From Verrucomicrobiia bacterium (GTDB taxonomy: Bacteria > Verrucomicrobiota > Verrucomicrobiia > Verrucomicrobiales > Akkermansiaceae), in the NCBI GenBank assembly GCA_030432565.1, contig JAUIGV010000033.1, positions 1 to 57,025 of the forward strand: a stretch of 57,025 nt of DNA, in the 5' to 3' direction. Of the stretch, positions 1-57,025 are shown in pieces. The notes below the pieces were generated by a model that saw only the letters and a program-made list of their open reading frames with translations, had not been told where the DNA came from and ran no database searches. Each line of letters opens with the position of its first letter. The first letter of the stretch is position 1. The position numbers and the translations under genes were made by a program.

Positions 1-2
1 GA

Positions 3-905
3 GTCAGACAATCCGTTGGTGCCGGCCCCAAGGACTCACTCACTGACATTTCTTCGCATTCCGACACCTTCATCATCGTGGGCGCAGATCATGATTCCAG
101 AACCAATACGAACAAGGGGCTGGTTATCAGGAAAGTCGATGCACAAGATTGGCAAACCATCCCGGTTCCCGGTTCGAGTGAATTCCTCAGCATCAGCCAT
201 GGAAGCCTTGGGTGGATCGCCACGACAACCGATGGAAATATTTGGTCGAGTCCAGACGGAACTGAATGGGCCATGGCAGGCCGTTCGCCAATGCCGCTGG
301 TTCAAGTCGTCGAAATCACCGGTCGCTGGATTGCCACGACTGAACAAGGAACTGTTTACAGCTCAGACGACCTCTCGGACTGGAATCAACAATTGGACAA
401 CCTTTCGGGAAGCAGGGGAATCGCCGCTATTGAGACGCAATACCTCACCTTTGGCCAAGAGGGTTTTCTAAGGTCACCGCTGACAAAGGATGAATTCCAA
501 ACCTATCAGGAATGGATCGACTTTTACGAAGTCGGGGAGGAGTCGAGCGCACTCGGGGCAAGTGCGGCAGGAGACCATTTTTCAAACCTCTTTCGCTACC
601 TTGCCAGACTCGCGCCATTTGAAAGTGCTGCAGGTGCTTTCAGCCAAACCCACCTCCACCGTGACCCTGAAAGCGGGGAGGACTTTCTCGCAATCCAGGT
701 CCGCACCCGTCCACTGCCTGATGGAGCATCACTCATGGTCGAACAATCCTCCTCCCTGGATTTCGATGGCACCCCGGCTGTAGAGATTGGCACGCCGATC
801 AGCGAAAGCGACCAAACTGTCACCAGACACTATCGCGCTTCGCAACCCGTCTCGTCTTCCAAAAAACAGTTTCTTCGGGTCCGCGTCACCTCTTCACCGG
901 AATAG
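3..905 (+). CDS. C-terminal part of a secreted beta-propeller-like protein (5' end outside window)
   Basis: The frame is open from the first bases of the window, so only the C-terminal ~300 residues are present; the GTG at 78 is only an internal candidate start. The sequence has repeated W-[IS]-A-T-T/WSS-type strands (GWIATTTDGNIWSS, RWIATTEQGTVYSS), the pattern of sialidase/BNR or photosystem-stability-type propeller blades. The last ~75 residues form a different module, rich in beta strands, ending in a K-K-Q-F-L-R-V-R-V tail that resembles the ends of six other secreted proteins in this window. The role is unknown; export is inferred from the module type, since the signal peptide would lie outside. 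Convergent with the PcfJ-like gene, 27 bp apart. Confidence 0.75.
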   Translation, partial: VRQSVGAGPKDSLTDISSHSDTFIIVGADHDSRTNTNKGLVIRKVDAQDWQTIPVPGSSEFLSISHGSLGWIATTTDGNIWSSPDGTEWAMAGRSPMPLVQVVEITGRWIATTEQGTVYSSDDLSDWNQQLDNLSGSRGIAAIETQYLTFGQEGFLRSPLTKDEFQTYQEWIDFYEVGEESSALGASAAGDHFSNLFRYLARLAPFESAAGAFSQTHLHRDPESGEDFLAIQVRTRPLPDGASLMVEQSSSLDFDGTPAVEIGTPISESDQTVTRHYRASQPVSSSKKQFLRVRVTSSPE

Positions 906-932
906 TCGTATTTGCTGCTTTTGATTGCCCAT

Positions 933-2357
933 TTACTTCGAGTAAACCAACCTCCCCCGCAACCGGTTCTTTCGTCCCCACCTGGCAAGCACTTCGGACT
1001 CGGTTACTCCGGGCACAGCGTTCCACTTGGCTCTCGCTTGCAACACCCACTTTGAATGGCGGCACACCTCAATGGTCACCCTGGGTTCCACTCGCTCGCA
1101 AATGCCGTCAACCTGGTGAACCAACCCCAAACTAAAGATTGCAGACTTCCCACTCAGGCAATCTCTTCGATAGCTGCCCACACAGTGCTGCATCCTTTGT
1201 CCTTCCACCAGCAATTGAGAATGTTTCACCAACTGCCGAATTCTCCACTTCGTGACCCTGCCACATCGATCACGGTGGCATAGTTCCCCGTCCTCAACAT
1301 CTTCCATTCGCCCCCAGGAAGAATGACAAAAATACCAAAGTTCGTCGCGCAGCCCCGGTTCGTGCAAATCATCGCTTCGAAAACTTAACCCATCTGCCCC
1401 GGCATTCCGATACAAGGTGCGCCAAAATTTCCAGCAGCTTCGAACAAGTTCATGGAGCGGCAGAGCCACCAAATCCCGCGCCCTGTTAAAACGGCAAGTC
1501 CGGTAATGAGCGTGGAAAAAATCAGCCAACATCCCAAAATCTTTTGCCTTGAAATCCGGAGCATCCGCAAGCTTTGCCAACAAGCGGGTCCAGATCTCTT
1601 CGTTTGAAAGACATTTCACCACAACACTGGAAAGAACCTCGGGAATCAAATCATCAGGAAGTTTGAGCGCTTTCATTTGCCCCCATCGCAGTGCTTCTCT
1701 GACTGTCATCTCCTTAGGAGCCCGCATCGCCAGATGAATCGCTTTCTTTGGAACGAGCGGCATTCCTTCGCACTCCCGCCAACTTCCACCCGTTCCGATC
1801 TCACAATACCAGTCGCGTTCCAACATCTTTAAGGAACCCTTCTCCAGCCACGCCGAATCGAAGAACAGAGGAATCTCCCATCTCACGAACAAATGCCGGA
1901 GCAGGTCACCAAAATGATTGTCACTTGCTGGAACCCAGTCATCCGGGGAGCGAATCCACCGGTCCGAATAGGCCGCAATCCGAAGCAAAGCCGGAATCAG
2001 GTGGCGACCCGGAACATGGCGTGTTGAAAGCAAATGGGATCGCTCCACCACCACCGGAAGCAGCCGAAGACAGGGGCCAACCAGATGACCAACAGTGGTC
2101 CTGGAGGCACAGAACGAGCGACCAAGACGGCGGAAATTTTTTCGAAGAATAGGATGGGGAACAGACGACGCTTTCCATGGTTGCCCGCGAATAATCGCGG
2201 TCAGAACAGATCGCATCGTCTCCCCGGCAAAATGGGAAGAAGGCATGAGACAGGATTTCTCGATAAAGATCGGAAGAAGCGGCCAACCTGGAAAGGTGGC
2301 CGGAGTGGGAGTCCGGCATTCAATTGCCAGCTCACAACGAAAGGTTGCCAGGCCCAT
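933..2357 (-). CDS. PcfJ-like protein
   Basis: A 474-residue protein whose C-terminal third matches the PcfJ-like pattern: MQHCVGSY at about residues 389-396, then a short loop, a hydrophobic A-I-F-S-L strand and P-R-V-T-I-E-V. PcfJ-like proteins are named after a gene of an enterococcal conjugative plasmid, but chromosomal copies are scattered widely and no biochemical function is settled. The N-terminal two thirds are helical, rich in Trp and Arg, and I do not recognise them. The ATG at 2357 is the first in frame; a later start is possible because the first ~40 residues look atypical. It lies 99 bp downstream of the ABC permease gene on the same strand and may be read with it. No conjugation genes are nearby, so a mobile-element role is not supported. 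Confidence 0.7.
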   Translation of the reverse strand: MGLATFRCELAIECRTPTPATFPGWPLLPIFIEKSCLMPSSHFAGETMRSVLTAIIRGQPWKASSVPHPILRKNFRRLGRSFCASRTTVGHLVGPCLRLLPVVVERSHLLSTRHVPGRHLIPALLRIAAYSDRWIRSPDDWVPASDNHFGDLLRHLFVRWEIPLFFDSAWLEKGSLKMLERDWYCEIGTGGSWRECEGMPLVPKKAIHLAMRAPKEMTVREALRWGQMKALKLPDDLIPEVLSSVVVKCLSNEEIWTRLLAKLADAPDFKAKDFGMLADFFHAHYRTCRFNRARDLVALPLHELVRSCWKFWRTLYRNAGADGLSFRSDDLHEPGLRDELWYFCHSSWGRMEDVEDGELCHRDRCGRVTKWRIRQLVKHSQLLVEGQRMQHCVGSYRRDCLSGKSAIFSLGLVHQVDGICERVEPRVTIEVCRHSKWVLQARAKWNAVPGVTESEVLARWGRKNRLRGRLVYSK

Positions 2358-2456
2358 AAAGCCCGGCTTTCAAATCCGATCAGGAATGTCTGTCTTCAAA
2401 AAACATTGCCGGGGAGAACTCGCCCATCCTGCGACCGATGGCAATCAAAAACTCCG

Positions 2457-4958
2457 TTAACTCCACAAAGCCCAACCCACGATGCCCAAATTATACAAGG
2501 CATGAAGAATCATCCCCGGCACCACCGACCGGCTCCGGAAATAAAGAACCGCAGTTCCAATTCCGAGAAGGAAAACCGGAGGGAACGATGTTCCCGGATG
2601 AACAATCGCAAAGATCAAGGCACTTCCAAGAATGGCGTTTCGCTTGGACCAAAAACCCAACATGGTTCGACACATAAATCCCCGAAACAAAAGCTCCTCC
2701 AGAATTGGCGCAGCCACCACCGCCAGAAGAATCAACCCCATCGGGCTCCACTCCGAACCAGGCCCGCCATCGGCCCCACCAAAAATCCCAGTCTCTAAAA
2801 CCAAGGTCCAACCAATCCCCGCTGCAAGGCACAACGAAGCCGCCAGCAAGATTTCCAACGCCAATCTCGAGCCGCCGACCTGATCGCCATCGTCAGGAAA
2901 GTCAGGAAGTGGAATCGCTTTCTGACGTTGACGAAGCCGGGCAAACCCAAAGGCCACCAAGCCACCCACGACAAAAGAGACCAAAATCAAGCCCCCCGAA
3001 ACTCCTCCCGAAAGGCTCCCGATCACCGTGACGATCACTTGAGCGACCAAAAACACCACCACCGACCAGAGCCCGTCATCCACACCCCAGCTCGGAGGTT
3101 CTTCCTCCACCGGCTCCATCAGGTAGTTGAAGCTGATCTCTCGTCGCTGCCAAATCGCCACCCCCAGAAACCAGAAAACCACCAGGGAGCTGACCAGCGG
3201 CCAGAACATTCCCTGCCATAGGAGTGCTCCAAAGATCCCCGCAAAAAACATCGCGCCATACATTCTCCCCGGAGCAAGTCGCGGCATTTCACCGGAGGCC
3301 ACATCCGGCATCTGCGGTTTTCCCAAAACGATTCCACTCACCACCCGGCCCATCACCCAAACCCCAAGAAGAGTCATCAGATATCGCCAGATTTCCGTCA
3401 CTTGAAAATCACCGCTCACGAGAATCATCACGACCACCAGGATCACCGCCAACCCGGTTGAGACCGATCGCCACAAGGTTTCCCTCCGACGAAAGTAGGC
3501 TGCGACAGCCACCGGCAAGTTGTAGATCATCCACACCCCCCTGGCCTCGGACACCAACAACTGCGGGGCTGTCATCAGACTCGCGTAGGTTCCACAGGAA
3601 TAAGCCAGAGCACAGATCCCCGCCGCCGTGATCGACTGCACCATGGCCGGATTGATCAAGACCTGATACCCCACGATCATAATCGGCACCAAAATCACCT
3701 GCATCGCCAGCGTCCGGTCACGCAGCAAGAGAAGCCCTTCGAATTTCAAAAGACTCCCACCCCTCAGACTCTTGTCACCTAATCCGCGGTTCGCTGAATG
3801 TTGACTGTTCCCCGAGAGCCAGCCGGTCTTCATAAAGCGACCCGCCAGAGTACAACCGCCCAAACCAAAGAACAGGGCCGCAACCACACCCACCCCGGTC
3901 AGCCCTGCCATCCCGGACAACATCACCTCACCGACCGGCCCTCCCAGTCGCCCGGGAAATCTTTGCGCCAACCAATTCACCCACGGAAAAGATGAAGATC
4001 CGGCGAAGCACGCTGCCAGGACCGCGTAGAAAGCCAGGAGCCCCAGCATCGAGAAAATCATCTGGGCATTCTTTAAAAGAATCGCCGGTGCTCTTGCCCG
4101 CATCCAGGTATCCAGGAAAATCTCTAGCCCCGTGATCGCCACCGAAATGAGCAGGGTCAATACGATCCCCATAATGGCTGCCACCAAAACGAACTCACCG
4201 CTTGCGATCAGAAGGTTGGTGAGCAAGGGCCACAGGATGAGATAGGCCAGGGGCCTGACAATGACACTCGAGAGAAAAGTTCCGGCCAGCAATTCCGACT
4301 CCTTGATTGGAAGACTGAAAAGCCACTCCTGGTGGTCGCTTGTCGCCGCCAAATTCTTTTGTCGGATTGCCATCGGCATGAACAAAAGAGCGACCAGGAG
4401 GCCCAGAAAAATCATTCCCAACAATCGCGACAACCGGACCCTGTTCCCACCCTCGAAATCTCTCAAGGTAACTTTTCCTTTTGAAAAAGCCTCATAATTT
4501 ACAAATCCGGACAAGCCCGCCTCGCGGTATTGCCTGACCACCTCCCCGGCCGTGAGCGGAGCAAGTCCGATATCCTCCCGGTCAAACTCCGAAAATCGAA
4601 TCAGAGCTTCGACATCATTTCGGATCTCCTCATCAGTCATTCCCGGCCAGTTTGCCGATTTTGAAAGTAGGCTCGAATACCGAAAATCATTCAAGGCCAC
4701 CGCGTTCTCACGAAGCGACAGCGAACGCTCCGCATAAGCCTTGATCATCTGATGCGTCAGAAAAAATCCCTGAATCAGAAACAAGCTCCCCATCAACAGG
4801 AAGAATGCCGACCCCTTGGTATGCCTCGGCCGCGTTGGTTCGCGGTGGCTCGGATACACTTTTCCAAGCCATCCCGTCATGTGCCGAAAGCGAAACCAGA
4901 CCAGCCCGATCAAGGCGATCACCACCTCACCTTTCTTCCTGCCGTCCCGCTCAGACAT
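2457..4958 (-). CDS. ABC-2-type permease fused to a CPBP (Abi/Rce1) membrane protease domain
   Basis: About 833 residues with many membrane segments. The first ~550 residues look like an ABC-2-type exporter permease: an early transmembrane helix, a ~130-residue extracytoplasmic region, then clustered helices. The C-terminal ~90 residues carry the CPBP intramembrane metalloprotease motifs: EELLFRG (E-E-x-x-x-R), F-A-I-V-H (F-x-x-x-H) and a final H-A-L-Y-N. In the CAAX/Abi family these Glu and His residues form the catalytic centre. The gene overlaps the upstream ATPase stop by 8 nt (ATG-TCT-GA), implying translational coupling; a GTG at 4970 is an alternative start. The substrate is unknown. 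The fusion resembles NatB-like permeases that end in a CPBP domain; Na+ export or peptide handling would be guesses. Confidence 0.85.
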   Translation of the reverse strand: MSERDGRKKGEVVIALIGLVWFRFRHMTGWLGKVYPSHREPTRPRHTKGSAFFLLMGSLFLIQGFFLTHQMIKAYAERSLSLRENAVALNDFRYSSLLSKSANWPGMTDEEIRNDVEALIRFSEFDREDIGLAPLTAGEVVRQYREAGLSGFVNYEAFSKGKVTLRDFEGGNRVRLSRLLGMIFLGLLVALLFMPMAIRQKNLAATSDHQEWLFSLPIKESELLAGTFLSSVIVRPLAYLILWPLLTNLLIASGEFVLVAAIMGIVLTLLISVAITGLEIFLDTWMRARAPAILLKNAQMIFSMLGLLAFYAVLAACFAGSSSFPWVNWLAQRFPGRLGGPVGEVMLSGMAGLTGVGVVAALFFGLGGCTLAGRFMKTGWLSGNSQHSANRGLGDKSLRGGSLLKFEGLLLLRDRTLAMQVILVPIMIVGYQVLINPAMVQSITAAGICALAYSCGTYASLMTAPQLLVSEARGVWMIYNLPVAVAAYFRRRETLWRSVSTGLAVILVVVMILVSGDFQVTEIWRYLMTLLGVWVMGRVVSGIVLGKPQMPDVASGEMPRLAPGRMYGAMFFAGIFGALLWQGMFWPLVSSLVVFWFLGVAIWQRREISFNYLMEPVEEEPPSWGVDDGLWSVVVFLVAQVIVTVIGSLSGGVSGGLILVSFVVGGLVAFGFARLRQRQKAIPLPDFPDDGDQVGGSRLALEILLAASLCLAAGIGWTLVLETGIFGGADGGPGSEWSPMGLILLAVVAAPILEELLFRGFMCRTMLGFWSKRNAILGSALIFAIVHPGTSFPPVFLLGIGTAVLYFRSRSVVPGMILHALYNLGIVGWALWS

Positions 4959-5703
4959 CGCTTCGCTCACCTACTCCGGTCACGGCAAAAAACACTTCCT
5001 CAAGACTGTCCACTCCCGATGCCTTCTTGAGTTCCTCCACCGTTCCCTCCGCCACCAATTGGCCGCGATTCATAACAACACACCGATGACACACCTTCTC
5101 CGCCTGATCGAGCAAGTGGGTCGAATAAAGCACTCCGCTCCCACCGGAAACACAACGATGTACGAGCTCCAAAAACGATCGCGTGGCCACCGGATCCAGC
5201 CCGTTCGTTGGCTCATCCATGATCAACAAATCAGGCTTGTGAACGGTCGCCATCAAAAAGGCCAACTTCTTGCGCATTCCCTTTGAGTAGTTCGAGGCAA
5301 ATTCGCCAAGATCATCCACCAACCCCAGCTTATCCCCCACGTCATCAATGTGCGAAGTGATTGCCTCCGGAGACAGCCCCCTCACCTTCCCCACAAATTC
5401 CAGCAATTCGATTCCTCTCAAGTGACTCTGAAAATTCGGCTCGTCCGGCAAAAATCCCACCCGCTTTTGCACCTCGCTTCTCTCGGAAAAACAGTCCATT
5501 CCAAACAACGACAAATCACCCGAAGTCTGCCGAATCATTCCCATCAACATCTTAACTGTCGTCGTCTTCCCCGCCCCGTTCGGCCCCAACAAGCCCACAA
5601 TCTCTCCGGCACCAACCTCAAGCGACAAACCATCAACAGCTCGAAAGCTGCCAAAGTGGCGGGAAACGTTTTTAAGCGAAAGAATGGGAACCGGATCATT
5701 CAC
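4951..5703 (-). CDS. ABC transporter ATP-binding protein
   Basis: A 250-residue nucleotide-binding subunit with all catalytic motifs: Walker A GPNGAGKTT at 40-48, signature Y-S-K-G-M at 139-143 (S/Y-S-x-G variant usual in ABC-2 exporters), Walker B LLIMDEPTNGLD at 159-170, and a switch His in S-T-H-L-L-D-Q at about 196. The length and single-domain layout match the CcmA/NatA/YtrB-like exporter ATPases. It would energise the permease encoded directly downstream, with which it overlaps. The start is GTG at 5703; no clear Shine-Dalgarno sequence precedes it. A 7-bp inverted repeat (5701-5724) lies across the start codon and could be an operator. Confidence 0.93.
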   Translation of the reverse strand: MNDPVPILSLKNVSRHFGSFRAVDGLSLEVGAGEIVGLLGPNGAGKTTTVKMLMGMIRQTSGDLSLFGMDCFSERSEVQKRVGFLPDEPNFQSHLRGIELLEFVGKVRGLSPEAITSHIDDVGDKLGLVDDLGEFASNYSKGMRKKLAFLMATVHKPDLLIMDEPTNGLDPVATRSFLELVHRCVSGGSGVLYSTHLLDQAEKVCHRCVVMNRGQLVAEGTVEELKKASGVDSLEEVFFAVTGVGERSDV

Positions 5704-5724
5704 GACTGCGTAACTCTAGTCGTG
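5701..5724. promoter_or_regulatory. Inverted repeat over the ABC ATPase start codon (possible operator)
   Basis: CACGACT at 5701-5707 and AGTCGTG at 5718-5724 are perfect 7-bp arms separated by 10 nt. The site covers the GTG start of the ABC ATPase gene and lies in the divergent region shared with the exported repeat protein starting at 5824. A dimeric repressor site or an RNA hairpin occluding the start are both possible. No regulator gene is adjacent. Confidence 0.35.
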
Positions 5725-5823
5725 GATTGATAATGACCAATTTCAGATTTCTAAAATATTGGATTTTTACCGTAATGATATTTCTGGCTGCACTCCCGCC
5801 TTTGCTGGTCTACCCTTTTCCCA

Positions 5824-8403
5824 ATGACCACAAGCCATCTCATCCCCGTTATTCTGGCCTTCGTCACACTCTCCCCCGCCCTCGCCCAGGACAGTCACGA
5901 TCTCGACCAAGCGGCAAAAGATCTCGGGTCTCAAGAGATGCTCGTCCGCCAGCAAGCCTCCGAAAAACTCTGGAAGGCCGGTCGGGAAGCCACCGGGGTA
6001 CTTTCAAAACTCGCCGCCAGCGATGATCCCGAAATTTTACGCCGGGCCACCCTCCTTCTAAAGAGAATCGAACTCAACCTCAATTTGGACACTCCAGCCG
6101 GAATCCTGGACCTTCTCGATCGCTATGATCAGCTGGGCCCAACCGCCAGGATTAACGCCCTCAAGCAGCTCGATAAGCCCGAATTCTCCCTCACTCTCCT
6201 CAAATTGTGGTCGAAAGAAAAAAGCTTCCGCGTCCGTGATGCCGTGGAAGCAATCGTTTCAAAAGCCCTCAACAAGGCGGTGCAGTCTGCCCTCGCCGAA
6301 AATGATCCGGAAAGTGCCGAGGATCTCCTCAAAAAACTCCCGAACCATCCAAATGGACCAACGTGGCTCGCCGGACTCTATGCCGCGAATGGCAACCTCG
6401 GGCAAAAAATTGCTGAACTCGAAGCCGGGCAGGATCAAACCCAGAGGCCCCTTCTGCTCGCCTGCTACCGTCGCGCAGGACTTCTCGATCAGGCTCTTGA
6501 ACTCGCCCGGGAGGTGAACGACCTGAAATCACTTGCCAGCTTGTCACTTCTCAAGGGGGATTACCGCCCGTACTTCGAATGGGCCGAAAAATCCGGCAAC
6601 GGAAGCTCCCAGGGGAAGGTCATAAAAATCCTCCGGGCCCAGGAAGAAGGAAAGGACGAAGAAGCGCTTGCCCATGCCAAAGAGCTTCTCGAAGGAATTG
6701 AAAAGAAGCGATCCCACTCGGACCGCGAAAGAAGTTATCAAATCCTTCACCTCACCGGATTCTATGAGCTCTCCGTTCCCTCGATGAAGAAAACGGAATC
6801 ATCGCGTCTCTACAGCCTGGATTATACCAACATGGAAACTTCGAAATGGTTGGAGCGTTACGACCTTCCCGCAAGTGCCGCAGCGAGGGAAAGGTGGGTC
6901 GCAGAGCAAATCCAGAGCATCGCAAAAGGTGTTGCTGTTCCCACCGAGAACGTTCGTAAAATCTTCGCCTTGGCCGGTCACAGGTACAACCTTGGCGAGA
7001 AGGAAGAGGCCTGGAAACTGGTGAACGAACTGAAAGACGCCAGCAAAAAGGCCGGAGGGGCCCAATGGGGAAGTTTCAAAGAACAAGTCTATTCATACTT
7101 TCGCCATGGACTGGGCATCGAGGAAATAGGCCCGGACTGGCAGGAGGGCGACTACCTCCAGTTCCTGAACAAATTTTACACCTCCGAGGACGAAGAAAAG
7201 GAAAAGCTCTGGAAGGAACTGACAAAGGCCGGCGACCTTTCACTGCGGGAACGATTCGATCTGATCTCCGATTTTTATGGCTGGAGTGATGCTCCACACA
7301 CCGACCGGATTGCTTCATGGAAAAAGATGATCGAACTGGGACGCAATAACCCCGACCTGCTTGACCTCTTCCTGAAGATTGGTCGCGACTTCCTCCCGGT
7401 TGAAATTGTCATCGAGGGGATTCTCGCACGCGACGACCGTTTCGAGGACCTCTCCGAAACAGAGCAACGATTCACCCTTGGCCAATTCGTGGTCCTTCGC
7501 GACTGGAAACGGGCTCTCGAACTATTCGAGCGGATGAAAGATCCCGCTAAAGAACATCCGGCCCTTGCCGTCGGAATCCTCAGGAAGGCCGGGCGGAAGG
7601 AGGAAGCCAACGACGCCCTCGCTCACGCCCTCAACGATTGCGTGATCCTTCCGTCCCGGCTCGGAAAGCTCTCGCAGGAACTCCAGATCGCGGGCTGTTA
7701 CGAAGAAGCCCTGGCCCTCAAAAAGCGCATGACTCTCGAACTCTCCCCAGATTCCAGTGCCTGGAAACAAAACCTCGAATGGCTCTGGAAAGAGGCCATC
7801 GCCAGCGGAGAACAAAAACAAGCCAGAGCGATCGCCCTTGCCATTTGCGTTTCTTCAGTCGAGGGCAGCTCATGGGGAAGCTACACCCAGCCTCTTTCCA
7901 ACTTCCTAAGAATGCAGACCTGCCGCTCCCTCGACCTCGCCCGGGCCGGCAAAACCGACGAGGCCATTGAAGCCATCGATAAAGCCATCGCACCCATTCC
8001 CGCTTCCACTTCGATCGCTGACATCTTCATCGAAAACATCGACCGGAAGGCTTTTCCAAAAGTCCACCAGCATGTCTTTCAGTATGCCTACCAGCACTAC
8101 AACAAAGTCATCGCAAAACACCCGCGCTTCGTTCGCCCACGCAATGGTCTCGCGTGGCTTTGTGCAGTCAGCGAGCTCCACCTCGAAGAAGCAGAGCGTC
8201 ATAGTGTAGTTTCCCTCACCAACAATCCCGACGGTTCCTACTACGACACCTTGGCGCGTATTCACCGAGGCTTCGGGAATTTTGACGAAGAATTTCGAAT
8301 TCAAAAACACGCCGTTCAATCATCATCGAGCAGCTATCTCGGATCGGTTTCCGAAATTCTTGCAGTCTACGATGATATTCTCAGACGGCGTGCAGCGAAG
8401 TAG
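5824..8403 (+). CDS. Exported HEAT/TPR-like helical repeat protein
   Basis: An 859-residue protein with a clear signal peptide: hydrophobic residues 6-17, then S-P-A-L-A before Q22. Residues ~25-150 are HEAT-like (regular helices with ARE/LRRA-type patterns). The rest consists of TPR-like helix pairs with repeated A-L-x-x-x-E/K patterns, and the last ~100 residues (GLAWLCAVSE, TNNPDGSYYDTLARI) look like canonical TPRs. Such proteins are protein-protein scaffolds in the periplasm; no catalytic motif is visible. The ATG at 5824 is chosen because it gives the signal peptide. It is transcribed divergently from the ABC operon and convergently with the reductase gene at 8422. The binding partner is unknown. 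Confidence 0.85.
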   Translation: MTTSHLIPVILAFVTLSPALAQDSHDLDQAAKDLGSQEMLVRQQASEKLWKAGREATGVLSKLAASDDPEILRRATLLLKRIELNLNLDTPAGILDLLDRYDQLGPTARINALKQLDKPEFSLTLLKLWSKEKSFRVRDAVEAIVSKALNKAVQSALAENDPESAEDLLKKLPNHPNGPTWLAGLYAANGNLGQKIAELEAGQDQTQRPLLLACYRRAGLLDQALELAREVNDLKSLASLSLLKGDYRPYFEWAEKSGNGSSQGKVIKILRAQEEGKDEEALAHAKELLEGIEKKRSHSDRERSYQILHLTGFYELSVPSMKKTESSRLYSLDYTNMETSKWLERYDLPASAAARERWVAEQIQSIAKGVAVPTENVRKIFALAGHRYNLGEKEEAWKLVNELKDASKKAGGAQWGSFKEQVYSYFRHGLGIEEIGPDWQEGDYLQFLNKFYTSEDEEKEKLWKELTKAGDLSLRERFDLISDFYGWSDAPHTDRIASWKKMIELGRNNPDLLDLFLKIGRDFLPVEIVIEGILARDDRFEDLSETEQRFTLGQFVVLRDWKRALELFERMKDPAKEHPALAVGILRKAGRKEEANDALAHALNDCVILPSRLGKLSQELQIAGCYEEALALKKRMTLELSPDSSAWKQNLEWLWKEAIASGEQKQARAIALAICVSSVEGSSWGSYTQPLSNFLRMQTCRSLDLARAGKTDEAIEAIDKAIAPIPASTSIADIFIENIDRKAFPKVHQHVFQYAYQHYNKVIAKHPRFVRPRNGLAWLCAVSELHLEEAERHSVVSLTNNPDGSYYDTLARIHRGFGNFDEEFRIQKHAVQSSSSSYLGSVSEILAVYDDILRRRAAK

Positions 8404-8421
8404 TCTGCGCGCGGTCGGGAA

Positions 8422-9834
8422 TCAACCGGCCACAGACAAGTCGCCCTGGATTGCGCGGCGACGGTAAAGGAACTCGAAGAGATTTCCCTCGTGTGGTTGC
8501 TCCCACTGGACGCGGTTTGTCGGGAATGGCCCGATGTTCAGGCGCTCGATATCCGGGCTCAACATGAGGTCTTGAATCCAACCTTTATTCTCGGTGAAGG
8601 CACTCACGACAAGAGTTTCGCCGATATTCGACAACATCTCTGATTGTGGCATTTCCACAATACTCGCGTAGGGGAACATGAACTCGGTATTCGCAAGCGC
8701 ATGATCCTTGTCATCACAAGCGATCAAAGTCGGGCAAAGGTAGGTCTGATCAAAAGCCTCCACCTTGCGGCCACCCTCCCTGTGCCCGGCGGTGACATCG
8801 CGGGCCCCCTCCTCTTCAAGGAGCCCTTCGATCATCCCGTCAATCCCCTCGGCCAAGGCTGTGTTTGCGAAACCGCAAAGCAAGGCATTCGAATCGTCAC
8901 GAGCCAAGGGTTTGATCTCTGCCAACCTGGCGGCCAGAGCCTCTGCGATTTCATCACGGCGGGAAGGCACAAGAATCGCTGACGTATTGATGCAACTTCT
9001 TCCACCATTGGCAGAAATCGAAGTCACCAGAACGTCAAGGTATTCCTCCCAACGATCGATGTAATCCTCACCAATCAGAATTTTGGAACGTCCGGTACCG
9101 TGAACCTGGATGTTCTTGAAGGGGGCATACTTCCGGACCGTGACGTCGGAGCCAAAGGAGATCCCAGCGCCGCACGACGTCAAAAGAGTATCGCCACCCT
9201 CGTGGGTTGTCGGGTAGTAGCCAAAAGCCTCCTTTGGGAAACCAGCCTGAATCATGGCCTGCACGATTCGAAGGGGTGTGAAAGGATCCTCGCGCCCTGG
9301 CTTCAAGAGAACCGGAATCTTCATCACCAAAGCAGGGAGCCAGAGTGAGTTCACCGCCGGCGCATTACTCGGAAGCGAGACTCCCAGCGAACTCGTGGCC
9401 GGATAATAATTCACTTCCAGACCTCCAACCGAAGTGATCCCCTTGTCAAAAATCTCCAGGGGCATCCCGCGGGTCAGACCACCAATCACCGTCCGGATCT
9501 GAGACATCGCCGCATGGACCTTGCTCATATTCATCCGCACGAGAGTGTGCGGAAGACGGGTCAACGCAGAGAGCGACTCCACATAATCTTCAGGCCCCTG
9601 GGTCGAGTCACCGCAGGGCAATTCGGCGCTCATGAAAAGCTCCGCGGCCTTCTCACAATAGTCTGCAAGAGTCTCTGCCGGAATGGCATCAAGAGCCGCC
9701 TTGGCCTTGTCGATGCTTAAAAGATCACGACGAATGAGGCCCGGGTTCGCGGTATGCGTCACCAGATTTTCATTCAAGGTCACAAGATCAGCAGACTCAT
9801 AAGTCTCACCGAGGCGTAGGATGGGAATTTGCAT
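8422..9834 (-). CDS. Aldehyde-dehydrogenase-fold acyl reductase (LuxC/acyl-CoA reductase-like)
   Basis: A 470-residue protein of the aldehyde dehydrogenase superfamily. The catalytic Cys is in GGRSCINTS (about residue 281) and the cofactor-side loop contains P-S-N-A-P-A and K-P-G-R-E-D-P-F-T-P. The usual general base motif E-L-G-G is absent; the equivalent stretch reads V-H-G-T-G-R-S-K-I. CoA-acylating and LuxC-type reductases also lack this Glu, so reduction of an activated acyl group to the aldehyde is more likely than aldehyde oxidation. The ATG at 9834 is preferred to an upstream ATG at 9885 because homology-like sequence begins there. The adenylating enzyme at 10009-11079 lies just upstream on the same strand, which supports a two-protein carboxylate reductase. 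The substrate is unknown. Confidence 0.8.
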   Translation of the reverse strand: MQIPILRLGETYESADLVTLNENLVTHTANPGLIRRDLLSIDKAKAALDAIPAETLADYCEKAAELFMSAELPCGDSTQGPEDYVESLSALTRLPHTLVRMNMSKVHAAMSQIRTVIGGLTRGMPLEIFDKGITSVGGLEVNYYPATSSLGVSLPSNAPAVNSLWLPALVMKIPVLLKPGREDPFTPLRIVQAMIQAGFPKEAFGYYPTTHEGGDTLLTSCGAGISFGSDVTVRKYAPFKNIQVHGTGRSKILIGEDYIDRWEEYLDVLVTSISANGGRSCINTSAILVPSRRDEIAEALAARLAEIKPLARDDSNALLCGFANTALAEGIDGMIEGLLEEEGARDVTAGHREGGRKVEAFDQTYLCPTLIACDDKDHALANTEFMFPYASIVEMPQSEMLSNIGETLVVSAFTENKGWIQDLMLSPDIERLNIGPFPTNRVQWEQPHEGNLFEFLYRRRAIQGDLSVAG

Positions 9835-10008
9835 AAGAAAAGTGGGGTAATGGATGGTTTGGTGACAGGAGCTGGCGCTTAGCAATTCGCTTTTTGAGGA
9901 GCTGCCGTTCCTGAGAGTTTGGATACAATCATTAGGTATGCGCTTGCTGTCGATCGGTGGAGCTTCAAAAAGTTGATATTTTTCGGAAATGAGAAAACCA
10001 AGAACGGG

Positions 10009-11079
10009 CTAGTAAACGCCCTCAATCACAGCCTTCGTGCCGCTCTGGAACGGCCGGACATCACCGACTCCGTCCCACGGGAACTCATCACACTCGGGTC
10101 GACGAATCGCTTCGTCGCGCTCGAGGAATCTTGGGACAAAAAACTCTTTCGTCATGGTCGTCAACTCCACCCGGCCATACTCGCCGTAGTCCACCACTTT
10201 GGTCGAATCCTTCGGATCCACCACACGCAAGATCGCTCGAGGCTGGGGGGCGTAGTAGGTCAGCGAATACTCCCCGGGTTCGCGCTTTTTGGAAATCGCG
10301 AGACCCATCAAGGTGTTCCCGTAAGTCGGCGCGTAATTAATTTTGCCCTCGAGAACCTCCTCCTGAATGAACTTCACATACTGCGGAGTCATCGTGGTTC
10401 CTCCGGCGAAGACGCCGCGAATTCCCGCATCAGCCAACGACATCCGGAGCGAGAGACTCTCGAGCAAGCGAGGGGTCGTGAAAATGCACTTGATATCACG
10501 GTGACGGATAATCGTCACGGCCTGATCGATGACGTGCTCCTGGTAAGCCTTCGCCATCTGCATCTCGCCCATCCCGATCAGGCGCTTAACCCAGCGGGGA
10601 TCGAGATCGATAAAGTAGCACGCTCCGCCACGAATATTCGCCAAGTGCTCGATCGCCATCCGCAGACGACGCGGACCGGTCGGCCCCACCATCAGCCAAT
10701 TGGCCCCTTGTGGGAAAAAATCAGGCCCGTAGTGCTCGGAAAACTCGGTGTAGTCCGTTTTGTAATCGTCCCAACCAATCCTCTGCTTCGGCATTCCGGT
10801 CGTGCCACCGGTCTCAAAAACATTGTAAGGACGACCCTCGTAGGCCTTCGGGATGAATTTTGCCGGATCTTCCTTTCGCAGGACTTCATCGTCGAAATTA
10901 TCAAAATGGAGCATGTCCGCGAAAGACTTCACTTTCTCACGGGGATCCCATCCAGCAGCCTTGGCCCAATCGAGCCAATAAGGGCATCCGGTTTCGGGCG
11001 AAAAGTGCCAATTGATCATCTCCACGGTATGGGAGTCAACTTGGGCGCGGGCTTCTTCTACAGTCAGGGAGGAACTCAT
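10009..11079 (-). CDS. Short adenylate-forming enzyme (LuxE/PaaK-like)
   Basis: A 356-residue protein with the adenylation P-loop motif ETGGTTGMPKQ (about residues 90-100), a G-G-T-T-M-T-P stretch near the acyl pocket, APTYGNT in place of the A5 Y-G-x-T-E motif, and a GEYGRVELT segment typical of the late core. It resembles phenylacetate-CoA ligases and LuxE acyl-protein synthetases, but is shorter than PaaK (~430) and seems to lack most of the mobile C-terminal domain. It should activate a carboxylate to the acyl-AMP, passing it to CoA, a protein or directly to the reductase encoded downstream. The two genes share a strand and are 174 bp apart. The start is the first ATG; no obvious ribosome binding site. 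Confidence 0.75.
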   Translation of the reverse strand: MSSSLTVEEARAQVDSHTVEMINWHFSPETGCPYWLDWAKAAGWDPREKVKSFADMLHFDNFDDEVLRKEDPAKFIPKAYEGRPYNVFETGGTTGMPKQRIGWDDYKTDYTEFSEHYGPDFFPQGANWLMVGPTGPRRLRMAIEHLANIRGGACYFIDLDPRWVKRLIGMGEMQMAKAYQEHVIDQAVTIIRHRDIKCIFTTPRLLESLSLRMSLADAGIRGVFAGGTTMTPQYVKFIQEEVLEGKINYAPTYGNTLMGLAISKKREPGEYSLTYYAPQPRAILRVVDPKDSTKVVDYGEYGRVELTTMTKEFFVPRFLERDEAIRRPECDEFPWDGVGDVRPFQSGTKAVIEGVY

Positions 11080-11602
11080 GGTCGGTTGTTTCGAAAAATC
11101 GTGCCCCCAGAAGTAACCTAACCGCGATTACTCGCAAGAAGGAGTTTCTCAAAGTCTGTTAAAAATCTCCCTTCCCCCGCAATCCTGCCCCCTTTGAGGG
11201 GACAAAATTTCAGCCTTGCTCCGCCGTCCAACGCCGGACCTTCGCCACGCGCAAGATCACAATCTTCGCCTAAATCCCCCCCCAATAAAATCAAGCCCCA
11301 CCCTCCCATTCGTGCGGTGACCATTCTCCAACCAGAGATTCACTACCGACGCCGCAACCGGGCCCAAGAAGAAGATTGAAAATCTTCCATCCGGGCATTG
11401 ACTCCCCCACCCCGTAAAATTCGTCGGAAATCCTTCTTCTCCATCAATTCGAAAAGAAGCTCCTCTTCCGTGATTCGGGAACTCACTGGCACCGGGCCCG
11501 GGTTCTTCGACCAAACTCCCACCCGGCAGTCCGAGGGGGTCCCCTTGCCCGTTCCGGACAAGGTTTTTGTGGCCGAATGATCGGGTTGCGATCAATCAAA
11601 GA
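11080..11602. other. Region with no supported gene
   Basis: Upstream region of the adenylating enzyme and, beyond the terminator at 11603, the 3' side of the PEP-CTERM gene. It is C-rich on the plus strand (runs at about 11276-11283 and 11398-11407). Open frames on both strands are Gly/Pro/Arg-rich and show no domain, signal peptide or ribosome binding site. I see nothing else to annotate. Confidence 0.5.
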
Positions 11603-11638
11603 AAAAAGCCGGGCTCCTAACGAGAAGTCCGGCTTTTT
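11603..11638 (-). terminator. Rho-independent terminator of the PEP-CTERM gene
   Basis: AAAAAGCCGG at 11603-11612 pairs with CCGGCTTTTT at 11629-11638; three more pairs (one G-T) extend the stem to 13 bp around an ~9-nt loop. On the minus strand it ends in a T tract and sits 18 nt beyond the stop codon at 11657. The A/T symmetry means it could also work on the plus strand. Confidence 0.85.
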
Positions 11639-11656
11639 GAAAAATCGTAAATGAGC

Positions 11657-12439
11657 TTACTTCCTGCGACGGTAGCAGAATCCAAGTCCGGCAAGGCTCA
11701 AAAGGTAGAGGCTTGAGGAAGGCTCGGGAATGGGGGTAACCTCAAGCTGAACGTAATCGAGGCTGGCCCAGCGGGCGCTGCCGGAAACGGTGCTGCGGAC
11801 TTCGACATAGTGGTCAAACCCAGCGCCCTGTTCTGCGGCTCCGCCAAGATCAGCAAGGCTGAAGTTCCAGCTTTGAGCGGCGGCGATATCGGCATCAGAG
11901 TGGCTTTGCATTCCGCCGATCTGGGTTCCGTCCACCCAGAAAGTCATATCGAAAGATGAGGTGTCAGCGGTGTTTGCTTCGCTCAGGTTGTAGAAATCGA
12001 TGGTGAAGGTCAGGACATCGGTGGCGTTCACGCTAGCAGGAACATTGAAATGCCAGCGCATGTTTGGGTCACCCCCGGTAAATGCGCGATCATAGTAGGA
12101 CTCATTCTGCGCGACCACGCCGACCGGAGTGTAAACACCTCCGTCGACAACCGTGCTGTAAACTCCCGCAAAGTAATAATCATCATCAATATCACGCGTA
12201 GCATCTCCGTCTGGCCCGCCAGTATTCGCCGGGTTGCCAGGGAGATCCTGGAGACCGGTTTCACGAACTCCTGATACGTTGAAAGCGATCCCGTTGAAGG
12301 AGGCAACATCGTTCAATCCGCTGGCAGGATCACCATTGCCGTCTTGGGTGTTGTCATCGACTCCAATGTTCCAAAGGACGGCCGCATTTGCGGGGAGGAA
12401 AACGGTGCAACTTATTGTGAATAAAAACTTTTTGTGCAT
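11657..12439 (-). CDS. PEP-CTERM protein with an unassigned W-N-I-G domain
   Basis: A 260-residue exported protein. The signal peptide (residues 1-19, MHKKFLFTISCTVFLPANA) is followed directly by A-V-L-W-N-I-G. The C-terminus is a typical PEP-CTERM tail: I-P-E-P-S, a hydrophobic helix (LYLLSLAGLGF) and C-Y-R-R-R-K. Exosortase is expected to cut at such tails during surface delivery; no exosortase gene is in the window. The body is one ~215-residue domain with LQDLPGNPANTGG, D-I-D-D-D-Y-Y-F-A-G-V-Y and DPNMRWHFNVP motifs and acidic clusters that could bind Ca2+. The same domain occurs twice in the neighbouring 657-residue protein. A strong GGAGGG lies 4 nt before the ATG. I do not recognise the domain family. 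Confidence 0.9.
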   Translation of the reverse strand: MHKKFLFTISCTVFLPANAAVLWNIGVDDNTQDGNGDPASGLNDVASFNGIAFNVSGVRETGLQDLPGNPANTGGPDGDATRDIDDDYYFAGVYSTVVDGGVYTPVGVVAQNESYYDRAFTGGDPNMRWHFNVPASVNATDVLTFTIDFYNLSEANTADTSSFDMTFWVDGTQIGGMQSHSDADIAAAQSWNFSLADLGGAAEQGAGFDHYVEVRSTVSGSARWASLDYVQLEVTPIPEPSSSLYLLSLAGLGFCYRRRK

Positions 12440-12443
12440 GTCA

Positions 12444-12449
12444 CCCTCC
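12444..12449 (-). promoter_or_regulatory. Strong Shine-Dalgarno site of the PEP-CTERM gene
   Basis: GGAGGG precedes the ATG at 12439 by 4 nt (GGAGGGTGACATG on the minus strand). It is notable because most starts in this window have no recognisable Shine-Dalgarno sequence. Confidence 0.75.
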
Positions 12450-12973
12450 GTTGTGAACGATTTATGGTCTCAATCAAGCTGAAAAACACAACTATTTAGC
12501 GCTTGTCGCGTGAATTCGGGGTTGATGTTGGTTGGGAATGTCGGTTTTTTCAGATCAGGGAATGTTGGTTGTCATTTGCATTGATTAGACCATCTGCCAA
12601 AAGTCCTTACGTGAAAACGGGGATTGTTGTGTCGAGAGGATCAGCCGCTGCGCGGGAGGGCTGACAGAATTCCGGCCCGCGGGAGCCGATTGCGGCGTTG
12701 CTCGTCAGTTGCGTATGTTCATACGCACCTTCCTCGCGCCTTGCACTCAATTCCCACAGTCTCGGCCTTTTCCCGCAATCACTTCTGGCAAATGGTCTAG
12801 GGCATGGAAAAGACGAGAGAGGGGCAAGGAATGCTGATCTTGTTGTAACCGACAGGTATGAAAAGGCCGATCAGCGCGTGGCGGCCCGGTCCAAGAAGGT
12901 GGGCGAAAAATTTCGCCAGGCGGCCTCCGGGTCATTTTCTATTTTACCGAAGAATTGGCAGCTTAAGAACACA
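12450..12973. other. Intergenic region between the two W-N-I-G domain genes
   Basis: Holds the promoter of the PEP-CTERM gene and the 3' flank of the 657-residue paralogue. Apart from a perfect palindrome at 12710-12727 I see no gene: a plus-strand frame at 12698-13120 runs antisense into the paralogue and has no coding character. No T-tract terminator is evident after the stop at 12974. Confidence 0.5.
12710..12727. promoter_or_regulatory. Perfect palindrome (possible operator or hairpin)
   Basis: GCGTATG (12711-17) and CATACGC (12720-26) are perfect arms around TT, with a further T-A pair outside. It lies about 270 bp upstream of the PEP-CTERM start, too far for a simple repressor site. 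It could be a binding site for a dimeric regulator or a small hairpin 3' of the paralogue gene. Confidence 0.3.
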
Positions 12974-14947
12974 CTATTCCTCCGCGACACGGACCCGATA
13001 GAAGAATTTTTGGCTGCTTGCAGCTGCTCCGGGGTCAGTGAAGAATTGAATCTCGGTATTCGCCTCCAGAGAATCTTCGATCTCCAGCCATCCGCCAGGC
13101 TCTCCGGTGGGAAGCAATGATGTACTGCGCTCAATAACATAGTTCTCCCCGACCTTGGCCTGGAAGCTGAAGGTCACGTCGTTGGATTGTGAGTCCACCG
13201 AAATCTCCGTGATCACAAGAGAAGTATCTCCTCCTGATTCGATGTCCAGTTTTGCGTAGTCCAGACTGGCCCAGCGTGCACTGCCAGTGGCCTGGCTTTT
13301 AACTTCGACATAGTGGTCGAACCCAGGTCCGAGCTCGTCCACGCCGCCCAAATCATCAAGAGTAAATTCCCAGCTTTGTGCGGCAGCCAGATTGTCATCG
13401 GTGTGAGGTTGCATTTCTCCGACTTGTTGTCCATCGACGAAGAAAGTCAGGTCGAATCCAGAGACTTCTGCAGCGTTATCATCGTCGAGGCTATAGAAAT
13501 CAATGGTGAATTTGAAGTTGTCGTTGCGGCCAACAGTATTAGGCACATTGAAGTGCCATCGCATATTGGGGTCACCGATGGTCAATGCCCTATCGTAGTA
13601 GCGCTCATTGGCGGCCACAGTACCGACGGGCGTGTAAGTGCCGCCATCGACAACCGTGTTGTAGACACCCGCAAAATAGAAATCGTCATCGATATCACGT
13701 TCACCACCACTTGGTCCGCCAGTATTCGCCGGGTTGCCAGGGAGATCCTGGAGACCGTTTTCCTGGACCCCCGAGACGAAAAAATCAGTTCCATTAAAGA
13801 AGGCAGGATCGTTGAAAGTATTGTCTCCTTCTCCGTCCTGTCCTTCATCGTCGGTGCCAACGAACCATAAAGTCCCCTCATCGCTGAAAGGCACGAAGAT
13901 CCGGGCCGCAAGAAAAATATCCTGGGTTCCATCGGTGGTGTCGTTGGAAGTCACTGTCAAGGTAGCGGCGAGGCTTTCCTCAATCGCACCCGGAGTAAGG
14001 GTCACTTCGATTTGGGCATCCTCTCCGGGGGCCACGGTAATCGGTAGGGCTGGTGCATTGCTAATAGAGAAGGAGTCGGGATTGACACCTCCCAGCGTAA
14101 GCTCGGTGATAACTAGATTCTGTGTTAGTCCGGAATTCGTAAGGACGATGGTTTCGGTGGATGCTTCGCCTCCCACTGGAATATCACCAAAGTTGACTGC
14201 TGGCGCGACAGCGATGTTCGGGTCATCCTCAACGATGGGATCGGACGAGACTTCCAGCTGCGCATAGTCAAGGCTGGCCCAGCGGGCGCTGCCGGTCGGA
14301 GTGCTTCTCACTTCAACGTAGTGGTCAAATCCTTCACCCACCTGCTCGACGCCTCCCAGGTCATCCAAGTCAAAATTCCAGCTTTGTGCTGATGCGAGAT
14401 CAATATCCAAATGGGGCTGCATTTCCCCGATCTGTTTTCCATCTACCCAGAACGTGAGATCGTAGCTTGAGACATCTGCAGCGTTTGCTTCGCTCAGGTT
14501 GTAAAAGTCGATCGTAAAGGTAAAGGTGTCTCCTTCCGCCACAGTATCGGGAAGATTAAAATGCCAGCGCATATTTGGATCGCCCCCGGTAAAAGCGCGA
14601 TCATAGTAGGATTCATTTTCCGAAACGATACCGACCGGAGTGTAAACACCTCCGTCGACAACCGTGTTGTAGACTCCCGCGAAGTAATAATCATCATCGA
14701 TGTCCCGCGCAGCATCCGAGTCTATTCCGCCGGTATTCGCCGGATTGCCGGGGAGATCCTGGAGACCGGTTTCACGAGCGCCTGATACGTTAAAAGCGAT
14801 CCCGTTGAAGGAGGCGGGGTCATTCAATCCGTTCGCAGGATCACCATTTCCGTCCTGGGTGTCATCATCAATTCCGATGTTCCAAAGGACGGCCGCCTTG
14901 GCCGGAATCACCAAAAGTCCTGCCAGTATAATGTGTCTTAGTTTCAT
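12974..14947 (-). CDS. Secreted protein with two W-N-I-G domains flanking a choice-of-anchor-D (HYDIN-like) domain
   Basis: A 657-residue protein. The signal peptide (MKLRHIILAGLLVIPAKA, then A-V-L-W-N-I-G) fixes the ATG at 14947 over the one at 14998. Domain order: first W-N-I-G domain (~20-225); an immunoglobulin-like ASPM-SPD-2-Hydin/choice-of-anchor-D domain (~235-345, with F-G-D-I-P-V-G-G and L-T-V-T-S-N-D-T); second domain (~355-560, starting L-W-F-V-G-T-D-D); then a C-terminal beta module ending K-F-F-Y-R-V-R-V. There is no PEP-CTERM tail, unlike the downstream short paralogue. DNA identity between copies is high around LQDLPGNPANTGG, suggesting recent duplication or conversion. Binding or structural surface role inferred; ligand unknown. 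Divergent from the FG-GAP gene at 15059. Confidence 0.85.
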   Translation of the reverse strand: MKLRHIILAGLLVIPAKAAVLWNIGIDDDTQDGNGDPANGLNDPASFNGIAFNVSGARETGLQDLPGNPANTGGIDSDAARDIDDDYYFAGVYNTVVDGGVYTPVGIVSENESYYDRAFTGGDPNMRWHFNLPDTVAEGDTFTFTIDFYNLSEANAADVSSYDLTFWVDGKQIGEMQPHLDIDLASAQSWNFDLDDLGGVEQVGEGFDHYVEVRSTPTGSARWASLDYAQLEVSSDPIVEDDPNIAVAPAVNFGDIPVGGEASTETIVLTNSGLTQNLVITELTLGGVNPDSFSISNAPALPITVAPGEDAQIEVTLTPGAIEESLAATLTVTSNDTTDGTQDIFLAARIFVPFSDEGTLWFVGTDDEGQDGEGDNTFNDPAFFNGTDFFVSGVQENGLQDLPGNPANTGGPSGGERDIDDDFYFAGVYNTVVDGGTYTPVGTVAANERYYDRALTIGDPNMRWHFNVPNTVGRNDNFKFTIDFYSLDDDNAAEVSGFDLTFFVDGQQVGEMQPHTDDNLAAAQSWEFTLDDLGGVDELGPGFDHYVEVKSQATGSARWASLDYAKLDIESGGDTSLVITEISVDSQSNDVTFSFQAKVGENYVIERSTSLLPTGEPGGWLEIEDSLEANTEIQFFTDPGAAASSQKFFYRVRVAEE

Positions 14948-15058
14948 GATCCCCGTCGAATACCCAAAAAGTCTCCGAGATTCAACGAGAATCTCCATGG
15001 CTTGCGTTTTTTAAATTGAGCGTTGTAGCTTAAATCCAAAGTTGCTTCCCTTATTACA

Positions 15059-16804
15059 ATGAAGCGGGTTATCTCCATTGTTGTCCCAACGATCATCGTG
15101 ATCGGAATATCCTTTTTCATTTCAAGAAAAGGTGACCGTAAGGATAGTTCGGATGATCAGATCTCCGCGCGTATTCCAGCGCTTGTGGCGAGTGAAGAGC
15201 TCATCCTGGAACTCACGAAGGAACTTAAAGCCATTACCCTGGATTTGCAGAATTTCAGCGAACCAACTCCAGATTCAGTTTCCCTGAAAAAGCTCGCCTC
15301 AGTGTGGAGCAACGATGTCGATTTTTTTGACAGCACCTCTCTGAAGATTGTGAAAGGAGAATTTTTGTCTGATGGCCGGGACGAGTATGTTGCTGAAGTC
15401 AAATTTCACGCAGTGGTCCGGACTCTGAGCAAAAAGTGGAAAGAGCATTCGTCATACTATCGGGTCCGCTGGTCCAGAAAAGATGGACAATATCGAATGG
15501 GCGACTGGACCTTGATCCGGGAGACGGACAAGCCGGAAATATCCCGGAAATATTTTCGAGATCGTATGGTCGAAGCCTTGCCTGATCTCCCGACACGTCG
15601 ACGGCTCACTCAATCCGAACATCGACGGGCGTTGAGCTACCATTACAGTACCAATAAAAAATTGGCACCCTCTCCAGACTTTGAACCCATTGCGATGGGA
15701 TTTAAGCCCGCGATCTCGGTGGTCGACGTTGATAACGACGGATGGGACGATGTTTATGTCATGGTGCGTCTGGGAAAAAATTTATTCCTGCACAATCAAG
15801 GTGACGGGACTTTTGTGGAAAAGGCTTCTGCGCTTGGGCTTTCATTGCCAGGCAATTCAACCTGCGGAATATTTGCAGATTTTGACAATGACGGGGATCC
15901 TGATCTCATGCTCGGAAGAAGTATTGAACGAATGACCTATCTCGAGAATGCCGGAGGGAAGTTTCGGGCAGTCGAACAAAAGAAGGCGGAGCTTCCGTTT
16001 TTAGCGACTTCTCTCGCTGCGGCAGATTATGACGGAGACGGTCTGCTTGATCTTTATGTCACGACCTATCGCCGGGGGGACTTGAACGCGAGTATTCCCG
16101 GGTTTGTGGGAGAGGAGGGAACGGATTGGTCCGCCAAATATCTGCCAGCTGAGGAGGCCAGGATGTTCCGCAAAAAGTATCAAGAATCTCGTCAGGAATC
16201 ACACAGGGGATACTTGAACCAAACAGGACCTCCCAATTGGCTCCTTAAAAATATGGGGAACGGGCAGTTCGAAAGAGTTCATTCCAAATCTCCTATCAGT
16301 AGCTGGAAAAATTCTCTTCAGGCGACCTGGGGAGATTTTGATGAGGATGGAGATCCCGATCTTGCGGTGGCAAACGACTGGGCTTTGGACCACCTTTTTC
16401 GTAATGATGGAACGGAGGGATTCGTCGATATCGCCTCTGAAAAAGGCTTGGATCTGATGGGTTTTGGGATGGGTGCGTGTTGGGGGGATTATGATGGAGA
16501 CGGTCAAGATGATCTTTTTATTACCAATATGTTCAGCAAAGCAGGGCAACGGGTTTTAGGCGATTTCGCAGAGATAGATCCCCGCTTTGTCGAGGCGGCA
16601 TCCGGTAATTTTCTCTACCGTCAGAATGAAGGAAAGTTCGAACAGCTTGCCGGATATGGAGGATCAATGATCCCCGTTGCCAGATCCGGTTGGTCCTGGG
16701 GGGGGCAATTTGTCGATATCGACAACGACCGGGATCTCGATATTCACGTCTTGAGTGGCTATTTTACCGCTCCCCGTTCTTTCGAATCGGATATTGATTT
16801 GTGA
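15059..16804 (+). CDS. FG-GAP/UnbV/thioredoxin protein, part 1 (up to an in-frame TGA)
   Basis: Codons 1-581 of what looks like a 962-codon gene ending at 17947. A signal anchor (hydrophobic residues ~4-21) precedes an NTF2-like region (~45-175). Then come at least six FG-GAP/VCBS calcium-loop motifs, each D-x-D-x-D-G-x-x-D: VVDVDNDGWDDVYV, FADFDNDGDPDLML, AADYDGDGLLDLYV, WGDFDEDGDPDLAV, WGDYDGDGQDDLFI and FVDIDNDRDLDIHV. These form an integrin-like beta-propeller, as in CRTAC1-family proteins. The reading frame then meets TGA at 16802-16804 and continues open, in the same frame, through the rest of the family's usual domains. So this is either a selenoprotein or readthrough gene, or a gene with a nonsense mutation. 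Expected location: periplasm or cell surface. Confidence 0.85.
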   Translation: MKRVISIVVPTIIVIGISFFISRKGDRKDSSDDQISARIPALVASEELILELTKELKAITLDLQNFSEPTPDSVSLKKLASVWSNDVDFFDSTSLKIVKGEFLSDGRDEYVAEVKFHAVVRTLSKKWKEHSSYYRVRWSRKDGQYRMGDWTLIRETDKPEISRKYFRDRMVEALPDLPTRRRLTQSEHRRALSYHYSTNKKLAPSPDFEPIAMGFKPAISVVDVDNDGWDDVYVMVRLGKNLFLHNQGDGTFVEKASALGLSLPGNSTCGIFADFDNDGDPDLMLGRSIERMTYLENAGGKFRAVEQKKAELPFLATSLAAADYDGDGLLDLYVTTYRRGDLNASIPGFVGEEGTDWSAKYLPAEEARMFRKKYQESRQESHRGYLNQTGPPNWLLKNMGNGQFERVHSKSPISSWKNSLQATWGDFDEDGDPDLAVANDWALDHLFRNDGTEGFVDIASEKGLDLMGFGMGACWGDYDGDGQDDLFITNMFSKAGQRVLGDFAEIDPRFVEAASGNFLYRQNEGKFEQLAGYGGSMIPVARSGWSWGGQFVDIDNDRDLDIHVLSGYFTAPRSFESDIDL

Positions 16805-16834
16805 AGTAATCTCTGGCGCACGGTCGTGCGGCAG
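16802..16834 (+). promoter_or_regulatory. In-frame TGA with SECIS-like hairpin
   Basis: The TGA at 16802-16804 is followed by CTG/CAG pairs (16813-15 with 16832-34), one G-G mismatch, then a perfect 5-bp stem CGCAC (16817-21) / GTGCG (16826-30) with loop GGTC (16822-25). In E. coli fdhF the SECIS apical loop is also GGUC at positions 22-25 counted from the U of UGA; here it is at 21-24. A bulge or mismatch lies below the upper stem in both. This is a manual comparison only; SelB specificity varies between phyla. Confidence 0.5.
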
Positions 16835-17947
16835 GATGAAAATATCGGAGGTAAACTCCGCAAGTCCGAAGCTTGGGATCGCGACCCTCAAACAGGGATG
16901 GTCGACAACCTGCTGGATGCTCGTGTCGAAACAGGTGATGAGGTCGTTGACGGTAAACTTCGGGTCCACTCCCTGAGTGGTCACGAACGAAACAAGCTTT
17001 ACCTAAATGAGGGGACCGGTTCGAACTTTTCAGACCAGTCCGGCCTTTCCGGCTTGGACGATGAGTCTGATGGACGGGCATTTGCCGTCTTCGATTATGA
17101 CCGGGACGGGTGGAGTGACATCGTTTCGGTGAATGCGATGAATCCACTGACCCGGCTGTTTCACAATGAAATGAATGACGGGAGTCAGCGCGGTAATTTC
17201 ATCGCCCTTTCTTTCAAGGGAGGGAATCGCACTGCCACCGCATCAGATTGGAGTAATCGTGATGGTTACGGCGCCCGTGTTGAAGTAAGGAAAGGAGAGG
17301 AAGTTATTGAGAGAGAACACCGCTGCGGCCAGGGTTACGGCTCCCAAAATAGCGCTGTAATGATCGTAGGATTGGGCGATTGGGAAGAGGTTGATGAGGT
17401 AATCGTAAGGTGGCCGTCCGGAAGAAAATCATCGGTTGCGAAAGTCAAACACGGAGAGTGGTTGACCGTCGACGAAGCGAGTAGCGAGGAACGGAAACCC
17501 TACCGTCAGGACGTGAAATCAAAACAGATGTCTCTGCCGGGGCTGGCGACCTTCCCTCTCGGCTATCAATCAAAAGCTCGTTTGACGGTTTGGAAGGGAA
17601 TGGCCACGTGGTGCCCCGCTTGCGCTCGTTACCGTCCTCATTTCGAGCATCTCAAAGCAATGACTCAAGGGCTCGGCGTGGAATTCCGTGGCTTTCCTCT
17701 CGACGAAAAAGAAAGCCGCGAAACACTCATCGGCTATCGGAACGAGCACAACCTCCCTTATCATTTAGAGACGGATCTCTCGATGTTGGATCGTAAGAAA
17801 ACAGAAGTGTTTCTTCAGCGTTGGATCGGAGCCGCCGAGCTGCCGTATCCCATATCTGTCGTAACGAACCAGCGAGGAGAGATTCTTTGGGTAGGAGCCG
17901 GGGCTCCGACAGTGTCAACGCTCCGCCGTTTTCTTGCCGACCAGTGA
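16805..17947 (+). CDS. FG-GAP/UnbV/thioredoxin protein, part 2 (same frame after TGA)
   Basis: Continues codon for codon from 16804. It begins SNLWRTVV, then has a linker, another FG-GAP-like motif (VFDYDRDGWSDIVSV), an ASPIC/UnbV domain (G-Y-G-A-R-V-E-V, then the I-V-R-W-P-S-G-R signature) and a C-terminal thioredoxin-like domain with the active site W-C-P-A-C (Cys 852 and 855 of the joined protein). UnbV plus FG-GAP is the standard CRTAC1-type pairing, so this part belongs with the upstream part. The only early alternative start, GTG at 16826, lies inside the hairpin stem, lacks a ribosome binding site and would leave a protein without a signal peptide although its domains are extracytoplasmic. 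The thioredoxin part suggests a thiol redox role. Confidence 0.8.
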   Translation, partial: SNLWRTVVRQDENIGGKLRKSEAWDRDPQTGMVDNLLDARVETGDEVVDGKLRVHSLSGHERNKLYLNEGTGSNFSDQSGLSGLDDESDGRAFAVFDYDRDGWSDIVSVNAMNPLTRLFHNEMNDGSQRGNFIALSFKGGNRTATASDWSNRDGYGARVEVRKGEEVIEREHRCGQGYGSQNSAVMIVGLGDWEEVDEVIVRWPSGRKSSVAKVKHGEWLTVDEASSEERKPYRQDVKSKQMSLPGLATFPLGYQSKARLTVWKGMATWCPACARYRPHFEHLKAMTQGLGVEFRGFPLDEKESRETLIGYRNEHNLPYHLETDLSMLDRKKTEVFLQRWIGAAELPYPISVVTNQRGEILWVGAGAPTVSTLRRFLADQ

Positions 17948-18098
17948 TGGGCATCCTCCCCTTTTTCTTTCCAGTCAGTCCGCCCAACTCCGACTCTCCG
18001 CCCCCTTCTGAAAAGCCTCACCCATCCGCTTCAAAGGCGGCTTCAAAGCACCCCCGCCAAAAGCAGATGCCCGGGAGCCGGGTTCCTGGCAGCTGAAG

Positions 18099-21000
18099 CT
18101 AACGCAACACCGCTTTTACCCGGAAAAAGCGTTTGCTGTCAGCCACCGCTGGCGTGACCAGGCGAACGGTGCGGATTACGGTTCCGTCGCCGTTCGGAGT
18201 GCTGGCCATTTCAACAATATCAGCCGGATCATCGCTCCAGTTCTGTAGATCGCTGGTTGTCTCGACAGATATCCTCACGTCATCGGCGGTTTCCCTCACG
18301 GTGTAGGTGAAGGTATCGTACAGGACGCCATCAACAACCATGAGCCTGGCACTGGCAGCACCCGTTTGGTCGGGATCGTTATCGCTGCTTCCAAGGGCAT
18401 GCTCAAGGAGGGCGTTGACCCCATCGCCATCAAGATCATCCCATGGGTTACCCGAAAGCAGACTGCCATCCGAACTTCCAGGTGTTCCGCCGGGAGCGAC
18501 ACTCGCTCTCCAATTGCCGGGCTTGGAGGGATCCGGATTGGTGGCGGGCGCGATAAGAACGATGCTGTAGCCCAGAGTGTCGGCCACCTCGGGCCAAGGT
18601 AATTTGTCGTTGTAGGTGAATTCCTTAATGGTGCCGTTTGAGGCGTCTTCGAGTTTCAGTCCTTCGCCTCCATTGCTCAAGCCGGTGGAGTTGGCAAAGA
18701 CTCCCGCAACTGGAAGTCCAGCACCATAGGCGCTTTCAAAAGCGATAAGATCCCGCACAACGAGCACACGACCGCCCGGAGCCAGGCTGGTGACAGAGCT
18801 ACCGGTGAAATCAAAGTCGATGCCATTGGTGAACCTCACTCCGTCCAGGTCAAGAGTTTCGGAACCACTCACGTTCATTAGTTCGACATACTCGGCCAGC
18901 CCGTCCGGCTCGGGATGGTACATAATTTCGGAAATAACGAGATGCCTTTGTTGGTCACTGGGATCGCCCACGTAGGAAGTGAAACTATTCTCCATACCAT
19001 GTTGATCCAGAAGCGTAAGCGATTCCCCCAGGTTGGAGAGGTGCCCTTTGAAGGGGCTGACCACAAAATGACCTTCCCCTCCGGTAGGACTGACCGTGCG
19101 GGAGCGGAACGCCTTGGCATCCGGGCTCAGATGGAGGGTCCAGCCAGCGGGAATAACGGTCCCGGCGGGAATCTCGAAATCGACTCCGCCCGTCACTTTC
19201 CAGTTGGAGATATCGACCGCGATACTGTTGTTGTTCACCAGTTCGATATACTCTTCATCCTGGTTCCCTGATATAGGATTGAATTCGATTGCTCCAAACT
19301 CGATCAAAGGCTCAACGCTGCCATTGGAATCAACAATCCCGCCATGCAACTCCGGCATAAAAATCAGGTCACGGCTTCCCAAGGACCGGTTCATGCCGTG
19401 AATGGCAAGGACGTTCGTCCCGGCCTGAAGTTCGCCCAATGACGAGCTGACATTCCAAGTATCGTAAACGAGAGGATCAGCTTCGGAGGAAGCGGTAGCG
19501 ATCGAGTTCCAGGCGGGGCTGGCCGGGGCCTTTTCCTCCGCGATCTTGGTGCCGTTGAGATAAACGATGAATCCATCGTCATACTTCATACGCAACTCCA
19601 TGGCCTGGTAGATGGAAGGGTCGGCTACATCGAATTCACAACGCATATAGACGGAGGAATGGGTACTTCCCATTGCACCTTCAATATCAGACCCGATCAG
19701 AGGTAGATACTTGGAGCTCGAATCGAATCCCACGCCCGTGGTTCCGGTGGTCCAGTTGGAGTCATTGAAATCAACATTCATCCAGATGTTGTCAACGGAG
19801 TCATCTTCAGGGACGAAGTGATTGACCGAAGCCCCGGCCCACAGAAGAGGTTCGTATATGATATTGAGCTGGCCAGTCTGTGGCTCGGGGATGGAATTCT
19901 GGGAATAAATAAAGGCTCTCCTTGGTGCCAAAAATTCGTCGCGCAAGCGCTGGACAGCTTCGGACATATCTTCGACATCGGGACTGCTGTTGGTGTAGGG
20001 GACGACCGTGGCGCCTCCCCCGTCAGCGTTATGCAGCCAGGAACCCCATTTTTCAAAGTCGAGCTGTGCGTCGGAGGGCACGATATCATCGGGATCGATC
20101 AGGGCGGAAAGCTCCTTCAGTCGACGTTCGTAATAGCGTTCTTCCATCGGCGTATCGGCCGGCTGAAGATAGAGGTCATGCAATGTTCGAACGCGGCGGT
20201 AGAACATGGCCCTCGTCGAGGGGCGACTGTAAAGCTGGGAAACAAGGCGACCGGCACTGCCAGTCTCGATAAAGCCGTTGGACTCCAAAAGGTTACTGAA
20301 GTAGTTGAACTGGGATCTCCAGTAGCGCCCTTGGGAGAGATCGAGATCCCAGGGAAGGAGAGCCCATTCGTCACTCTTGCCGGTATCGCGGTAAATATAC
20401 CAGTTCTTCCGGTGCATGTCAGTGTTCCGGATGACGGCAGCGGCGGCCATCATATTGACACACATGGGAATGTTGACGTTATCAAAGGTGAAGTCGTCCA
20501 ATTCAGTGCCACTTTTGGCAAGTCCATCGATCAAATCCTGGAGGTCGTCATTATTTTCGCTGCGCCGATTCTTCTTCTCGAATCCCATGTTGGCACTTCC
20601 CGTAAGAGTGTTGTTGTAGACCTTGTAGAGCGCACCCTCTTCATTGAGGCCCGCGCGTTTCAAATAAATATCGTCGGCGTCTTCGATGAAGTCAGCAGTG
20701 CTGAAAAATTCGGCGTTCTGTTGGACCCGGACCGTATAAGCGAAGTGGGCGTGCACGCCGGCATTGCGCATGATTTCGTAGCCCAGGACGTGGCGGACTT
20801 TTGACTTATCGGCCCAGTTGGTAATCAAGTCGATGTCCTTCGTCCGGGGAGCGTCTTCGCTCCATCTAAATCGCTGGCTCTTGTTGAAATCGATATTGTA
20901 GCTCTTCTTCGGAAATCCTCCCGTGGATTGACCGTGCCGGTTGAAGAAAACATTGTCGTAAAGTTCACCCAGGTAAAAAATCGCGCCACGGGTGCCGCCC

Positions 21001-22517
21001 GTTCCCGTGGCTGCCGCGGGGTTCTGGACGAACCATTCCACCACGCTGAGCTTGGTATTGATGGAGGGATCGACCGCAACGGTCCCGACATATTGGTGAG
21101 AATCGAGCGGATCCTTGAATGCAGGTGTTTTTGATTCCAATCCCAATTGGTCGCTTGCCTCAAACCTCCAGCGGATCATCTCTCCCGCGTCAAAGACATT
21201 ACCGGGAATCGCGGCGGTAAAGACGCCGTCATTCGCCAGAGTATCGGAGCCGATGCCATCGTCGTTCATGACAAGCATGTTTTCCGAACCGAACATGATT
21301 CGATAGAACATGGAGACCGATGTAACAGGCGATGCAACGGCCTCCATCTTTGCGGTAATGATGAGGTCTTGCCCGGCAATTGGTCTTTCGGGCTTATCCG
21401 TAAAATTGACAAAAAGTGGGCCAGCAGCCTGGCCGCTGGAATTGGGGAGGCCCGGTGTTGGCGAGTCAAAGAAGCCTTCACGTTGAGAGCCGGAAGTATC
21501 AACAACATCGGCGGTGAGCTCAGGGTAAATGAGGAAATCCGAACTGTTCGCCGAACGGTTGAGTCCGTGTATCGCGAGGATATTCACTCCCTCCACCACT
21601 TGCGTTGCGCCCGCCGTGGCATCGACCACGATTGGTGTGCTTGCCGTGATCGAGTCAGATCGCGATCCAGTGGCGTTGGAATTCCAGGTTAAGTCGCCAG
21701 GCTGGTTGTAACTCCCGGATCTCACTCCATTGATATAAGCCACAAAGCCATCATCACAATTCACGCTGAGGGAGAGCGATTGAATCTGTTCGTTCTCCGG
21801 GTTGTAAGTGAACGGGATGCGGATGTAACAACTGGCGTTAACAGACTGCATCTGTGGCTTGAGGGTCGCGTTTCCCAGGGCAGTATCGCCCACCAAGTCC
21901 AAAAGAACTCCCGAATCAAATCCAATTCCAGTAGTAGTTTGAGTCCAGGTAGCGTCATCAAAAAAAGACGGAAGTGCCTGCCAGGTATTGCCCAGTGAGT
22001 CATCCGCCGGCACAAGATACTTCGCCGGTTGGCTGCCGCTGATCAACTGTTTCCGGGTCACCGATCCGAAGGAATCTCTTCCATAAGATTGGTCCTCAAA
22101 CTGCAGAGGATAAGTGGAGCCAAATTCCGTAAGAACGGTCACAGCATCCGGTGCAACAAGAGCGAGATATCCGCCTTCCGCCGGTAGTTTGAAACTGGTG
22201 TGCAACTCGGCTTCAGGATCCGAGCGATCTTTGTCAGAAGCGAAAATGACAAGATAACCACCAGCCGGGATGGCGACTGCGGGAATCCGCCACTTATCAA
22301 GATTGGTCGCCCTGTCGGTGAGGAAGTAACCATCAAGGTCAACCTCGCTACCGTCGGGGTTATGAATTTCGATCCAGTCCGAAAAGTCGCCATCTTCATC
22401 GGCCAAGGTTGTATCGTTGGCGGCCATGAATTCGGAGATCACCGGTGCGGCATTGACAAAAAAGGAGCTAACCGCAAAGGCCAAGGCAAAGGAGAATGGA
22501 AATTTTTTAAGCTTCAT
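18099..22517 (-). CDS. Giant secreted lamin-tail/CotH-kinase-like protein
   Basis: 1472 residues. Signal peptide ~1-23 (FVNA before A-P-V-I-S-E-F). Order: lamin-tail domain (~25-140, S-D-W-I-E-I-H-N); galactose-binding-like module (~165-340, starting Y-L-V-P-A-D-D-S-L-G); Ig-like region (~360-480); CotH-like region (~495-860), with PKKSYNIDF, DIDLITNWADKS and the acidic A-L-L-P-W-D-L-D-L motif; a second Gal-binding-like module (~930-1090); two further lamin-tail domains (~1100-1340); C-terminal beta module ending R-F-F-R-V-K. CotH proteins of Bacillus spores are atypical secreted protein kinases whose D-x-D-type acidic residues bind the nucleotide; kinase activity here is inference. Two related but LamG-led proteins lie at 46-54.7 kb. 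It stands alone, convergent with the thioredoxin gene. Confidence 0.85.
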   Translation of the reverse strand: MKLKKFPFSFALAFAVSSFFVNAAPVISEFMAANDTTLADEDGDFSDWIEIHNPDGSEVDLDGYFLTDRATNLDKWRIPAVAIPAGGYLVIFASDKDRSDPEAELHTSFKLPAEGGYLALVAPDAVTVLTEFGSTYPLQFEDQSYGRDSFGSVTRKQLISGSQPAKYLVPADDSLGNTWQALPSFFDDATWTQTTTGIGFDSGVLLDLVGDTALGNATLKPQMQSVNASCYIRIPFTYNPENEQIQSLSLSVNCDDGFVAYINGVRSGSYNQPGDLTWNSNATGSRSDSITASTPIVVDATAGATQVVEGVNILAIHGLNRSANSSDFLIYPELTADVVDTSGSQREGFFDSPTPGLPNSSGQAAGPLFVNFTDKPERPIAGQDLIITAKMEAVASPVTSVSMFYRIMFGSENMLVMNDDGIGSDTLANDGVFTAAIPGNVFDAGEMIRWRFEASDQLGLESKTPAFKDPLDSHQYVGTVAVDPSINTKLSVVEWFVQNPAAATGTGGTRGAIFYLGELYDNVFFNRHGQSTGGFPKKSYNIDFNKSQRFRWSEDAPRTKDIDLITNWADKSKVRHVLGYEIMRNAGVHAHFAYTVRVQQNAEFFSTADFIEDADDIYLKRAGLNEEGALYKVYNNTLTGSANMGFEKKNRRSENNDDLQDLIDGLAKSGTELDDFTFDNVNIPMCVNMMAAAAVIRNTDMHRKNWYIYRDTGKSDEWALLPWDLDLSQGRYWRSQFNYFSNLLESNGFIETGSAGRLVSQLYSRPSTRAMFYRRVRTLHDLYLQPADTPMEERYYERRLKELSALIDPDDIVPSDAQLDFEKWGSWLHNADGGGATVVPYTNSSPDVEDMSEAVQRLRDEFLAPRRAFIYSQNSIPEPQTGQLNIIYEPLLWAGASVNHFVPEDDSVDNIWMNVDFNDSNWTTGTTGVGFDSSSKYLPLIGSDIEGAMGSTHSSVYMRCEFDVADPSIYQAMELRMKYDDGFIVYLNGTKIAEEKAPASPAWNSIATASSEADPLVYDTWNVSSSLGELQAGTNVLAIHGMNRSLGSRDLIFMPELHGGIVDSNGSVEPLIEFGAIEFNPISGNQDEEYIELVNNNSIAVDISNWKVTGGVDFEIPAGTVIPAGWTLHLSPDAKAFRSRTVSPTGGEGHFVVSPFKGHLSNLGESLTLLDQHGMENSFTSYVGDPSDQQRHLVISEIMYHPEPDGLAEYVELMNVSGSETLDLDGVRFTNGIDFDFTGSSVTSLAPGGRVLVVRDLIAFESAYGAGLPVAGVFANSTGLSNGGEGLKLEDASNGTIKEFTYNDKLPWPEVADTLGYSIVLIAPATNPDPSKPGNWRASVAPGGTPGSSDGSLLSGNPWDDLDGDGVNALLEHALGSSDNDPDQTGAASARLMVVDGVLYDTFTYTVRETADDVRISVETTSDLQNWSDDPADIVEMASTPNGDGTVIRTVRLVTPAVADSKRFFRVKAVLR

Positions 22518-22940
22518 AGCTGAGAATGACTCCCCGGAAAGCCGACGACATCAATGAGGGAAGTCAATGAGTGTGTGTTACGATATTCGCCAGAACAGCG
22601 TCCAGACTATCCCGTGTCGGTCTTTGCGTCTAGCATGGAAAACCCGCGAATTCCTGCGGCTAAAGATCTTGGTAACGCGGACCTGGAATCTACACCCTTG
22701 GATCATGAGATTCGCTTGAGTCTCCGGGTCTCACTAAAGAACGGCGTGGACCAGCGACTTTCTCTGCCGTAACACTGCCCACAACCGCCAAAACAAACCA
22801 CCATCCCAGCCTCTCTTCCTCCCGCCCCTCTCTTCTCCCACCTCCGCTCAGGGGAAATGTTCCCTGAGTCGAAAAAAAGAGCGGTGGTTGGTGGGCCGAA
22901 TCTTTCAGGATACAGGCGTCAAAACCAAAACCGACTTACT
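22518..22940. other. Region with no supported gene
   Basis: Upstream side of the giant CotH gene (minus strand). A 72-codon plus-strand frame at 22554-22772 has no start context, signal or recognisable sequence. No tRNA, terminator or repeat found. Confidence 0.5.
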
Positions 22941-23087
22941 ATGGTGGAATACCAAAAACTAAAAGATGCCTTCCTGCAAGGCGATGAAAAGCAAGGCGCA
23001 GAAATCTTTAATGAGATGATCCGCACATCAGTCCACCTCTCGAATCTTTTTCAGGTTCTGCATCTTGGATTACAAAAAAGTCGATAG
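22941..23087 (+). CDS. Possible 48-residue helical peptide
   Basis: A short frame starting ATG at 22941 encodes an amphipathic helix pattern (KLKDAFLQGDEKQGAEIF, N-E-M-I-R) that looks more protein-like than chance; an earlier ATG at 22857 would add an unconvincing Arg-rich leader. It could be a real small protein, the end of a decayed gene, or nothing. It ends 43 bp before the barrel gene start. No family recognised. Confidence 0.25.
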   Translation: MVEYQKLKDAFLQGDEKQGAEIFNEMIRTSVHLSNLFQVLHLGLQKSR

Positions 23088-23130
23088 AATCCTTTTCTCA
23101 CGCCGACTCATCCTGTTTAAGTATGGCACC

Positions 23131-24081
23131 ATGACAATTGTCGACACGTTCGTCTTCGCCACCACCCTCGGGCTCGCCTCTTTGCACGCCGGAGACTGGG
23201 CGCGGCCCATTTCGACCACCCCGGTTGAGGATTCGCAGCCCTTCTTCGGTGCCCCACAGCTCAGCTTCGGTCGGGGAGGATCTGCGTCAGACCTGCCCGG
23301 CTACACCTTCGGCACTGCTTTGTGGCTCCACCAATTCGACGCCGATTTCGACACTCTCGGCGGGGAGGTCGATGCCGATGACTTTTCGGTCTGGCTGCCG
23401 GTCGCTCCGCTCAACTTCGGCAACATGCATCTTGTCACGATGTTCAACTACCGGTCCACGCGGTTTAACACAAGCGTGCCGAACATGCTCACGGACGAGA
23501 CCCTCCACACCTTGCGGATGCCGGTCGTCCTACTCAACGACGCCTCCGAGGATTGGCTCTGGGGCGGCATGATCATGCCCTCTTTTTCCGGCGATCTCGG
23601 CAGCAGCGATAATTTCTCCATCGCTGCGGCGGTGGGAGCCGGATACGTATTCAGCCCCACCCTCAGAATCTTCGGTGGCGTCTACTACAGCCACGGATTC
23701 GACGACGACTTCCTCATTCCGGGCTTCATGTTCACGTGGCGCCCGACCCCAAAATGGGAGGCCTATCTCCTGGGCCCGATCGGCGGCGTGACTTATAGCA
23801 TTAATGACAGCTGGCTGATCTCGGTCTTTGGCCAGTATGATGCCCCGACCTGGCATGTGGATGCCGACGCCCTTGGTCCGGACCGTGACATCAAGGTCAG
23901 CAGCATGCGGGTTGGCCTCAAAGTCGAGCACCGCTTCAACGATCTCTGTTGGGCCTACCTCGCCGGTGGTCTGTCGTTTGCCCGGAACCTGGAAATTGAA
24001 GACCTGCAAAGCAACTCGCTTCAGGAAGACGATATCGATGCCGCTCCCTTCGTGCAGTTCGGTCTCAACCTAAGATACTAG
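23131..24081 (+). CDS. Outer-membrane beta-barrel protein (DUF6268-like)
   Basis: 316 residues. The ATG at 23131 gives a short signal peptide ending L-H-A-G-D. The rest shows alternating hydrophobic/polar strands with Gly and aromatic residues (VGAGYVFSPTLRIFGGVYYS, W-E-A-Y-L-L-G-P-I-G-G-V-T-Y), a regular barrel pattern. The C-terminus Q-F-G-L-N-L-R-Y ends in an aromatic residue, as for substrates of the BAM complex. The pattern resembles the DUF6268 barrel family found in this phylum, from memory only. Function is unknown; a pore or surface role is plausible. It is convergent with the MATE gene, 175 bp apart, with no clear terminator. Confidence 0.8.
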   Translation: MTIVDTFVFATTLGLASLHAGDWARPISTTPVEDSQPFFGAPQLSFGRGGSASDLPGYTFGTALWLHQFDADFDTLGGEVDADDFSVWLPVAPLNFGNMHLVTMFNYRSTRFNTSVPNMLTDETLHTLRMPVVLLNDASEDWLWGGMIMPSFSGDLGSSDNFSIAAAVGAGYVFSPTLRIFGGVYYSHGFDDDFLIPGFMFTWRPTPKWEAYLLGPIGGVTYSINDSWLISVFGQYDAPTWHVDADALGPDRDIKVSSMRVGLKVEHRFNDLCWAYLAGGLSFARNLEIEDLQSNSLQEDDIDAAPFVQFGLNLRY

Positions 24082-24256
24082 TGGCGTGTCCTCCTAAAAA
24101 TATCGGATGGCCCCACAGAAGCTTTTCGTGAGGACAAAGCGAAACCCTTTTGTGAATCGAAAGTCTCATCAAGGTGACAACGCGGCCATCGCGAAAAGAA
24201 GCGAGCGGACACGTGCCTTTAAAAGCAGAGACTCCCACTCGTTTCGTCCGGCTACG

Positions 24257-25603
24257 TTAAATACGGCCTGCCCGGCATCTGATCCCCGTCATTCGCCAGG
24301 CCCTCCGGCCCAGAAGCAAGGCTGCCACGATGAGCCCGATACTCAACCCCCACCAAATCCCTTCCACCCCAAATCCCTGCCGGAAGGCCAAGTCAATCCC
24401 AATTGGCATCCCAATCAGCCAGTGCGCCGTGAACATAATTAGCGCTGGCTTTTTCACATCGTCCATCCCCCGGAGCACGCCCGACGAAAGAACCTGCGAA
24501 TGATCCGCCACCTGAAAAATTGCGGCGATCGCCAAAAGTCCCACCACCATCGCCATCGGGCCTTCTTCTGTCAAAAATGACGCCGCCAGCGCTTCATCAA
24601 ACCACAAAAATACACCCACAAAGCTCAATGAAACCATCAAGCCCATCAGCCACCCGCTTACCACGATCGGCCTCATTCTCGTAAAATTTCCCGCTCCCTT
24701 CGCTTCTCCAATCTGCACGGTCAGCGCCATCGAAATCCCCAGCGGCACCATAAAAGTCGTCGCGACACACATCATCGCCACCTGATGCGCCGCCAGCGCA
24801 GCCGCTCCCAAGGTTCCAATCAAAAGAGCGGCTGCAATGAAAGCGCTCATTTCCGCCGAAACCTGTAAACTCGCCGGCCAGGCAATCTTCCAAAATTCTG
24901 CCAACTCTTTCCGCTCCGGCTTCAAGAACCAACGGTGTGGCGACCATTCCTTCAGATCCGGGCTAAAGCGACACCAAACCATGACCCCGATCATGCTGGC
25001 CAAACGCGCCAGCAAGGTCGCCAACCCCGCCCCCTCCAGCCCCATCTCCGGAGCACCCCAGTTTCCGTCAATCAACAACCAATTGAGGAACACATTCAGC
25101 CACACCCCGGCAAAGATAATCCAAAACACCGGCCACGGCCTCGCCATACCATCCGAGTGGTTCTTTACCGCCATGCTCACAATCGCCGGCGTCATCGAAA
25201 CACTCACCAAGATGAAAAAAACCGGCAGGCGTTCGACCACCTCGGGAGCCTGCCCCAATACTGGCAACAAGGGCATACTCAACCAACTAAGTACAAAAGT
25301 CGCGGCACCGAGAACCAAGCTTAGCAAAAAACCATCTCGCAAACCAGACTTCGCCTTCTGCCGGTCATCCGCGCCCCTCGCCTGGGACACCTTCACCGAA
25401 ACCGCAATCCCGATCCCAATTCCTACCATCAAGGGCAGATGCAAAATCGAATGAGCCAAGGTCGCCGCAGCCAGCTCCACCGTCCCGATCTTCCCGATCA
25501 TATAGGTATCAACCAGGCCCATCAGCATTTGGCTGACCTGCCCGGCCATCAGGGGCAGCGCGAGAACCAAGGTCGCCCGCCCCTCGCGAACGATAGAACT
25601 CAT
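24257..25603 (-). CDS. MATE-family efflux transporter
   Basis: 448 residues with about 12 membrane segments and the MATE N-lobe pattern: ALPLMAGQVSQMLMGLVDTY, M-I-G-K-I-G-T-V-E-L-A-A, and a second lobe starting I-A-W-P-A-S-L-Q-V-S-A-E. MATE proteins use Na+ or H+ gradients to expel organic cations or secreted metabolites across the inner membrane. The ATG at 25603 is chosen over a TTG at 25630 because typical members begin just before the R-E-G-R-A-T-L helix. Third gene of a tight minus-strand cluster with a membrane protein and a metallophosphoesterase; the substrate is not evident. Confidence 0.92.
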   Translation of the reverse strand: MSSIVREGRATLVLALPLMAGQVSQMLMGLVDTYMIGKIGTVELAAATLAHSILHLPLMVGIGIGIAVSVKVSQARGADDRQKAKSGLRDGFLLSLVLGAATFVLSWLSMPLLPVLGQAPEVVERLPVFFILVSVSMTPAIVSMAVKNHSDGMARPWPVFWIIFAGVWLNVFLNWLLIDGNWGAPEMGLEGAGLATLLARLASMIGVMVWCRFSPDLKEWSPHRWFLKPERKELAEFWKIAWPASLQVSAEMSAFIAAALLIGTLGAAALAAHQVAMMCVATTFMVPLGISMALTVQIGEAKGAGNFTRMRPIVVSGWLMGLMVSLSFVGVFLWFDEALAASFLTEEGPMAMVVGLLAIAAIFQVADHSQVLSSGVLRGMDDVKKPALIMFTAHWLIGMPIGIDLAFRQGFGVEGIWWGLSIGLIVAALLLGRRAWRMTGIRCRAGRI

Positions 25604-25633
25604 CACGCGGTCATACCCCAATAGAGCCAAAGC

Positions 25634-26548
25634 TCAAGATTGAACCAAGGCTTCCAGGCGGGCCTGCTTTCGCTTCCTCCACATCAGCCACAAAAGCCAG
25701 AATGGAACCGCCCAGTGCGAAGTTCGAACCGCGGCTTCAACCATCCAGGGGTCCATCGCATTGTAGGGAAGAGTCTCATCGTAATACGCCAGAATACGCG
25801 CCAGAGCAGTGGCCCCGCCCCAGCAAAACATGTAAAATAGAGCCATCCACCGGGTCCGCGGCAGAATCAAAAACGGCACCACCACAAAATCAAGCCAACC
25901 CATGATCTTCAGGAAACGAAGACTCCCCTCCTCCGAAATCGATAAGATCTCCATCGTCATCATCTGGAAGTGCAAAGGAACGTTGTAATAACCCATCGCA
26001 TAGAGGCCATGCCCCACGAAGGTCACCGCCGCTGCAATCATGAGCAACCACCGGACGATGAAATCTCGTTTCGGAGCGAGCTGGGTCTTACGGCCCACAT
26101 GGATCAACAAGGCAACCGGAGTCACTATTTGCAGAACATGCTCCATCGCCATCCCCGACTGCATGTCTTTTCCCACCCAGCGGGAAAAGCTATCGAGAAT
26201 CAAAACCAAGGTCGCCGGAATCAAAAACCAACGCAACCAGCGAAGACGGGAAAAGCCCACAAGCCACGGAAGAAGAGCCGAAGCGATGAGAAACATCCCC
26301 AGCCGCTCAAGTGTCGGCGTGATCCACTCATCCGACGTCCGCGCGAAGTGACTCCAAGTCATCTCGTACTTCGCAAGAACCGGCGTCCACCACTTCTCCT
26401 GCCAAATCAGTTCCCGGATCGGACTATCCCAGTGCCAGGTCAGCCAGCCCCGGGCCAGAAAAGTGACACTGACAATCAACTGCAGGATTGCCAGAGTGAG
26501 ACGGTCAAGCCATGTCCCCTTTTCAGACTCTTCTGAAGAAGTCTTCAC
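25634..26548 (-). CDS. Polytopic membrane protein of unknown function
   Basis: 304 residues with some seven or eight hydrophobic segments (for example LAILQLIVSVTFLARGWLTW, MFLIASALLPWLVGF, WLLMIAAAVTFVGHGLYAMG), very Trp-rich, with a basic C-terminal tail (W-R-K-R-K-Q-A-R). Not recognised; the F-V-G-H-G-L-Y-A helix resembles small integral proteins of the DoxX/HXXEE sort, but I cannot assign it. GTG start at 26548, 5 bp after the stop of the phosphoesterase gene and 30 bp before the MATE start, so co-transcription of all three is likely. Confidence 0.8.
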   Translation of the reverse strand: MKTSSEESEKGTWLDRLTLAILQLIVSVTFLARGWLTWHWDSPIRELIWQEKWWTPVLAKYEMTWSHFARTSDEWITPTLERLGMFLIASALLPWLVGFSRLRWLRWFLIPATLVLILDSFSRWVGKDMQSGMAMEHVLQIVTPVALLIHVGRKTQLAPKRDFIVRWLLMIAAAVTFVGHGLYAMGYYNVPLHFQMMTMEILSISEEGSLRFLKIMGWLDFVVVPFLILPRTRWMALFYMFCWGGATALARILAYYDETLPYNAMDPWMVEAAVRTSHWAVPFWLLWLMWRKRKQARLEALVQS

Positions 26549-26553
26549 CCTGC

Positions 26554-27825
26554 TTAGTCCGCCGGAATTTCAAGAACTTCATCATCTCCGTTTGGAGCCC
26601 AGAGCTTGAGTCCCTCGGGGTTCTCATAGGGATTCCGAAGGTCAACCTCGCCGACCCGGGCCACGTTCTCAACCTTCACCGTCTTGTCAAAAATCGCCCC
26701 GGGTGTGACGAGAAGCCAATCGAAGCCATTGAACGCCGCCGCACCGACGGTCCAGGAATACTTGATATCCGCCCGACGAAGCGGAGCCCCCCAGCACCCC
26801 TCACCCAGATAAACCGTCGCCTTGGGATCATTCGGAGCCGCCTTGAAATCCTCGCCGTCTCCCGTGTAGGGCTTCAGTGGAAGAGTCCTCTTCATCACGT
26901 GCGAATCGGATTCCATAACCAGGTCAAAGCCCGCTTCATAAAAAGTGTCTGCCCATTTATAGGAATTTCGACCGAGCGGCTTCCCGCTGGTGTGAGGCCG
27001 CATCGGCTTGTGGTAACCCGCGACCAGATGAGTCACGCCCCTGCCATTCTTTTTCAGGTCCGACTGCAACCAGTTACCCTGTGCACCATCTGCCGGGATC
27101 TGACTGTTGAGAATATAATATCGAAAGAGGTCGTCTCCAATATTGAACGCGCCATACGTATCCCGGGGCGTCCCAAAATGACTCGGAATACTTTCAGGCC
27201 GCGCTTCATGGTTTCCCCGATGCGGCACGATCGGCAGAAGCCGCCCCTTGTCACCAATCGTAAGCTGCCAATCGTCAAGCCAGTCATTCCACTCCACGGC
27301 ATTGTCCTGATTGATCATGTCTCCGGTGAAAGACACAAAAAGGGGCGAGAGCTTCTTGCACATCATATTGGCCGCCTGCCGGATATCCCGGAAGTTCCGT
27401 GAGTCTCCCCCGCAGATAAAAGTGAAGGACTTCGGCTGATCCGGAGCCGTCCGAAAGTAGAAGAGCCGACTCACCCCCGCCTCATCGCCAAGGCACATGA
27501 AATACCAACTGTCCGGCTTGAGATTTTCCAAAGTCACCATGCAATTCCTCATCCCGTCATACTCCACCACCCGATCGACCTCCTTGCGATTGGCATACTT
27601 CGACTTCTCCCGCCCCTCGTTTTTCAAGCCGTAATAAAGAGTCGCCGGATCTCCCTCCAACTGGTTCCACACAAAAGTCGCCGTCGTCGTCGGGTCCTCA
27701 AACCACACCAGGCGATACTTCTCGGTCTTGGAGGTATTGGCATTGGTCGAAGCCGTCTGCGCCAAGGAGCATCCAACCGAGGCCACAAAGACAGCCAAAC
27801 CCGTCGTGAATTTCTTAAAGTTCAT
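26554..27825 (-). CDS. Secreted purple-acid-phosphatase-like metallophosphoesterase
   Basis: 423 residues. The ATG at 27825 gives a signal peptide ending C-S-L-A before Q23. Residues ~40-130 form a fibronectin-III-like domain as in purple acid phosphatases. The calcineurin-like metallophosphoesterase domain follows with its metal-binding blocks: G-G-D-S-R-N, F-T-G-D-M-I-N-Q-D-N, H-R-G-N-H-E-A, V-A-G-Y-H-K-P and E-S-D-S-H-V-M-K-R. Expected to hydrolyse phosphate esters in the periplasm using a two-metal centre; the specific substrate is unknown. First gene of a three-gene cluster and divergent (102 bp) from the PVC-type dehydrogenase gene, in a neighbourhood with two more putative phosphate-ester enzymes (32.2-34 kb). 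Confidence 0.9.
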   Translation of the reverse strand: MNFKKFTTGLAVFVASVGCSLAQTASTNANTSKTEKYRLVWFEDPTTTATFVWNQLEGDPATLYYGLKNEGREKSKYANRKEVDRVVEYDGMRNCMVTLENLKPDSWYFMCLGDEAGVSRLFYFRTAPDQPKSFTFICGGDSRNFRDIRQAANMMCKKLSPLFVSFTGDMINQDNAVEWNDWLDDWQLTIGDKGRLLPIVPHRGNHEARPESIPSHFGTPRDTYGAFNIGDDLFRYYILNSQIPADGAQGNWLQSDLKKNGRGVTHLVAGYHKPMRPHTSGKPLGRNSYKWADTFYEAGFDLVMESDSHVMKRTLPLKPYTGDGEDFKAAPNDPKATVYLGEGCWGAPLRRADIKYSWTVGAAAFNGFDWLLVTPGAIFDKTVKVENVARVGEVDLRNPYENPEGLKLWAPNGDDEVLEIPAD

Positions 27826-27927
27826 GCCCAAGTAGAGGTTCGAAAACTTCGATTTCAACTCTAAAAGCCCGACGCCCTCAAAACCTCAAGATTGATTCCC
27901 CCTCCCATCTCCCTACTCTGCCCCGCA

Positions 27928-30900
27928 ATGAAAGCCGTTCTCTTCAGCTTGCTCGCCATCTTTTCGGCCGCCGCCGCCCCTCTCGAACTCAAGAAAGGCT
28001 CCCGTATTGTCCTCGTCGGCAATGGTCTCGGCTCCCGTATGATGCAGTTCGGAATTTTCGAATCTTCACTCCACATTCTCCACCCCGAAAAAAAACTCTT
28101 TATCCGCAACCTCTGCGATGAGGGCAACACCCCCGGCTTCCGCCCCCACTCCGCCCGCTCCAATCCCTGGGCCTTCCCCGGTGCCGAAAAATTCCACCCG
28201 CCCCTCTCCAAAGCCACCGACCGCTGGCGCTCCGGCCACACTGGCTCCGGTTCCTTTCCTTCACCCGACGCATGGCTCGCCCAACTCAAGCCCGACATCA
28301 TCATCGGCTTCTTTGGGTCAAACGAATCCTTCAATGGACAGACCGGGCTCGAAAACTTCAAAGCTGAACTCCGCGCCTGGATCCAGCACACCAAATCCCA
28401 AAAATACAACGGCACCTCCGCCCCTCAAATCGCCCTTATCTCCCCTCCGGGATTCGAAGATCCGGCAACCGAATCTCAACTTACCATCGACGCCAACCTC
28501 GCCCTTTACTCCACTGCTATGGCCGAGGTCGCAAAACAGGAAAAGATCTCTATCTTGAACTGCTATACCCCTTTCCAATCCTGGTATCGCGTCAAAGAAA
28601 AACTCACTCGCGACGGCCTCCTTCTCAACCGCAGCGGCCAGGAACACTTGGGCGAACTCATCATTGACCAACTCTTCGGCCAACGCCCCACCGATGCCTA
28701 TCGCTTCAACACTCGAACCGCTGTTCTCGAAAAAAATTGGGTCTGGGAAAAATACTACAAAATCCCCAACGGGGTCCACGTTTACGGTCGCCGTCACAAT
28801 CCCTTCGGCCCCAAGAACTACCCCGCCGAACTTAAAAAACTTGAACAAATGTGCGCCGTCCGCGACCAAGCGATCTGGGCCGCAGCCCAAGGCAAGCCCT
28901 TCGACCTCGCCGCCGCCGATGCCAAAACCATCGCCCTCCCCGAGATCAAAACCAATTACCGCCCCAGCAAGAAAAACGGCTCCACCAAATACCTTTATGG
29001 TGACGATGCCATTGCCTCCTTCACCCTCGCACCCGGCTACAAGATCGAACTCTTCGCCTCCGAAAAAGAATTCCCCAACCTCGCCAACCCCGTTCAAATC
29101 ACCTTCGACAACAAGGGCCGCCTCTGGGTCGCCACCATGCCCACCTACCCGCATTGGCGACCCGGCGATCCCAAGCCAAACGACAAGCTCCTCATTTACG
29201 AGGACACCGACAACGACGGCAAAGCCGACAAGGAAATCGTCTTCGCCGACAATCTCCACCTCCCCACCGGATTCGAAATTTCCCACGACGGCGTTTACGT
29301 TGCCCAGGGCAACCACCTCATCCGCCTGCAAGACACCAACAACGACGACAAAGCCGACGTCCGCGAAATCATCCTCAGCGGCTTCGACGACCACGACACC
29401 CACCACGTCATCTCCGCCTTTTGCGCCGATCCCTCCGGCGCCATCTACATGGGCGAAGGCACTTTCCTTCACTCCCACATCGAAACCGCCCACGGCCCCG
29501 TCCGCTCTTCAAACGGCGGATTCTTCCGTTACTCCCCGCAACGCAACCACCTCGAACGCACCGCCCGCCTCTCGATCCCTAACCCCTGGGGCACCGCCTT
29601 CGACCGCTACGGCCAACCCTTCTTTCTCGAAACCTCCGACCCAGACCTCCACTGGATGACTCCCGGTTCGGTCAAAGTCGACTACGGCCAATTCTGCCCC
29701 AAGCCGCCCGCCATTCTCGAAAAAAATCAACGCGTCCGCCCCACCTCCGGACTCGAATTCGTCTCCAGCCGCCACTTCCCCGATGAAGTCCAGGGCGACG
29801 TCATCCTCGGAAACACCATCGGCTTCCTCGGCCTCAAACAACATCAAATCACCGACTCCGAATCCGGCTACCAAGCCAAGCACCGCCACGACCTCCTTAA
29901 ATCCTCCGATGGCAACTTCCGCCCCGTCGATCACGAGTTCGCACCCGACGGCTCCCTCTACCTCTGCGACTGGCACAACGTCCTCGTCGGCCACATGCAA
30001 CACTCCGCCCGCGATCCTCTCCGCGACCACAAACACGGCCGCATCTACCGCATCACCTACCCAAGCCGCCCCCTCGTCAAGCCCGCCAAAATCCACGACG
30101 CCTCGCTCGAGGAACTCTTTGCAAACCTCACCCTCCCCGAAAACCGCACCCGCTACCGCACCCGACGTGAACTTCGCAGCCGTCCAATTTCTGAAGTATT
30201 TCCTGCTCTCCAACAATTGATCGACAGCTTCGATCAAAGTAATCCTGAAAAGCATCAACACCATCTCCTCGAAGCACTCTGGGTCAGTTGGGGACTTAAT
30301 CAAATAAACGTTGGTGCCCTCTCAACCCTCCTCCTCGCTCCTGATCACCGCGTCCGCGCTGCCGCCGCCGAAGTCCTTCGCTCAAACCGCGATGAAATCG
30401 AAGACGCCGCCGCCATGCTCAATCTGCTCGCCTCCGATAAATCACCGCGCGTTCGCCTTCAGGCCGCCGTCGCGGCCTCATGGCTTCCGCCCGAAAAAGG
30501 CCTCCCCATCCTTCGGGAAATCGCGACCCACCCCGTCGACAAATGGCTCAAGCCGGTCCTCGAAACCGCCACCGCTCAGCTTCAGGGAAAAGTCGTCGAA
30601 ACCGAGACCGGCGAAAAAATGCCCGAACCCACCTCACCGCTCAAAGGCGAAGCCCTCACCCTCTTCAAAAAAGGCCATGAGGTTTATTCACGCGAAGGCC
30701 ACTGCGCCACCTGTCACCAACCCGATGGACAAGGCCTCCCCGCCGCGATGTTCCCGCCTCTTGCCGAAACCAAATGGGTCAATGGCAACGAATACCGCCT
30801 CATCAAACTCACCCTCCACGGACTCCTCGGCCCCATCGAGGTGAAAGGCAAAAAATACCCCGGCCAGGTTCCCATGACCGCCTTCAAACAACTCCCCGAC

Positions 30901-31062
30901 GAGGAGATCGCCGCCGTCCTCACCTACGTCCGCAACACCTTCGGCAACAAAGCCCCCATGGTCACCCCCGCCAAAGTCAAAGCAGTCCGTGAGAAGACAA
31001 AGTCCCAACAATCCTTTTACGCCCCCGCCGACCTCCTCAAAGAACACCCGCATCGAGATTGA
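27928..31062 (+). CDS. PVC-type dehydrogenase: SGNH-like, propeller, HEAT and cytochrome c domains
   Basis: 1044 residues. Signal peptide ~1-18 (MKAVLFSLLAIFSAAAA). Order: SGNH-hydrolase-like domain (~20-260), where the catalytic block reads V-G-N-G-L-G-S instead of G-D-S, although the later D-x-x-H-like block (DGLLLNRSGQEHLG) is kept; PVC-type membrane-bound dehydrogenase propeller (~355-710, with FDNKGRLWVATMPTYPHW and D-T-D-N-D-G-K-A-D); HEAT repeats (~715-890); class I cytochrome c with haem motif C-A-T-C-H at 926-930 and a likely distal Met in the Q-V-P-M-T-A-F segment. Members of this family are thought to oxidise sugars or alcohols in the periplasm and pass electrons to the haem. The cytochrome part is duplicated downstream at 31677-32029. 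Confidence 0.9.
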   Translation: MKAVLFSLLAIFSAAAAPLELKKGSRIVLVGNGLGSRMMQFGIFESSLHILHPEKKLFIRNLCDEGNTPGFRPHSARSNPWAFPGAEKFHPPLSKATDRWRSGHTGSGSFPSPDAWLAQLKPDIIIGFFGSNESFNGQTGLENFKAELRAWIQHTKSQKYNGTSAPQIALISPPGFEDPATESQLTIDANLALYSTAMAEVAKQEKISILNCYTPFQSWYRVKEKLTRDGLLLNRSGQEHLGELIIDQLFGQRPTDAYRFNTRTAVLEKNWVWEKYYKIPNGVHVYGRRHNPFGPKNYPAELKKLEQMCAVRDQAIWAAAQGKPFDLAAADAKTIALPEIKTNYRPSKKNGSTKYLYGDDAIASFTLAPGYKIELFASEKEFPNLANPVQITFDNKGRLWVATMPTYPHWRPGDPKPNDKLLIYEDTDNDGKADKEIVFADNLHLPTGFEISHDGVYVAQGNHLIRLQDTNNDDKADVREIILSGFDDHDTHHVISAFCADPSGAIYMGEGTFLHSHIETAHGPVRSSNGGFFRYSPQRNHLERTARLSIPNPWGTAFDRYGQPFFLETSDPDLHWMTPGSVKVDYGQFCPKPPAILEKNQRVRPTSGLEFVSSRHFPDEVQGDVILGNTIGFLGLKQHQITDSESGYQAKHRHDLLKSSDGNFRPVDHEFAPDGSLYLCDWHNVLVGHMQHSARDPLRDHKHGRIYRITYPSRPLVKPAKIHDASLEELFANLTLPENRTRYRTRRELRSRPISEVFPALQQLIDSFDQSNPEKHQHHLLEALWVSWGLNQINVGALSTLLLAPDHRVRAAAAEVLRSNRDEIEDAAAMLNLLASDKSPRVRLQAAVAASWLPPEKGLPILREIATHPVDKWLKPVLETATAQLQGKVVETETGEKMPEPTSPLKGEALTLFKKGHEVYSREGHCATCHQPDGQGLPAAMFPPLAETKWVNGNEYRLIKLTLHGLLGPIEVKGKKYPGQVPMTAFKQLPDEEIAAVLTYVRNTFGNKAPMVTPAKVKAVREKTKSQQSFYAPADLLKEHPHRD
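30700..31052 (+). repeat. Direct repeat, copy 1 (cytochrome c module)
   Basis: The DNA from CACTGCGCC at 30700 matches 31677 onward with no gap (constant offset 977) and only scattered substitutions, until both coding ends near 31052/32029. The copies are separated by ~620 bp containing a small membrane-protein gene. Confidence 0.9.
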
Positions 31063-31150
31063 GCGGCGGGACGCTCATTATCCGTATAACCTCACACCTC
31101 AGATTCCAAACAATCCTTGGAGGAAAACTAACCCCTGCTAGACTCACCGA

Positions 31151-31630
31151 GTGAAAATCAGCACCTCATTCTACTACCTTAGAAAGGTGTTTTTTGGTTT
31201 CCTCCTCTTCGCAATGTATCAGGCGATCTTGACTCAGTCTGACAAGATTCTGTACATCCTGCACGACCCTGATGCCTCCCTCCCCCTACTGACTCGGTGC
31301 TTGGGATACTTCGTCCCTGAGACGCACATTGCGATGTCAGTTTCATCGTGGCTTATTTCCATAATAGGCTTCCTAAGCTACACTAAACTGTGCTCACAGA
31401 GTCACTCGTGGCTAATATCCTTCACCACTGTTGTGGTCTGCATTTGGTCGATGATCGCAGCAGATCTTCCGTTTAGAATTCTGCTTCGCCCCGCAAATCT
31501 GAACAAACCTGCCTCGTGGTTGGAACACCTTGATGAAACTCTCTGGATCCTTCTCCCCTCCTTGGTAATCTTGGCCATCTGCACTTCCCGGTATCAAAAA
31601 GAGAAATCAATCCGCAGCATTCTCGGATAG
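31151..31630 (+). CDS. Small four-helix membrane protein of unknown function
   Basis: 159 residues with about four hydrophobic segments (VFFGFLLFAMYQAIL, AMSVSSWLISIIGFL, LISFTTVVVCIWSMIAA, LWILLPSLVILAICT) and a short basic tail. Not recognised. It is visibly richer in A/T than its neighbours and is sandwiched between two copies of a cytochrome c module, so it may have arrived with the duplication. The start is uncertain: GTG at 31151 has no close ribosome binding site (a GGAGG lies ~28 nt upstream); an ATG at 31214 would remove the first helix. Confidence 0.6.
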   Translation: MKISTSFYYLRKVFFGFLLFAMYQAILTQSDKILYILHDPDASLPLLTRCLGYFVPETHIAMSVSSWLISIIGFLSYTKLCSQSHSWLISFTTVVVCIWSMIAADLPFRILLRPANLNKPASWLEHLDETLWILLPSLVILAICTSRYQKEKSIRSILG

Positions 31631-31634
31631 ACTG

Positions 31635-32036
31635 ATGACCCAATCGGGCCCTCTCCTCGTCAACGAAGGCAAACTCCACTGCGCCACCTGTCACCAACCC
31701 GATGGACAAGGTCTCCCCGCCGCCATGTTCCCGCCTCTTGCTGAAGCCAAATGGGTCAATGGCAACGAATACCGCCTCATCAAACTCACCCTCCACGGAC
31801 TCCTCGGCCCCATCGAAGTGAAAGGAAAAAAATACCCCGGCCAAGTTCCCATGACCGCCTTCAAACAACTTCCCGACGAAGAGATCGCCGCCGTCCTTAC
31901 CTACGTTCGTAACACCTTCGGCAACAAAGCCCCCATGGTCACCCCCGCCAAAGTCAAAGAGGTCCGCGAAGCCACAAAATCCCAAGCCGGATTCATCGCC
32001 CCCGCCGACCTTTTGAAGCAGCATCCCCACAAGTAG
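31635..32036 (+). pseudogene. Chimeric fragment: glycosidase piece joined to a duplicated cytochrome c module
   Basis: 133 codons. From residue 15 it copies the cytochrome c end of the PVC-type dehydrogenase, including C-A-T-C-H-Q-P-D-G. The first 14 residues (MTQSGPLLVNEGKL) instead match T-Q-S-G-P-L-L-V-R-Q-G-I-L in the phosphodiester glycosidase encoded at 33266-34051: 34 of 39 nt agree (31641-31679 against 33761-33799). The fragment has no signal peptide, so the haem could not be attached in the periplasm; a functional cytochrome is unlikely. It starts 5 bp after the stop of the small membrane-protein gene. A source for gene conversion of the upstream gene is one possible role. Confidence 0.7.
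31677..32029 (+). repeat. Direct repeat, copy 2 (cytochrome c module)
   Basis: Second copy of the repeat at 30700-31052. The left boundary falls where the two sequences share GAAGGC near CACTGCGCC, a short homology that could have guided the junction with the glycosidase-derived piece. Confidence 0.9.
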
Positions 32037-32056
32037 CCGAAAGCTCCTGCTTTCGG
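32037..32056 (+). repeat. REP-like hairpin immediately after a stop codon
   Basis: CCGAAAGC (32037-44), loop TCCT, GCTTTCGG (32049-56): a perfect 8-bp stem that begins at the base after the TAG stop of the chimeric fragment. The core AAAGCTCCTGCTTT recurs at 41002-41015, again right after a TAG stop. A second hairpin, AGCTGGA-GTT-TCCAGCT, follows at 32079-32095. These could be REP-like elements or transcript 3' stabilisers. Confidence 0.5.
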
Positions 32057-32078
32057 AATCTGACCCGCGCAAACTGAA

Positions 32079-32095
32079 AGCTGGAGTTTCCAGCT
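32079..32095 (+). repeat. Second hairpin, 7-bp stem
   Basis: AGCTGGA (32079-85), loop GTT, TCCAGCT (32089-95). Paired with the hairpin at 32037-32056, 22 nt away. Two adjacent hairpins of this size are the usual layout of REP doublets, though only one copy of this second hairpin is in the window. Confidence 0.4.
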
Positions 32096-32188
32096 ACCTT
32101 GACCTCCGATCATTTCATCATGGTTTTGCATCAAGCAAACCTCGAGAACGCGGATGGACATCGATTCCTGAATTCGTAGTCTACCAGC

Positions 32189-33250
32189 ATGTCAGCCTGC
32201 TCCCTCCCTCTCACAGCCCTTCTGACCGCCTCCTTCGTCGCTTCCGGGAAATGCGAAACTCAAAGCGACTTCCATGATGCCAAGGAGGTGGACACCATCG
32301 CCTTCGGCTCTTGCTACAACCCCCGCGATAAGAAGGACGTTATGTTCGATACCGTGCTCAAACAAAACCCGGACATCTTTATCTTTCTTGGCGACAACAT
32401 TTACGGCGACACGAAGGACATGAAGGTCCTCAAGAAAAAATACGGGGAACTCGAAGCCGTGGAAGGCTTCCGGAAACTTCGTGATGCCACCACCATGCTG
32501 GCAACCTGGGATGATCACGACTTCGGCACCAACGATGGCGGGAAAAGCTACCCCATGCGTGAGGCTTCCGAAAAAATCTTCCTCGACTTCTTCAATGACC
32601 CTGCCGATTCCCCACGCCGGAAACGCGAGGGGATTTATGGTTCATATACCTTCGGAACTCCAGGCAAGACCTGCCAGGTCCTCGTTTTCGATACCCGCTA
32701 CTTCCGGGACGAAATTCCCGGGACTAAGAAGAAAAAGAAGCCGGGCACCGTCGGCTGGTACGAGCCCACCACCGATGTCAGCAAAACCCTTCTCGGAGAG
32801 GCCCAGTGGAGGTGGCTCGATGAACAACTCGAGGTGCCCGCCGATCTGCGTATCATTGCGAGCAGCATTCAGACACTCTCTTTCGAAAAAGGAATGGAGA
32901 ATTGGGGGAACGTCCCGCATGAACAAAAACGCCTCTTCGACCTCCTCAAAAAACACAAAGCCCATCACACCTTCGCTATTTCAGGCGACGTCCACTTCGC
33001 CGAACTCTCGAAAAAAGACCTCGATGGATATCCCTTTTACGATCTCACCAGCAGCGGCTTTTCACATACCAGCAAATCATGGGCCCAGGCCAACAACTCC
33101 TTTCGCGTGGGCTCCTCACACTGGCAACTCAATGCCGGGCTCATCCAGATCGACTGGGCGCAAAAGTCCGTCGAACTGGCGATCATCAATCCCAAAGGCG
33201 AGAAGATTTTGAAGCATCCCTTGAAGCTCTCGGAGCTGAAATTTAAATAG
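32189..33250 (+). CDS. PhoD-like alkaline phosphatase
   Basis: 353 residues with an N-terminal hydrophobic export signal (residues ~5-18). The PhoD-type metallophosphatase blocks are all visible: F-G-S-C-Y near residue 40, FLGDNIYGDT (~66-75), W-D-D-H-D-F-G-T-N-D (~108-117), and S-G-D-V-H-F-A-E-L (~265-273). PhoD enzymes release phosphate from mono- and diesters at the cell surface using Fe3+ and Ca2+. At 353 residues it is a short, N-terminal-domain-lacking version. The ATG at 32189 gives the signal. The next gene starts 15 bp after its stop, suggesting an operon with the phosphodiester glycosidase; both fit scavenging of phosphate esters. Confidence 0.92.
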   Translation: MSACSLPLTALLTASFVASGKCETQSDFHDAKEVDTIAFGSCYNPRDKKDVMFDTVLKQNPDIFIFLGDNIYGDTKDMKVLKKKYGELEAVEGFRKLRDATTMLATWDDHDFGTNDGGKSYPMREASEKIFLDFFNDPADSPRRKREGIYGSYTFGTPGKTCQVLVFDTRYFRDEIPGTKKKKKPGTVGWYEPTTDVSKTLLGEAQWRWLDEQLEVPADLRIIASSIQTLSFEKGMENWGNVPHEQKRLFDLLKKHKAHHTFAISGDVHFAELSKKDLDGYPFYDLTSSGFSHTSKSWAQANNSFRVGSSHWQLNAGLIQIDWAQKSVELAIINPKGEKILKHPLKLSELKFK

Positions 33251-33265
33251 TGCTCCCGCTCATCG

Positions 33266-34051
33266 ATGCCTTTATCTCTCAAAACGGCTGGCTCTTTTCT
33301 CCTTCTCGTCCTCCTTGGAAGCTGCAAGGAACAGGCTTCAGCCGGCTCTAAAATCGAACCCCTGGATTTGGCCAACGGCGTCACTATCGCGACGATCGAC
33401 CACGATGGAAGTTCCTGGCAGGTCGTCACTGTCGACCCATCGAAATCGAAACCCTCATTCCGTCTTTCCGACCCCTCAGGCAAACCTCTCCGGGATTTTT
33501 CAACCTTCGAAAAAGCCGCTCAAAAGGCCAACGAAACAATCGTCTGGATGATGAACGCCGGCATGTATCACAAGGGAGGCTTTCCAGTCGGCCTTTGTAT
33601 CGTCGACGGCCTCGAGATCACGCCGGTCAACACTTCTGATGGTGAAGGGAATTTCTTTTTGAAGCCCAACGGCATTTTCTTTCTCACCAAGGACGGGGCA
33701 CAAATCATCGAAACCAATGAGTGGGATCTCACGATTGCTCCCGACGTTCAAGGTGCCACGCAATCCGGCCCTCTCCTCGTCAGACAAGGCATACTCCACC
33801 CTGCCATTCGCCCCAACTCACCAAACAAACTAATCCGCAACGGTGTCGGGGTCCGACGCGACGGGCACCTTTGCTTCGCGATCTCGATAACACCTGTTTC
33901 CTTTCACGAAATGGCGATTTTCCTGAGGGACCAACTCAATTGCTCCGACGCCCTTTACCTCGATGGCACTGTTAGCGCTCTTTACGCTCCCGGAGCGGGC
34001 CTTAGGCCGGAAGCCAGCGGCCTCGGACCTGTGATTGGGCTTTGGCAATAA
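33266..34051 (+). CDS. Phosphodiester glycosidase (NAGPA-domain) lipoprotein
   Basis: 261 residues. A lipobox L-L-G-S-C places the lipidated Cys at residue 20. The rest matches the NAGPA/phosphodiester glycosidase family: V-W-M-M-N-A-G-M-Y, FLKPNGIFFL, A-T-Q-S-G-P-L-L-V, R-N-G-V-G-V-R-R-D-G and A-L-Y-L-D-G-T-V-S. The family namesake removes GlcNAc from phosphodiester-linked sugars; bacterial homologues act on exported glycans or wall phosphodiesters. It follows the PhoD-like gene by 15 bp. Part of its A-T-Q-S-G-P region is copied in the chimeric fragment at 31641-31679. Confidence 0.88.
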   Translation: MPLSLKTAGSFLLLVLLGSCKEQASAGSKIEPLDLANGVTIATIDHDGSSWQVVTVDPSKSKPSFRLSDPSGKPLRDFSTFEKAAQKANETIVWMMNAGMYHKGGFPVGLCIVDGLEITPVNTSDGEGNFFLKPNGIFFLTKDGAQIIETNEWDLTIAPDVQGATQSGPLLVRQGILHPAIRPNSPNKLIRNGVGVRRDGHLCFAISITPVSFHEMAIFLRDQLNCSDALYLDGTVSALYAPGAGLRPEASGLGPVIGLWQ

Positions 34052-34086
34052 AGCCGGGGCATGAACCTCGCAGCTCTTGAAGTGCT

Positions 34087-35901
34087 TCACCGGGGAGTTG
34101 CAATACGAGTGAGGTGCCGACGGAGAAACCACCTTGTTCGCGCTGCCGGGGAATCCTTCACGGGAAGTATCAAAACCTCCCGTCCGTCGCCCAAATTTTT
34201 GCGGGTGGCATTTACCAGATCAAGAAGTTCGATCGCCGGGAGCCAGGTCCCATCACCCAGGCCGGATGAGATTTCAATAGCCACCCTTGCGCCGTTGACA
34301 ACAAAATCACCACCCGGGACTCCGTCACCTCCGGCACACACCGGCACTTGCACCGTGAGTTGTCCCTCGGTTCGAGCCACTTCGAGGACGGAAGGAGAAT
34401 CGGACATCGAAGGGTTGTTCCCAGTCACCAGCTCTACCCAGTTCGCCTGACCATCTTGATCGGGATCGGCGGTGGGAGCAGCATCTTCGCCAGTGAGGCC
34501 ATGATTACCGGCCCACGTCGCCAGCACCTCGGAAGCATCGAGATCGGTGCTTCTTCCGTGAAGCATCGTAAATCCGCGGAAGCCCGATTGGGAATTGTGC
34601 GACCATGTGGCAGGATGGGAGTCAATCACGGTATAGGTTCCGGGTTTCAACACAACCGAGGGCCGGACGTCCCAGCTGGCATTGGCCACACCACCCTGCC
34701 CAAGTCGACCGGATGCCTGCCAAGGACCATAAGTGGTGCCATCATCGTGACGAAGAGCAATCGTCCCCGGCAGAACTCCATTGTTGAAGTAGTGATAATT
34801 GCTCAAAAAGGAAACGAATGTCGACTGTTCAAGAGTGAAAGTGGTTGGCGCAGACGGCCCGCTTTGCACCCCCCCAATATTGCCATTATTGAAGATTTCG
34901 CGGTCATCCCCCCGGACAACCAAAGTTAAACGTTGAGAGGCCGTTCCTCCGATTCCCTCTGCGTTTAGTTCAACAGAATAGAGACCCTCCGTTTCCGGAA
35001 CACCCGTGATAAGTCCGGAAGTCGGCTCCAACACCAACCCTGCCGGCAGGCCACTGGCTGAGTAGCTGGCAGGCTGGTTGTTGGCGACAATTTGATAGCT
35101 TACTTCCTGTCCAAGCTGTCCATTCAGAAGACTTGAACTGGTCATCCGCGAGACCGGCGGAGTCACCAATTTTGAAGTCGCCGTGCTCGATCCCGGCTCG
35201 GCACTCTCGGAGGCAAGAGCAATGTCCACTCTGGTGTGAATGGCATTTGTGATCGACGAAAGGACCGTCAAAGTTAATCCCTGTGTCGCGGTGTTCACGG
35301 GTTGGTATCCGGCCTCATCAATTCTCAACCAGTAATCGGTAATCGGAATCGTCGGATTATTACCGGTTCCTTCCGCTCTTTCGCCTTCAGGAATCGTCTC
35401 CACATTCGTCCGACCTGTATAGGCCGGGTGGTTGAAACTAAAACTACCATCCGGGTTGGTGAAAACCGTCTCAATATAACGGCCCGGCCTCCCCAAGCTG
35501 ATTTCGATATTTCCCAAAGGCTGGCCGCTTCCTGCCTCTCTTACCACACCTTGGACAAAAGCAAGCTTGGGAACCATCCTAACCTCCAGCGGTTCAACAG
35601 AGAGATGGGAACGTCGATAGTGATAGTAGCGGTCAAGTGGATCCGTCGCATCAAGTGCGTAAAATTCCCACGAATCCAGATTCAATTCATCCTCATAAGT
35701 CACAACGTAATTGCCATCTGGATCGGACAGTGCCTTTGGAGTTAAATCCACCCGGCCTCTTCCCCCGCCGTAGCATTCAATACCCGAAATCGGAGCCCCC
35801 GTCCGGGCATCGGTCACCCGTCCCGTCCACGAAATTGGATCTGCGACCGATGGCGCAAATGACAAACCAAACAAAATCAGTGAAGCCACTTTTCCTTTCA
35901 T
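34087..35901 (-). CDS. Secreted Cna-B/Ig-domain surface protein
   Basis: 604 residues. The ATG at 35901 gives a signal peptide ending P-S-V-A-D; the frame opens earlier (36087) but that leader is unconvincing. Residues ~25-115 and ~125-215 are carboxypeptidase-regulatory/Cna-B-like beta domains (G-R-V-T-D-A-R-T-G-A-P-I; G-V-V-R-E-A-G-S-G-Q-P-L-G). Residues ~270-350 form a putative Ig domain (S-A-S-G-L-P-A-G-L-V-L-E-P). A following region holds FVSFLSNYHYFNNG and T-Y-T-V-I-D-S-H-P, then an EF-hand-like D-P-D-Q-D-G-Q-A-N-W and a C-terminal beta module ending T-R-W-F-L-R-R-H. No catalytic motif. A surface structural or ligand-binding role is inferred. Convergent with the glycosidase gene, 35 bp apart. 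Confidence 0.8.
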   Translation of the reverse strand: MKGKVASLILFGLSFAPSVADPISWTGRVTDARTGAPISGIECYGGGRGRVDLTPKALSDPDGNYVVTYEDELNLDSWEFYALDATDPLDRYYHYRRSHLSVEPLEVRMVPKLAFVQGVVREAGSGQPLGNIEISLGRPGRYIETVFTNPDGSFSFNHPAYTGRTNVETIPEGERAEGTGNNPTIPITDYWLRIDEAGYQPVNTATQGLTLTVLSSITNAIHTRVDIALASESAEPGSSTATSKLVTPPVSRMTSSSLLNGQLGQEVSYQIVANNQPASYSASGLPAGLVLEPTSGLITGVPETEGLYSVELNAEGIGGTASQRLTLVVRGDDREIFNNGNIGGVQSGPSAPTTFTLEQSTFVSFLSNYHYFNNGVLPGTIALRHDDGTTYGPWQASGRLGQGGVANASWDVRPSVVLKPGTYTVIDSHPATWSHNSQSGFRGFTMLHGRSTDLDASEVLATWAGNHGLTGEDAAPTADPDQDGQANWVELVTGNNPSMSDSPSVLEVARTEGQLTVQVPVCAGGDGVPGGDFVVNGARVAIEISSGLGDGTWLPAIELLDLVNATRKNLGDGREVLILPVKDSPAARTRWFLRRHLTRIATPR

Positions 35902-36470
35902 TTCTTGTCCATAAGCAGAAAATCTGGATTTTACCACCGGTCCGCTGGAGGCCATTTTTATTGAGTTCGGGTTCATTTGAGAGGGAGGGTTGTTGATAAA
36001 TTGGTCGGGGCTTTCGATCCACCTCGAGATCGATACAGAGGACTCCGACCTCTCGCCCCCAAGGCTATTACTTTCCAATGTTCCCATCTATGCATTAGCT
36101 TTTAATAACTGCGCATAGACTGCTCCAAGCAGGTTTCCTCCTTGTTAGGATCCGGGCTCCTGTTGGACGAAAACAGCGGATCAAGAAGCCGCCGATAGCC
36201 GCCAGGGGACCACGAAAGGAGAGGCTGAACGAGCCTCAATCCAACTCACTACCTCCAAGGCGACAAGTAGCCTTGGCACCGTCTGAAAAATTCCAAACGA
36301 GTGTTTTTGATGCAGATTAGATGATGAGCACCAAGATGCCGCTTGGGGCCAGGAGACGATCACGTTGTGGAATTAACATCCAGGAGCCAAGGAGCGCTTG
36401 CCGTCACGGTCAACAGCAACCCCCTTCACCTCACCCTTGAGAAAACCAGGATCCCGGGACATCAACACGA
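35902..36470. other. Region with no supported gene
   Basis: Holds the promoter side of the Cna-B/Ig gene. At 36343-36460 the plus frame reads G-A-L-A-V-T-V-N-S-N-P-L-H-L-T-L, faintly like the N-terminal strand of GH31 glycosidases, but it is too short to call a gene remnant. No repeats or RNA genes seen. Confidence 0.4.
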
Positions 36471-36656
36471 TCACTCGCCATCCGACGGACGTTTCACCGG
36501 AATGGTCGTGGGCTCTTCCAACTCCAGCTTCTCGGGCCCCATGCCACTTCCCTTGTGTGAGCCATCACAAAAAGGATAGTTCGCAGATTTTCCGCAAGTG
36601 CACATCCAGTGGGTTCCGGCTTCGAGGGTAATTTCTTGATCAGCTTTATCGCTCAT
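36471..36656 (-). CDS. Small CDGSH iron-sulfur protein
   Basis: 61 residues from the ATG at 36656 (an ATG five codons upstream is also possible). It carries the complete CDGSH signature C-T-C-G-K-S-A-N-Y-P-F-C-D-G-S-H, in which three Cys and one His hold a 2Fe-2S cluster (residues ~19-33). Single-CDGSH proteins of this size are electron-transfer or cluster-transfer proteins, soluble in the cytoplasm. Preceded on the other strand by a divergent region of 89 bp to the DUF6797-like gene. No partner gene is evident. Confidence 0.9.
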   Translation of the reverse strand: MSDKADQEITLEAGTHWMCTCGKSANYPFCDGSHKGSGMGPEKLELEEPTTIPVKRPSDGE

Positions 36657-36745
36657 GCCGGACCCTGACATAATCGCAGCCAATCTGCAATCGACCATCT
36701 CCCGAAGCTTGCCGACGAATCCTTGATCTCTATCCTCCCGTCCCA

Positions 36746-39147
36746 ATGAGACTCATCCTCGGCGGCTTCATCACCTTCATCCTTCTTCTCACCCAGTCCC
36801 TGGGAGGCCCGGCCATCGGACCTTTTCTTGAGAGTGAAACCCCATTCCTCTCGTCGGCCCTCCTCATCAAGGATGAAAAAAAATCGATCCCGTCCGCCGC
36901 GGCATCCTCATCCCCCTCGGCAATAATCACTGGGCTTGTTTCGATACCGACCTCCTTCGCTGGGGCGCCATCTGGAAAGCTCCCGCCGGGCAGCCACCCC
37001 TCACCCTCGATTCCATGGCAGCCATCTCCTACCCCAATGGCAAGGCCAAAGCCAAATCTCCCCCCTCACTCCGGGGAAACCTCCTCCACACAAACTCTGC
37101 CCGTCCCGGAGGAGGTCCGGAAGTTCTCTCAAAAGGCGACACACGCCCTTCCCTCGCCAGCAATCCCTCCAAACAGATCGGACCCTTCCCTCCCGACCAG
37201 GGCCGTTGGCTCGGACTCGAGTTGCGTGGCAAACTGCCCGTCCTCCGCTACCGCATCGCAGATGCCGTCATCGAGGAAATCCTACTCAAAACTGCAGACC
37301 ACCAATTCAAACGAATCATCCACCTGGCACCCCACCGGAAACGTTTTCACCTCAATCTGGGAAACACCTTCACCCACATTCAAAAGTCACCTCTATCATC
37401 GCAGCACCTCATTTTTCGGCCCAGTGAAGAACCCCGCACCCTGACCTTCGCCACCCAGCCCACGGAGCGAGCCACCTTTCCCACTCCCAAACCTGCCGAA
37501 CCCATCTTCCCCGAAGGGCAAATTTTCACCAACCTGCCTTCGACCAAAGATGGCCCCTACGCGATCCGCAAGCTCACCCTTCCGACCACTCCCCGCTTCG
37601 TCCGCCCCACCGACCTCGCCTTCCTCTCCGACGGAACCGGTCTCCTAACCACTCTCGATGGCGATGTCTGGCGCATCGAAACGCCTGAAGCAAAAACCTC
37701 CCGATGGACCCGCATCGCCTCCGGACTTTTCGAAACCATCTCTCTCGAAGTCACGCCCGATGATCGCATCTTCACTCTGGGGCGCGATCAAATCACCGAA
37801 CTCATCGACACCAACGGTGACAGCTTTATCGATGTTTACCGGAACGCTTCCAACGCCTTCCATCAAACTCTCCACACCCGCGACTACGCCACCTCGCTCG
37901 CCCTTGGAAACGACGGCTCCTTCTACATCGCCAAAGGCGGCATTCACAATCCCAAGTCGAAACTGGACAACGAACTCTCCACCCACCGTGGCGCCGTTCT
38001 CAAAATCTCACCCGATGGCGATTCCGTGACCGTTCTCGCCGATGGCCTCCGCCTTCCCTACGTTGGCCTGCGCTCCGACCAGACTCCATTTGCCTCCGAT
38101 CAACAAGGTCACCACGTTCCCAGCACCCCCGTTCACCAACTTAAATCCACTCCAACTCTTGGCTTCGCCCCCACCAACCACCGCGACAAAAAAATCACCG
38201 AGCCACTCCTCTGGTTTCCCTACCAGGCCAACCGCTCCGCCGCCGCCTTCACTCAATGGAATGACCACTTCCTCCAGGTCTCCTGGGGCGGCCGCCTTTT
38301 CGCCATCGAAACTCCGAAGACCGGCCAAGCCTTCTCATGGCAACTTCCCCTTCAACTCGACTTCCCCTCACTCAATGCCACCCGCCATCCCAAGTCAGGC
38401 AAACTCTACGTCACCGGACTTGGTATCTCCGGATACAAGCCCACCACTCCAAATCTCAGCGGGATCGCTTCCATCGAGGAAACAACCAAGCTCCCAAAAC
38501 CCGCTTCTCTGGATGTTCAAGGGGAGACCATCTCAGTCACCTTTGACCGCCCTCTCACCGCAGACGAAACCGTTCTTCCCGCCAGCCCCGCCCTCCGCCT
38601 TTTCAATATCAAGCGCACCGGGAAATACGGCTCCGGACATTTCCGCTGGGATGACAAACCAGGCGAACACCACCTCCAACCCGACACATTTTCTCTCTCC
38701 GATGATCGTCGTACTTTAACCCTCGCCTTTCCCATTCTGGGCCGCTCCGATATCCTTGATCTCCACCTCACCCTCACCTCTGGAAACACGGTTGCCCCAC
38801 TCCACCTTTTCTCACGTCCGGTTCACCTTCCTCTACCCAAACTTTCAGAACTAGCCGGTCTCGAGAAAAGCAAACCCGCTCTTAAGCCTGGCAATACCAA
38901 AACCGGCAAAACCCTCTTTACCACCTACGCCTGCGCCGGTTGCCACTCACTCGATGGCGCAAAACTCGTTGGCCCCACCCTCAAAGGAATCGCCACCCGC
39001 TCCGACGAAGCCTTCCTTCGCCAATCCATTCTCGAGCCCGCCGCGATTGTCACCAAGGGATTCGAAGCCTCCATGCCCTCCTTCGCCGGCGTCCTCACCG
39101 ACCAACAATTGGCCGACCTCCTCGCCTACCTAAAAACCCTCCGTTAA
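36746..39147 (+). CDS. DUF6797-like propeller protein with C-terminal cytochrome c; one frameshift at an A8 run
   Basis: The protein starts at ATG 36746 with a signal peptide (ILGGFITFILLLTQSLGGPA). The frame changes by -1 at AAAAAAAA (36876-36883): before it reads F-L-S-S-A-L-L-I-K-D-E-K, after it R-R-G-I-L-I-P-L-G-N-N-H-W-A-C-F-D-T-D-L-L-R-W, which is the expected continuation of DUF6797-type proteins. Joined, it has 800 residues. Next comes a propeller region (~230-510: DLAFLSDGTGLLTTLDGDVW, D-T-N-G-D-S-F-I-D), a beta region (~530-690), and a class I cytochrome c with C-A-G-C-H (729-733) and M-P-S-F-A-G as distal ligand. Likely a periplasmic haem protein. The antiporter gene starts 3 bp after the stop. 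An ATG at 37015 would give a truncated, unexported protein. Confidence 0.8.
36876..36883 (+). other. A8 run at the frame change (slippery heptamer A AAA AAA)
   Basis: In the upstream frame the codons are GAA AAA AAA TCG, so A-AAA-AAA (36877-36883) is in the X-XXY-YYZ phase used for -1 ribosomal slippage. A single added A in the run would also repair the frame. Distinguishing real slippage from a mutation or a base-calling error needs other data. Confidence 0.6.
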
Positions 39148-39150
39148 GAG

Positions 39151-40998
39151 ATGGATTCCTCCCTTTTCTTCAATGCTTTCATCTATCTCGCTGCCGCCAC
39201 CCTCGCGGCACCCCTGGGTCGCCGCCTCGGGATCGGAGCTGTTTTAGGCTATCTCGTGGTAGGAGCTGTCATTGGGCCGGCAGGTTTGGAATTCACCGGA
39301 AGACACTCCGAGGAAGTGCTCCACTTCGCCGAGTTCGGCGTTGTCCTCATGCTCTTCGTCATCGGACTGGAGCTCGATCTCGGGAAGCTCTGGCGCATGC
39401 GCACTTCCATCTTCGGGCTCGGCGGACTTCAACTCGTCCTCTCGGCCTGCGCCCTTGCGCTCGCCGCAGGCATTCTTGCTACGGATTGGCGGGAAGCCCT
39501 CGGCCTCGGTCTCATCCTCGCACTCTCCTCCACTGCCATCGTGATGCAGACCCTCAAGGAACGCGGCCTCACCGAAACCAGCTCAGGCAAGCAAGGCTTT
39601 GCCGTTCTTCTGTTTCAGGACATCGCCGTCATCCCAATCCTCGCCTTCCTGCCGACCCTCACCCACCGAACTGTTGCCAGTTCATCCGGCGGCCACCAAT
39701 CGGACTCTGCGATCACCAACTGGATCAATGGCCTGCCAGCGTGGGGCGAGGGACTCGTTATTCTCGCCGCAATCGCATTGATCATTCTCATCGGAAAATT
39801 CGCTCTCACCCCCTGGCTCCGTTGGGTTGCCCGGCTTAAGGTCCCCGAAGCACTCAACGCCACCACGCTCACCCTCGTCATTGGCACTGCCCTCCTCATG
39901 AACTCCGTGGGACTCTCGCCCGCTCTCGGCACTTTCGTCGCCGGCGTCATGCTCGCCAGCAGCCCCTACCGGCACGAACTCGAGGCCAACATCGAACCCT
40001 TCAAATCTCTCCTCCTCGCCGTCTTCTTTCTCGCCGTCGGTGCCAGCATCAACTTCCCCCTGATCGCCGCACAACCCCTCACGATCGCCGGCTTTGTTGT
40101 CGCACTCATCGCGATCAAAGCACTCGTGCTCTTCATCCTCTCCAAGATCTTCCGCCTCTCCCTTGACCAAGGCCTTCTTTTTTCCATCGCCCTCGCCCAA
40201 GGTGGCGAATTCGCCTTCGTCCTCGGTGGCTTCGCCGTCAGCAATGGCGTCCTCAGCCCCGAGATCACCGCGCAAATGATCGCGGCCGTCGCCCTCTCGA
40301 TGGCACTCTCACCCATCCTCCTCATCGCGCTGCAACGACTCATTCTTCCCCGACTGGGAACCACCGAATCCGATGACTCGCCCGCTCCCGATGTTGAAAA
40401 TGATCACTCCCGTGTTCTTCTGGCCGGCTTTGGACGTTTTGGCCATCCCATCATTCGCCTCCTTCGCAGCGCCGGTCATATGCCCACCGTCCTTGAACAA
40501 GACAGCGACCACGTCGACTTCATCCGCCGCATTGGGCTCAAGTGCTACTACGGCGATGCCACCCGCCTTGAACTCCTGCACGCCGCCGGAGCCAGCGAAG
40601 CCGAAATTCTCATCATTGCCATCGATGACGAAGATGGCTGCATGGAAATCATTCGCCATGCCAAGAAGCACTTCCCACACCTTGAAATCCTTGCCCGCGC
40701 CTGCTCGCGAGACCACGCCTATCTCCTCCATGAAGCCGGGGTCGATTACTTCATTGAACAACTCGGATCATCACTCGATTGCGCCATCAAATCCCTCGAC
40801 CTTCTTGGCCACGATCTCGATCACGCCAAAGATGCCGCACGACGCTTCAAGGCAAAAGAAATCGAGTCCATCGAAAACCTTGCTGCATACCGGGGAGACA
40901 AAAATCAATACATCAACGCCGCGAACCAAAACCTCCGCGATCTCGACAGTCTTCTCGAAAACGCCCCGCTCAAGACCGACCCACCGCAATCCGGGTAG
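39151..40998 (+). CDS. CPA2-family monovalent cation:proton antiporter (KefB/KefC-like)
   Basis: 615 residues. The first ~390 form the Na+/H+ exchanger domain, with an N-terminal G-A-V-L-G-Y-L-V-V-G-A-V-I-G-P helix, E-F-G-V-V-L-M-L-F-V-I-G-L-E and the paired-helix segment S-S-T-A-I-V-M-Q-T-L; F-Q-D-I-A-V carries the ion-site Asp. Then an RCK/TrkA-N domain: V-L-L-A-G-F-G-R-F-G binds a nucleotide, ending Y-G-D-A-T-R. This is the layout of glutathione-gated K+ efflux proteins, though no KefF/KefG partner is nearby and gating is unknown. Inner membrane. ATG 3 bp after the cytochrome gene stop implies co-transcription. Its 3' end overlaps the VanW gene by 29 bp on the opposite strand. Confidence 0.93.
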   Translation: MDSSLFFNAFIYLAAATLAAPLGRRLGIGAVLGYLVVGAVIGPAGLEFTGRHSEEVLHFAEFGVVLMLFVIGLELDLGKLWRMRTSIFGLGGLQLVLSACALALAAGILATDWREALGLGLILALSSTAIVMQTLKERGLTETSSGKQGFAVLLFQDIAVIPILAFLPTLTHRTVASSSGGHQSDSAITNWINGLPAWGEGLVILAAIALIILIGKFALTPWLRWVARLKVPEALNATTLTLVIGTALLMNSVGLSPALGTFVAGVMLASSPYRHELEANIEPFKSLLLAVFFLAVGASINFPLIAAQPLTIAGFVVALIAIKALVLFILSKIFRLSLDQGLLFSIALAQGGEFAFVLGGFAVSNGVLSPEITAQMIAAVALSMALSPILLIALQRLILPRLGTTESDDSPAPDVENDHSRVLLAGFGRFGHPIIRLLRSAGHMPTVLEQDSDHVDFIRRIGLKCYYGDATRLELLHAAGASEAEILIIAIDDEDGCMEIIRHAKKHFPHLEILARACSRDHAYLLHEAGVDYFIEQLGSSLDCAIKSLDLLGHDLDHAKDAARRFKAKEIESIENLAAYRGDKNQYINAANQNLRDLDSLLENAPLKTDPPQSG

Positions 40999-42718
40999 GG
41001 AAAAGCTCCTGCTTTTTCTTCGCGTCGCTCAAGGAAGCAAACTCCTTTCGATCCAAAATCGTCAGCAGAGGATGTTCCGGCAAGCCACACTCATCCGTCG
41101 CGAACACCGGAACACCCATCGCCAGAGCTCTTAATGCCAGCCGCGGCTGATGCTCAATCCAAGCCGGCAATACGACCGCTCTCGCCGAATTAAGATCATT
41201 CAAATCGCCCTGCCTGAAGAATTCCTCCGAATCACCTTCCCTCGCACGCCCAAGTACGACGAGCCTCTCATCAAGATCCTTCAAATCATAGATTCCCTTC
41301 CTCCCCAGCGGTGAGCATGGCAGAAAAAAATGACCTCCCCCTTCTTCGCTCCGGGTTTCCACCTCCGGCATTTCCCAATCCAACAACCAGGCGCGATGAC
41401 CGAAGTGCTTTGCGATTGCCCGGTGCGGAGTGATCAACTTCCCGGCCCGGGCCAAGGCCTCGCTTTCCATACGGACCAACCCCGGGGCGGCTCGAAAATC
41501 GCCCAGGGTGGATGACTCCGGATGTCGTCTTGCAGCCTCATTCAGCCTCCGTTGCAACTCCTCAAGCGGCCACCTCTCCATCAGAACATCAAAGGTTCGT
41601 CCACCCAGAACACCCATCAGCCAGAGATGCGGAAGAAGGTTTTGCGAGATAACCAAATGCCGGCACTCGGGAGAAAGTTGTTTTCGATAATGTTCCGCCA
41701 ACTTTCGATCGGCATTGAGCAGAGCCTTCTGCCTCACCGCGCCCTGCGCCGGAAGCCTTCGCTGGCGGAATGATCGTAGCAAGGTTGGCAGGGTCGCATG
41801 ATGTCCCTTCGCCTTCGCCGGGATCCTCCACGAATAATTCCGCTTCTTAAATCGATGCCCGTCCATCGGAACGAACCAATGATCCCCGTCACGGGAATGC
41901 CCGGCACACCAGTGATCAAACTCCGGCCACCGTGCATCGAGCAGAAATGCGGAATGCCCCTGAGCCGGGGCATGACTTGAAACGGCCGAAGGATGGCGAA
42001 AACACTCGGTCTGGTTGCAGGTCAAACAGTCACCACTTGGTGCTTCCCGCACAACCGGGTCGGGCAACACTGCAATTTGTCGAACTTTTCCCGGGCGGTC
42101 CGCTTTAATTCTAACAATCAACTCAGAAGCATCAAGCTCCACTTCGAGTCTCCACTGGAAGGGTGCCCTGAATCGCAGATCGACGTAATTCCAGAAAACT
42201 GTGGCATCCAGATTCTTCTCGCCCATTGATCCGGGAACCAAGCGCGAATGCTCGTGACGCTCGACAATTTCAAGCCCGGCTTCCAGGGCCGCCTGATAAA
42301 GCAAGCCCGTCACCTGGCAAAGCCCACCTCCGCGATTCGGAATCATGCAACCCTCGCGCAACTCGCGCCCCACGGTGTAGCCTTTTCCCCGCGTGGTCCG
42401 CCCCAGCTGGCGCCAAAAACTAAATATCTCGCTCGGAGGGATGACAAGGCCATGCAGTGCCTGCGCCGAGATTCGCAAATTCTCCACCTTGCCCGCGGTC
42501 AGGGGAAACTCGGCATCGGAAACCTGCGTCCATAGCTTGGCCCGGGCCTCCCCGATGACCGGAGAATCCACTCCGGTCTCAGCGAAAGGATGCCGCCCGG
42601 GCCCCTCGCCCCACTCCATCATCCCGCGCCGTAGCCTCAGCAACCCGGTCTTCCCATGAAAAACAAGTGACTGAAAACGCCCGGGAAGTTCGGAAGGATC
42701 ACGAGGCTCGGCTTTCAT
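40970..42718 (-). CDS. VanW-domain protein fused to a GT-B glycosyltransferase-like domain
   Basis: 582 residues. Residues ~85-190 carry the VanW motif (F-S-F-W-R-Q-L-G-R-T-T, then N-R-G-G-G-L-C-Q-V-T-G-L-L-Y and H-E-H-S-R-L-V-P-G). A segment around 240 has C-L-T-C-N-Q-T-E-C-F, a possible metal or cluster site. Residues ~330-575 resemble the C-terminal half of a GT-B (GT4-type) glycosyltransferase, ending A-L-R-A-L-A-M-G-V-P-V-F-A-T-D-E-C-G-L-P-E, the usual sugar-nucleotide-site pattern. No signal peptide. VanW is associated with glycopeptide-resistance clusters but its role is unknown; cell-wall glycan work is plausible. Convergent and overlapping the antiporter. Confidence 0.8.
   Translation of the reverse strand: MKAEPRDPSELPGRFQSLVFHGKTGLLRLRRGMMEWGEGPGRHPFAETGVDSPVIGEARAKLWTQVSDAEFPLTAGKVENLRISAQALHGLVIPPSEIFSFWRQLGRTTRGKGYTVGRELREGCMIPNRGGGLCQVTGLLYQAALEAGLEIVERHEHSRLVPGSMGEKNLDATVFWNYVDLRFRAPFQWRLEVELDASELIVRIKADRPGKVRQIAVLPDPVVREAPSGDCLTCNQTECFRHPSAVSSHAPAQGHSAFLLDARWPEFDHWCAGHSRDGDHWFVPMDGHRFKKRNYSWRIPAKAKGHHATLPTLLRSFRQRRLPAQGAVRQKALLNADRKLAEHYRKQLSPECRHLVISQNLLPHLWLMGVLGGRTFDVLMERWPLEELQRRLNEAARRHPESSTLGDFRAAPGLVRMESEALARAGKLITPHRAIAKHFGHRAWLLDWEMPEVETRSEEGGGHFFLPCSPLGRKGIYDLKDLDERLVVLGRAREGDSEEFFRQGDLNDLNSARAVVLPAWIEHQPRLALRALAMGVPVFATDECGLPEHPLLTILDRKEFASLSDAKKKQELFPTRIAVGRS
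41000..41017 (+). repeat. REP-like hairpin shared with 32037-32056
   Basis: GAAAAGC, loop TCCT, GCTTTTTC (41000-41017 approximately, one G-T pair) directly follows the TAG stop of the antiporter gene. The core AAAGCTCCTGCTTT is identical to the hairpin after the stop at 32036. On the plus strand it can also act as a terminator; on the minus strand it is inside the VanW gene's last codons (K-K-K-Q-E-L-F). Confidence 0.45.
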
Positions 42719-42830
42719 CCTCCCGTTTTAACATAGATCACCTTTGAGTTCGTAAACATAACGTAAAAGCGTCTTGCTCAAAGCAATGGAAGCCCAGATA
42801 TCCAGCGCTTCGAAGAATTTTGTTTTTTTG

Positions 42831-42849
42831 TCATACAAAAAATGTATGA
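42831..42849. promoter_or_regulatory. Inverted repeat upstream of the first LamG gene
   Basis: TCATACA (42831-37) and TGTATGA (42843-49) are perfect 7-bp arms around AAAAA, about 60 bp before the ATG at 42908. It lies in the divergent region shared with the VanW gene (start 42718). It may be an operator or a leader hairpin. No cognate regulator is in sight. Confidence 0.35.
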
Positions 42850-42907
42850 CTGCCTCGCTCCAGATCGAGTGAAAAACTTGAGGGAGCTAATCCATACAAC
42901 TCAATCG

Positions 42908-45019
42908 ATGACTCCAAGACGAGACTTTAAGAACATTTCGACCCATCTTTGCGGAAGGTTCGCCTGCCGGATCGCCCTACCTCTAAGTCTGTTACAAATC
43001 TCAGAGGCCGATCTTGTCAGCTACTGGCCCATGGATGAAACCACGGGCGATATCGCGGCTGATGCCGTAGCCAACAATGATGCCACCTGGCAAAATTCCG
43101 GCCTCAATTTAGCTTGGGAAGCCGGCCGCATCGACGGCGCAGCCAACCTGACTGACGCAGGCGGAGCAGCCTCGAACAACTTTTTCCAGATGAACATCCC
43201 CGAGTTGATCGGCGCCGAGGCCATCACCATCTCGATTTGGATTAACAACCGCGCCCAGAGTTCCTCGGGCTACAACGGGATCTTCATGACCCGGGACTTC
43301 AACGGGGCCACCAACAACAGCTGGGGCCTCGCGATCGAAAATAATGGAAACGAGCGCCTCGACTCGCGGGTGAATGGCCCGGGGATTGACTCCGCCAACG
43401 GCCTGCTTAGCCCTGACGGCAACTGGAAACACCTCGTTTTAGTTTGGGATGGCGTCAATGCCACCCACACCCAATACGTGAATGGAATAGAAACAGCCAC
43501 TGGAGCATCTGTCAGCGGACCGATCGTGGGCCCGGACAGTGGACCTTGGTTCATTGGTTATGATAGTTGCTGCGGCGGCACACGCGACTTTGATGGTCTT
43601 GTCGATGATATCGCGATCTGGAATGAAACATTGTCACTGAGCTCGATCAGAGCACTTGCGAATGGAACACCAGCCGACGAACTCAATGTTGCCGACTCGG
43701 ACAATGACGGAATGACCGACGAATATGAGGATCTTTATGACTTCCTCGACAAGGAAGATGACAGCGACGCTGCGCTCGATGAGGACTCGGACGGCCTCAC
43801 CAACCTCGAGGAATTTACCCGCGGGACCACTCCGGATGATAACGACAGCGACGATGACACTCTGACCGACGGCGAGGAGGTCAACGTCCACGGGACGGAT
43901 CCCCTTTCCGACGATACTGACAGTGACACAATCACTGACGATGAAGAGCTTGTTGAAGGAGAAGACACCTTCGTGACTAATCCGCTCGAGGGAGACACCG
44001 ACATGGACGGCTTCAGCGATCCGGACGAAATCACGAATGGCACCGACCCGACCGACCCGAACGATCCTCCTGCAGCCGCGCCCATGTTGATTGGCCACTG
44101 GCCTCTCGATGAGACTTCCGGCCTTATCGCGGAGGACCTCGTCAATGGGAACAATGGAACCTGGGGAAACGCCGACGGTTTGAACCTCGAGTGGACCACA
44201 GGACAAATCGGCGGAGCCGCAAGGCTAAGCGATCTGGGTGGCGAGGATTACTTCCGAATCGAGACCATCGACCAACTCATCAGCTCAAACGCTCTCACTC
44301 TCACTGCGTGGATCAATCCCGATGAGAACCCCGGATACAATGGCATCTTCATGACCCGAACCATCGATGGGCAGACCAACAATAGCTGGGGGCTGGCCTT
44401 CGAAAATACCAACGCAGCCCCCAATCACCTCGACAGCCGCGTTGACAAGGCTCCTGTGGACTCCGCTGCCGACACCCTGACTCCGAACGGCGAATGGTAT
44501 CACGTTGCTCTCGTTTGGGACGGCTCAATCGGACAGCACACGCAATACATCAATGGCGTTGAATCAGGCACCGCGGGAGGATTCCTTATGCGCCAGATAC
44601 TCTCCACCAGCGGCCCCTGGTTTATTGGTTATGATGATTGCTGTGGCGGAACCCGCGACTTCAATGGCCTCATCGATGATGTGGGCATGTGGAACCAGGC
44701 CCTGACGCCCGCTGAAATCCAAGAGATCTATGATGATGGTCTGAATGGTATTGGCATCGGCGGCGTCACCACTCCCCTTACCATCACCGGCGTGACCGTA
44801 AACCCAAATGGTTCGGTAACTCTTACCTGGGATTCCAATCCGAACGAAAACGTCTCCTACTCCGTCCTCTTCAGCGACGACCTTGTTGGCCCCATTACCG
44901 GATGGGCAGACGAGAATGACGGGGTGCCAACCCAGGGATCGACCACCACTTACACCACCCAGGCCGGTTTCGTGACCGGCCAAGATCGCCGCTTCTTCGC
45001 AGTCGTAAGAAACCCTTGA
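42908..45019 (+). CDS. Secreted protein with two LamG domains and a calcium-repeat linker
   Basis: 703 residues. The ATG at 42908 gives a leader with a hydrophobic stretch (I-A-L-P-L-S-L-L-Q-I) ahead of E-A-D-L-V-S-Y-W-P-M-D-E, the start of the first LamG (concanavalin A-like) domain (~33-255). A ~120-residue linker of D-S-D-x-D-x-[ML]-[TS]-D-x-x-E thrombospondin-type-3-like repeats should bind Ca2+. A second LamG domain follows (~395-600), then an Ig-like C-terminal module ending R-R-F-F-A-V-V-R-N-P. Both LamG domains contain an adjacent Cys pair, in IGYDSCCGGTRDFDG and IGYDDCCGGTRDFNG. No PEP-CTERM tail. LamG domains usually bind glycans or proteins. The next gene is a short PEP-CTERM paralogue. 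Confidence 0.88.
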   Translation: MTPRRDFKNISTHLCGRFACRIALPLSLLQISEADLVSYWPMDETTGDIAADAVANNDATWQNSGLNLAWEAGRIDGAANLTDAGGAASNNFFQMNIPELIGAEAITISIWINNRAQSSSGYNGIFMTRDFNGATNNSWGLAIENNGNERLDSRVNGPGIDSANGLLSPDGNWKHLVLVWDGVNATHTQYVNGIETATGASVSGPIVGPDSGPWFIGYDSCCGGTRDFDGLVDDIAIWNETLSLSSIRALANGTPADELNVADSDNDGMTDEYEDLYDFLDKEDDSDAALDEDSDGLTNLEEFTRGTTPDDNDSDDDTLTDGEEVNVHGTDPLSDDTDSDTITDDEELVEGEDTFVTNPLEGDTDMDGFSDPDEITNGTDPTDPNDPPAAAPMLIGHWPLDETSGLIAEDLVNGNNGTWGNADGLNLEWTTGQIGGAARLSDLGGEDYFRIETIDQLISSNALTLTAWINPDENPGYNGIFMTRTIDGQTNNSWGLAFENTNAAPNHLDSRVDKAPVDSAADTLTPNGEWYHVALVWDGSIGQHTQYINGVESGTAGGFLMRQILSTSGPWFIGYDDCCGGTRDFNGLIDDVGMWNQALTPAEIQEIYDDGLNGIGIGGVTTPLTITGVTVNPNGSVTLTWDSNPNENVSYSVLFSDDLVGPITGWADENDGVPTQGSTTTYTTQAGFVTGQDRRFFAVVRNP

Positions 45020-45085
45020 TAGGATTCCTTTTCTACTCGACATATTTTCTCAAAAAACGACAAATTACCGAATACACCAGACATA

Positions 45086-45895
45086 ATGACAAACAAAGCA
45101 CACCCATCCATCATCGGAGCAGTTGCTCTGGCAGCAGCGCTTCCGGCGGCTACCCAGGGCGCACTCGTCTCCCACTACACCCTCGACGACACCAGCAGTG
45201 GCATCGCCGTCGATAGTGTAAATGGTAACAATGCCGTCTGGCAAAACGGCACCAACACCAATCTCGCCAACGTCGCCGGTCAGATCGGTGGCGCTGCCGA
45301 TTTGACTGACGCCGGTGGAGCCGCAGCCAACAACTTTTTCCAATTGAACCTTCCCCAGCTCGTTGGAGCCAATGGAATTTCGATCTCTCTTTGGATTAAC
45401 AACCGCAACCAAACCTCCTCGGGCTACAACGGGATCTTCATGACCCGGACCTTCAACGGAGCCACCAACAATAGCTGGGGCCTCGCGATCGAGAATAATG
45501 GAAACGAACGCTTCGACGCACGCGTAAACGGTCCCGGCATTGATTCTGCCGACGGCCTCCTCACCGACGATGGAAACTGGAAACACCTGACCCTCGTCTG
45601 GGACGGAGTCGCCCAAACCGCTACTCAATACATTAACGGAGTCGAAACTGCCACCGGAGCCTCTATTGCGGGACCGATCGCCGGCCCTGACAGCGGACCG
45701 TGGTATATCGGCTACGATGACTGCTGCGGCAACACCCGTGATTTCGATGGAGCCATCGATGACATCATGGTCTTTGACAACGCGCTCTCCGCCGCAGAGG
45801 TGGATGGAATCTATCAAGCAGGAATCGTCCCCGAACCAAGCACCTCCCTGCTTGGACTTCTGAGCGGACTCTTCCTTCTGCGCCGTCGTCGCTAA
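45086..45895 (+). CDS. LamG protein with PEP-CTERM tail
   Basis: 269 residues. Signal peptide ~1-25 (A-A-T-Q-G-A before L-V-S-H-Y). One LamG domain (~26-235) contains Y-D-D-C-C-G-N-T-R-D-F-D-G near its end. The tail is V-P-E-P-S-T-S, a hydrophobic helix (LLGLLSGLFLL) and R-R-R-R, a standard PEP-CTERM signal for exosortase-dependent surface sorting. The LamG part is nearly identical in DNA sequence to the first LamG domain of the preceding gene around 43258-43370 (against 45415-45527), showing recent duplication or conversion. A strong terminator follows at 45921. Confidence 0.93.
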   Translation: MTNKAHPSIIGAVALAAALPAATQGALVSHYTLDDTSSGIAVDSVNGNNAVWQNGTNTNLANVAGQIGGAADLTDAGGAAANNFFQLNLPQLVGANGISISLWINNRNQTSSGYNGIFMTRTFNGATNNSWGLAIENNGNERFDARVNGPGIDSADGLLTDDGNWKHLTLVWDGVAQTATQYINGVETATGASIAGPIAGPDSGPWYIGYDDCCGNTRDFDGAIDDIMVFDNALSAAEVDGIYQAGIVPEPSTSLLGLLSGLFLLRRRR

Positions 45896-45920
45896 GACCC
45901 GCCACACGCATTTCACATCA

Positions 45921-45957
45921 AAGAAGGCGGTGCTTTTCCATGCACCGTCTTTTTTTT
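45921..45957 (+). terminator. Rho-independent terminator after the LamG PEP-CTERM gene
   Basis: AAGAAGGCGGTGC (45921-33) pairs with GCACCGTCTTTTT (45942-54) around the 8-nt loop TTTTCCAT; one G-T pair in the GC core. An 8-T tract follows. It lies 26 bp after the stop and just before the next gene's start at 45983, so that gene needs its own promoter or readthrough. Confidence 0.88.
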
Positions 45958-45982
45958 GCCCGCACCTCAATCCTCTTCCCAA

Positions 45983-48900
45983 ATGCCCACGAACGTTCTC
46001 AAAAATGCCGCCGGCTGCGCCACCCTCCTTGCCTTTGCGCCCTGCTTACAGGCGGACCTTATCGCGCATTGGACCTTTGACGAAACCTCCGGATCTACCG
46101 CAGCCGATTCAGTCGGCATGGTCGACGCCCTCTGGCAAAACGGCGCCAACAATCTCGACTGGGCCACCGGCCAGATTGGCGGAGCAGCCGATCTCGGGGG
46201 ACAGACCGCCGGATCAAATTTCTTCTCCACCGGTCCTCTCACCCCGCTTTTCAATGCCTCCGCCCTTACCATTACGGTTTGGGTGAATCCCGATTCGTTC
46301 ACCGGCAGCGACTACGAGGGCATCGTCATGACCCGCAGCACGTTGACCGGGTCCGCCAACGGCAATCAAAACTGGGGACTCGCCTGGGACAATGCCGACA
46401 GCTCGAATCCCCAACCCCACCTGGACACCCGGACCGGAAACGGCGTCGGCTCGACTCCGGCCGTTCTGGCATCGGGTGGTTGGTATCACCTGGCGCTCGT
46501 CTGGGACGGCGCCGCCGGGACCCACACCCAATACATCAACGGCGCGCCCTCCGGCGCCGGAAGCGGTCCCACCGGCACCATCTCCGGCGGCACCTGGCAT
46601 CTCGGCCACGACGATTGTTGCGGCGGATCACGCGACTTCGATGGACAAATCGACGACCTCGGCATTTGGGATCACGCCCTGAGCGGCCGGGAGATCCAGG
46701 CCATTTACCAAAATGGACTCACCGGACTGGCCCTCAATGAATCCCCGCCCGTTCCTCCCACCGATCCCCTCAATGTCGGATTGGTCATCAATGAAATCCA
46801 CTACGACTCCGAACCCAAAACCGAGTTCGTGGAGTTCATCGAACTCCTCAACACCAACTCAACCTCACTCGACCTCAGCGGGTGCTCATTCACCGACGGC
46901 GTCACCTTTACCTTCCCCTCAAACACCATCCTGGAAGCGACCGGGTATGTCATCATCACCGAAAACGTCGACGAGTTCACGGCCAAGTTTTCTCCTCCTC
47001 CGGGAGTGCCGGTTTTTCAGTACGAGGGGTCGCTTTCCAACGACGGCGAAACCATCGAACTCACCAACGCGACCGGCGCTCTCCTCGACTCCGTCACTTA
47101 CCGCGCAAAATTCCCCTGGCCCATTTCGCCCAATGGCGAAGGCGACTCGATGCAACTGATCAACGCCACTCCGGACAATGATCTCGGCGGCGCATGGCGT
47201 GGAGAACTCCCGACTCCCGGACAGGCCAATGCCAACTTTGCCACCAACACACCACCCCTCATTCGTCAGGTCGAACACACTCCCGAAAATCCCCTCTCCA
47301 CCGAAACCACCACCATCAGCGCCAAAGTCACCGACCCCGATGGCGTCGCCTCGGTCACTCTTCTCTACCAGATCGTGGCGCCCGGTGACTTCATCCCGGC
47401 CTTTTTGCCCAACCCCTATTCCACGCTCACCAGCAACGCCGATGCCCCCCTTCAACCCAACCCGGAGTTCGAAGACCCGGCCAACTGGACCACTCTGCCC
47501 ATGACCTCAACGGGCGACGGAGATCTTTTCACCGCCACCCTACCTATCCAGAACCACCGCACCCTCGTGCGCTATCGCATCCTTGCCGAAGACTCCATCG
47601 GATCATCCATCCGGGTTCCCTACCCTAAAGATCCTTCCCTGAACTTTGCCTACTTTGTCTATAACGGCGTGCCCGATTACGTTGCCGGAAATACCACCCA
47701 CTCCGCCACAACACTCACCACCCTGCCCGTCTACCAAATGATCACACGCGACGAAGATCGCGCCTACGCCTATGCTTATGAATCGACGGGCGACAACTTC
47801 CGCATTCCCAAAGGCAACCCGGCACGCAAGACCTACAATTGGGAATGCGCGCTCGTTTACGATGGCGTCGTTTATGACCACGTCGGCTGGCGCTTGCGTC
47901 AAAACAACGACCGCTACACCGGCAATGGCAAACGTTCCATGCGCTTTCGAATGAACCGCGGCCACTACTTCCAGGCCCGCGGTGAAGATGGTGAAAAACT
48001 CCCCGTGAAATGGCGGCGTTTCAACACCTCAAAAATGGCCCGCTTCGGTGGAATCAACAGTTACGGATTTCACGAGACCATGAACTCGAAACTCTGGCGC
48101 ATGGTCGGCGTGGAGTGCCCCTATTTTCTGCCCGCTCATTGGCGCATCATCGATGGAGCAGACGAAGCGCCCGATCAGTATGAAGGCGACTTCTTTGGCA
48201 TGACCACCGTCGTTCAGGATATCGACGGGCGCCTCCTCGACGAACGCGACCTTCCCAACGGGAACATATACAAACTGAAAGACGGCGTCACCAACCCGCT
48301 TGAGTTGCAACGCAATCAAACCCGCGAAGCAGTGAGCGACGGCAGCGACTTCCTCAATATTAAGAACAACCTCGATAGTTCACAGAGCGATGCCTGGCTC
48401 AACGACCACGTCGATTGGGACCAGTGGGCGCGCTATCACGCCGTCGTGGAAGCCGTGCGGCATTACGACTTCGGGACTCCAAGCACGCATTTCAAAAACC
48501 GGGCCTGGTATTTTAAGGAAGAGACCGGCACTCCCTTCGGGCTTCTCCGCATTGTCCCGCACGACCACGATGCCAGCTGGTCGCGGGGATACCACGACAA
48601 CCTCAACAGCGTCGGCAACAGCATCGGCACCGGCTTCCCCTGGGCCGCCATTTTTGATGACAACCGGCGACCACCCGGCGGGATCGAAAAGCCCGGCTTC
48701 ACCCGGGATTATCGAAACTTCATTCGCGAGTTTCGCCAACTGCTCTGGCAGGAGGAATCGGTCATCACCTTGATCGACGACCATGTCGCCAACCTTCAAC
48801 AATTCAGCCTCGCCGATCGTGCCCGTTGGGTCGGCGCTCCCGCTTCGGCCGGTCGGGAAACGATGGTGCCCATCGAAAACATCGCCGCTCCCATGAAGAC

Positions 48901-50659
48901 CCTCGCCTTCCTCAGCGACACCATGTACGGCGCCACCCTTTCCGGCGGACGAGCGGCCTTTCTTGACCAGATTGCCAGCGATCCTGAGATCCCCAATCAG
49001 CCGACCATCAGCTACAGCGGCCAGACTGCTTTCCCGGCGGGAGGTCTGCAATTCACCAGCTCGGACTTCTCCGACCCCCAGGGCTCTGGAAGCTTCGGAG
49101 CGATGGAATGGCGCATTGCCGAAGTCAACCAAAGTGATACCGGAGGGAACGTCACCCTCCTGCCCGCCGGTGCGACCTGGAAGTATCTCGACGACGGAAG
49201 CAACCAGGGCACCGCATGGAGGGAGTCCGGGTTCAACGATAACCCTTGGAGCAGCGGCTCCTTGCCTGCCGGCTATGGCGGAATCACCAACACCGTGATT
49301 GCCACTCCGATTAATCCGGGACCGGATTCGAACAACAAATTCCCCACCACTTATTTTCGAACGATGGTTGAAGTGGCAGACCTCGAGGCCATCCGCCATT
49401 TCACCTTCTCGCTCAACGTGGATGATGGCGCGGTGGTTTATGTGAATGGTGAGGAAGTCCTGCGCGACGGCATTGATCCGAACTCCCCGGTCGCCTTCGA
49501 CACCTTTGCCGACGCAAACGGAAACGAAGGAATCTACGACAGCTTCCTGGTTGCCACCACCCACTTCGTCACCGGCACCAACACCATTGCGGTGGAAGTT
49601 CATCAACGCGCCGGAAACAGCAGCGACATGGGATTCAATATGGAGATCACCGCAGCCGCCAGCATTCCGGAACGAAACTTCGAATGGTCCGCCACCTGGG
49701 AGTCAGGCAGTCTTACTCCCTTCCAAAACACCATTTCTCCCCCCGCGGTCGCCACCCGCTCCGGCAGGACTTACCGCGCCCGGGTCCGTCATCAGGACAA
49801 CAGCGGTCGATGGAGCCTTTGGTCCGAACCTCTCGAATTCACCAGTTCGGAACCGGACCTCTCCGTCTTCACCCAGTCGCTCGTCATCAATGAAATCATG
49901 TATCATCCGGCCGACCCCAGCGCCGCCGAGATCGCGGCCGGGTTCGATGACGACGACTTCTTCGAATACCTCGAACTTCGCAACGTCGGCGACCAAACGA
50001 TCGACTTGAGCAATGTCCGCTTCACCAAGGGAATCGATATCGATTTAAGCGGCACCCTTGCACCCGGCGAATACATCCTGGTCGTCAACAACCTGGCCGC
50101 CTTTGAAATGCGATACGGTGCCGGACTCCCGGTCATCGGAGAGTGGAGAGGTAAGCTCGACAATGGAGGCGAGCAACTGAAACTCTCCTTTGGCGCCGGC
50201 GAAGCCATTCAGGATTTTGTCTATGACGACATGGCTCCCTGGCCACAGGCGCCCGATGGATCCGGAGCCAGCCTCGTCCTCGTGGATCCCTTCGGCCTGC
50301 CCGATCACTCCAATCCTTTCAGTTGGCGTGCCGGTCCAGCCACTCCCAATGCCACCGATGGCACCACCTTCACCGCCGGAGGCGACCTCCTCGACTACGC
50401 CACCAATGGCAGCCCAAGCCTCACCGTCCTGCCCGATGGCAATCTCAGCTTTGCAGTGGAGTTGAATCAACTCGCCGAAGATCTCGTCATCGTGATTCAA
50501 TCATCATCCGATCTTCTGAACTGGGTGGATCAACCAGGATTCGTCCTTGGCAGCCTCACTGAATCCGGCACGCCCGGATTTGCCTTGGCTACGTTCACGA
50601 CCACCAACTCCTTGCCCGGAGAGCGCCAATTCATTCGCCTTCATGTTCAAACGAAATAG
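45983..50659 (+). CDS. Giant secreted LamG/lamin-tail/CotH protein
   Basis: 1558 residues. The ATG at 45983 gives a signal peptide (C-L-Q-A before D-L-I-A-H-W); a TTG at 45956 lies inside the terminator and is rejected. Order: LamG (~27-225, G-H-D-D-C-C-G-G-S-R-D-F-D-G); lamin-tail domain (~255-400, L-V-I-N-E-I-H-Y-D); FN3/Ig-like (~420-540); CotH-like (~590-920, with N-G-K-R-S-M-R-F-R-M and R-I-V-P-H-D-H-D-A); Gal-binding-like module (~1055-1215); FN3-like (~1220-1290); lamin-tail (~1300-1420); C-terminal beta module ending Q-F-I-R-L-H-V. A candidate secreted atypical kinase with adhesive domains. The next gene is a paralogue, overlapping by 17 nt. Confidence 0.88.
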   Translation: MPTNVLKNAAGCATLLAFAPCLQADLIAHWTFDETSGSTAADSVGMVDALWQNGANNLDWATGQIGGAADLGGQTAGSNFFSTGPLTPLFNASALTITVWVNPDSFTGSDYEGIVMTRSTLTGSANGNQNWGLAWDNADSSNPQPHLDTRTGNGVGSTPAVLASGGWYHLALVWDGAAGTHTQYINGAPSGAGSGPTGTISGGTWHLGHDDCCGGSRDFDGQIDDLGIWDHALSGREIQAIYQNGLTGLALNESPPVPPTDPLNVGLVINEIHYDSEPKTEFVEFIELLNTNSTSLDLSGCSFTDGVTFTFPSNTILEATGYVIITENVDEFTAKFSPPPGVPVFQYEGSLSNDGETIELTNATGALLDSVTYRAKFPWPISPNGEGDSMQLINATPDNDLGGAWRGELPTPGQANANFATNTPPLIRQVEHTPENPLSTETTTISAKVTDPDGVASVTLLYQIVAPGDFIPAFLPNPYSTLTSNADAPLQPNPEFEDPANWTTLPMTSTGDGDLFTATLPIQNHRTLVRYRILAEDSIGSSIRVPYPKDPSLNFAYFVYNGVPDYVAGNTTHSATTLTTLPVYQMITRDEDRAYAYAYESTGDNFRIPKGNPARKTYNWECALVYDGVVYDHVGWRLRQNNDRYTGNGKRSMRFRMNRGHYFQARGEDGEKLPVKWRRFNTSKMARFGGINSYGFHETMNSKLWRMVGVECPYFLPAHWRIIDGADEAPDQYEGDFFGMTTVVQDIDGRLLDERDLPNGNIYKLKDGVTNPLELQRNQTREAVSDGSDFLNIKNNLDSSQSDAWLNDHVDWDQWARYHAVVEAVRHYDFGTPSTHFKNRAWYFKEETGTPFGLLRIVPHDHDASWSRGYHDNLNSVGNSIGTGFPWAAIFDDNRRPPGGIEKPGFTRDYRNFIREFRQLLWQEESVITLIDDHVANLQQFSLADRARWVGAPASAGRETMVPIENIAAPMKTLAFLSDTMYGATLSGGRAAFLDQIASDPEIPNQPTISYSGQTAFPAGGLQFTSSDFSDPQGSGSFGAMEWRIAEVNQSDTGGNVTLLPAGATWKYLDDGSNQGTAWRESGFNDNPWSSGSLPAGYGGITNTVIATPINPGPDSNNKFPTTYFRTMVEVADLEAIRHFTFSLNVDDGAVVYVNGEEVLRDGIDPNSPVAFDTFADANGNEGIYDSFLVATTHFVTGTNTIAVEVHQRAGNSSDMGFNMEITAAASIPERNFEWSATWESGSLTPFQNTISPPAVATRSGRTYRARVRHQDNSGRWSLWSEPLEFTSSEPDLSVFTQSLVINEIMYHPADPSAAEIAAGFDDDDFFEYLELRNVGDQTIDLSNVRFTKGIDIDLSGTLAPGEYILVVNNLAAFEMRYGAGLPVIGEWRGKLDNGGEQLKLSFGAGEAIQDFVYDDMAPWPQAPDGSGASLVLVDPFGLPDHSNPFSWRAGPATPNATDGTTFTAGGDLLDYATNGSPSLTVLPDGNLSFAVELNQLAEDLVIVIQSSSDLLNWVDQPGFVLGSLTESGTPGFALATFTTTNSLPGERQFIRLHVQTK

Positions 50660-53600
50660 TCAGTTCAAGAAAGCACGATGGGGCGGGGCTTTGCTGATCA
50701 CCGCCCTAATGGTTCAGGCCCGGGCCGAACTCATCGCTCTCTACAAGTTCGATGGCGACGCCACGGATACCATCAACGCCAATCACGCCACCTGGATTCC
50801 CAACGCTCAAAACACTCCTCCCAACTGGCAGGCCAACGGGCAGGTCGGAGGCGCCATCCGCTTCCCCGGAACCGGCTCCCACATCAATTATTTTTCCGTC
50901 CCGGGCTTCCCCGAAATCAATGGCACCTCCGGCATGAGTGCCGTCACCTGGTTCAAGCCCGAAGGCAATTCCGGCTACCGGGGCATCCTCATGTCGCGCC
51001 AAGTCAATAGCAACGAACTCTTCGGCTTTGGCCATGAAAATGGTCACCTCGACGGACGGGTCGACAGCAATCAACTCGACTCACCGTCGGGTTCGCTCAC
51101 TGCAACCGGTGACTGGTTTCATCTCGCCTGGGTCTGGGACAATGTTTCCCGGACGATGCAACTTTACATCAACGGAGCGCCCACCGGCGCTCCCAAAAGC
51201 GTTCCCGCCCAGACGATCAACAACAACAGTGACTGGCGGATCGGTGACGACTCCTGCTGCAACAACCGCAACCTCAACGGCTGGCTCGATGATCTTGCCA
51301 TCTACGACGAAGCCCTCGATGCCGCGACCGTTTCCCGGCTTTATCAAAACGGACTGGAGGGCTTCAGCGCCAACGAGGAACCTCCACCCCCGGTCACCGA
51401 GCCACTTAATGTTGGCCTCGTCATCAACGAGATCCACCACGACGCCGATCCCAAAACGATCTTCAACGAGTTTGTCGAGCTTCTCAATACCGGCCCGGAT
51501 CCGCTCGATCTCAGCGGCTGCTACTTCGAGGGAATCAACTTTGTCTTCCCTCCCGGAACGACCCTCGATGTCACCGAATATCTCGTCATCGGCGAGAGCC
51601 CGGATCACGACTTCCAGTTCACCGGCACACTCTCGGGCGATGGCGAACAAATCACTCTCCGCGACCCCGTCGGCACCATCATCGACCGGGTCGACTACTC
51701 TGCCCAATTTCCCTGGCCCATTGTCGATGGCGGCCACTCCATGCAGTTGGGCAATGCCACCCTTGACAACGATCTCGGGGGCAGTTGGCGCCCCGCCTTC
51801 CCCACACCCGGCATTCAAAACCGCACCTTCACCACCAATGCCCCTCCCCAGATGCGGCAGGTCTCCCACGCACCTCAATCCCCCGGGTCCGGCGACCCCA
51901 TCGCCATCAGCGTCAAGGCCACCGACCCCGATGGCATCGGCTCGCTCACCCTTCACTATCAAACCAACGCCCCGGGCGCTTTTATCCCGGCCTTCCTTCC
52001 CCTCTCCAGCCCGGTACTGCGTTCCAGTCCCGAAACTCCCCTCGCGCCCAATCCCGCCTTCGAACAAAACTGGATCGACCTCCCGATGATCGCCGATGCC
52101 GGCGGCGAGATTTTCACCGCCACCATTCCGGCCCAAGCCCACCGCACCCTCGTGCGCTATCGCATCACCGCCACTGACACTCTCGCCCACTCCATCCGCG
52201 CGCCCTTTCCCGAAGACCCCTCCTTGAACTTTGCAACCTTCGTTTACGATGGCGTGCCCGACTATCAAACCAACAGCGGCACCATCTACCCGACCGACCT
52301 TCTCACTTCGCTTCCCGTCTACCATCTCATCACCGACCCCGATCACCTTGCCCAATGCTGGGCCTACAATTCCCTAGACCGCGCCTCAGGTGTGGCCTCG
52401 CGAAAGAAGTTCAACTGGGAAGGTGCCATGGTTTACGACGGAGTCACTTACGATCACATCAAGTATCGCCTCCGCCAACGCAATGATCGCTATGCCGGCA
52501 GCGGTCGACGATCAATGCGCTTTCGCTTTCAGCAGGGAAACTACTTCCAGGCCCGCGACCCCGAAGGAAACAAATACCCCGTAAAATGGCGCTCACTCAA
52601 CACGAGCAAGATGTCCCGTTTCGCGGAGGGAGCGAACTGGGGAATGCGGGAGCTTGTGTCATCCCGCCTTTGGAATCTCGCCGGAGTGGCCGCTCCGGAA
52701 TTTCAACACATCCACTTTCGCGTCATCGACGACGCCACAGAACAAGCCGACCAACACGACGGCGATTTTTACGGGCTCTCCATGATCTTTGAGGATGTCG
52801 ATGCCCGCTTTCTTGAAAGCCGCAATCTTCCCAAGGGCAACGTTTACAAACTTAAAGACGGCGAGTCCAATCCCCTCGAACTTCAAAGATACCAGGCCCG
52901 CTCCGCCGTCGCCGACGGCAGCGATTTCCTCAACATCCGCAACAATCTCGGTCCGCCCACGCAATCCGATCAATGGCTGCGCGATCACGTCGACTGGAAC
53001 TCCTGGTATCTTTACGCCGCCCTCGGGGAAGGGTTCCGCCACTACGACTTCTCGCCGCATTTTCACAAAAACCGCATCTGGTATTTCAAGCCGGACGAGA
53101 CCACGCCCTTCGGGTTGATGTCCATCATTCCCCACGACACCGACGCCACCTGGAAGCGCGGCACCAACGACAGCCAATGGAATGACCCCGCCTGGGGACC
53201 GGGCGACGGCTTCCGCGGCCGCGTCGTCGGTTACGATTTACCCAAGGAAGCGATTGCCGAAATCAGCGGGCTCGATGGCAGCGACGGCGAAAACCACCCC
53301 GAGCGCGAGGCCTTCATGCTCGAGTATCGCAATGTCCTCCGCGAGGTCAGCGATCTCTTTTGGAAACCAGAAACCGTGAATACCATCATCGACGAGGCTC
53401 GCGATCGCATCGTCGCTCTCGCTCCCGCCGACATCACGCGCTGGAGTCATCGTGAAAACATCGGGCCACTCGCCAATCAAATCAGCCTAATGAAACGCCT
53501 CGCCTTCACCGAGGATCTTTACCAAGGCAGTTCCCTCTCCGGCGGCCGCGCCCAGTGGATTGCGAACCTCTCGTCCGACCCGGACATCCCCGACCAACCA

Positions 53601-54674
53601 AGCCTCACCCTCGATGGTCAAGCCCTGACCTCTTCGGCCTTCTCGGATCCCCAAGGTGGCCACACTTTCCAATCCATGCAGTGGCGCATTGCCGAAGCCT
53701 CCGCGCACGAATGGCACGCCACCTGGATTGCGGAGTCCTCGCAAAACTCAATCCTGCCCCCTTCCCTCGCCACCCGTCCTGATCTCAACTACCGCGCCCG
53801 GGTTCGCCACCAGGACAACACCGGACGATGGAGCCACTGGTCGGAACCGGTCGAGTTCGTCGGTCCCGCTCCCGACGTCACTCCCTACCTCAACTCGCTG
53901 GTCATCAGCGAAATCATGTATCACCCCGCCACTCCCAGCCCCGCCGAAGTGGCCGCCGGATTCACCGACGATGACGATTTCGAATACCTCGAACTCCGCA
54001 ACGTTGGAAATGAAACGCTCGACCTAAGCGACGTCCGATTCACCAAAGGGATCGACGCCAATCTCAGCGGCAGCCTTGCCCCCGGTGAATTTGTCCTCGT
54101 GGTCAGAAATCAAGCCGCCTTCGAATTGCGCCATGGCACCGGTCTTCCGGTCATCGGCGAATTCCAGGGTAAACTCGATAACGGCGGCGAACGAATCACA
54201 CTCAGCTTCGGCGCCGGAATCGCCATCCTCGACTTCGTCTATGATGACGAAGCTCCCTGGCAAACCAGCCCCGATGGCAACGGCACCAGCCTCGTCCTCA
54301 TCCACCCTCTCGGCCTACCCGACCCCGGCAATCCCTTCCACTGGCGCACCGCCAACCCCACCCCGGGAACCAGCGATAGCACTACCTTCCCAGAAGGAGA
54401 TATCCTCGACTACGCCACCAACGGCACCCCAAAACTCACCATTCTCCCTGACGGCAATCTCAGCCTCACCGTCGAACTCAACCAACTCGCCGAAGACCTC
54501 ATCATCGGCATTCAAACTTCCCCCGACCTCCAGACCTGGCAAAGTCGAACAAGTTTCGTACTCACTGACCGACAGAACTCCCCCACCCCCGGGCACGCTC
54601 TGACCACCTTCACCACAAGGACTCCCTTACTCGGCGGAAATCACTTCATCCGCTTCCACGTTCAAGTGAAGTAG
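50643..54674 (+). CDS. Giant secreted LamG/lamin-tail/CotH protein, paralogue
   Basis: 1343 residues. The ATG at 50643 lies 17 nt before the previous stop and gives a signal peptide (V-Q-A-R-A-E). Same plan as the 1558-residue neighbour: LamG (~30-235, here G-D-D-S-C-C-N-N-R-N-L-N-G), lamin-tail (~250-390), FN3/Ig, CotH-like (~570-900, N-R-I-W-Y-F-K-P-D and I-I-P-H-D-T-D-A), FN3-like, lamin-tail, C-terminal module ending H-F-I-R-F-H-V. It lacks the ~160-residue Gal-binding-like insert that sits between A-E-V-N-Q and E-W-S-A-T-W in the other copy (here A-E-A-S-A-H-E-W-H). The overlap implies translational coupling with the upstream gene, so the two may form a pair. Confidence 0.88.
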   Translation: MFKRNSQFKKARWGGALLITALMVQARAELIALYKFDGDATDTINANHATWIPNAQNTPPNWQANGQVGGAIRFPGTGSHINYFSVPGFPEINGTSGMSAVTWFKPEGNSGYRGILMSRQVNSNELFGFGHENGHLDGRVDSNQLDSPSGSLTATGDWFHLAWVWDNVSRTMQLYINGAPTGAPKSVPAQTINNNSDWRIGDDSCCNNRNLNGWLDDLAIYDEALDAATVSRLYQNGLEGFSANEEPPPPVTEPLNVGLVINEIHHDADPKTIFNEFVELLNTGPDPLDLSGCYFEGINFVFPPGTTLDVTEYLVIGESPDHDFQFTGTLSGDGEQITLRDPVGTIIDRVDYSAQFPWPIVDGGHSMQLGNATLDNDLGGSWRPAFPTPGIQNRTFTTNAPPQMRQVSHAPQSPGSGDPIAISVKATDPDGIGSLTLHYQTNAPGAFIPAFLPLSSPVLRSSPETPLAPNPAFEQNWIDLPMIADAGGEIFTATIPAQAHRTLVRYRITATDTLAHSIRAPFPEDPSLNFATFVYDGVPDYQTNSGTIYPTDLLTSLPVYHLITDPDHLAQCWAYNSLDRASGVASRKKFNWEGAMVYDGVTYDHIKYRLRQRNDRYAGSGRRSMRFRFQQGNYFQARDPEGNKYPVKWRSLNTSKMSRFAEGANWGMRELVSSRLWNLAGVAAPEFQHIHFRVIDDATEQADQHDGDFYGLSMIFEDVDARFLESRNLPKGNVYKLKDGESNPLELQRYQARSAVADGSDFLNIRNNLGPPTQSDQWLRDHVDWNSWYLYAALGEGFRHYDFSPHFHKNRIWYFKPDETTPFGLMSIIPHDTDATWKRGTNDSQWNDPAWGPGDGFRGRVVGYDLPKEAIAEISGLDGSDGENHPEREAFMLEYRNVLREVSDLFWKPETVNTIIDEARDRIVALAPADITRWSHRENIGPLANQISLMKRLAFTEDLYQGSSLSGGRAQWIANLSSDPDIPDQPSLTLDGQALTSSAFSDPQGGHTFQSMQWRIAEASAHEWHATWIAESSQNSILPPSLATRPDLNYRARVRHQDNTGRWSHWSEPVEFVGPAPDVTPYLNSLVISEIMYHPATPSPAEVAAGFTDDDDFEYLELRNVGNETLDLSDVRFTKGIDANLSGSLAPGEFVLVVRNQAAFELRHGTGLPVIGEFQGKLDNGGERITLSFGAGIAILDFVYDDEAPWQTSPDGNGTSLVLIHPLGLPDPGNPFHWRTANPTPGTSDSTTFPEGDILDYATNGTPKLTILPDGNLSLTVELNQLAEDLIIGIQTSPDLQTWQSRTSFVLTDRQNSPTPGHALTTFTTRTPLLGGNHFIRFHVQVK

Positions 54675-54710
54675 CTGCAGTGAGGCATACCATGTAAAAT
54701 GGCTTCGGAT

Positions 54711-55115
54711 TTAGGCTTGGACTTGAGAGATTTCGCGCAGTCCTCCGAACCGACCATAGAGCGGAAATCCTCCCCCTTTCGTGGCATCCGGATGACAAAA
54801 CCAATCAAAGCTGTGACTTCGAACCCCTTGATTGGGGCAAACCTTGAAAGCGCATTCGCTCTCGGTCTCAATTCGCCAATCCGTCGCATCAGCCCGAATC
54901 ATAATATTGCACCGCAAATTCCGGTAGCGCTCCAGGCCATCAAGAATCGGACCGCAGATTCCATAAAACAACTGACCATCATACAAATGGCTTTCGACAC
55001 GAAATGTAAATGGGGTGCAGTCTCCCAAGAATTCGGCTTTCTCCTCCGGGCCCCGCTGCACCCACACATCGTCCCACGGCGTGACTTCGACAATTGCTCC
55101 AATATCTGCGATCAT
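54711..55115 (-). CDS. Small protein of unknown function
   Basis: 134 residues, no signal peptide or membrane segment. Composition is ordinary for a folded soluble protein, with four Cys (in G-D-C, G-I-C-G, N-L-R-C-N, F-K-V-C-P-N, W-F-C-H) spread over the length. Not recognised; the D-D-V-W-V-Q-R-G-P start and the Y-D-G-Q-L-F-Y-G motif suggest a small beta-rich fold. Convergent with the paralogue gene, 36 bp apart. A real gene seems likely because the reading frame is the only coherent one here, but no homology argument is available. Confidence 0.55.
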   Translation of the reverse strand: MIADIGAIVEVTPWDDVWVQRGPEEKAEFLGDCTPFTFRVESHLYDGQLFYGICGPILDGLERYRNLRCNIMIRADATDWRIETESECAFKVCPNQGVRSHSFDWFCHPDATKGGGFPLYGRFGGLREISQVQA

Positions 55116-55257
55116 ACTTTGAGTTCAAAAATTGGCCCAGAACGGGTTTACTACAGCAAATCAATGGATCAATGGAGCTTCCCTTTGCAAGGCTCTCAAT
55201 ATGGCAGTTTGAGAAGGAGTCGACAACTTAGATTCTGATCTTTGGGGCAACTCCTAC

Positions 55258-56415
55258 TTACTCAAGTGCGTTGACTTTAAGGCTACTGAGCGAAAAGAGC
55301 CCCTTCCCTTTTACTGGCAATCCACGCGCTCCCATCTTGCGCTTCGCTCCGAACCATTCCCGCTTCTCTCGAAAGACCTTTTCCACAAAATCGCGACTTC
55401 CCAAAACCAACCCATCGCTGAAATACCGCACCCGGCACTGTAAAAGATCCGCCGTGCTCAAAACCTTACCCTCACGCAATTCCGCAAGAGCCTTTTTCCT
55501 TTTTATTCCGCGACGTCGATGCTTTCGCCCCTGCCGCTTTTCCTGCTTCTTCACCTCCTCACCCGCCTCGATTCCTTCCTCAAAAAGCAAGCGTCGATAT
55601 GCCTCCCGGACAAGTCCTTCCCAGCTCGCCACCGTCATTCCCATAATCACGCAGAGCGCCCGACGAGCCCGTTTACTTCCGCCCAATGCCTCAGAGTATC
55701 CACACCAACGATAGTCCTTTGGATCATCCACCAAACCCGCTCGGACCGGATTCAAATCAATGTAGGCTGCCATCGTTCGCAACGCCTCTCCATCCTCAAC
55801 CAGGACACTTCGATACCGATCCTGCCAAAGAGTTCCCCGCCTCCCATGTCGCTTGTTGAACCAACGGCTGAATCGCTCCTTCAATTCCTTCATGAAGTGC
55901 GTGAGACTGCAGAGTCTATCCAGATATCCCTGGATGGTCTTCTCATAAAGCTCGTCCATCCCCTTTTCCGTCATCACCGCCAGCTCCGCCTCCAACTGTA
56001 AAAGATAGGCTCGCGAGTAGAGCAGTTTGAGATGAGCAAAGAGCCGAGCCTCCCGTTCCTCCTTCGTCCCATTCTCAAACTTCCGCAAAAACTTAGTTCT
56101 CTCCGGCACCCGCAGCAGCAGGTGAAAGTGATTCCCCATCACCGCATAGGTCAGCACCTCCACCCCCGAGAAGCGCTCCATCCGCCGCATCAACTTTCGA
56201 AAAGCCTCCTTTTCAACGTCCCCGAAAAGCATCTCACCTCCCGCCACCCGCGACATCGTGTGATAATAGCAATCCCGATCATCAAACACAAAGCGCCGCC
56301 GCTTCCCACTCCCCCAACCCGGAGCTTTCAGCGCAATTCCTCCGATCATTTTCCCCGTCAGACAATCAGCCTTTTCAAGGTCGGTGAGTTCCAGTTTTTC
56401 CTTTTGTTGAGCCAT
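55258..56415 (-). CDS. Y1-type (REP-associated tyrosine) transposase-like protein
   Basis: 385 residues. The N-terminal half has the Y1/IS200-like fold marks: R-D-C-Y-Y-H-T-M-S-R, G-N-H-F-H-L-L-L (HUH-like metal site), and a C-terminal F-N-K-R-H-G-R-R-G-T-L-W-Q-D-R-Y. Where RAYT proteins usually have the catalytic Tyr (R-Y-x-x-W-F-N), this reads R-F-S-R-W-F-N, so activity is in doubt or uses another Tyr. The C-terminal ~150 residues are an extra basic, helical region (K-R-Q-G-R-K-H-R-R-R-G-I-K-R-K-K). RAYT proteins act on REP hairpins; two hairpins lie upstream at 56459-56491 and REP-like hairpins occur elsewhere in the window. No inverted-repeat ends typical of DDE elements are seen. Confidence 0.88.
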   Translation of the reverse strand: MAQQKEKLELTDLEKADCLTGKMIGGIALKAPGWGSGKRRRFVFDDRDCYYHTMSRVAGGEMLFGDVEKEAFRKLMRRMERFSGVEVLTYAVMGNHFHLLLRVPERTKFLRKFENGTKEEREARLFAHLKLLYSRAYLLQLEAELAVMTEKGMDELYEKTIQGYLDRLCSLTHFMKELKERFSRWFNKRHGRRGTLWQDRYRSVLVEDGEALRTMAAYIDLNPVRAGLVDDPKDYRWCGYSEALGGSKRARRALCVIMGMTVASWEGLVREAYRRLLFEEGIEAGEEVKKQEKRQGRKHRRRGIKRKKALAELREGKVLSTADLLQCRVRYFSDGLVLGSRDFVEKVFREKREWFGAKRKMGARGLPVKGKGLFSLSSLKVNALE

Positions 56416-57025
56416 CTGGCGGTATCTTTAGCAGCACGAAGGAGCCACGTCAATAGCTGGTTGCCTGGCACCTTAGTTCCGGACGCTGTCCTTGGGGGGG
56501 CTTTGAAAAAAACAATGTCCTGCTCAAAGAACCAATCACCCCAAAAACAGCTCGAGAAAAACACAACCAAGACCGTAAAAGTGAAGTGAGGGATCAGACC
56601 TCATCACCAGGCGCAAGGCCGGCCCTTGATGACGTTCAGCGTTAAGTCCGCGAAAGCAGATGAGCACGCGAGTCTAGATAAAGGAGAAGGCCATCGGTGA
56701 AGACGAACACTGTGACCTCCAAGTACGATACCTATCATAGGAGTGGCTCACGCATCTCAGCATACCAGTCTGCGCGAAAATGCACACCACGCCCAGTATC
56801 CCTCACTTCTCCTTTGCGGTTTGCGGACTTGCAGAACTCACTCCAACAAAAAGTGAACACACTCAAATTTTGCCCATTGACAAACCTGAAACCATATCAA
56901 CGTCAAAGCGATGCCAGCCTCTGCTGGGGGCGCGCCCTCGACTTCCGGATAAATGTTAGAACTGACATCAAAACTTCTGTATCACAGCGGCAGCGGCTTG
57001 GTCATCCGCGCCTTGTTCGGCCTTT
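56416..57025. other. Terminal stretch with no supported gene
   Basis: Apart from the hairpins at 56459-56491, I see no gene. Short frames on both strands lack coding signs. At the extreme edge a minus-strand frame from 57024 to a TGA at 56968 reads K-A-E-Q-G-A-D-D-Q-A-A-A-A-V-I-Q-K-F, which could be the end of a gene lying beyond the window but is too short to call. Confidence 0.4.
56459..56491. repeat. Hairpin pair next to the Y1-type transposase
   Basis: GGTTGCCTGGCACC (56459-72), an imperfect GGTGCC/GGCACC palindrome with one extra T, then GGAC-gct-GTCC (56481-91). From memory, GGTGCC-type palindromes often flank Y1 transposases; this is a recollection, not a search. They lie 44 nt upstream of the transposase start and could be its recognition hairpins. 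Confidence 0.4.

Follow-up and report, generated by a model that had tools for sequence, protein, structure and literature searches.

Does the TGA at positions 16802..16804 of the plus strand end a protein, or is it translated? In the window, by which we mean the whole analysed stretch of 57,025 nucleotides, an ATG at 15059 is followed by 581 codons, this in-frame TGA, 380 sense codons and a terminal TGA at 17945..17947. Translation table 11 splits the gene into two ORFs, 15059-16804 and 16826-17947, the second of which has 373 codons and begins at a GTG (16826). A sequence-only reading of this DNA had proposed that the first TGA specifies selenocysteine (Sec) at codon 582, and the frame, with its 380 further open codons, is as it was claimed. 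The putative Sec stands in the motif D-L-U-S-N-L-W-R-T-V-V of a predicted 962-residue protein encoded at 15059..17947. We give a probability of about 0.93 to the explanation that this is a selenoprotein whose Sec would be inserted at UGA 582 via SelB and a GGUC hairpin; that the codon is decoded as Sec, taken by itself, seems to us very likely from the comparisons described below.

The coding frame was compared with that of 11 orthologues, ten of which had measurable dS (L055 was saturated). In these ten pairs dN/dS was about 0.09-0.15 upstream of the TGA and 0.10-0.19 downstream of it, so purifying selection, as estimated from these alignments, is similar on both sides. The downstream values indicate that the part after the TGA is translated in the same frame, and the in-frame UGA thus lies within one conserved coding frame. 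The terminal TGA of the same gene remains a stop, which implies that the reading of UGA is site-specific. The window has five TGAs preceded by at least 200 and followed by at least 150 open codons, and the pattern of motif plus hairpin fits only the TGA at 16802 (one match; none in 100 shuffles).

How widely is this site distributed? With the read-through protein as query, the same genome yielded eight paralogues with TGA, all in the same alignment column; the match of one of them, L019, holds an extra TAA, its own stop, 217 codons past the TGA at the match edge. Thirteen of the 14 orthologous loci L048-L061, whose records come from Verrucomicrobiales, Akkermansiaceae and similar, cover the site (L048-L060), and all 13 have TGA there. 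Of 27 genomes from the genus, 23 gave matches at E <= 1e-60, 164 in total with a maximum of 18 in one genome (G405), and among the matches listed (150 of 164) each of the 150 rows has exactly one TGA. Three TGA genes were detected in G349, a genome from another verrucomicrobial family, and a search through its class brought up no other genome (1/118). Each multi-genome search scored only a handful of candidates from any one genome (4 in the verrucomicrobial search with G349, 16 in its class, 18 in a related Cys-bearing family, 9 in Acidobacteriota), and absence there is weak evidence. No match at 1e-30 was found in a plasmid collection, and viral contigs gave one distant relative, L313. The earlier proposal of a selenoprotein, made from this single gene, is supported, and the gene belongs to a large multigene family.

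The set of loci, made of 114 listed genus rows plus other loci, comprised 181, of which 179 have a residue in the Sec column (L061 and L079 have none); the TGA stands there in 170 of these 179. When identical contexts were collapsed and the same gene from two collections was merged, 158 distinct contexts remained, 149 with TGA and nine with other codons. The D-L before the site, the W at +4 and the V at +7 are invariant in all 149 TGA contexts. None of them has a UxxC or CxxU motif (there is no Cys at +3 or -3), and 15 have Cys at +1 or +2.

The TGA is followed by a SECIS-like hairpin at 16809..16837 of the plus strand, lower stem included. Its apical stem of five base pairs is formed by CGCAC (16817..16821) and GTGCG (16826..16830) around the loop GGTC (16822..16825), a putative contact of SelB; below it come a 1x1 internal loop and then six more pairs, which make up the lower stem. 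The GGTC loop occupies nucleotides 21-24, with the T of TGA as nucleotide 1, as the sequence-only reading had described it. That reading had also held GTG 16826 unfit as a normal start because it lies inside the stem, and the GTG indeed makes the first bases of the 3' arm. Taken alone, the fold is modest: z is -1.95, and 7 of 200 shuffles were equally good. Synonymous-codon shuffles equalled it in 14/200 cases and equalled the version of one orthologue in 77/200. An Rfam scan of the window gave nothing at gathering thresholds. The significance of the hairpin comes from comparison across the family, as far as sequences can tell.

In this comparison GGTC was found at nucleotides 21-24 in 140 of the 149 distinct TGA contexts (nine are without it). 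In 128 of them, one or the other of two registers forms a stem of at least five pairs, which 21 lack. The two registers enclose a GGTC tetraloop (i+j = 45) or a pentaloop, mostly GGTCG (i+j = 46). One group of paralogues (L072, L091, L110 and L111) keeps the stem but carries AGTTT in the loop where others have GGTCG, which may be a variant site for SelB. Among 125 distinct 42-mers, seven fit neither register and four of the second register have a stem of one pair. For the covariation test these 125 sequences were split by codon 6 alone, independently of pairing, into groups of 31 and 94. The fraction of paired cells was 0.994 in the 31 sequences (shuffle mean 0.920, highest 0.955) and 0.910 in the 94 (shuffle mean 0.835, highest 0.853), values reached by 0/1000 shuffles in either group; slid registers gave at most 0.68. 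Changes on both sides that keep the pair numbered 8 at 16-29, 21 at 18-28, 10 at 20-26, 4 at 16-30 and 1 at 19-27, counts which kinship among the sequences inflates. In replacements such as CGA..TCG by CGG..CCG or GGG..CCC the amino acids are altered and the stem is kept.

The folding energy of the 125 sequences had a mean of -10.4 kcal/mol vs -6.5 for synonymous-codon shuffles, with a mean z of -1.57 and 55/125 below -1.5; control windows of the same genes had a mean z of -0.10, with 59/509 below -1.5. Only 36 of the 125 reached the stability of the top 5% of their own synonymous-codon shuffles, and the folding effect therefore belongs to the whole set and not to every gene. Among close orthologues synonymous changes at codons +4 to +10, which include Trp with no synonymous codon, came to 0.065 per codon, vs 0.31 upstream and also 0.31 at +11 to +60. 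A SECIS-like hairpin after the UGA thus appears to be conserved as RNA.

Homologues without TGA are a natural control for both the residue and the hairpin. We sampled 200 genomes of the Acidobacteriota family to which L062 (Candidatus Sulfopaludibacter) belongs; 86 of them match, and seven rows have TGA. Seventy loci together with L062 gave 69 distinct contexts, with Met in 24, Asn in 15, Glu in 13, TGA in 6, Ala in 4, Ser in 4, Gly in 2, Asp in 1 and Cys in none. All 6 TGA contexts have GGTC together with a five-pair stem, vs 3 of 52 non-TGA contexts in which W-R is conserved at +4/+5 (11 without W-R were excluded). Whether or not the stem is present, GGTC occurs in 10 of these 52; the stem, whether or not GGTC is present, occurs in 9. 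The peptide, then, does not impose the hairpin, which accompanies the TGA. Folding energy was also tried as a discriminator and failed, the means being -9.2 kcal/mol for TGA and -8.7 for non-TGA contexts with no separation; judged by these sequences, the difference is one of loop and register. Several Met-type Acidobacteriota genes (L240, which is the same gene as L062, and others) have CTGATGAG at the site, and this sequence contains TGA out of frame.

The residues of homologues at codon 582 had been named beforehand as a check, and unrelated residues there as an argument against Sec. Close homologues have TGA and five distant ones have Cys, as the idea would have it; the non-TGA Acidobacteriota genes never have Cys, and their Met, Asn, Glu, Ala, Ser, Gly and Asp are in part the unrelated residues that had been named. 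However, 49 of the 52 non-TGA contexts with W-R are without GGTC plus stem, which fits a loss of Sec and does not refute that the TGA genes are decoded. Among 11 rows from another, related verrucomicrobial family, Cys occupies the Sec column in five; these Cys-bearing FG-GAP relatives (L075, L082/L236, L230, L231 and L232) share the motif DYC[ST]xxW.

To trace the history of the site we built a tree with FastTree from 247 domain rows, leaving out the Sec column, and placed the root on 17 rows of a different verrucomicrobial family. A single clade of 230 rows (support 0.98) takes in every one of the 167 TGA rows. Nested within this clade, the 69 Acidobacteriota rows group together (0.974), and among them the six TGA rows make a group of their own (0.995). 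The Cys rows sit in the outgroup beside rows with other residues. This topology agrees with an ancient site of Sec (or Cys), for which Met, Asn and Glu would have been substituted in Acidobacteriota; Sec may instead have been regained there.

The window's genome (5.93 Mb in 82 contigs, 97.3% complete) carries genes for Sec insertion. A search for selA, selB, selD and tRNA-Sec had been proposed as a check, and selA, selB and tRNA-Sec were found: tRNA-Sec exceeds the Rfam cut-off and is called tRNA-SeC with anticodon TCA by ARAGORN, selB exceeds its cut-off, and selA matches at E 1.7e-146. A SelD motif had no match in three 20-kb stretches, which says little at such scope. Across the genomes compared, mostly multi-contig drafts, selA was detected in 23/23 genus genomes carrying TGA genes; of the four genus genomes without them, G392 and G406 have selA, and G408 and G411 do not. 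G349 has selA along with its three TGA genes. The gene is absent from all 6 verrucomicrobial genomes taken for comparison in which the matches listed contain no stop, and also from G289, the one tested of four genomes with Cys at the site. In Acidobacteriota selA at E <= 1e-60 does not discriminate, being present in 6/7 TGA genomes vs 67/73 others; 80 of the 86 matching genomes were covered, and 71 of these 80 exceed the curated cut-off. Here G649, which has a TGA gene, is without selA at this threshold, and the genome of L062, with Met at the site, has it.

If not as Sec, how else could the TGA be understood? It could be a true stop, followed by a separate gene from GTG 16826 or ATG 16898 whose product cooperates with the first one. 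The 373-codon ORF allows this; however, its GTG opens the 3' arm of the hairpin, the TGA stands invariably between D-L and xxxW..V in 149 contexts, the 150 genus rows cross exactly one TGA among the matches listed, and homologues without TGA, again among the matches listed, cross the site stop-free. We regard two genes as very improbable. Equally improbable is that UGA is read as some other amino acid, by a near-cognate tRNA or after reassignment. The Met, Asn, Glu, Ser, Gly, Asp and Ala of the non-Sec homologues would agree with it, since they indicate that the fold tolerates many residues at this place, but the gene itself terminates at TGA, the Sec machinery is present, and the hairpin tracks the TGA (6/6 vs 3/52). 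A sequencing error or a decaying pseudogene might be suspected in a draft assembly; the identical TGA in 149 distinct contexts and dN/dS near 0.1-0.2 on both sides rule this candidate out for practical purposes. Machinery, the TGA column in the family and constraint at the level of RNA all support the reading of the gene as that of a selenoprotein.

The protein itself begins with a hydrophobic helix (residues 5-21, 15071..15121), noted by eye and modelled by AlphaFold2 as a low-confidence helix. It is a probable export signal or membrane anchor, and the full-length product, judging from its sequence, is probably exported or membrane-anchored. The next part is a CRTAC1-like FG-GAP beta-propeller with approximate limits 15713..17218 (Pfam FG-GAP_3, E 1.8e-41; FG-GAP, E 2e-19), followed by a UnbV_ASPIC domain at residues 736-800 (17264..17458; E 7.1e-16, 58.3 bits vs a cut-off of 23.4) and by a thioredoxin/AhpC-TSA-like domain (17603..17887) with the motif W-C-P-A-C, whose CPAC (17612..17623) is a putative thiol-disulfide site; all lie on the plus strand. 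The order FG-GAP, UnbV, thioredoxin had been claimed from the sequence. Its first two members exceed their Pfam cut-offs, a combination that places the protein among CRTAC1-like ones, and WCPAC is present, but the AhpC-TSA match of the window copy (E 0.0027, 18.1 bits vs a cut-off of 26) stays below threshold. In both paralogues tested, L020 and L023, the thioredoxin-like domain exceeds the Pfam cut-off and TPRs are present. By eye, a CxxC follows the ASPIC domain in seven of the eight paralogues of the same genome, L019 being without the CxxC domain.

At the level of fold, murine CRTAC1 (9etn_A) was the top PDB match (E 1.8e-24, first of 961), with a TM of 0.68 by target length for a model of mean pLDDT 59.7 (AlphaFold2, 16 rows); it was also the sole match in a sequence search of the PDB at E <= 0.01 (E 1.7e-22). 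Residues 568-642, Sec582 among them, have pLDDT below 50, so the position of Sec relative to the CxxC domain is unreadable from this model. No conserved Cys partner was found in the propeller, where the highest column reaches 26% of 167 TGA rows.

What could the Sec do? The sequences show the frame, the conserved site, the RNA constraint and the presence of selA, selB and tRNA-Sec; Sec insertion itself, export and the chemistry are our deductions. SelB with Sec-tRNA(Sec) would bind the GGUC apical loop just downstream of UGA 582, and Sec would be inserted there in place of termination. The resulting protein of 962 residues would combine a CRTAC1-like FG-GAP propeller bearing Sec, a UnbV_ASPIC domain and a thioredoxin-like CxxC domain. 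Outside the cytoplasm its selenol might attack an oxidised or electrophilic substrate and be re-reduced in cis by the CxxC domain, or by a partner in members without this domain. We offer such recycling of the selenol as our guess, at less than even odds. Judged by the alignment, the Met, Asn, Glu and other residues of the nearest non-Sec homologues are unusual for a catalytic Sec and speak against a simple thiol-redox role, and with such residues there the role may instead be metal-binding or structural.

A real Sec could thus serve as a metal ligand or have a structural or regulatory function with no recycled selenol, and truncated and full-length forms may both matter as selenium varies. 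We think this quite possible, though at somewhat less than even odds. The propeller offers no conserved resolving Cys, there is no UxxC or CxxU motif, Acidobacteriota have Met, Asn or Glu and not Cys, and L019 does without the CxxC domain; against it stand the Cys at the site in five related genes and the downstream CxxC of seven of the eight paralogues. A broader proposal, which we consider less likely than not, is a new class of selenoenzyme: a CRTAC1-type propeller with catalytic or metal-binding Sec, performing an extracytoplasmic reaction that would be unprecedented for selenoproteins, with Met, Asn or Glu in place of Sec where it was lost.

Convergent pairs of TGA paralogues, with domain matches about 450-490 bases apart, were seen in seven genomes (G388, G389, G395, G398, G399, G403 and G405), for example at G398:C86:1594-4464, G388:C121:3349-6211 and G405:C268:10678-13534. 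At G398:C4:66564-76058 three TGA paralogues (L178, L090 and L121), one of them the orthologue of the window gene, lie on the same strand within 10 kb. In the window the neighbours are an ASH/HYDIN-like Ig-domain protein (12977-14998) and a CotH kinase / Lamin Tail Domain protein (18102-22517), both on the minus strand and with no evident selenium link. Promoter-like sites are at chance level (2 vs 1.9 in shuffles) and terminator-like sites slightly over it (7 vs 4.5).

Has such a family been described? The claim that no selenoprotein was known in it stood up in the sources consulted. Table 1 of a 2026 review (PMC13188914) counts 119 prokaryotic selenoprotein families, including some credited to Haft and Tolstoy 2025, and the table has no FG-GAP, UnbV, ASPIC or CRTAC1 family. 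In NCBIfam the window protein P0001 matched no family at E <= 0.001, and no selenoprotein model matched; among 11 domain rows only NF047539 (XAC2610-related protein) matched, in three rows (best E 6.4e-05). In open-licence PMC full text nothing was found that links FG-GAP to selenoproteins and selenocysteine or CRTAC1 to selenocysteine in bacteria, and among the matches listed none links UnbV to selenium. Selenoproteins as a kind are known; what would be new is this family, together with its size and the counterparts that have residues other than Cys, as far as the available parts of PMC13188914, PMC12013277 and PMC4807772 (on planctomycete selenoproteins), together with NCBIfam, show. The partly available deep-Sep paper (PMC12013277) states a filter requiring known Sec or Cys homologues among top hits, and predictors with such a demand could discard this family. 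That its nearest non-Sec homologues mostly have Met, Asn or Glu may be a reason why searches for Cys/Sec pairs missed it. Automatic annotation probably carries its genes as truncated proteins.

The family would be a large, apparently undescribed addition to the bacterial selenoproteome, within the domain family of animal CRTAC1. Its 150 or more copies in a single genus make it a natural system in which to study SECIS evolution, offering two registers and a hairpin mostly gone where the TGA is gone, and it suits the question of what Sec does outside thioredoxin-fold sites.

How does it compare with known systems? The E. coli fdhF SECIS has a GGUC loop at nucleotides 22-25, and the UGA of fdhF is decoded by SelA, SelB and tRNA-Sec. 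Like bacterial selenoproteins such as FdhF, the present gene has an in-frame UGA, a GGUC-type loop about 20 nucleotides downstream and Sec machinery in the genome; it differs in the loop position (21-24), in having two stem registers and in belonging to an unrelated protein family. The Acidobacteriota non-Sec homologues (the L062 family) share a near-identical site peptide, DL-x-SFFWRQVV, but at the Sec position they carry Met, Asn, Glu, Ala, Ser, Gly or Asp, and most are without the GGTC hairpin. With the TlpA and peroxiredoxin-like selenoproteins, entered as UGC TlpA and Prx-like in Table 1 of PMC13188914, it has in common the CxxC thioredoxin-like domain (seven of eight copies in its own genome), whereas its Sec lies in the propeller part, with no UxxC or CxxU in 149 contexts. 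In propeller and ASPIC-like end it resembles CRTAC1 and other proteins with FG-GAP plus UnbV_ASPIC (murine CRTAC1, PDB 9etn); its Sec motif, however, lies outside the stretches that align with CRTAC1, a thioredoxin-like domain has been added, and TPRs are found in the two paralogues tested.
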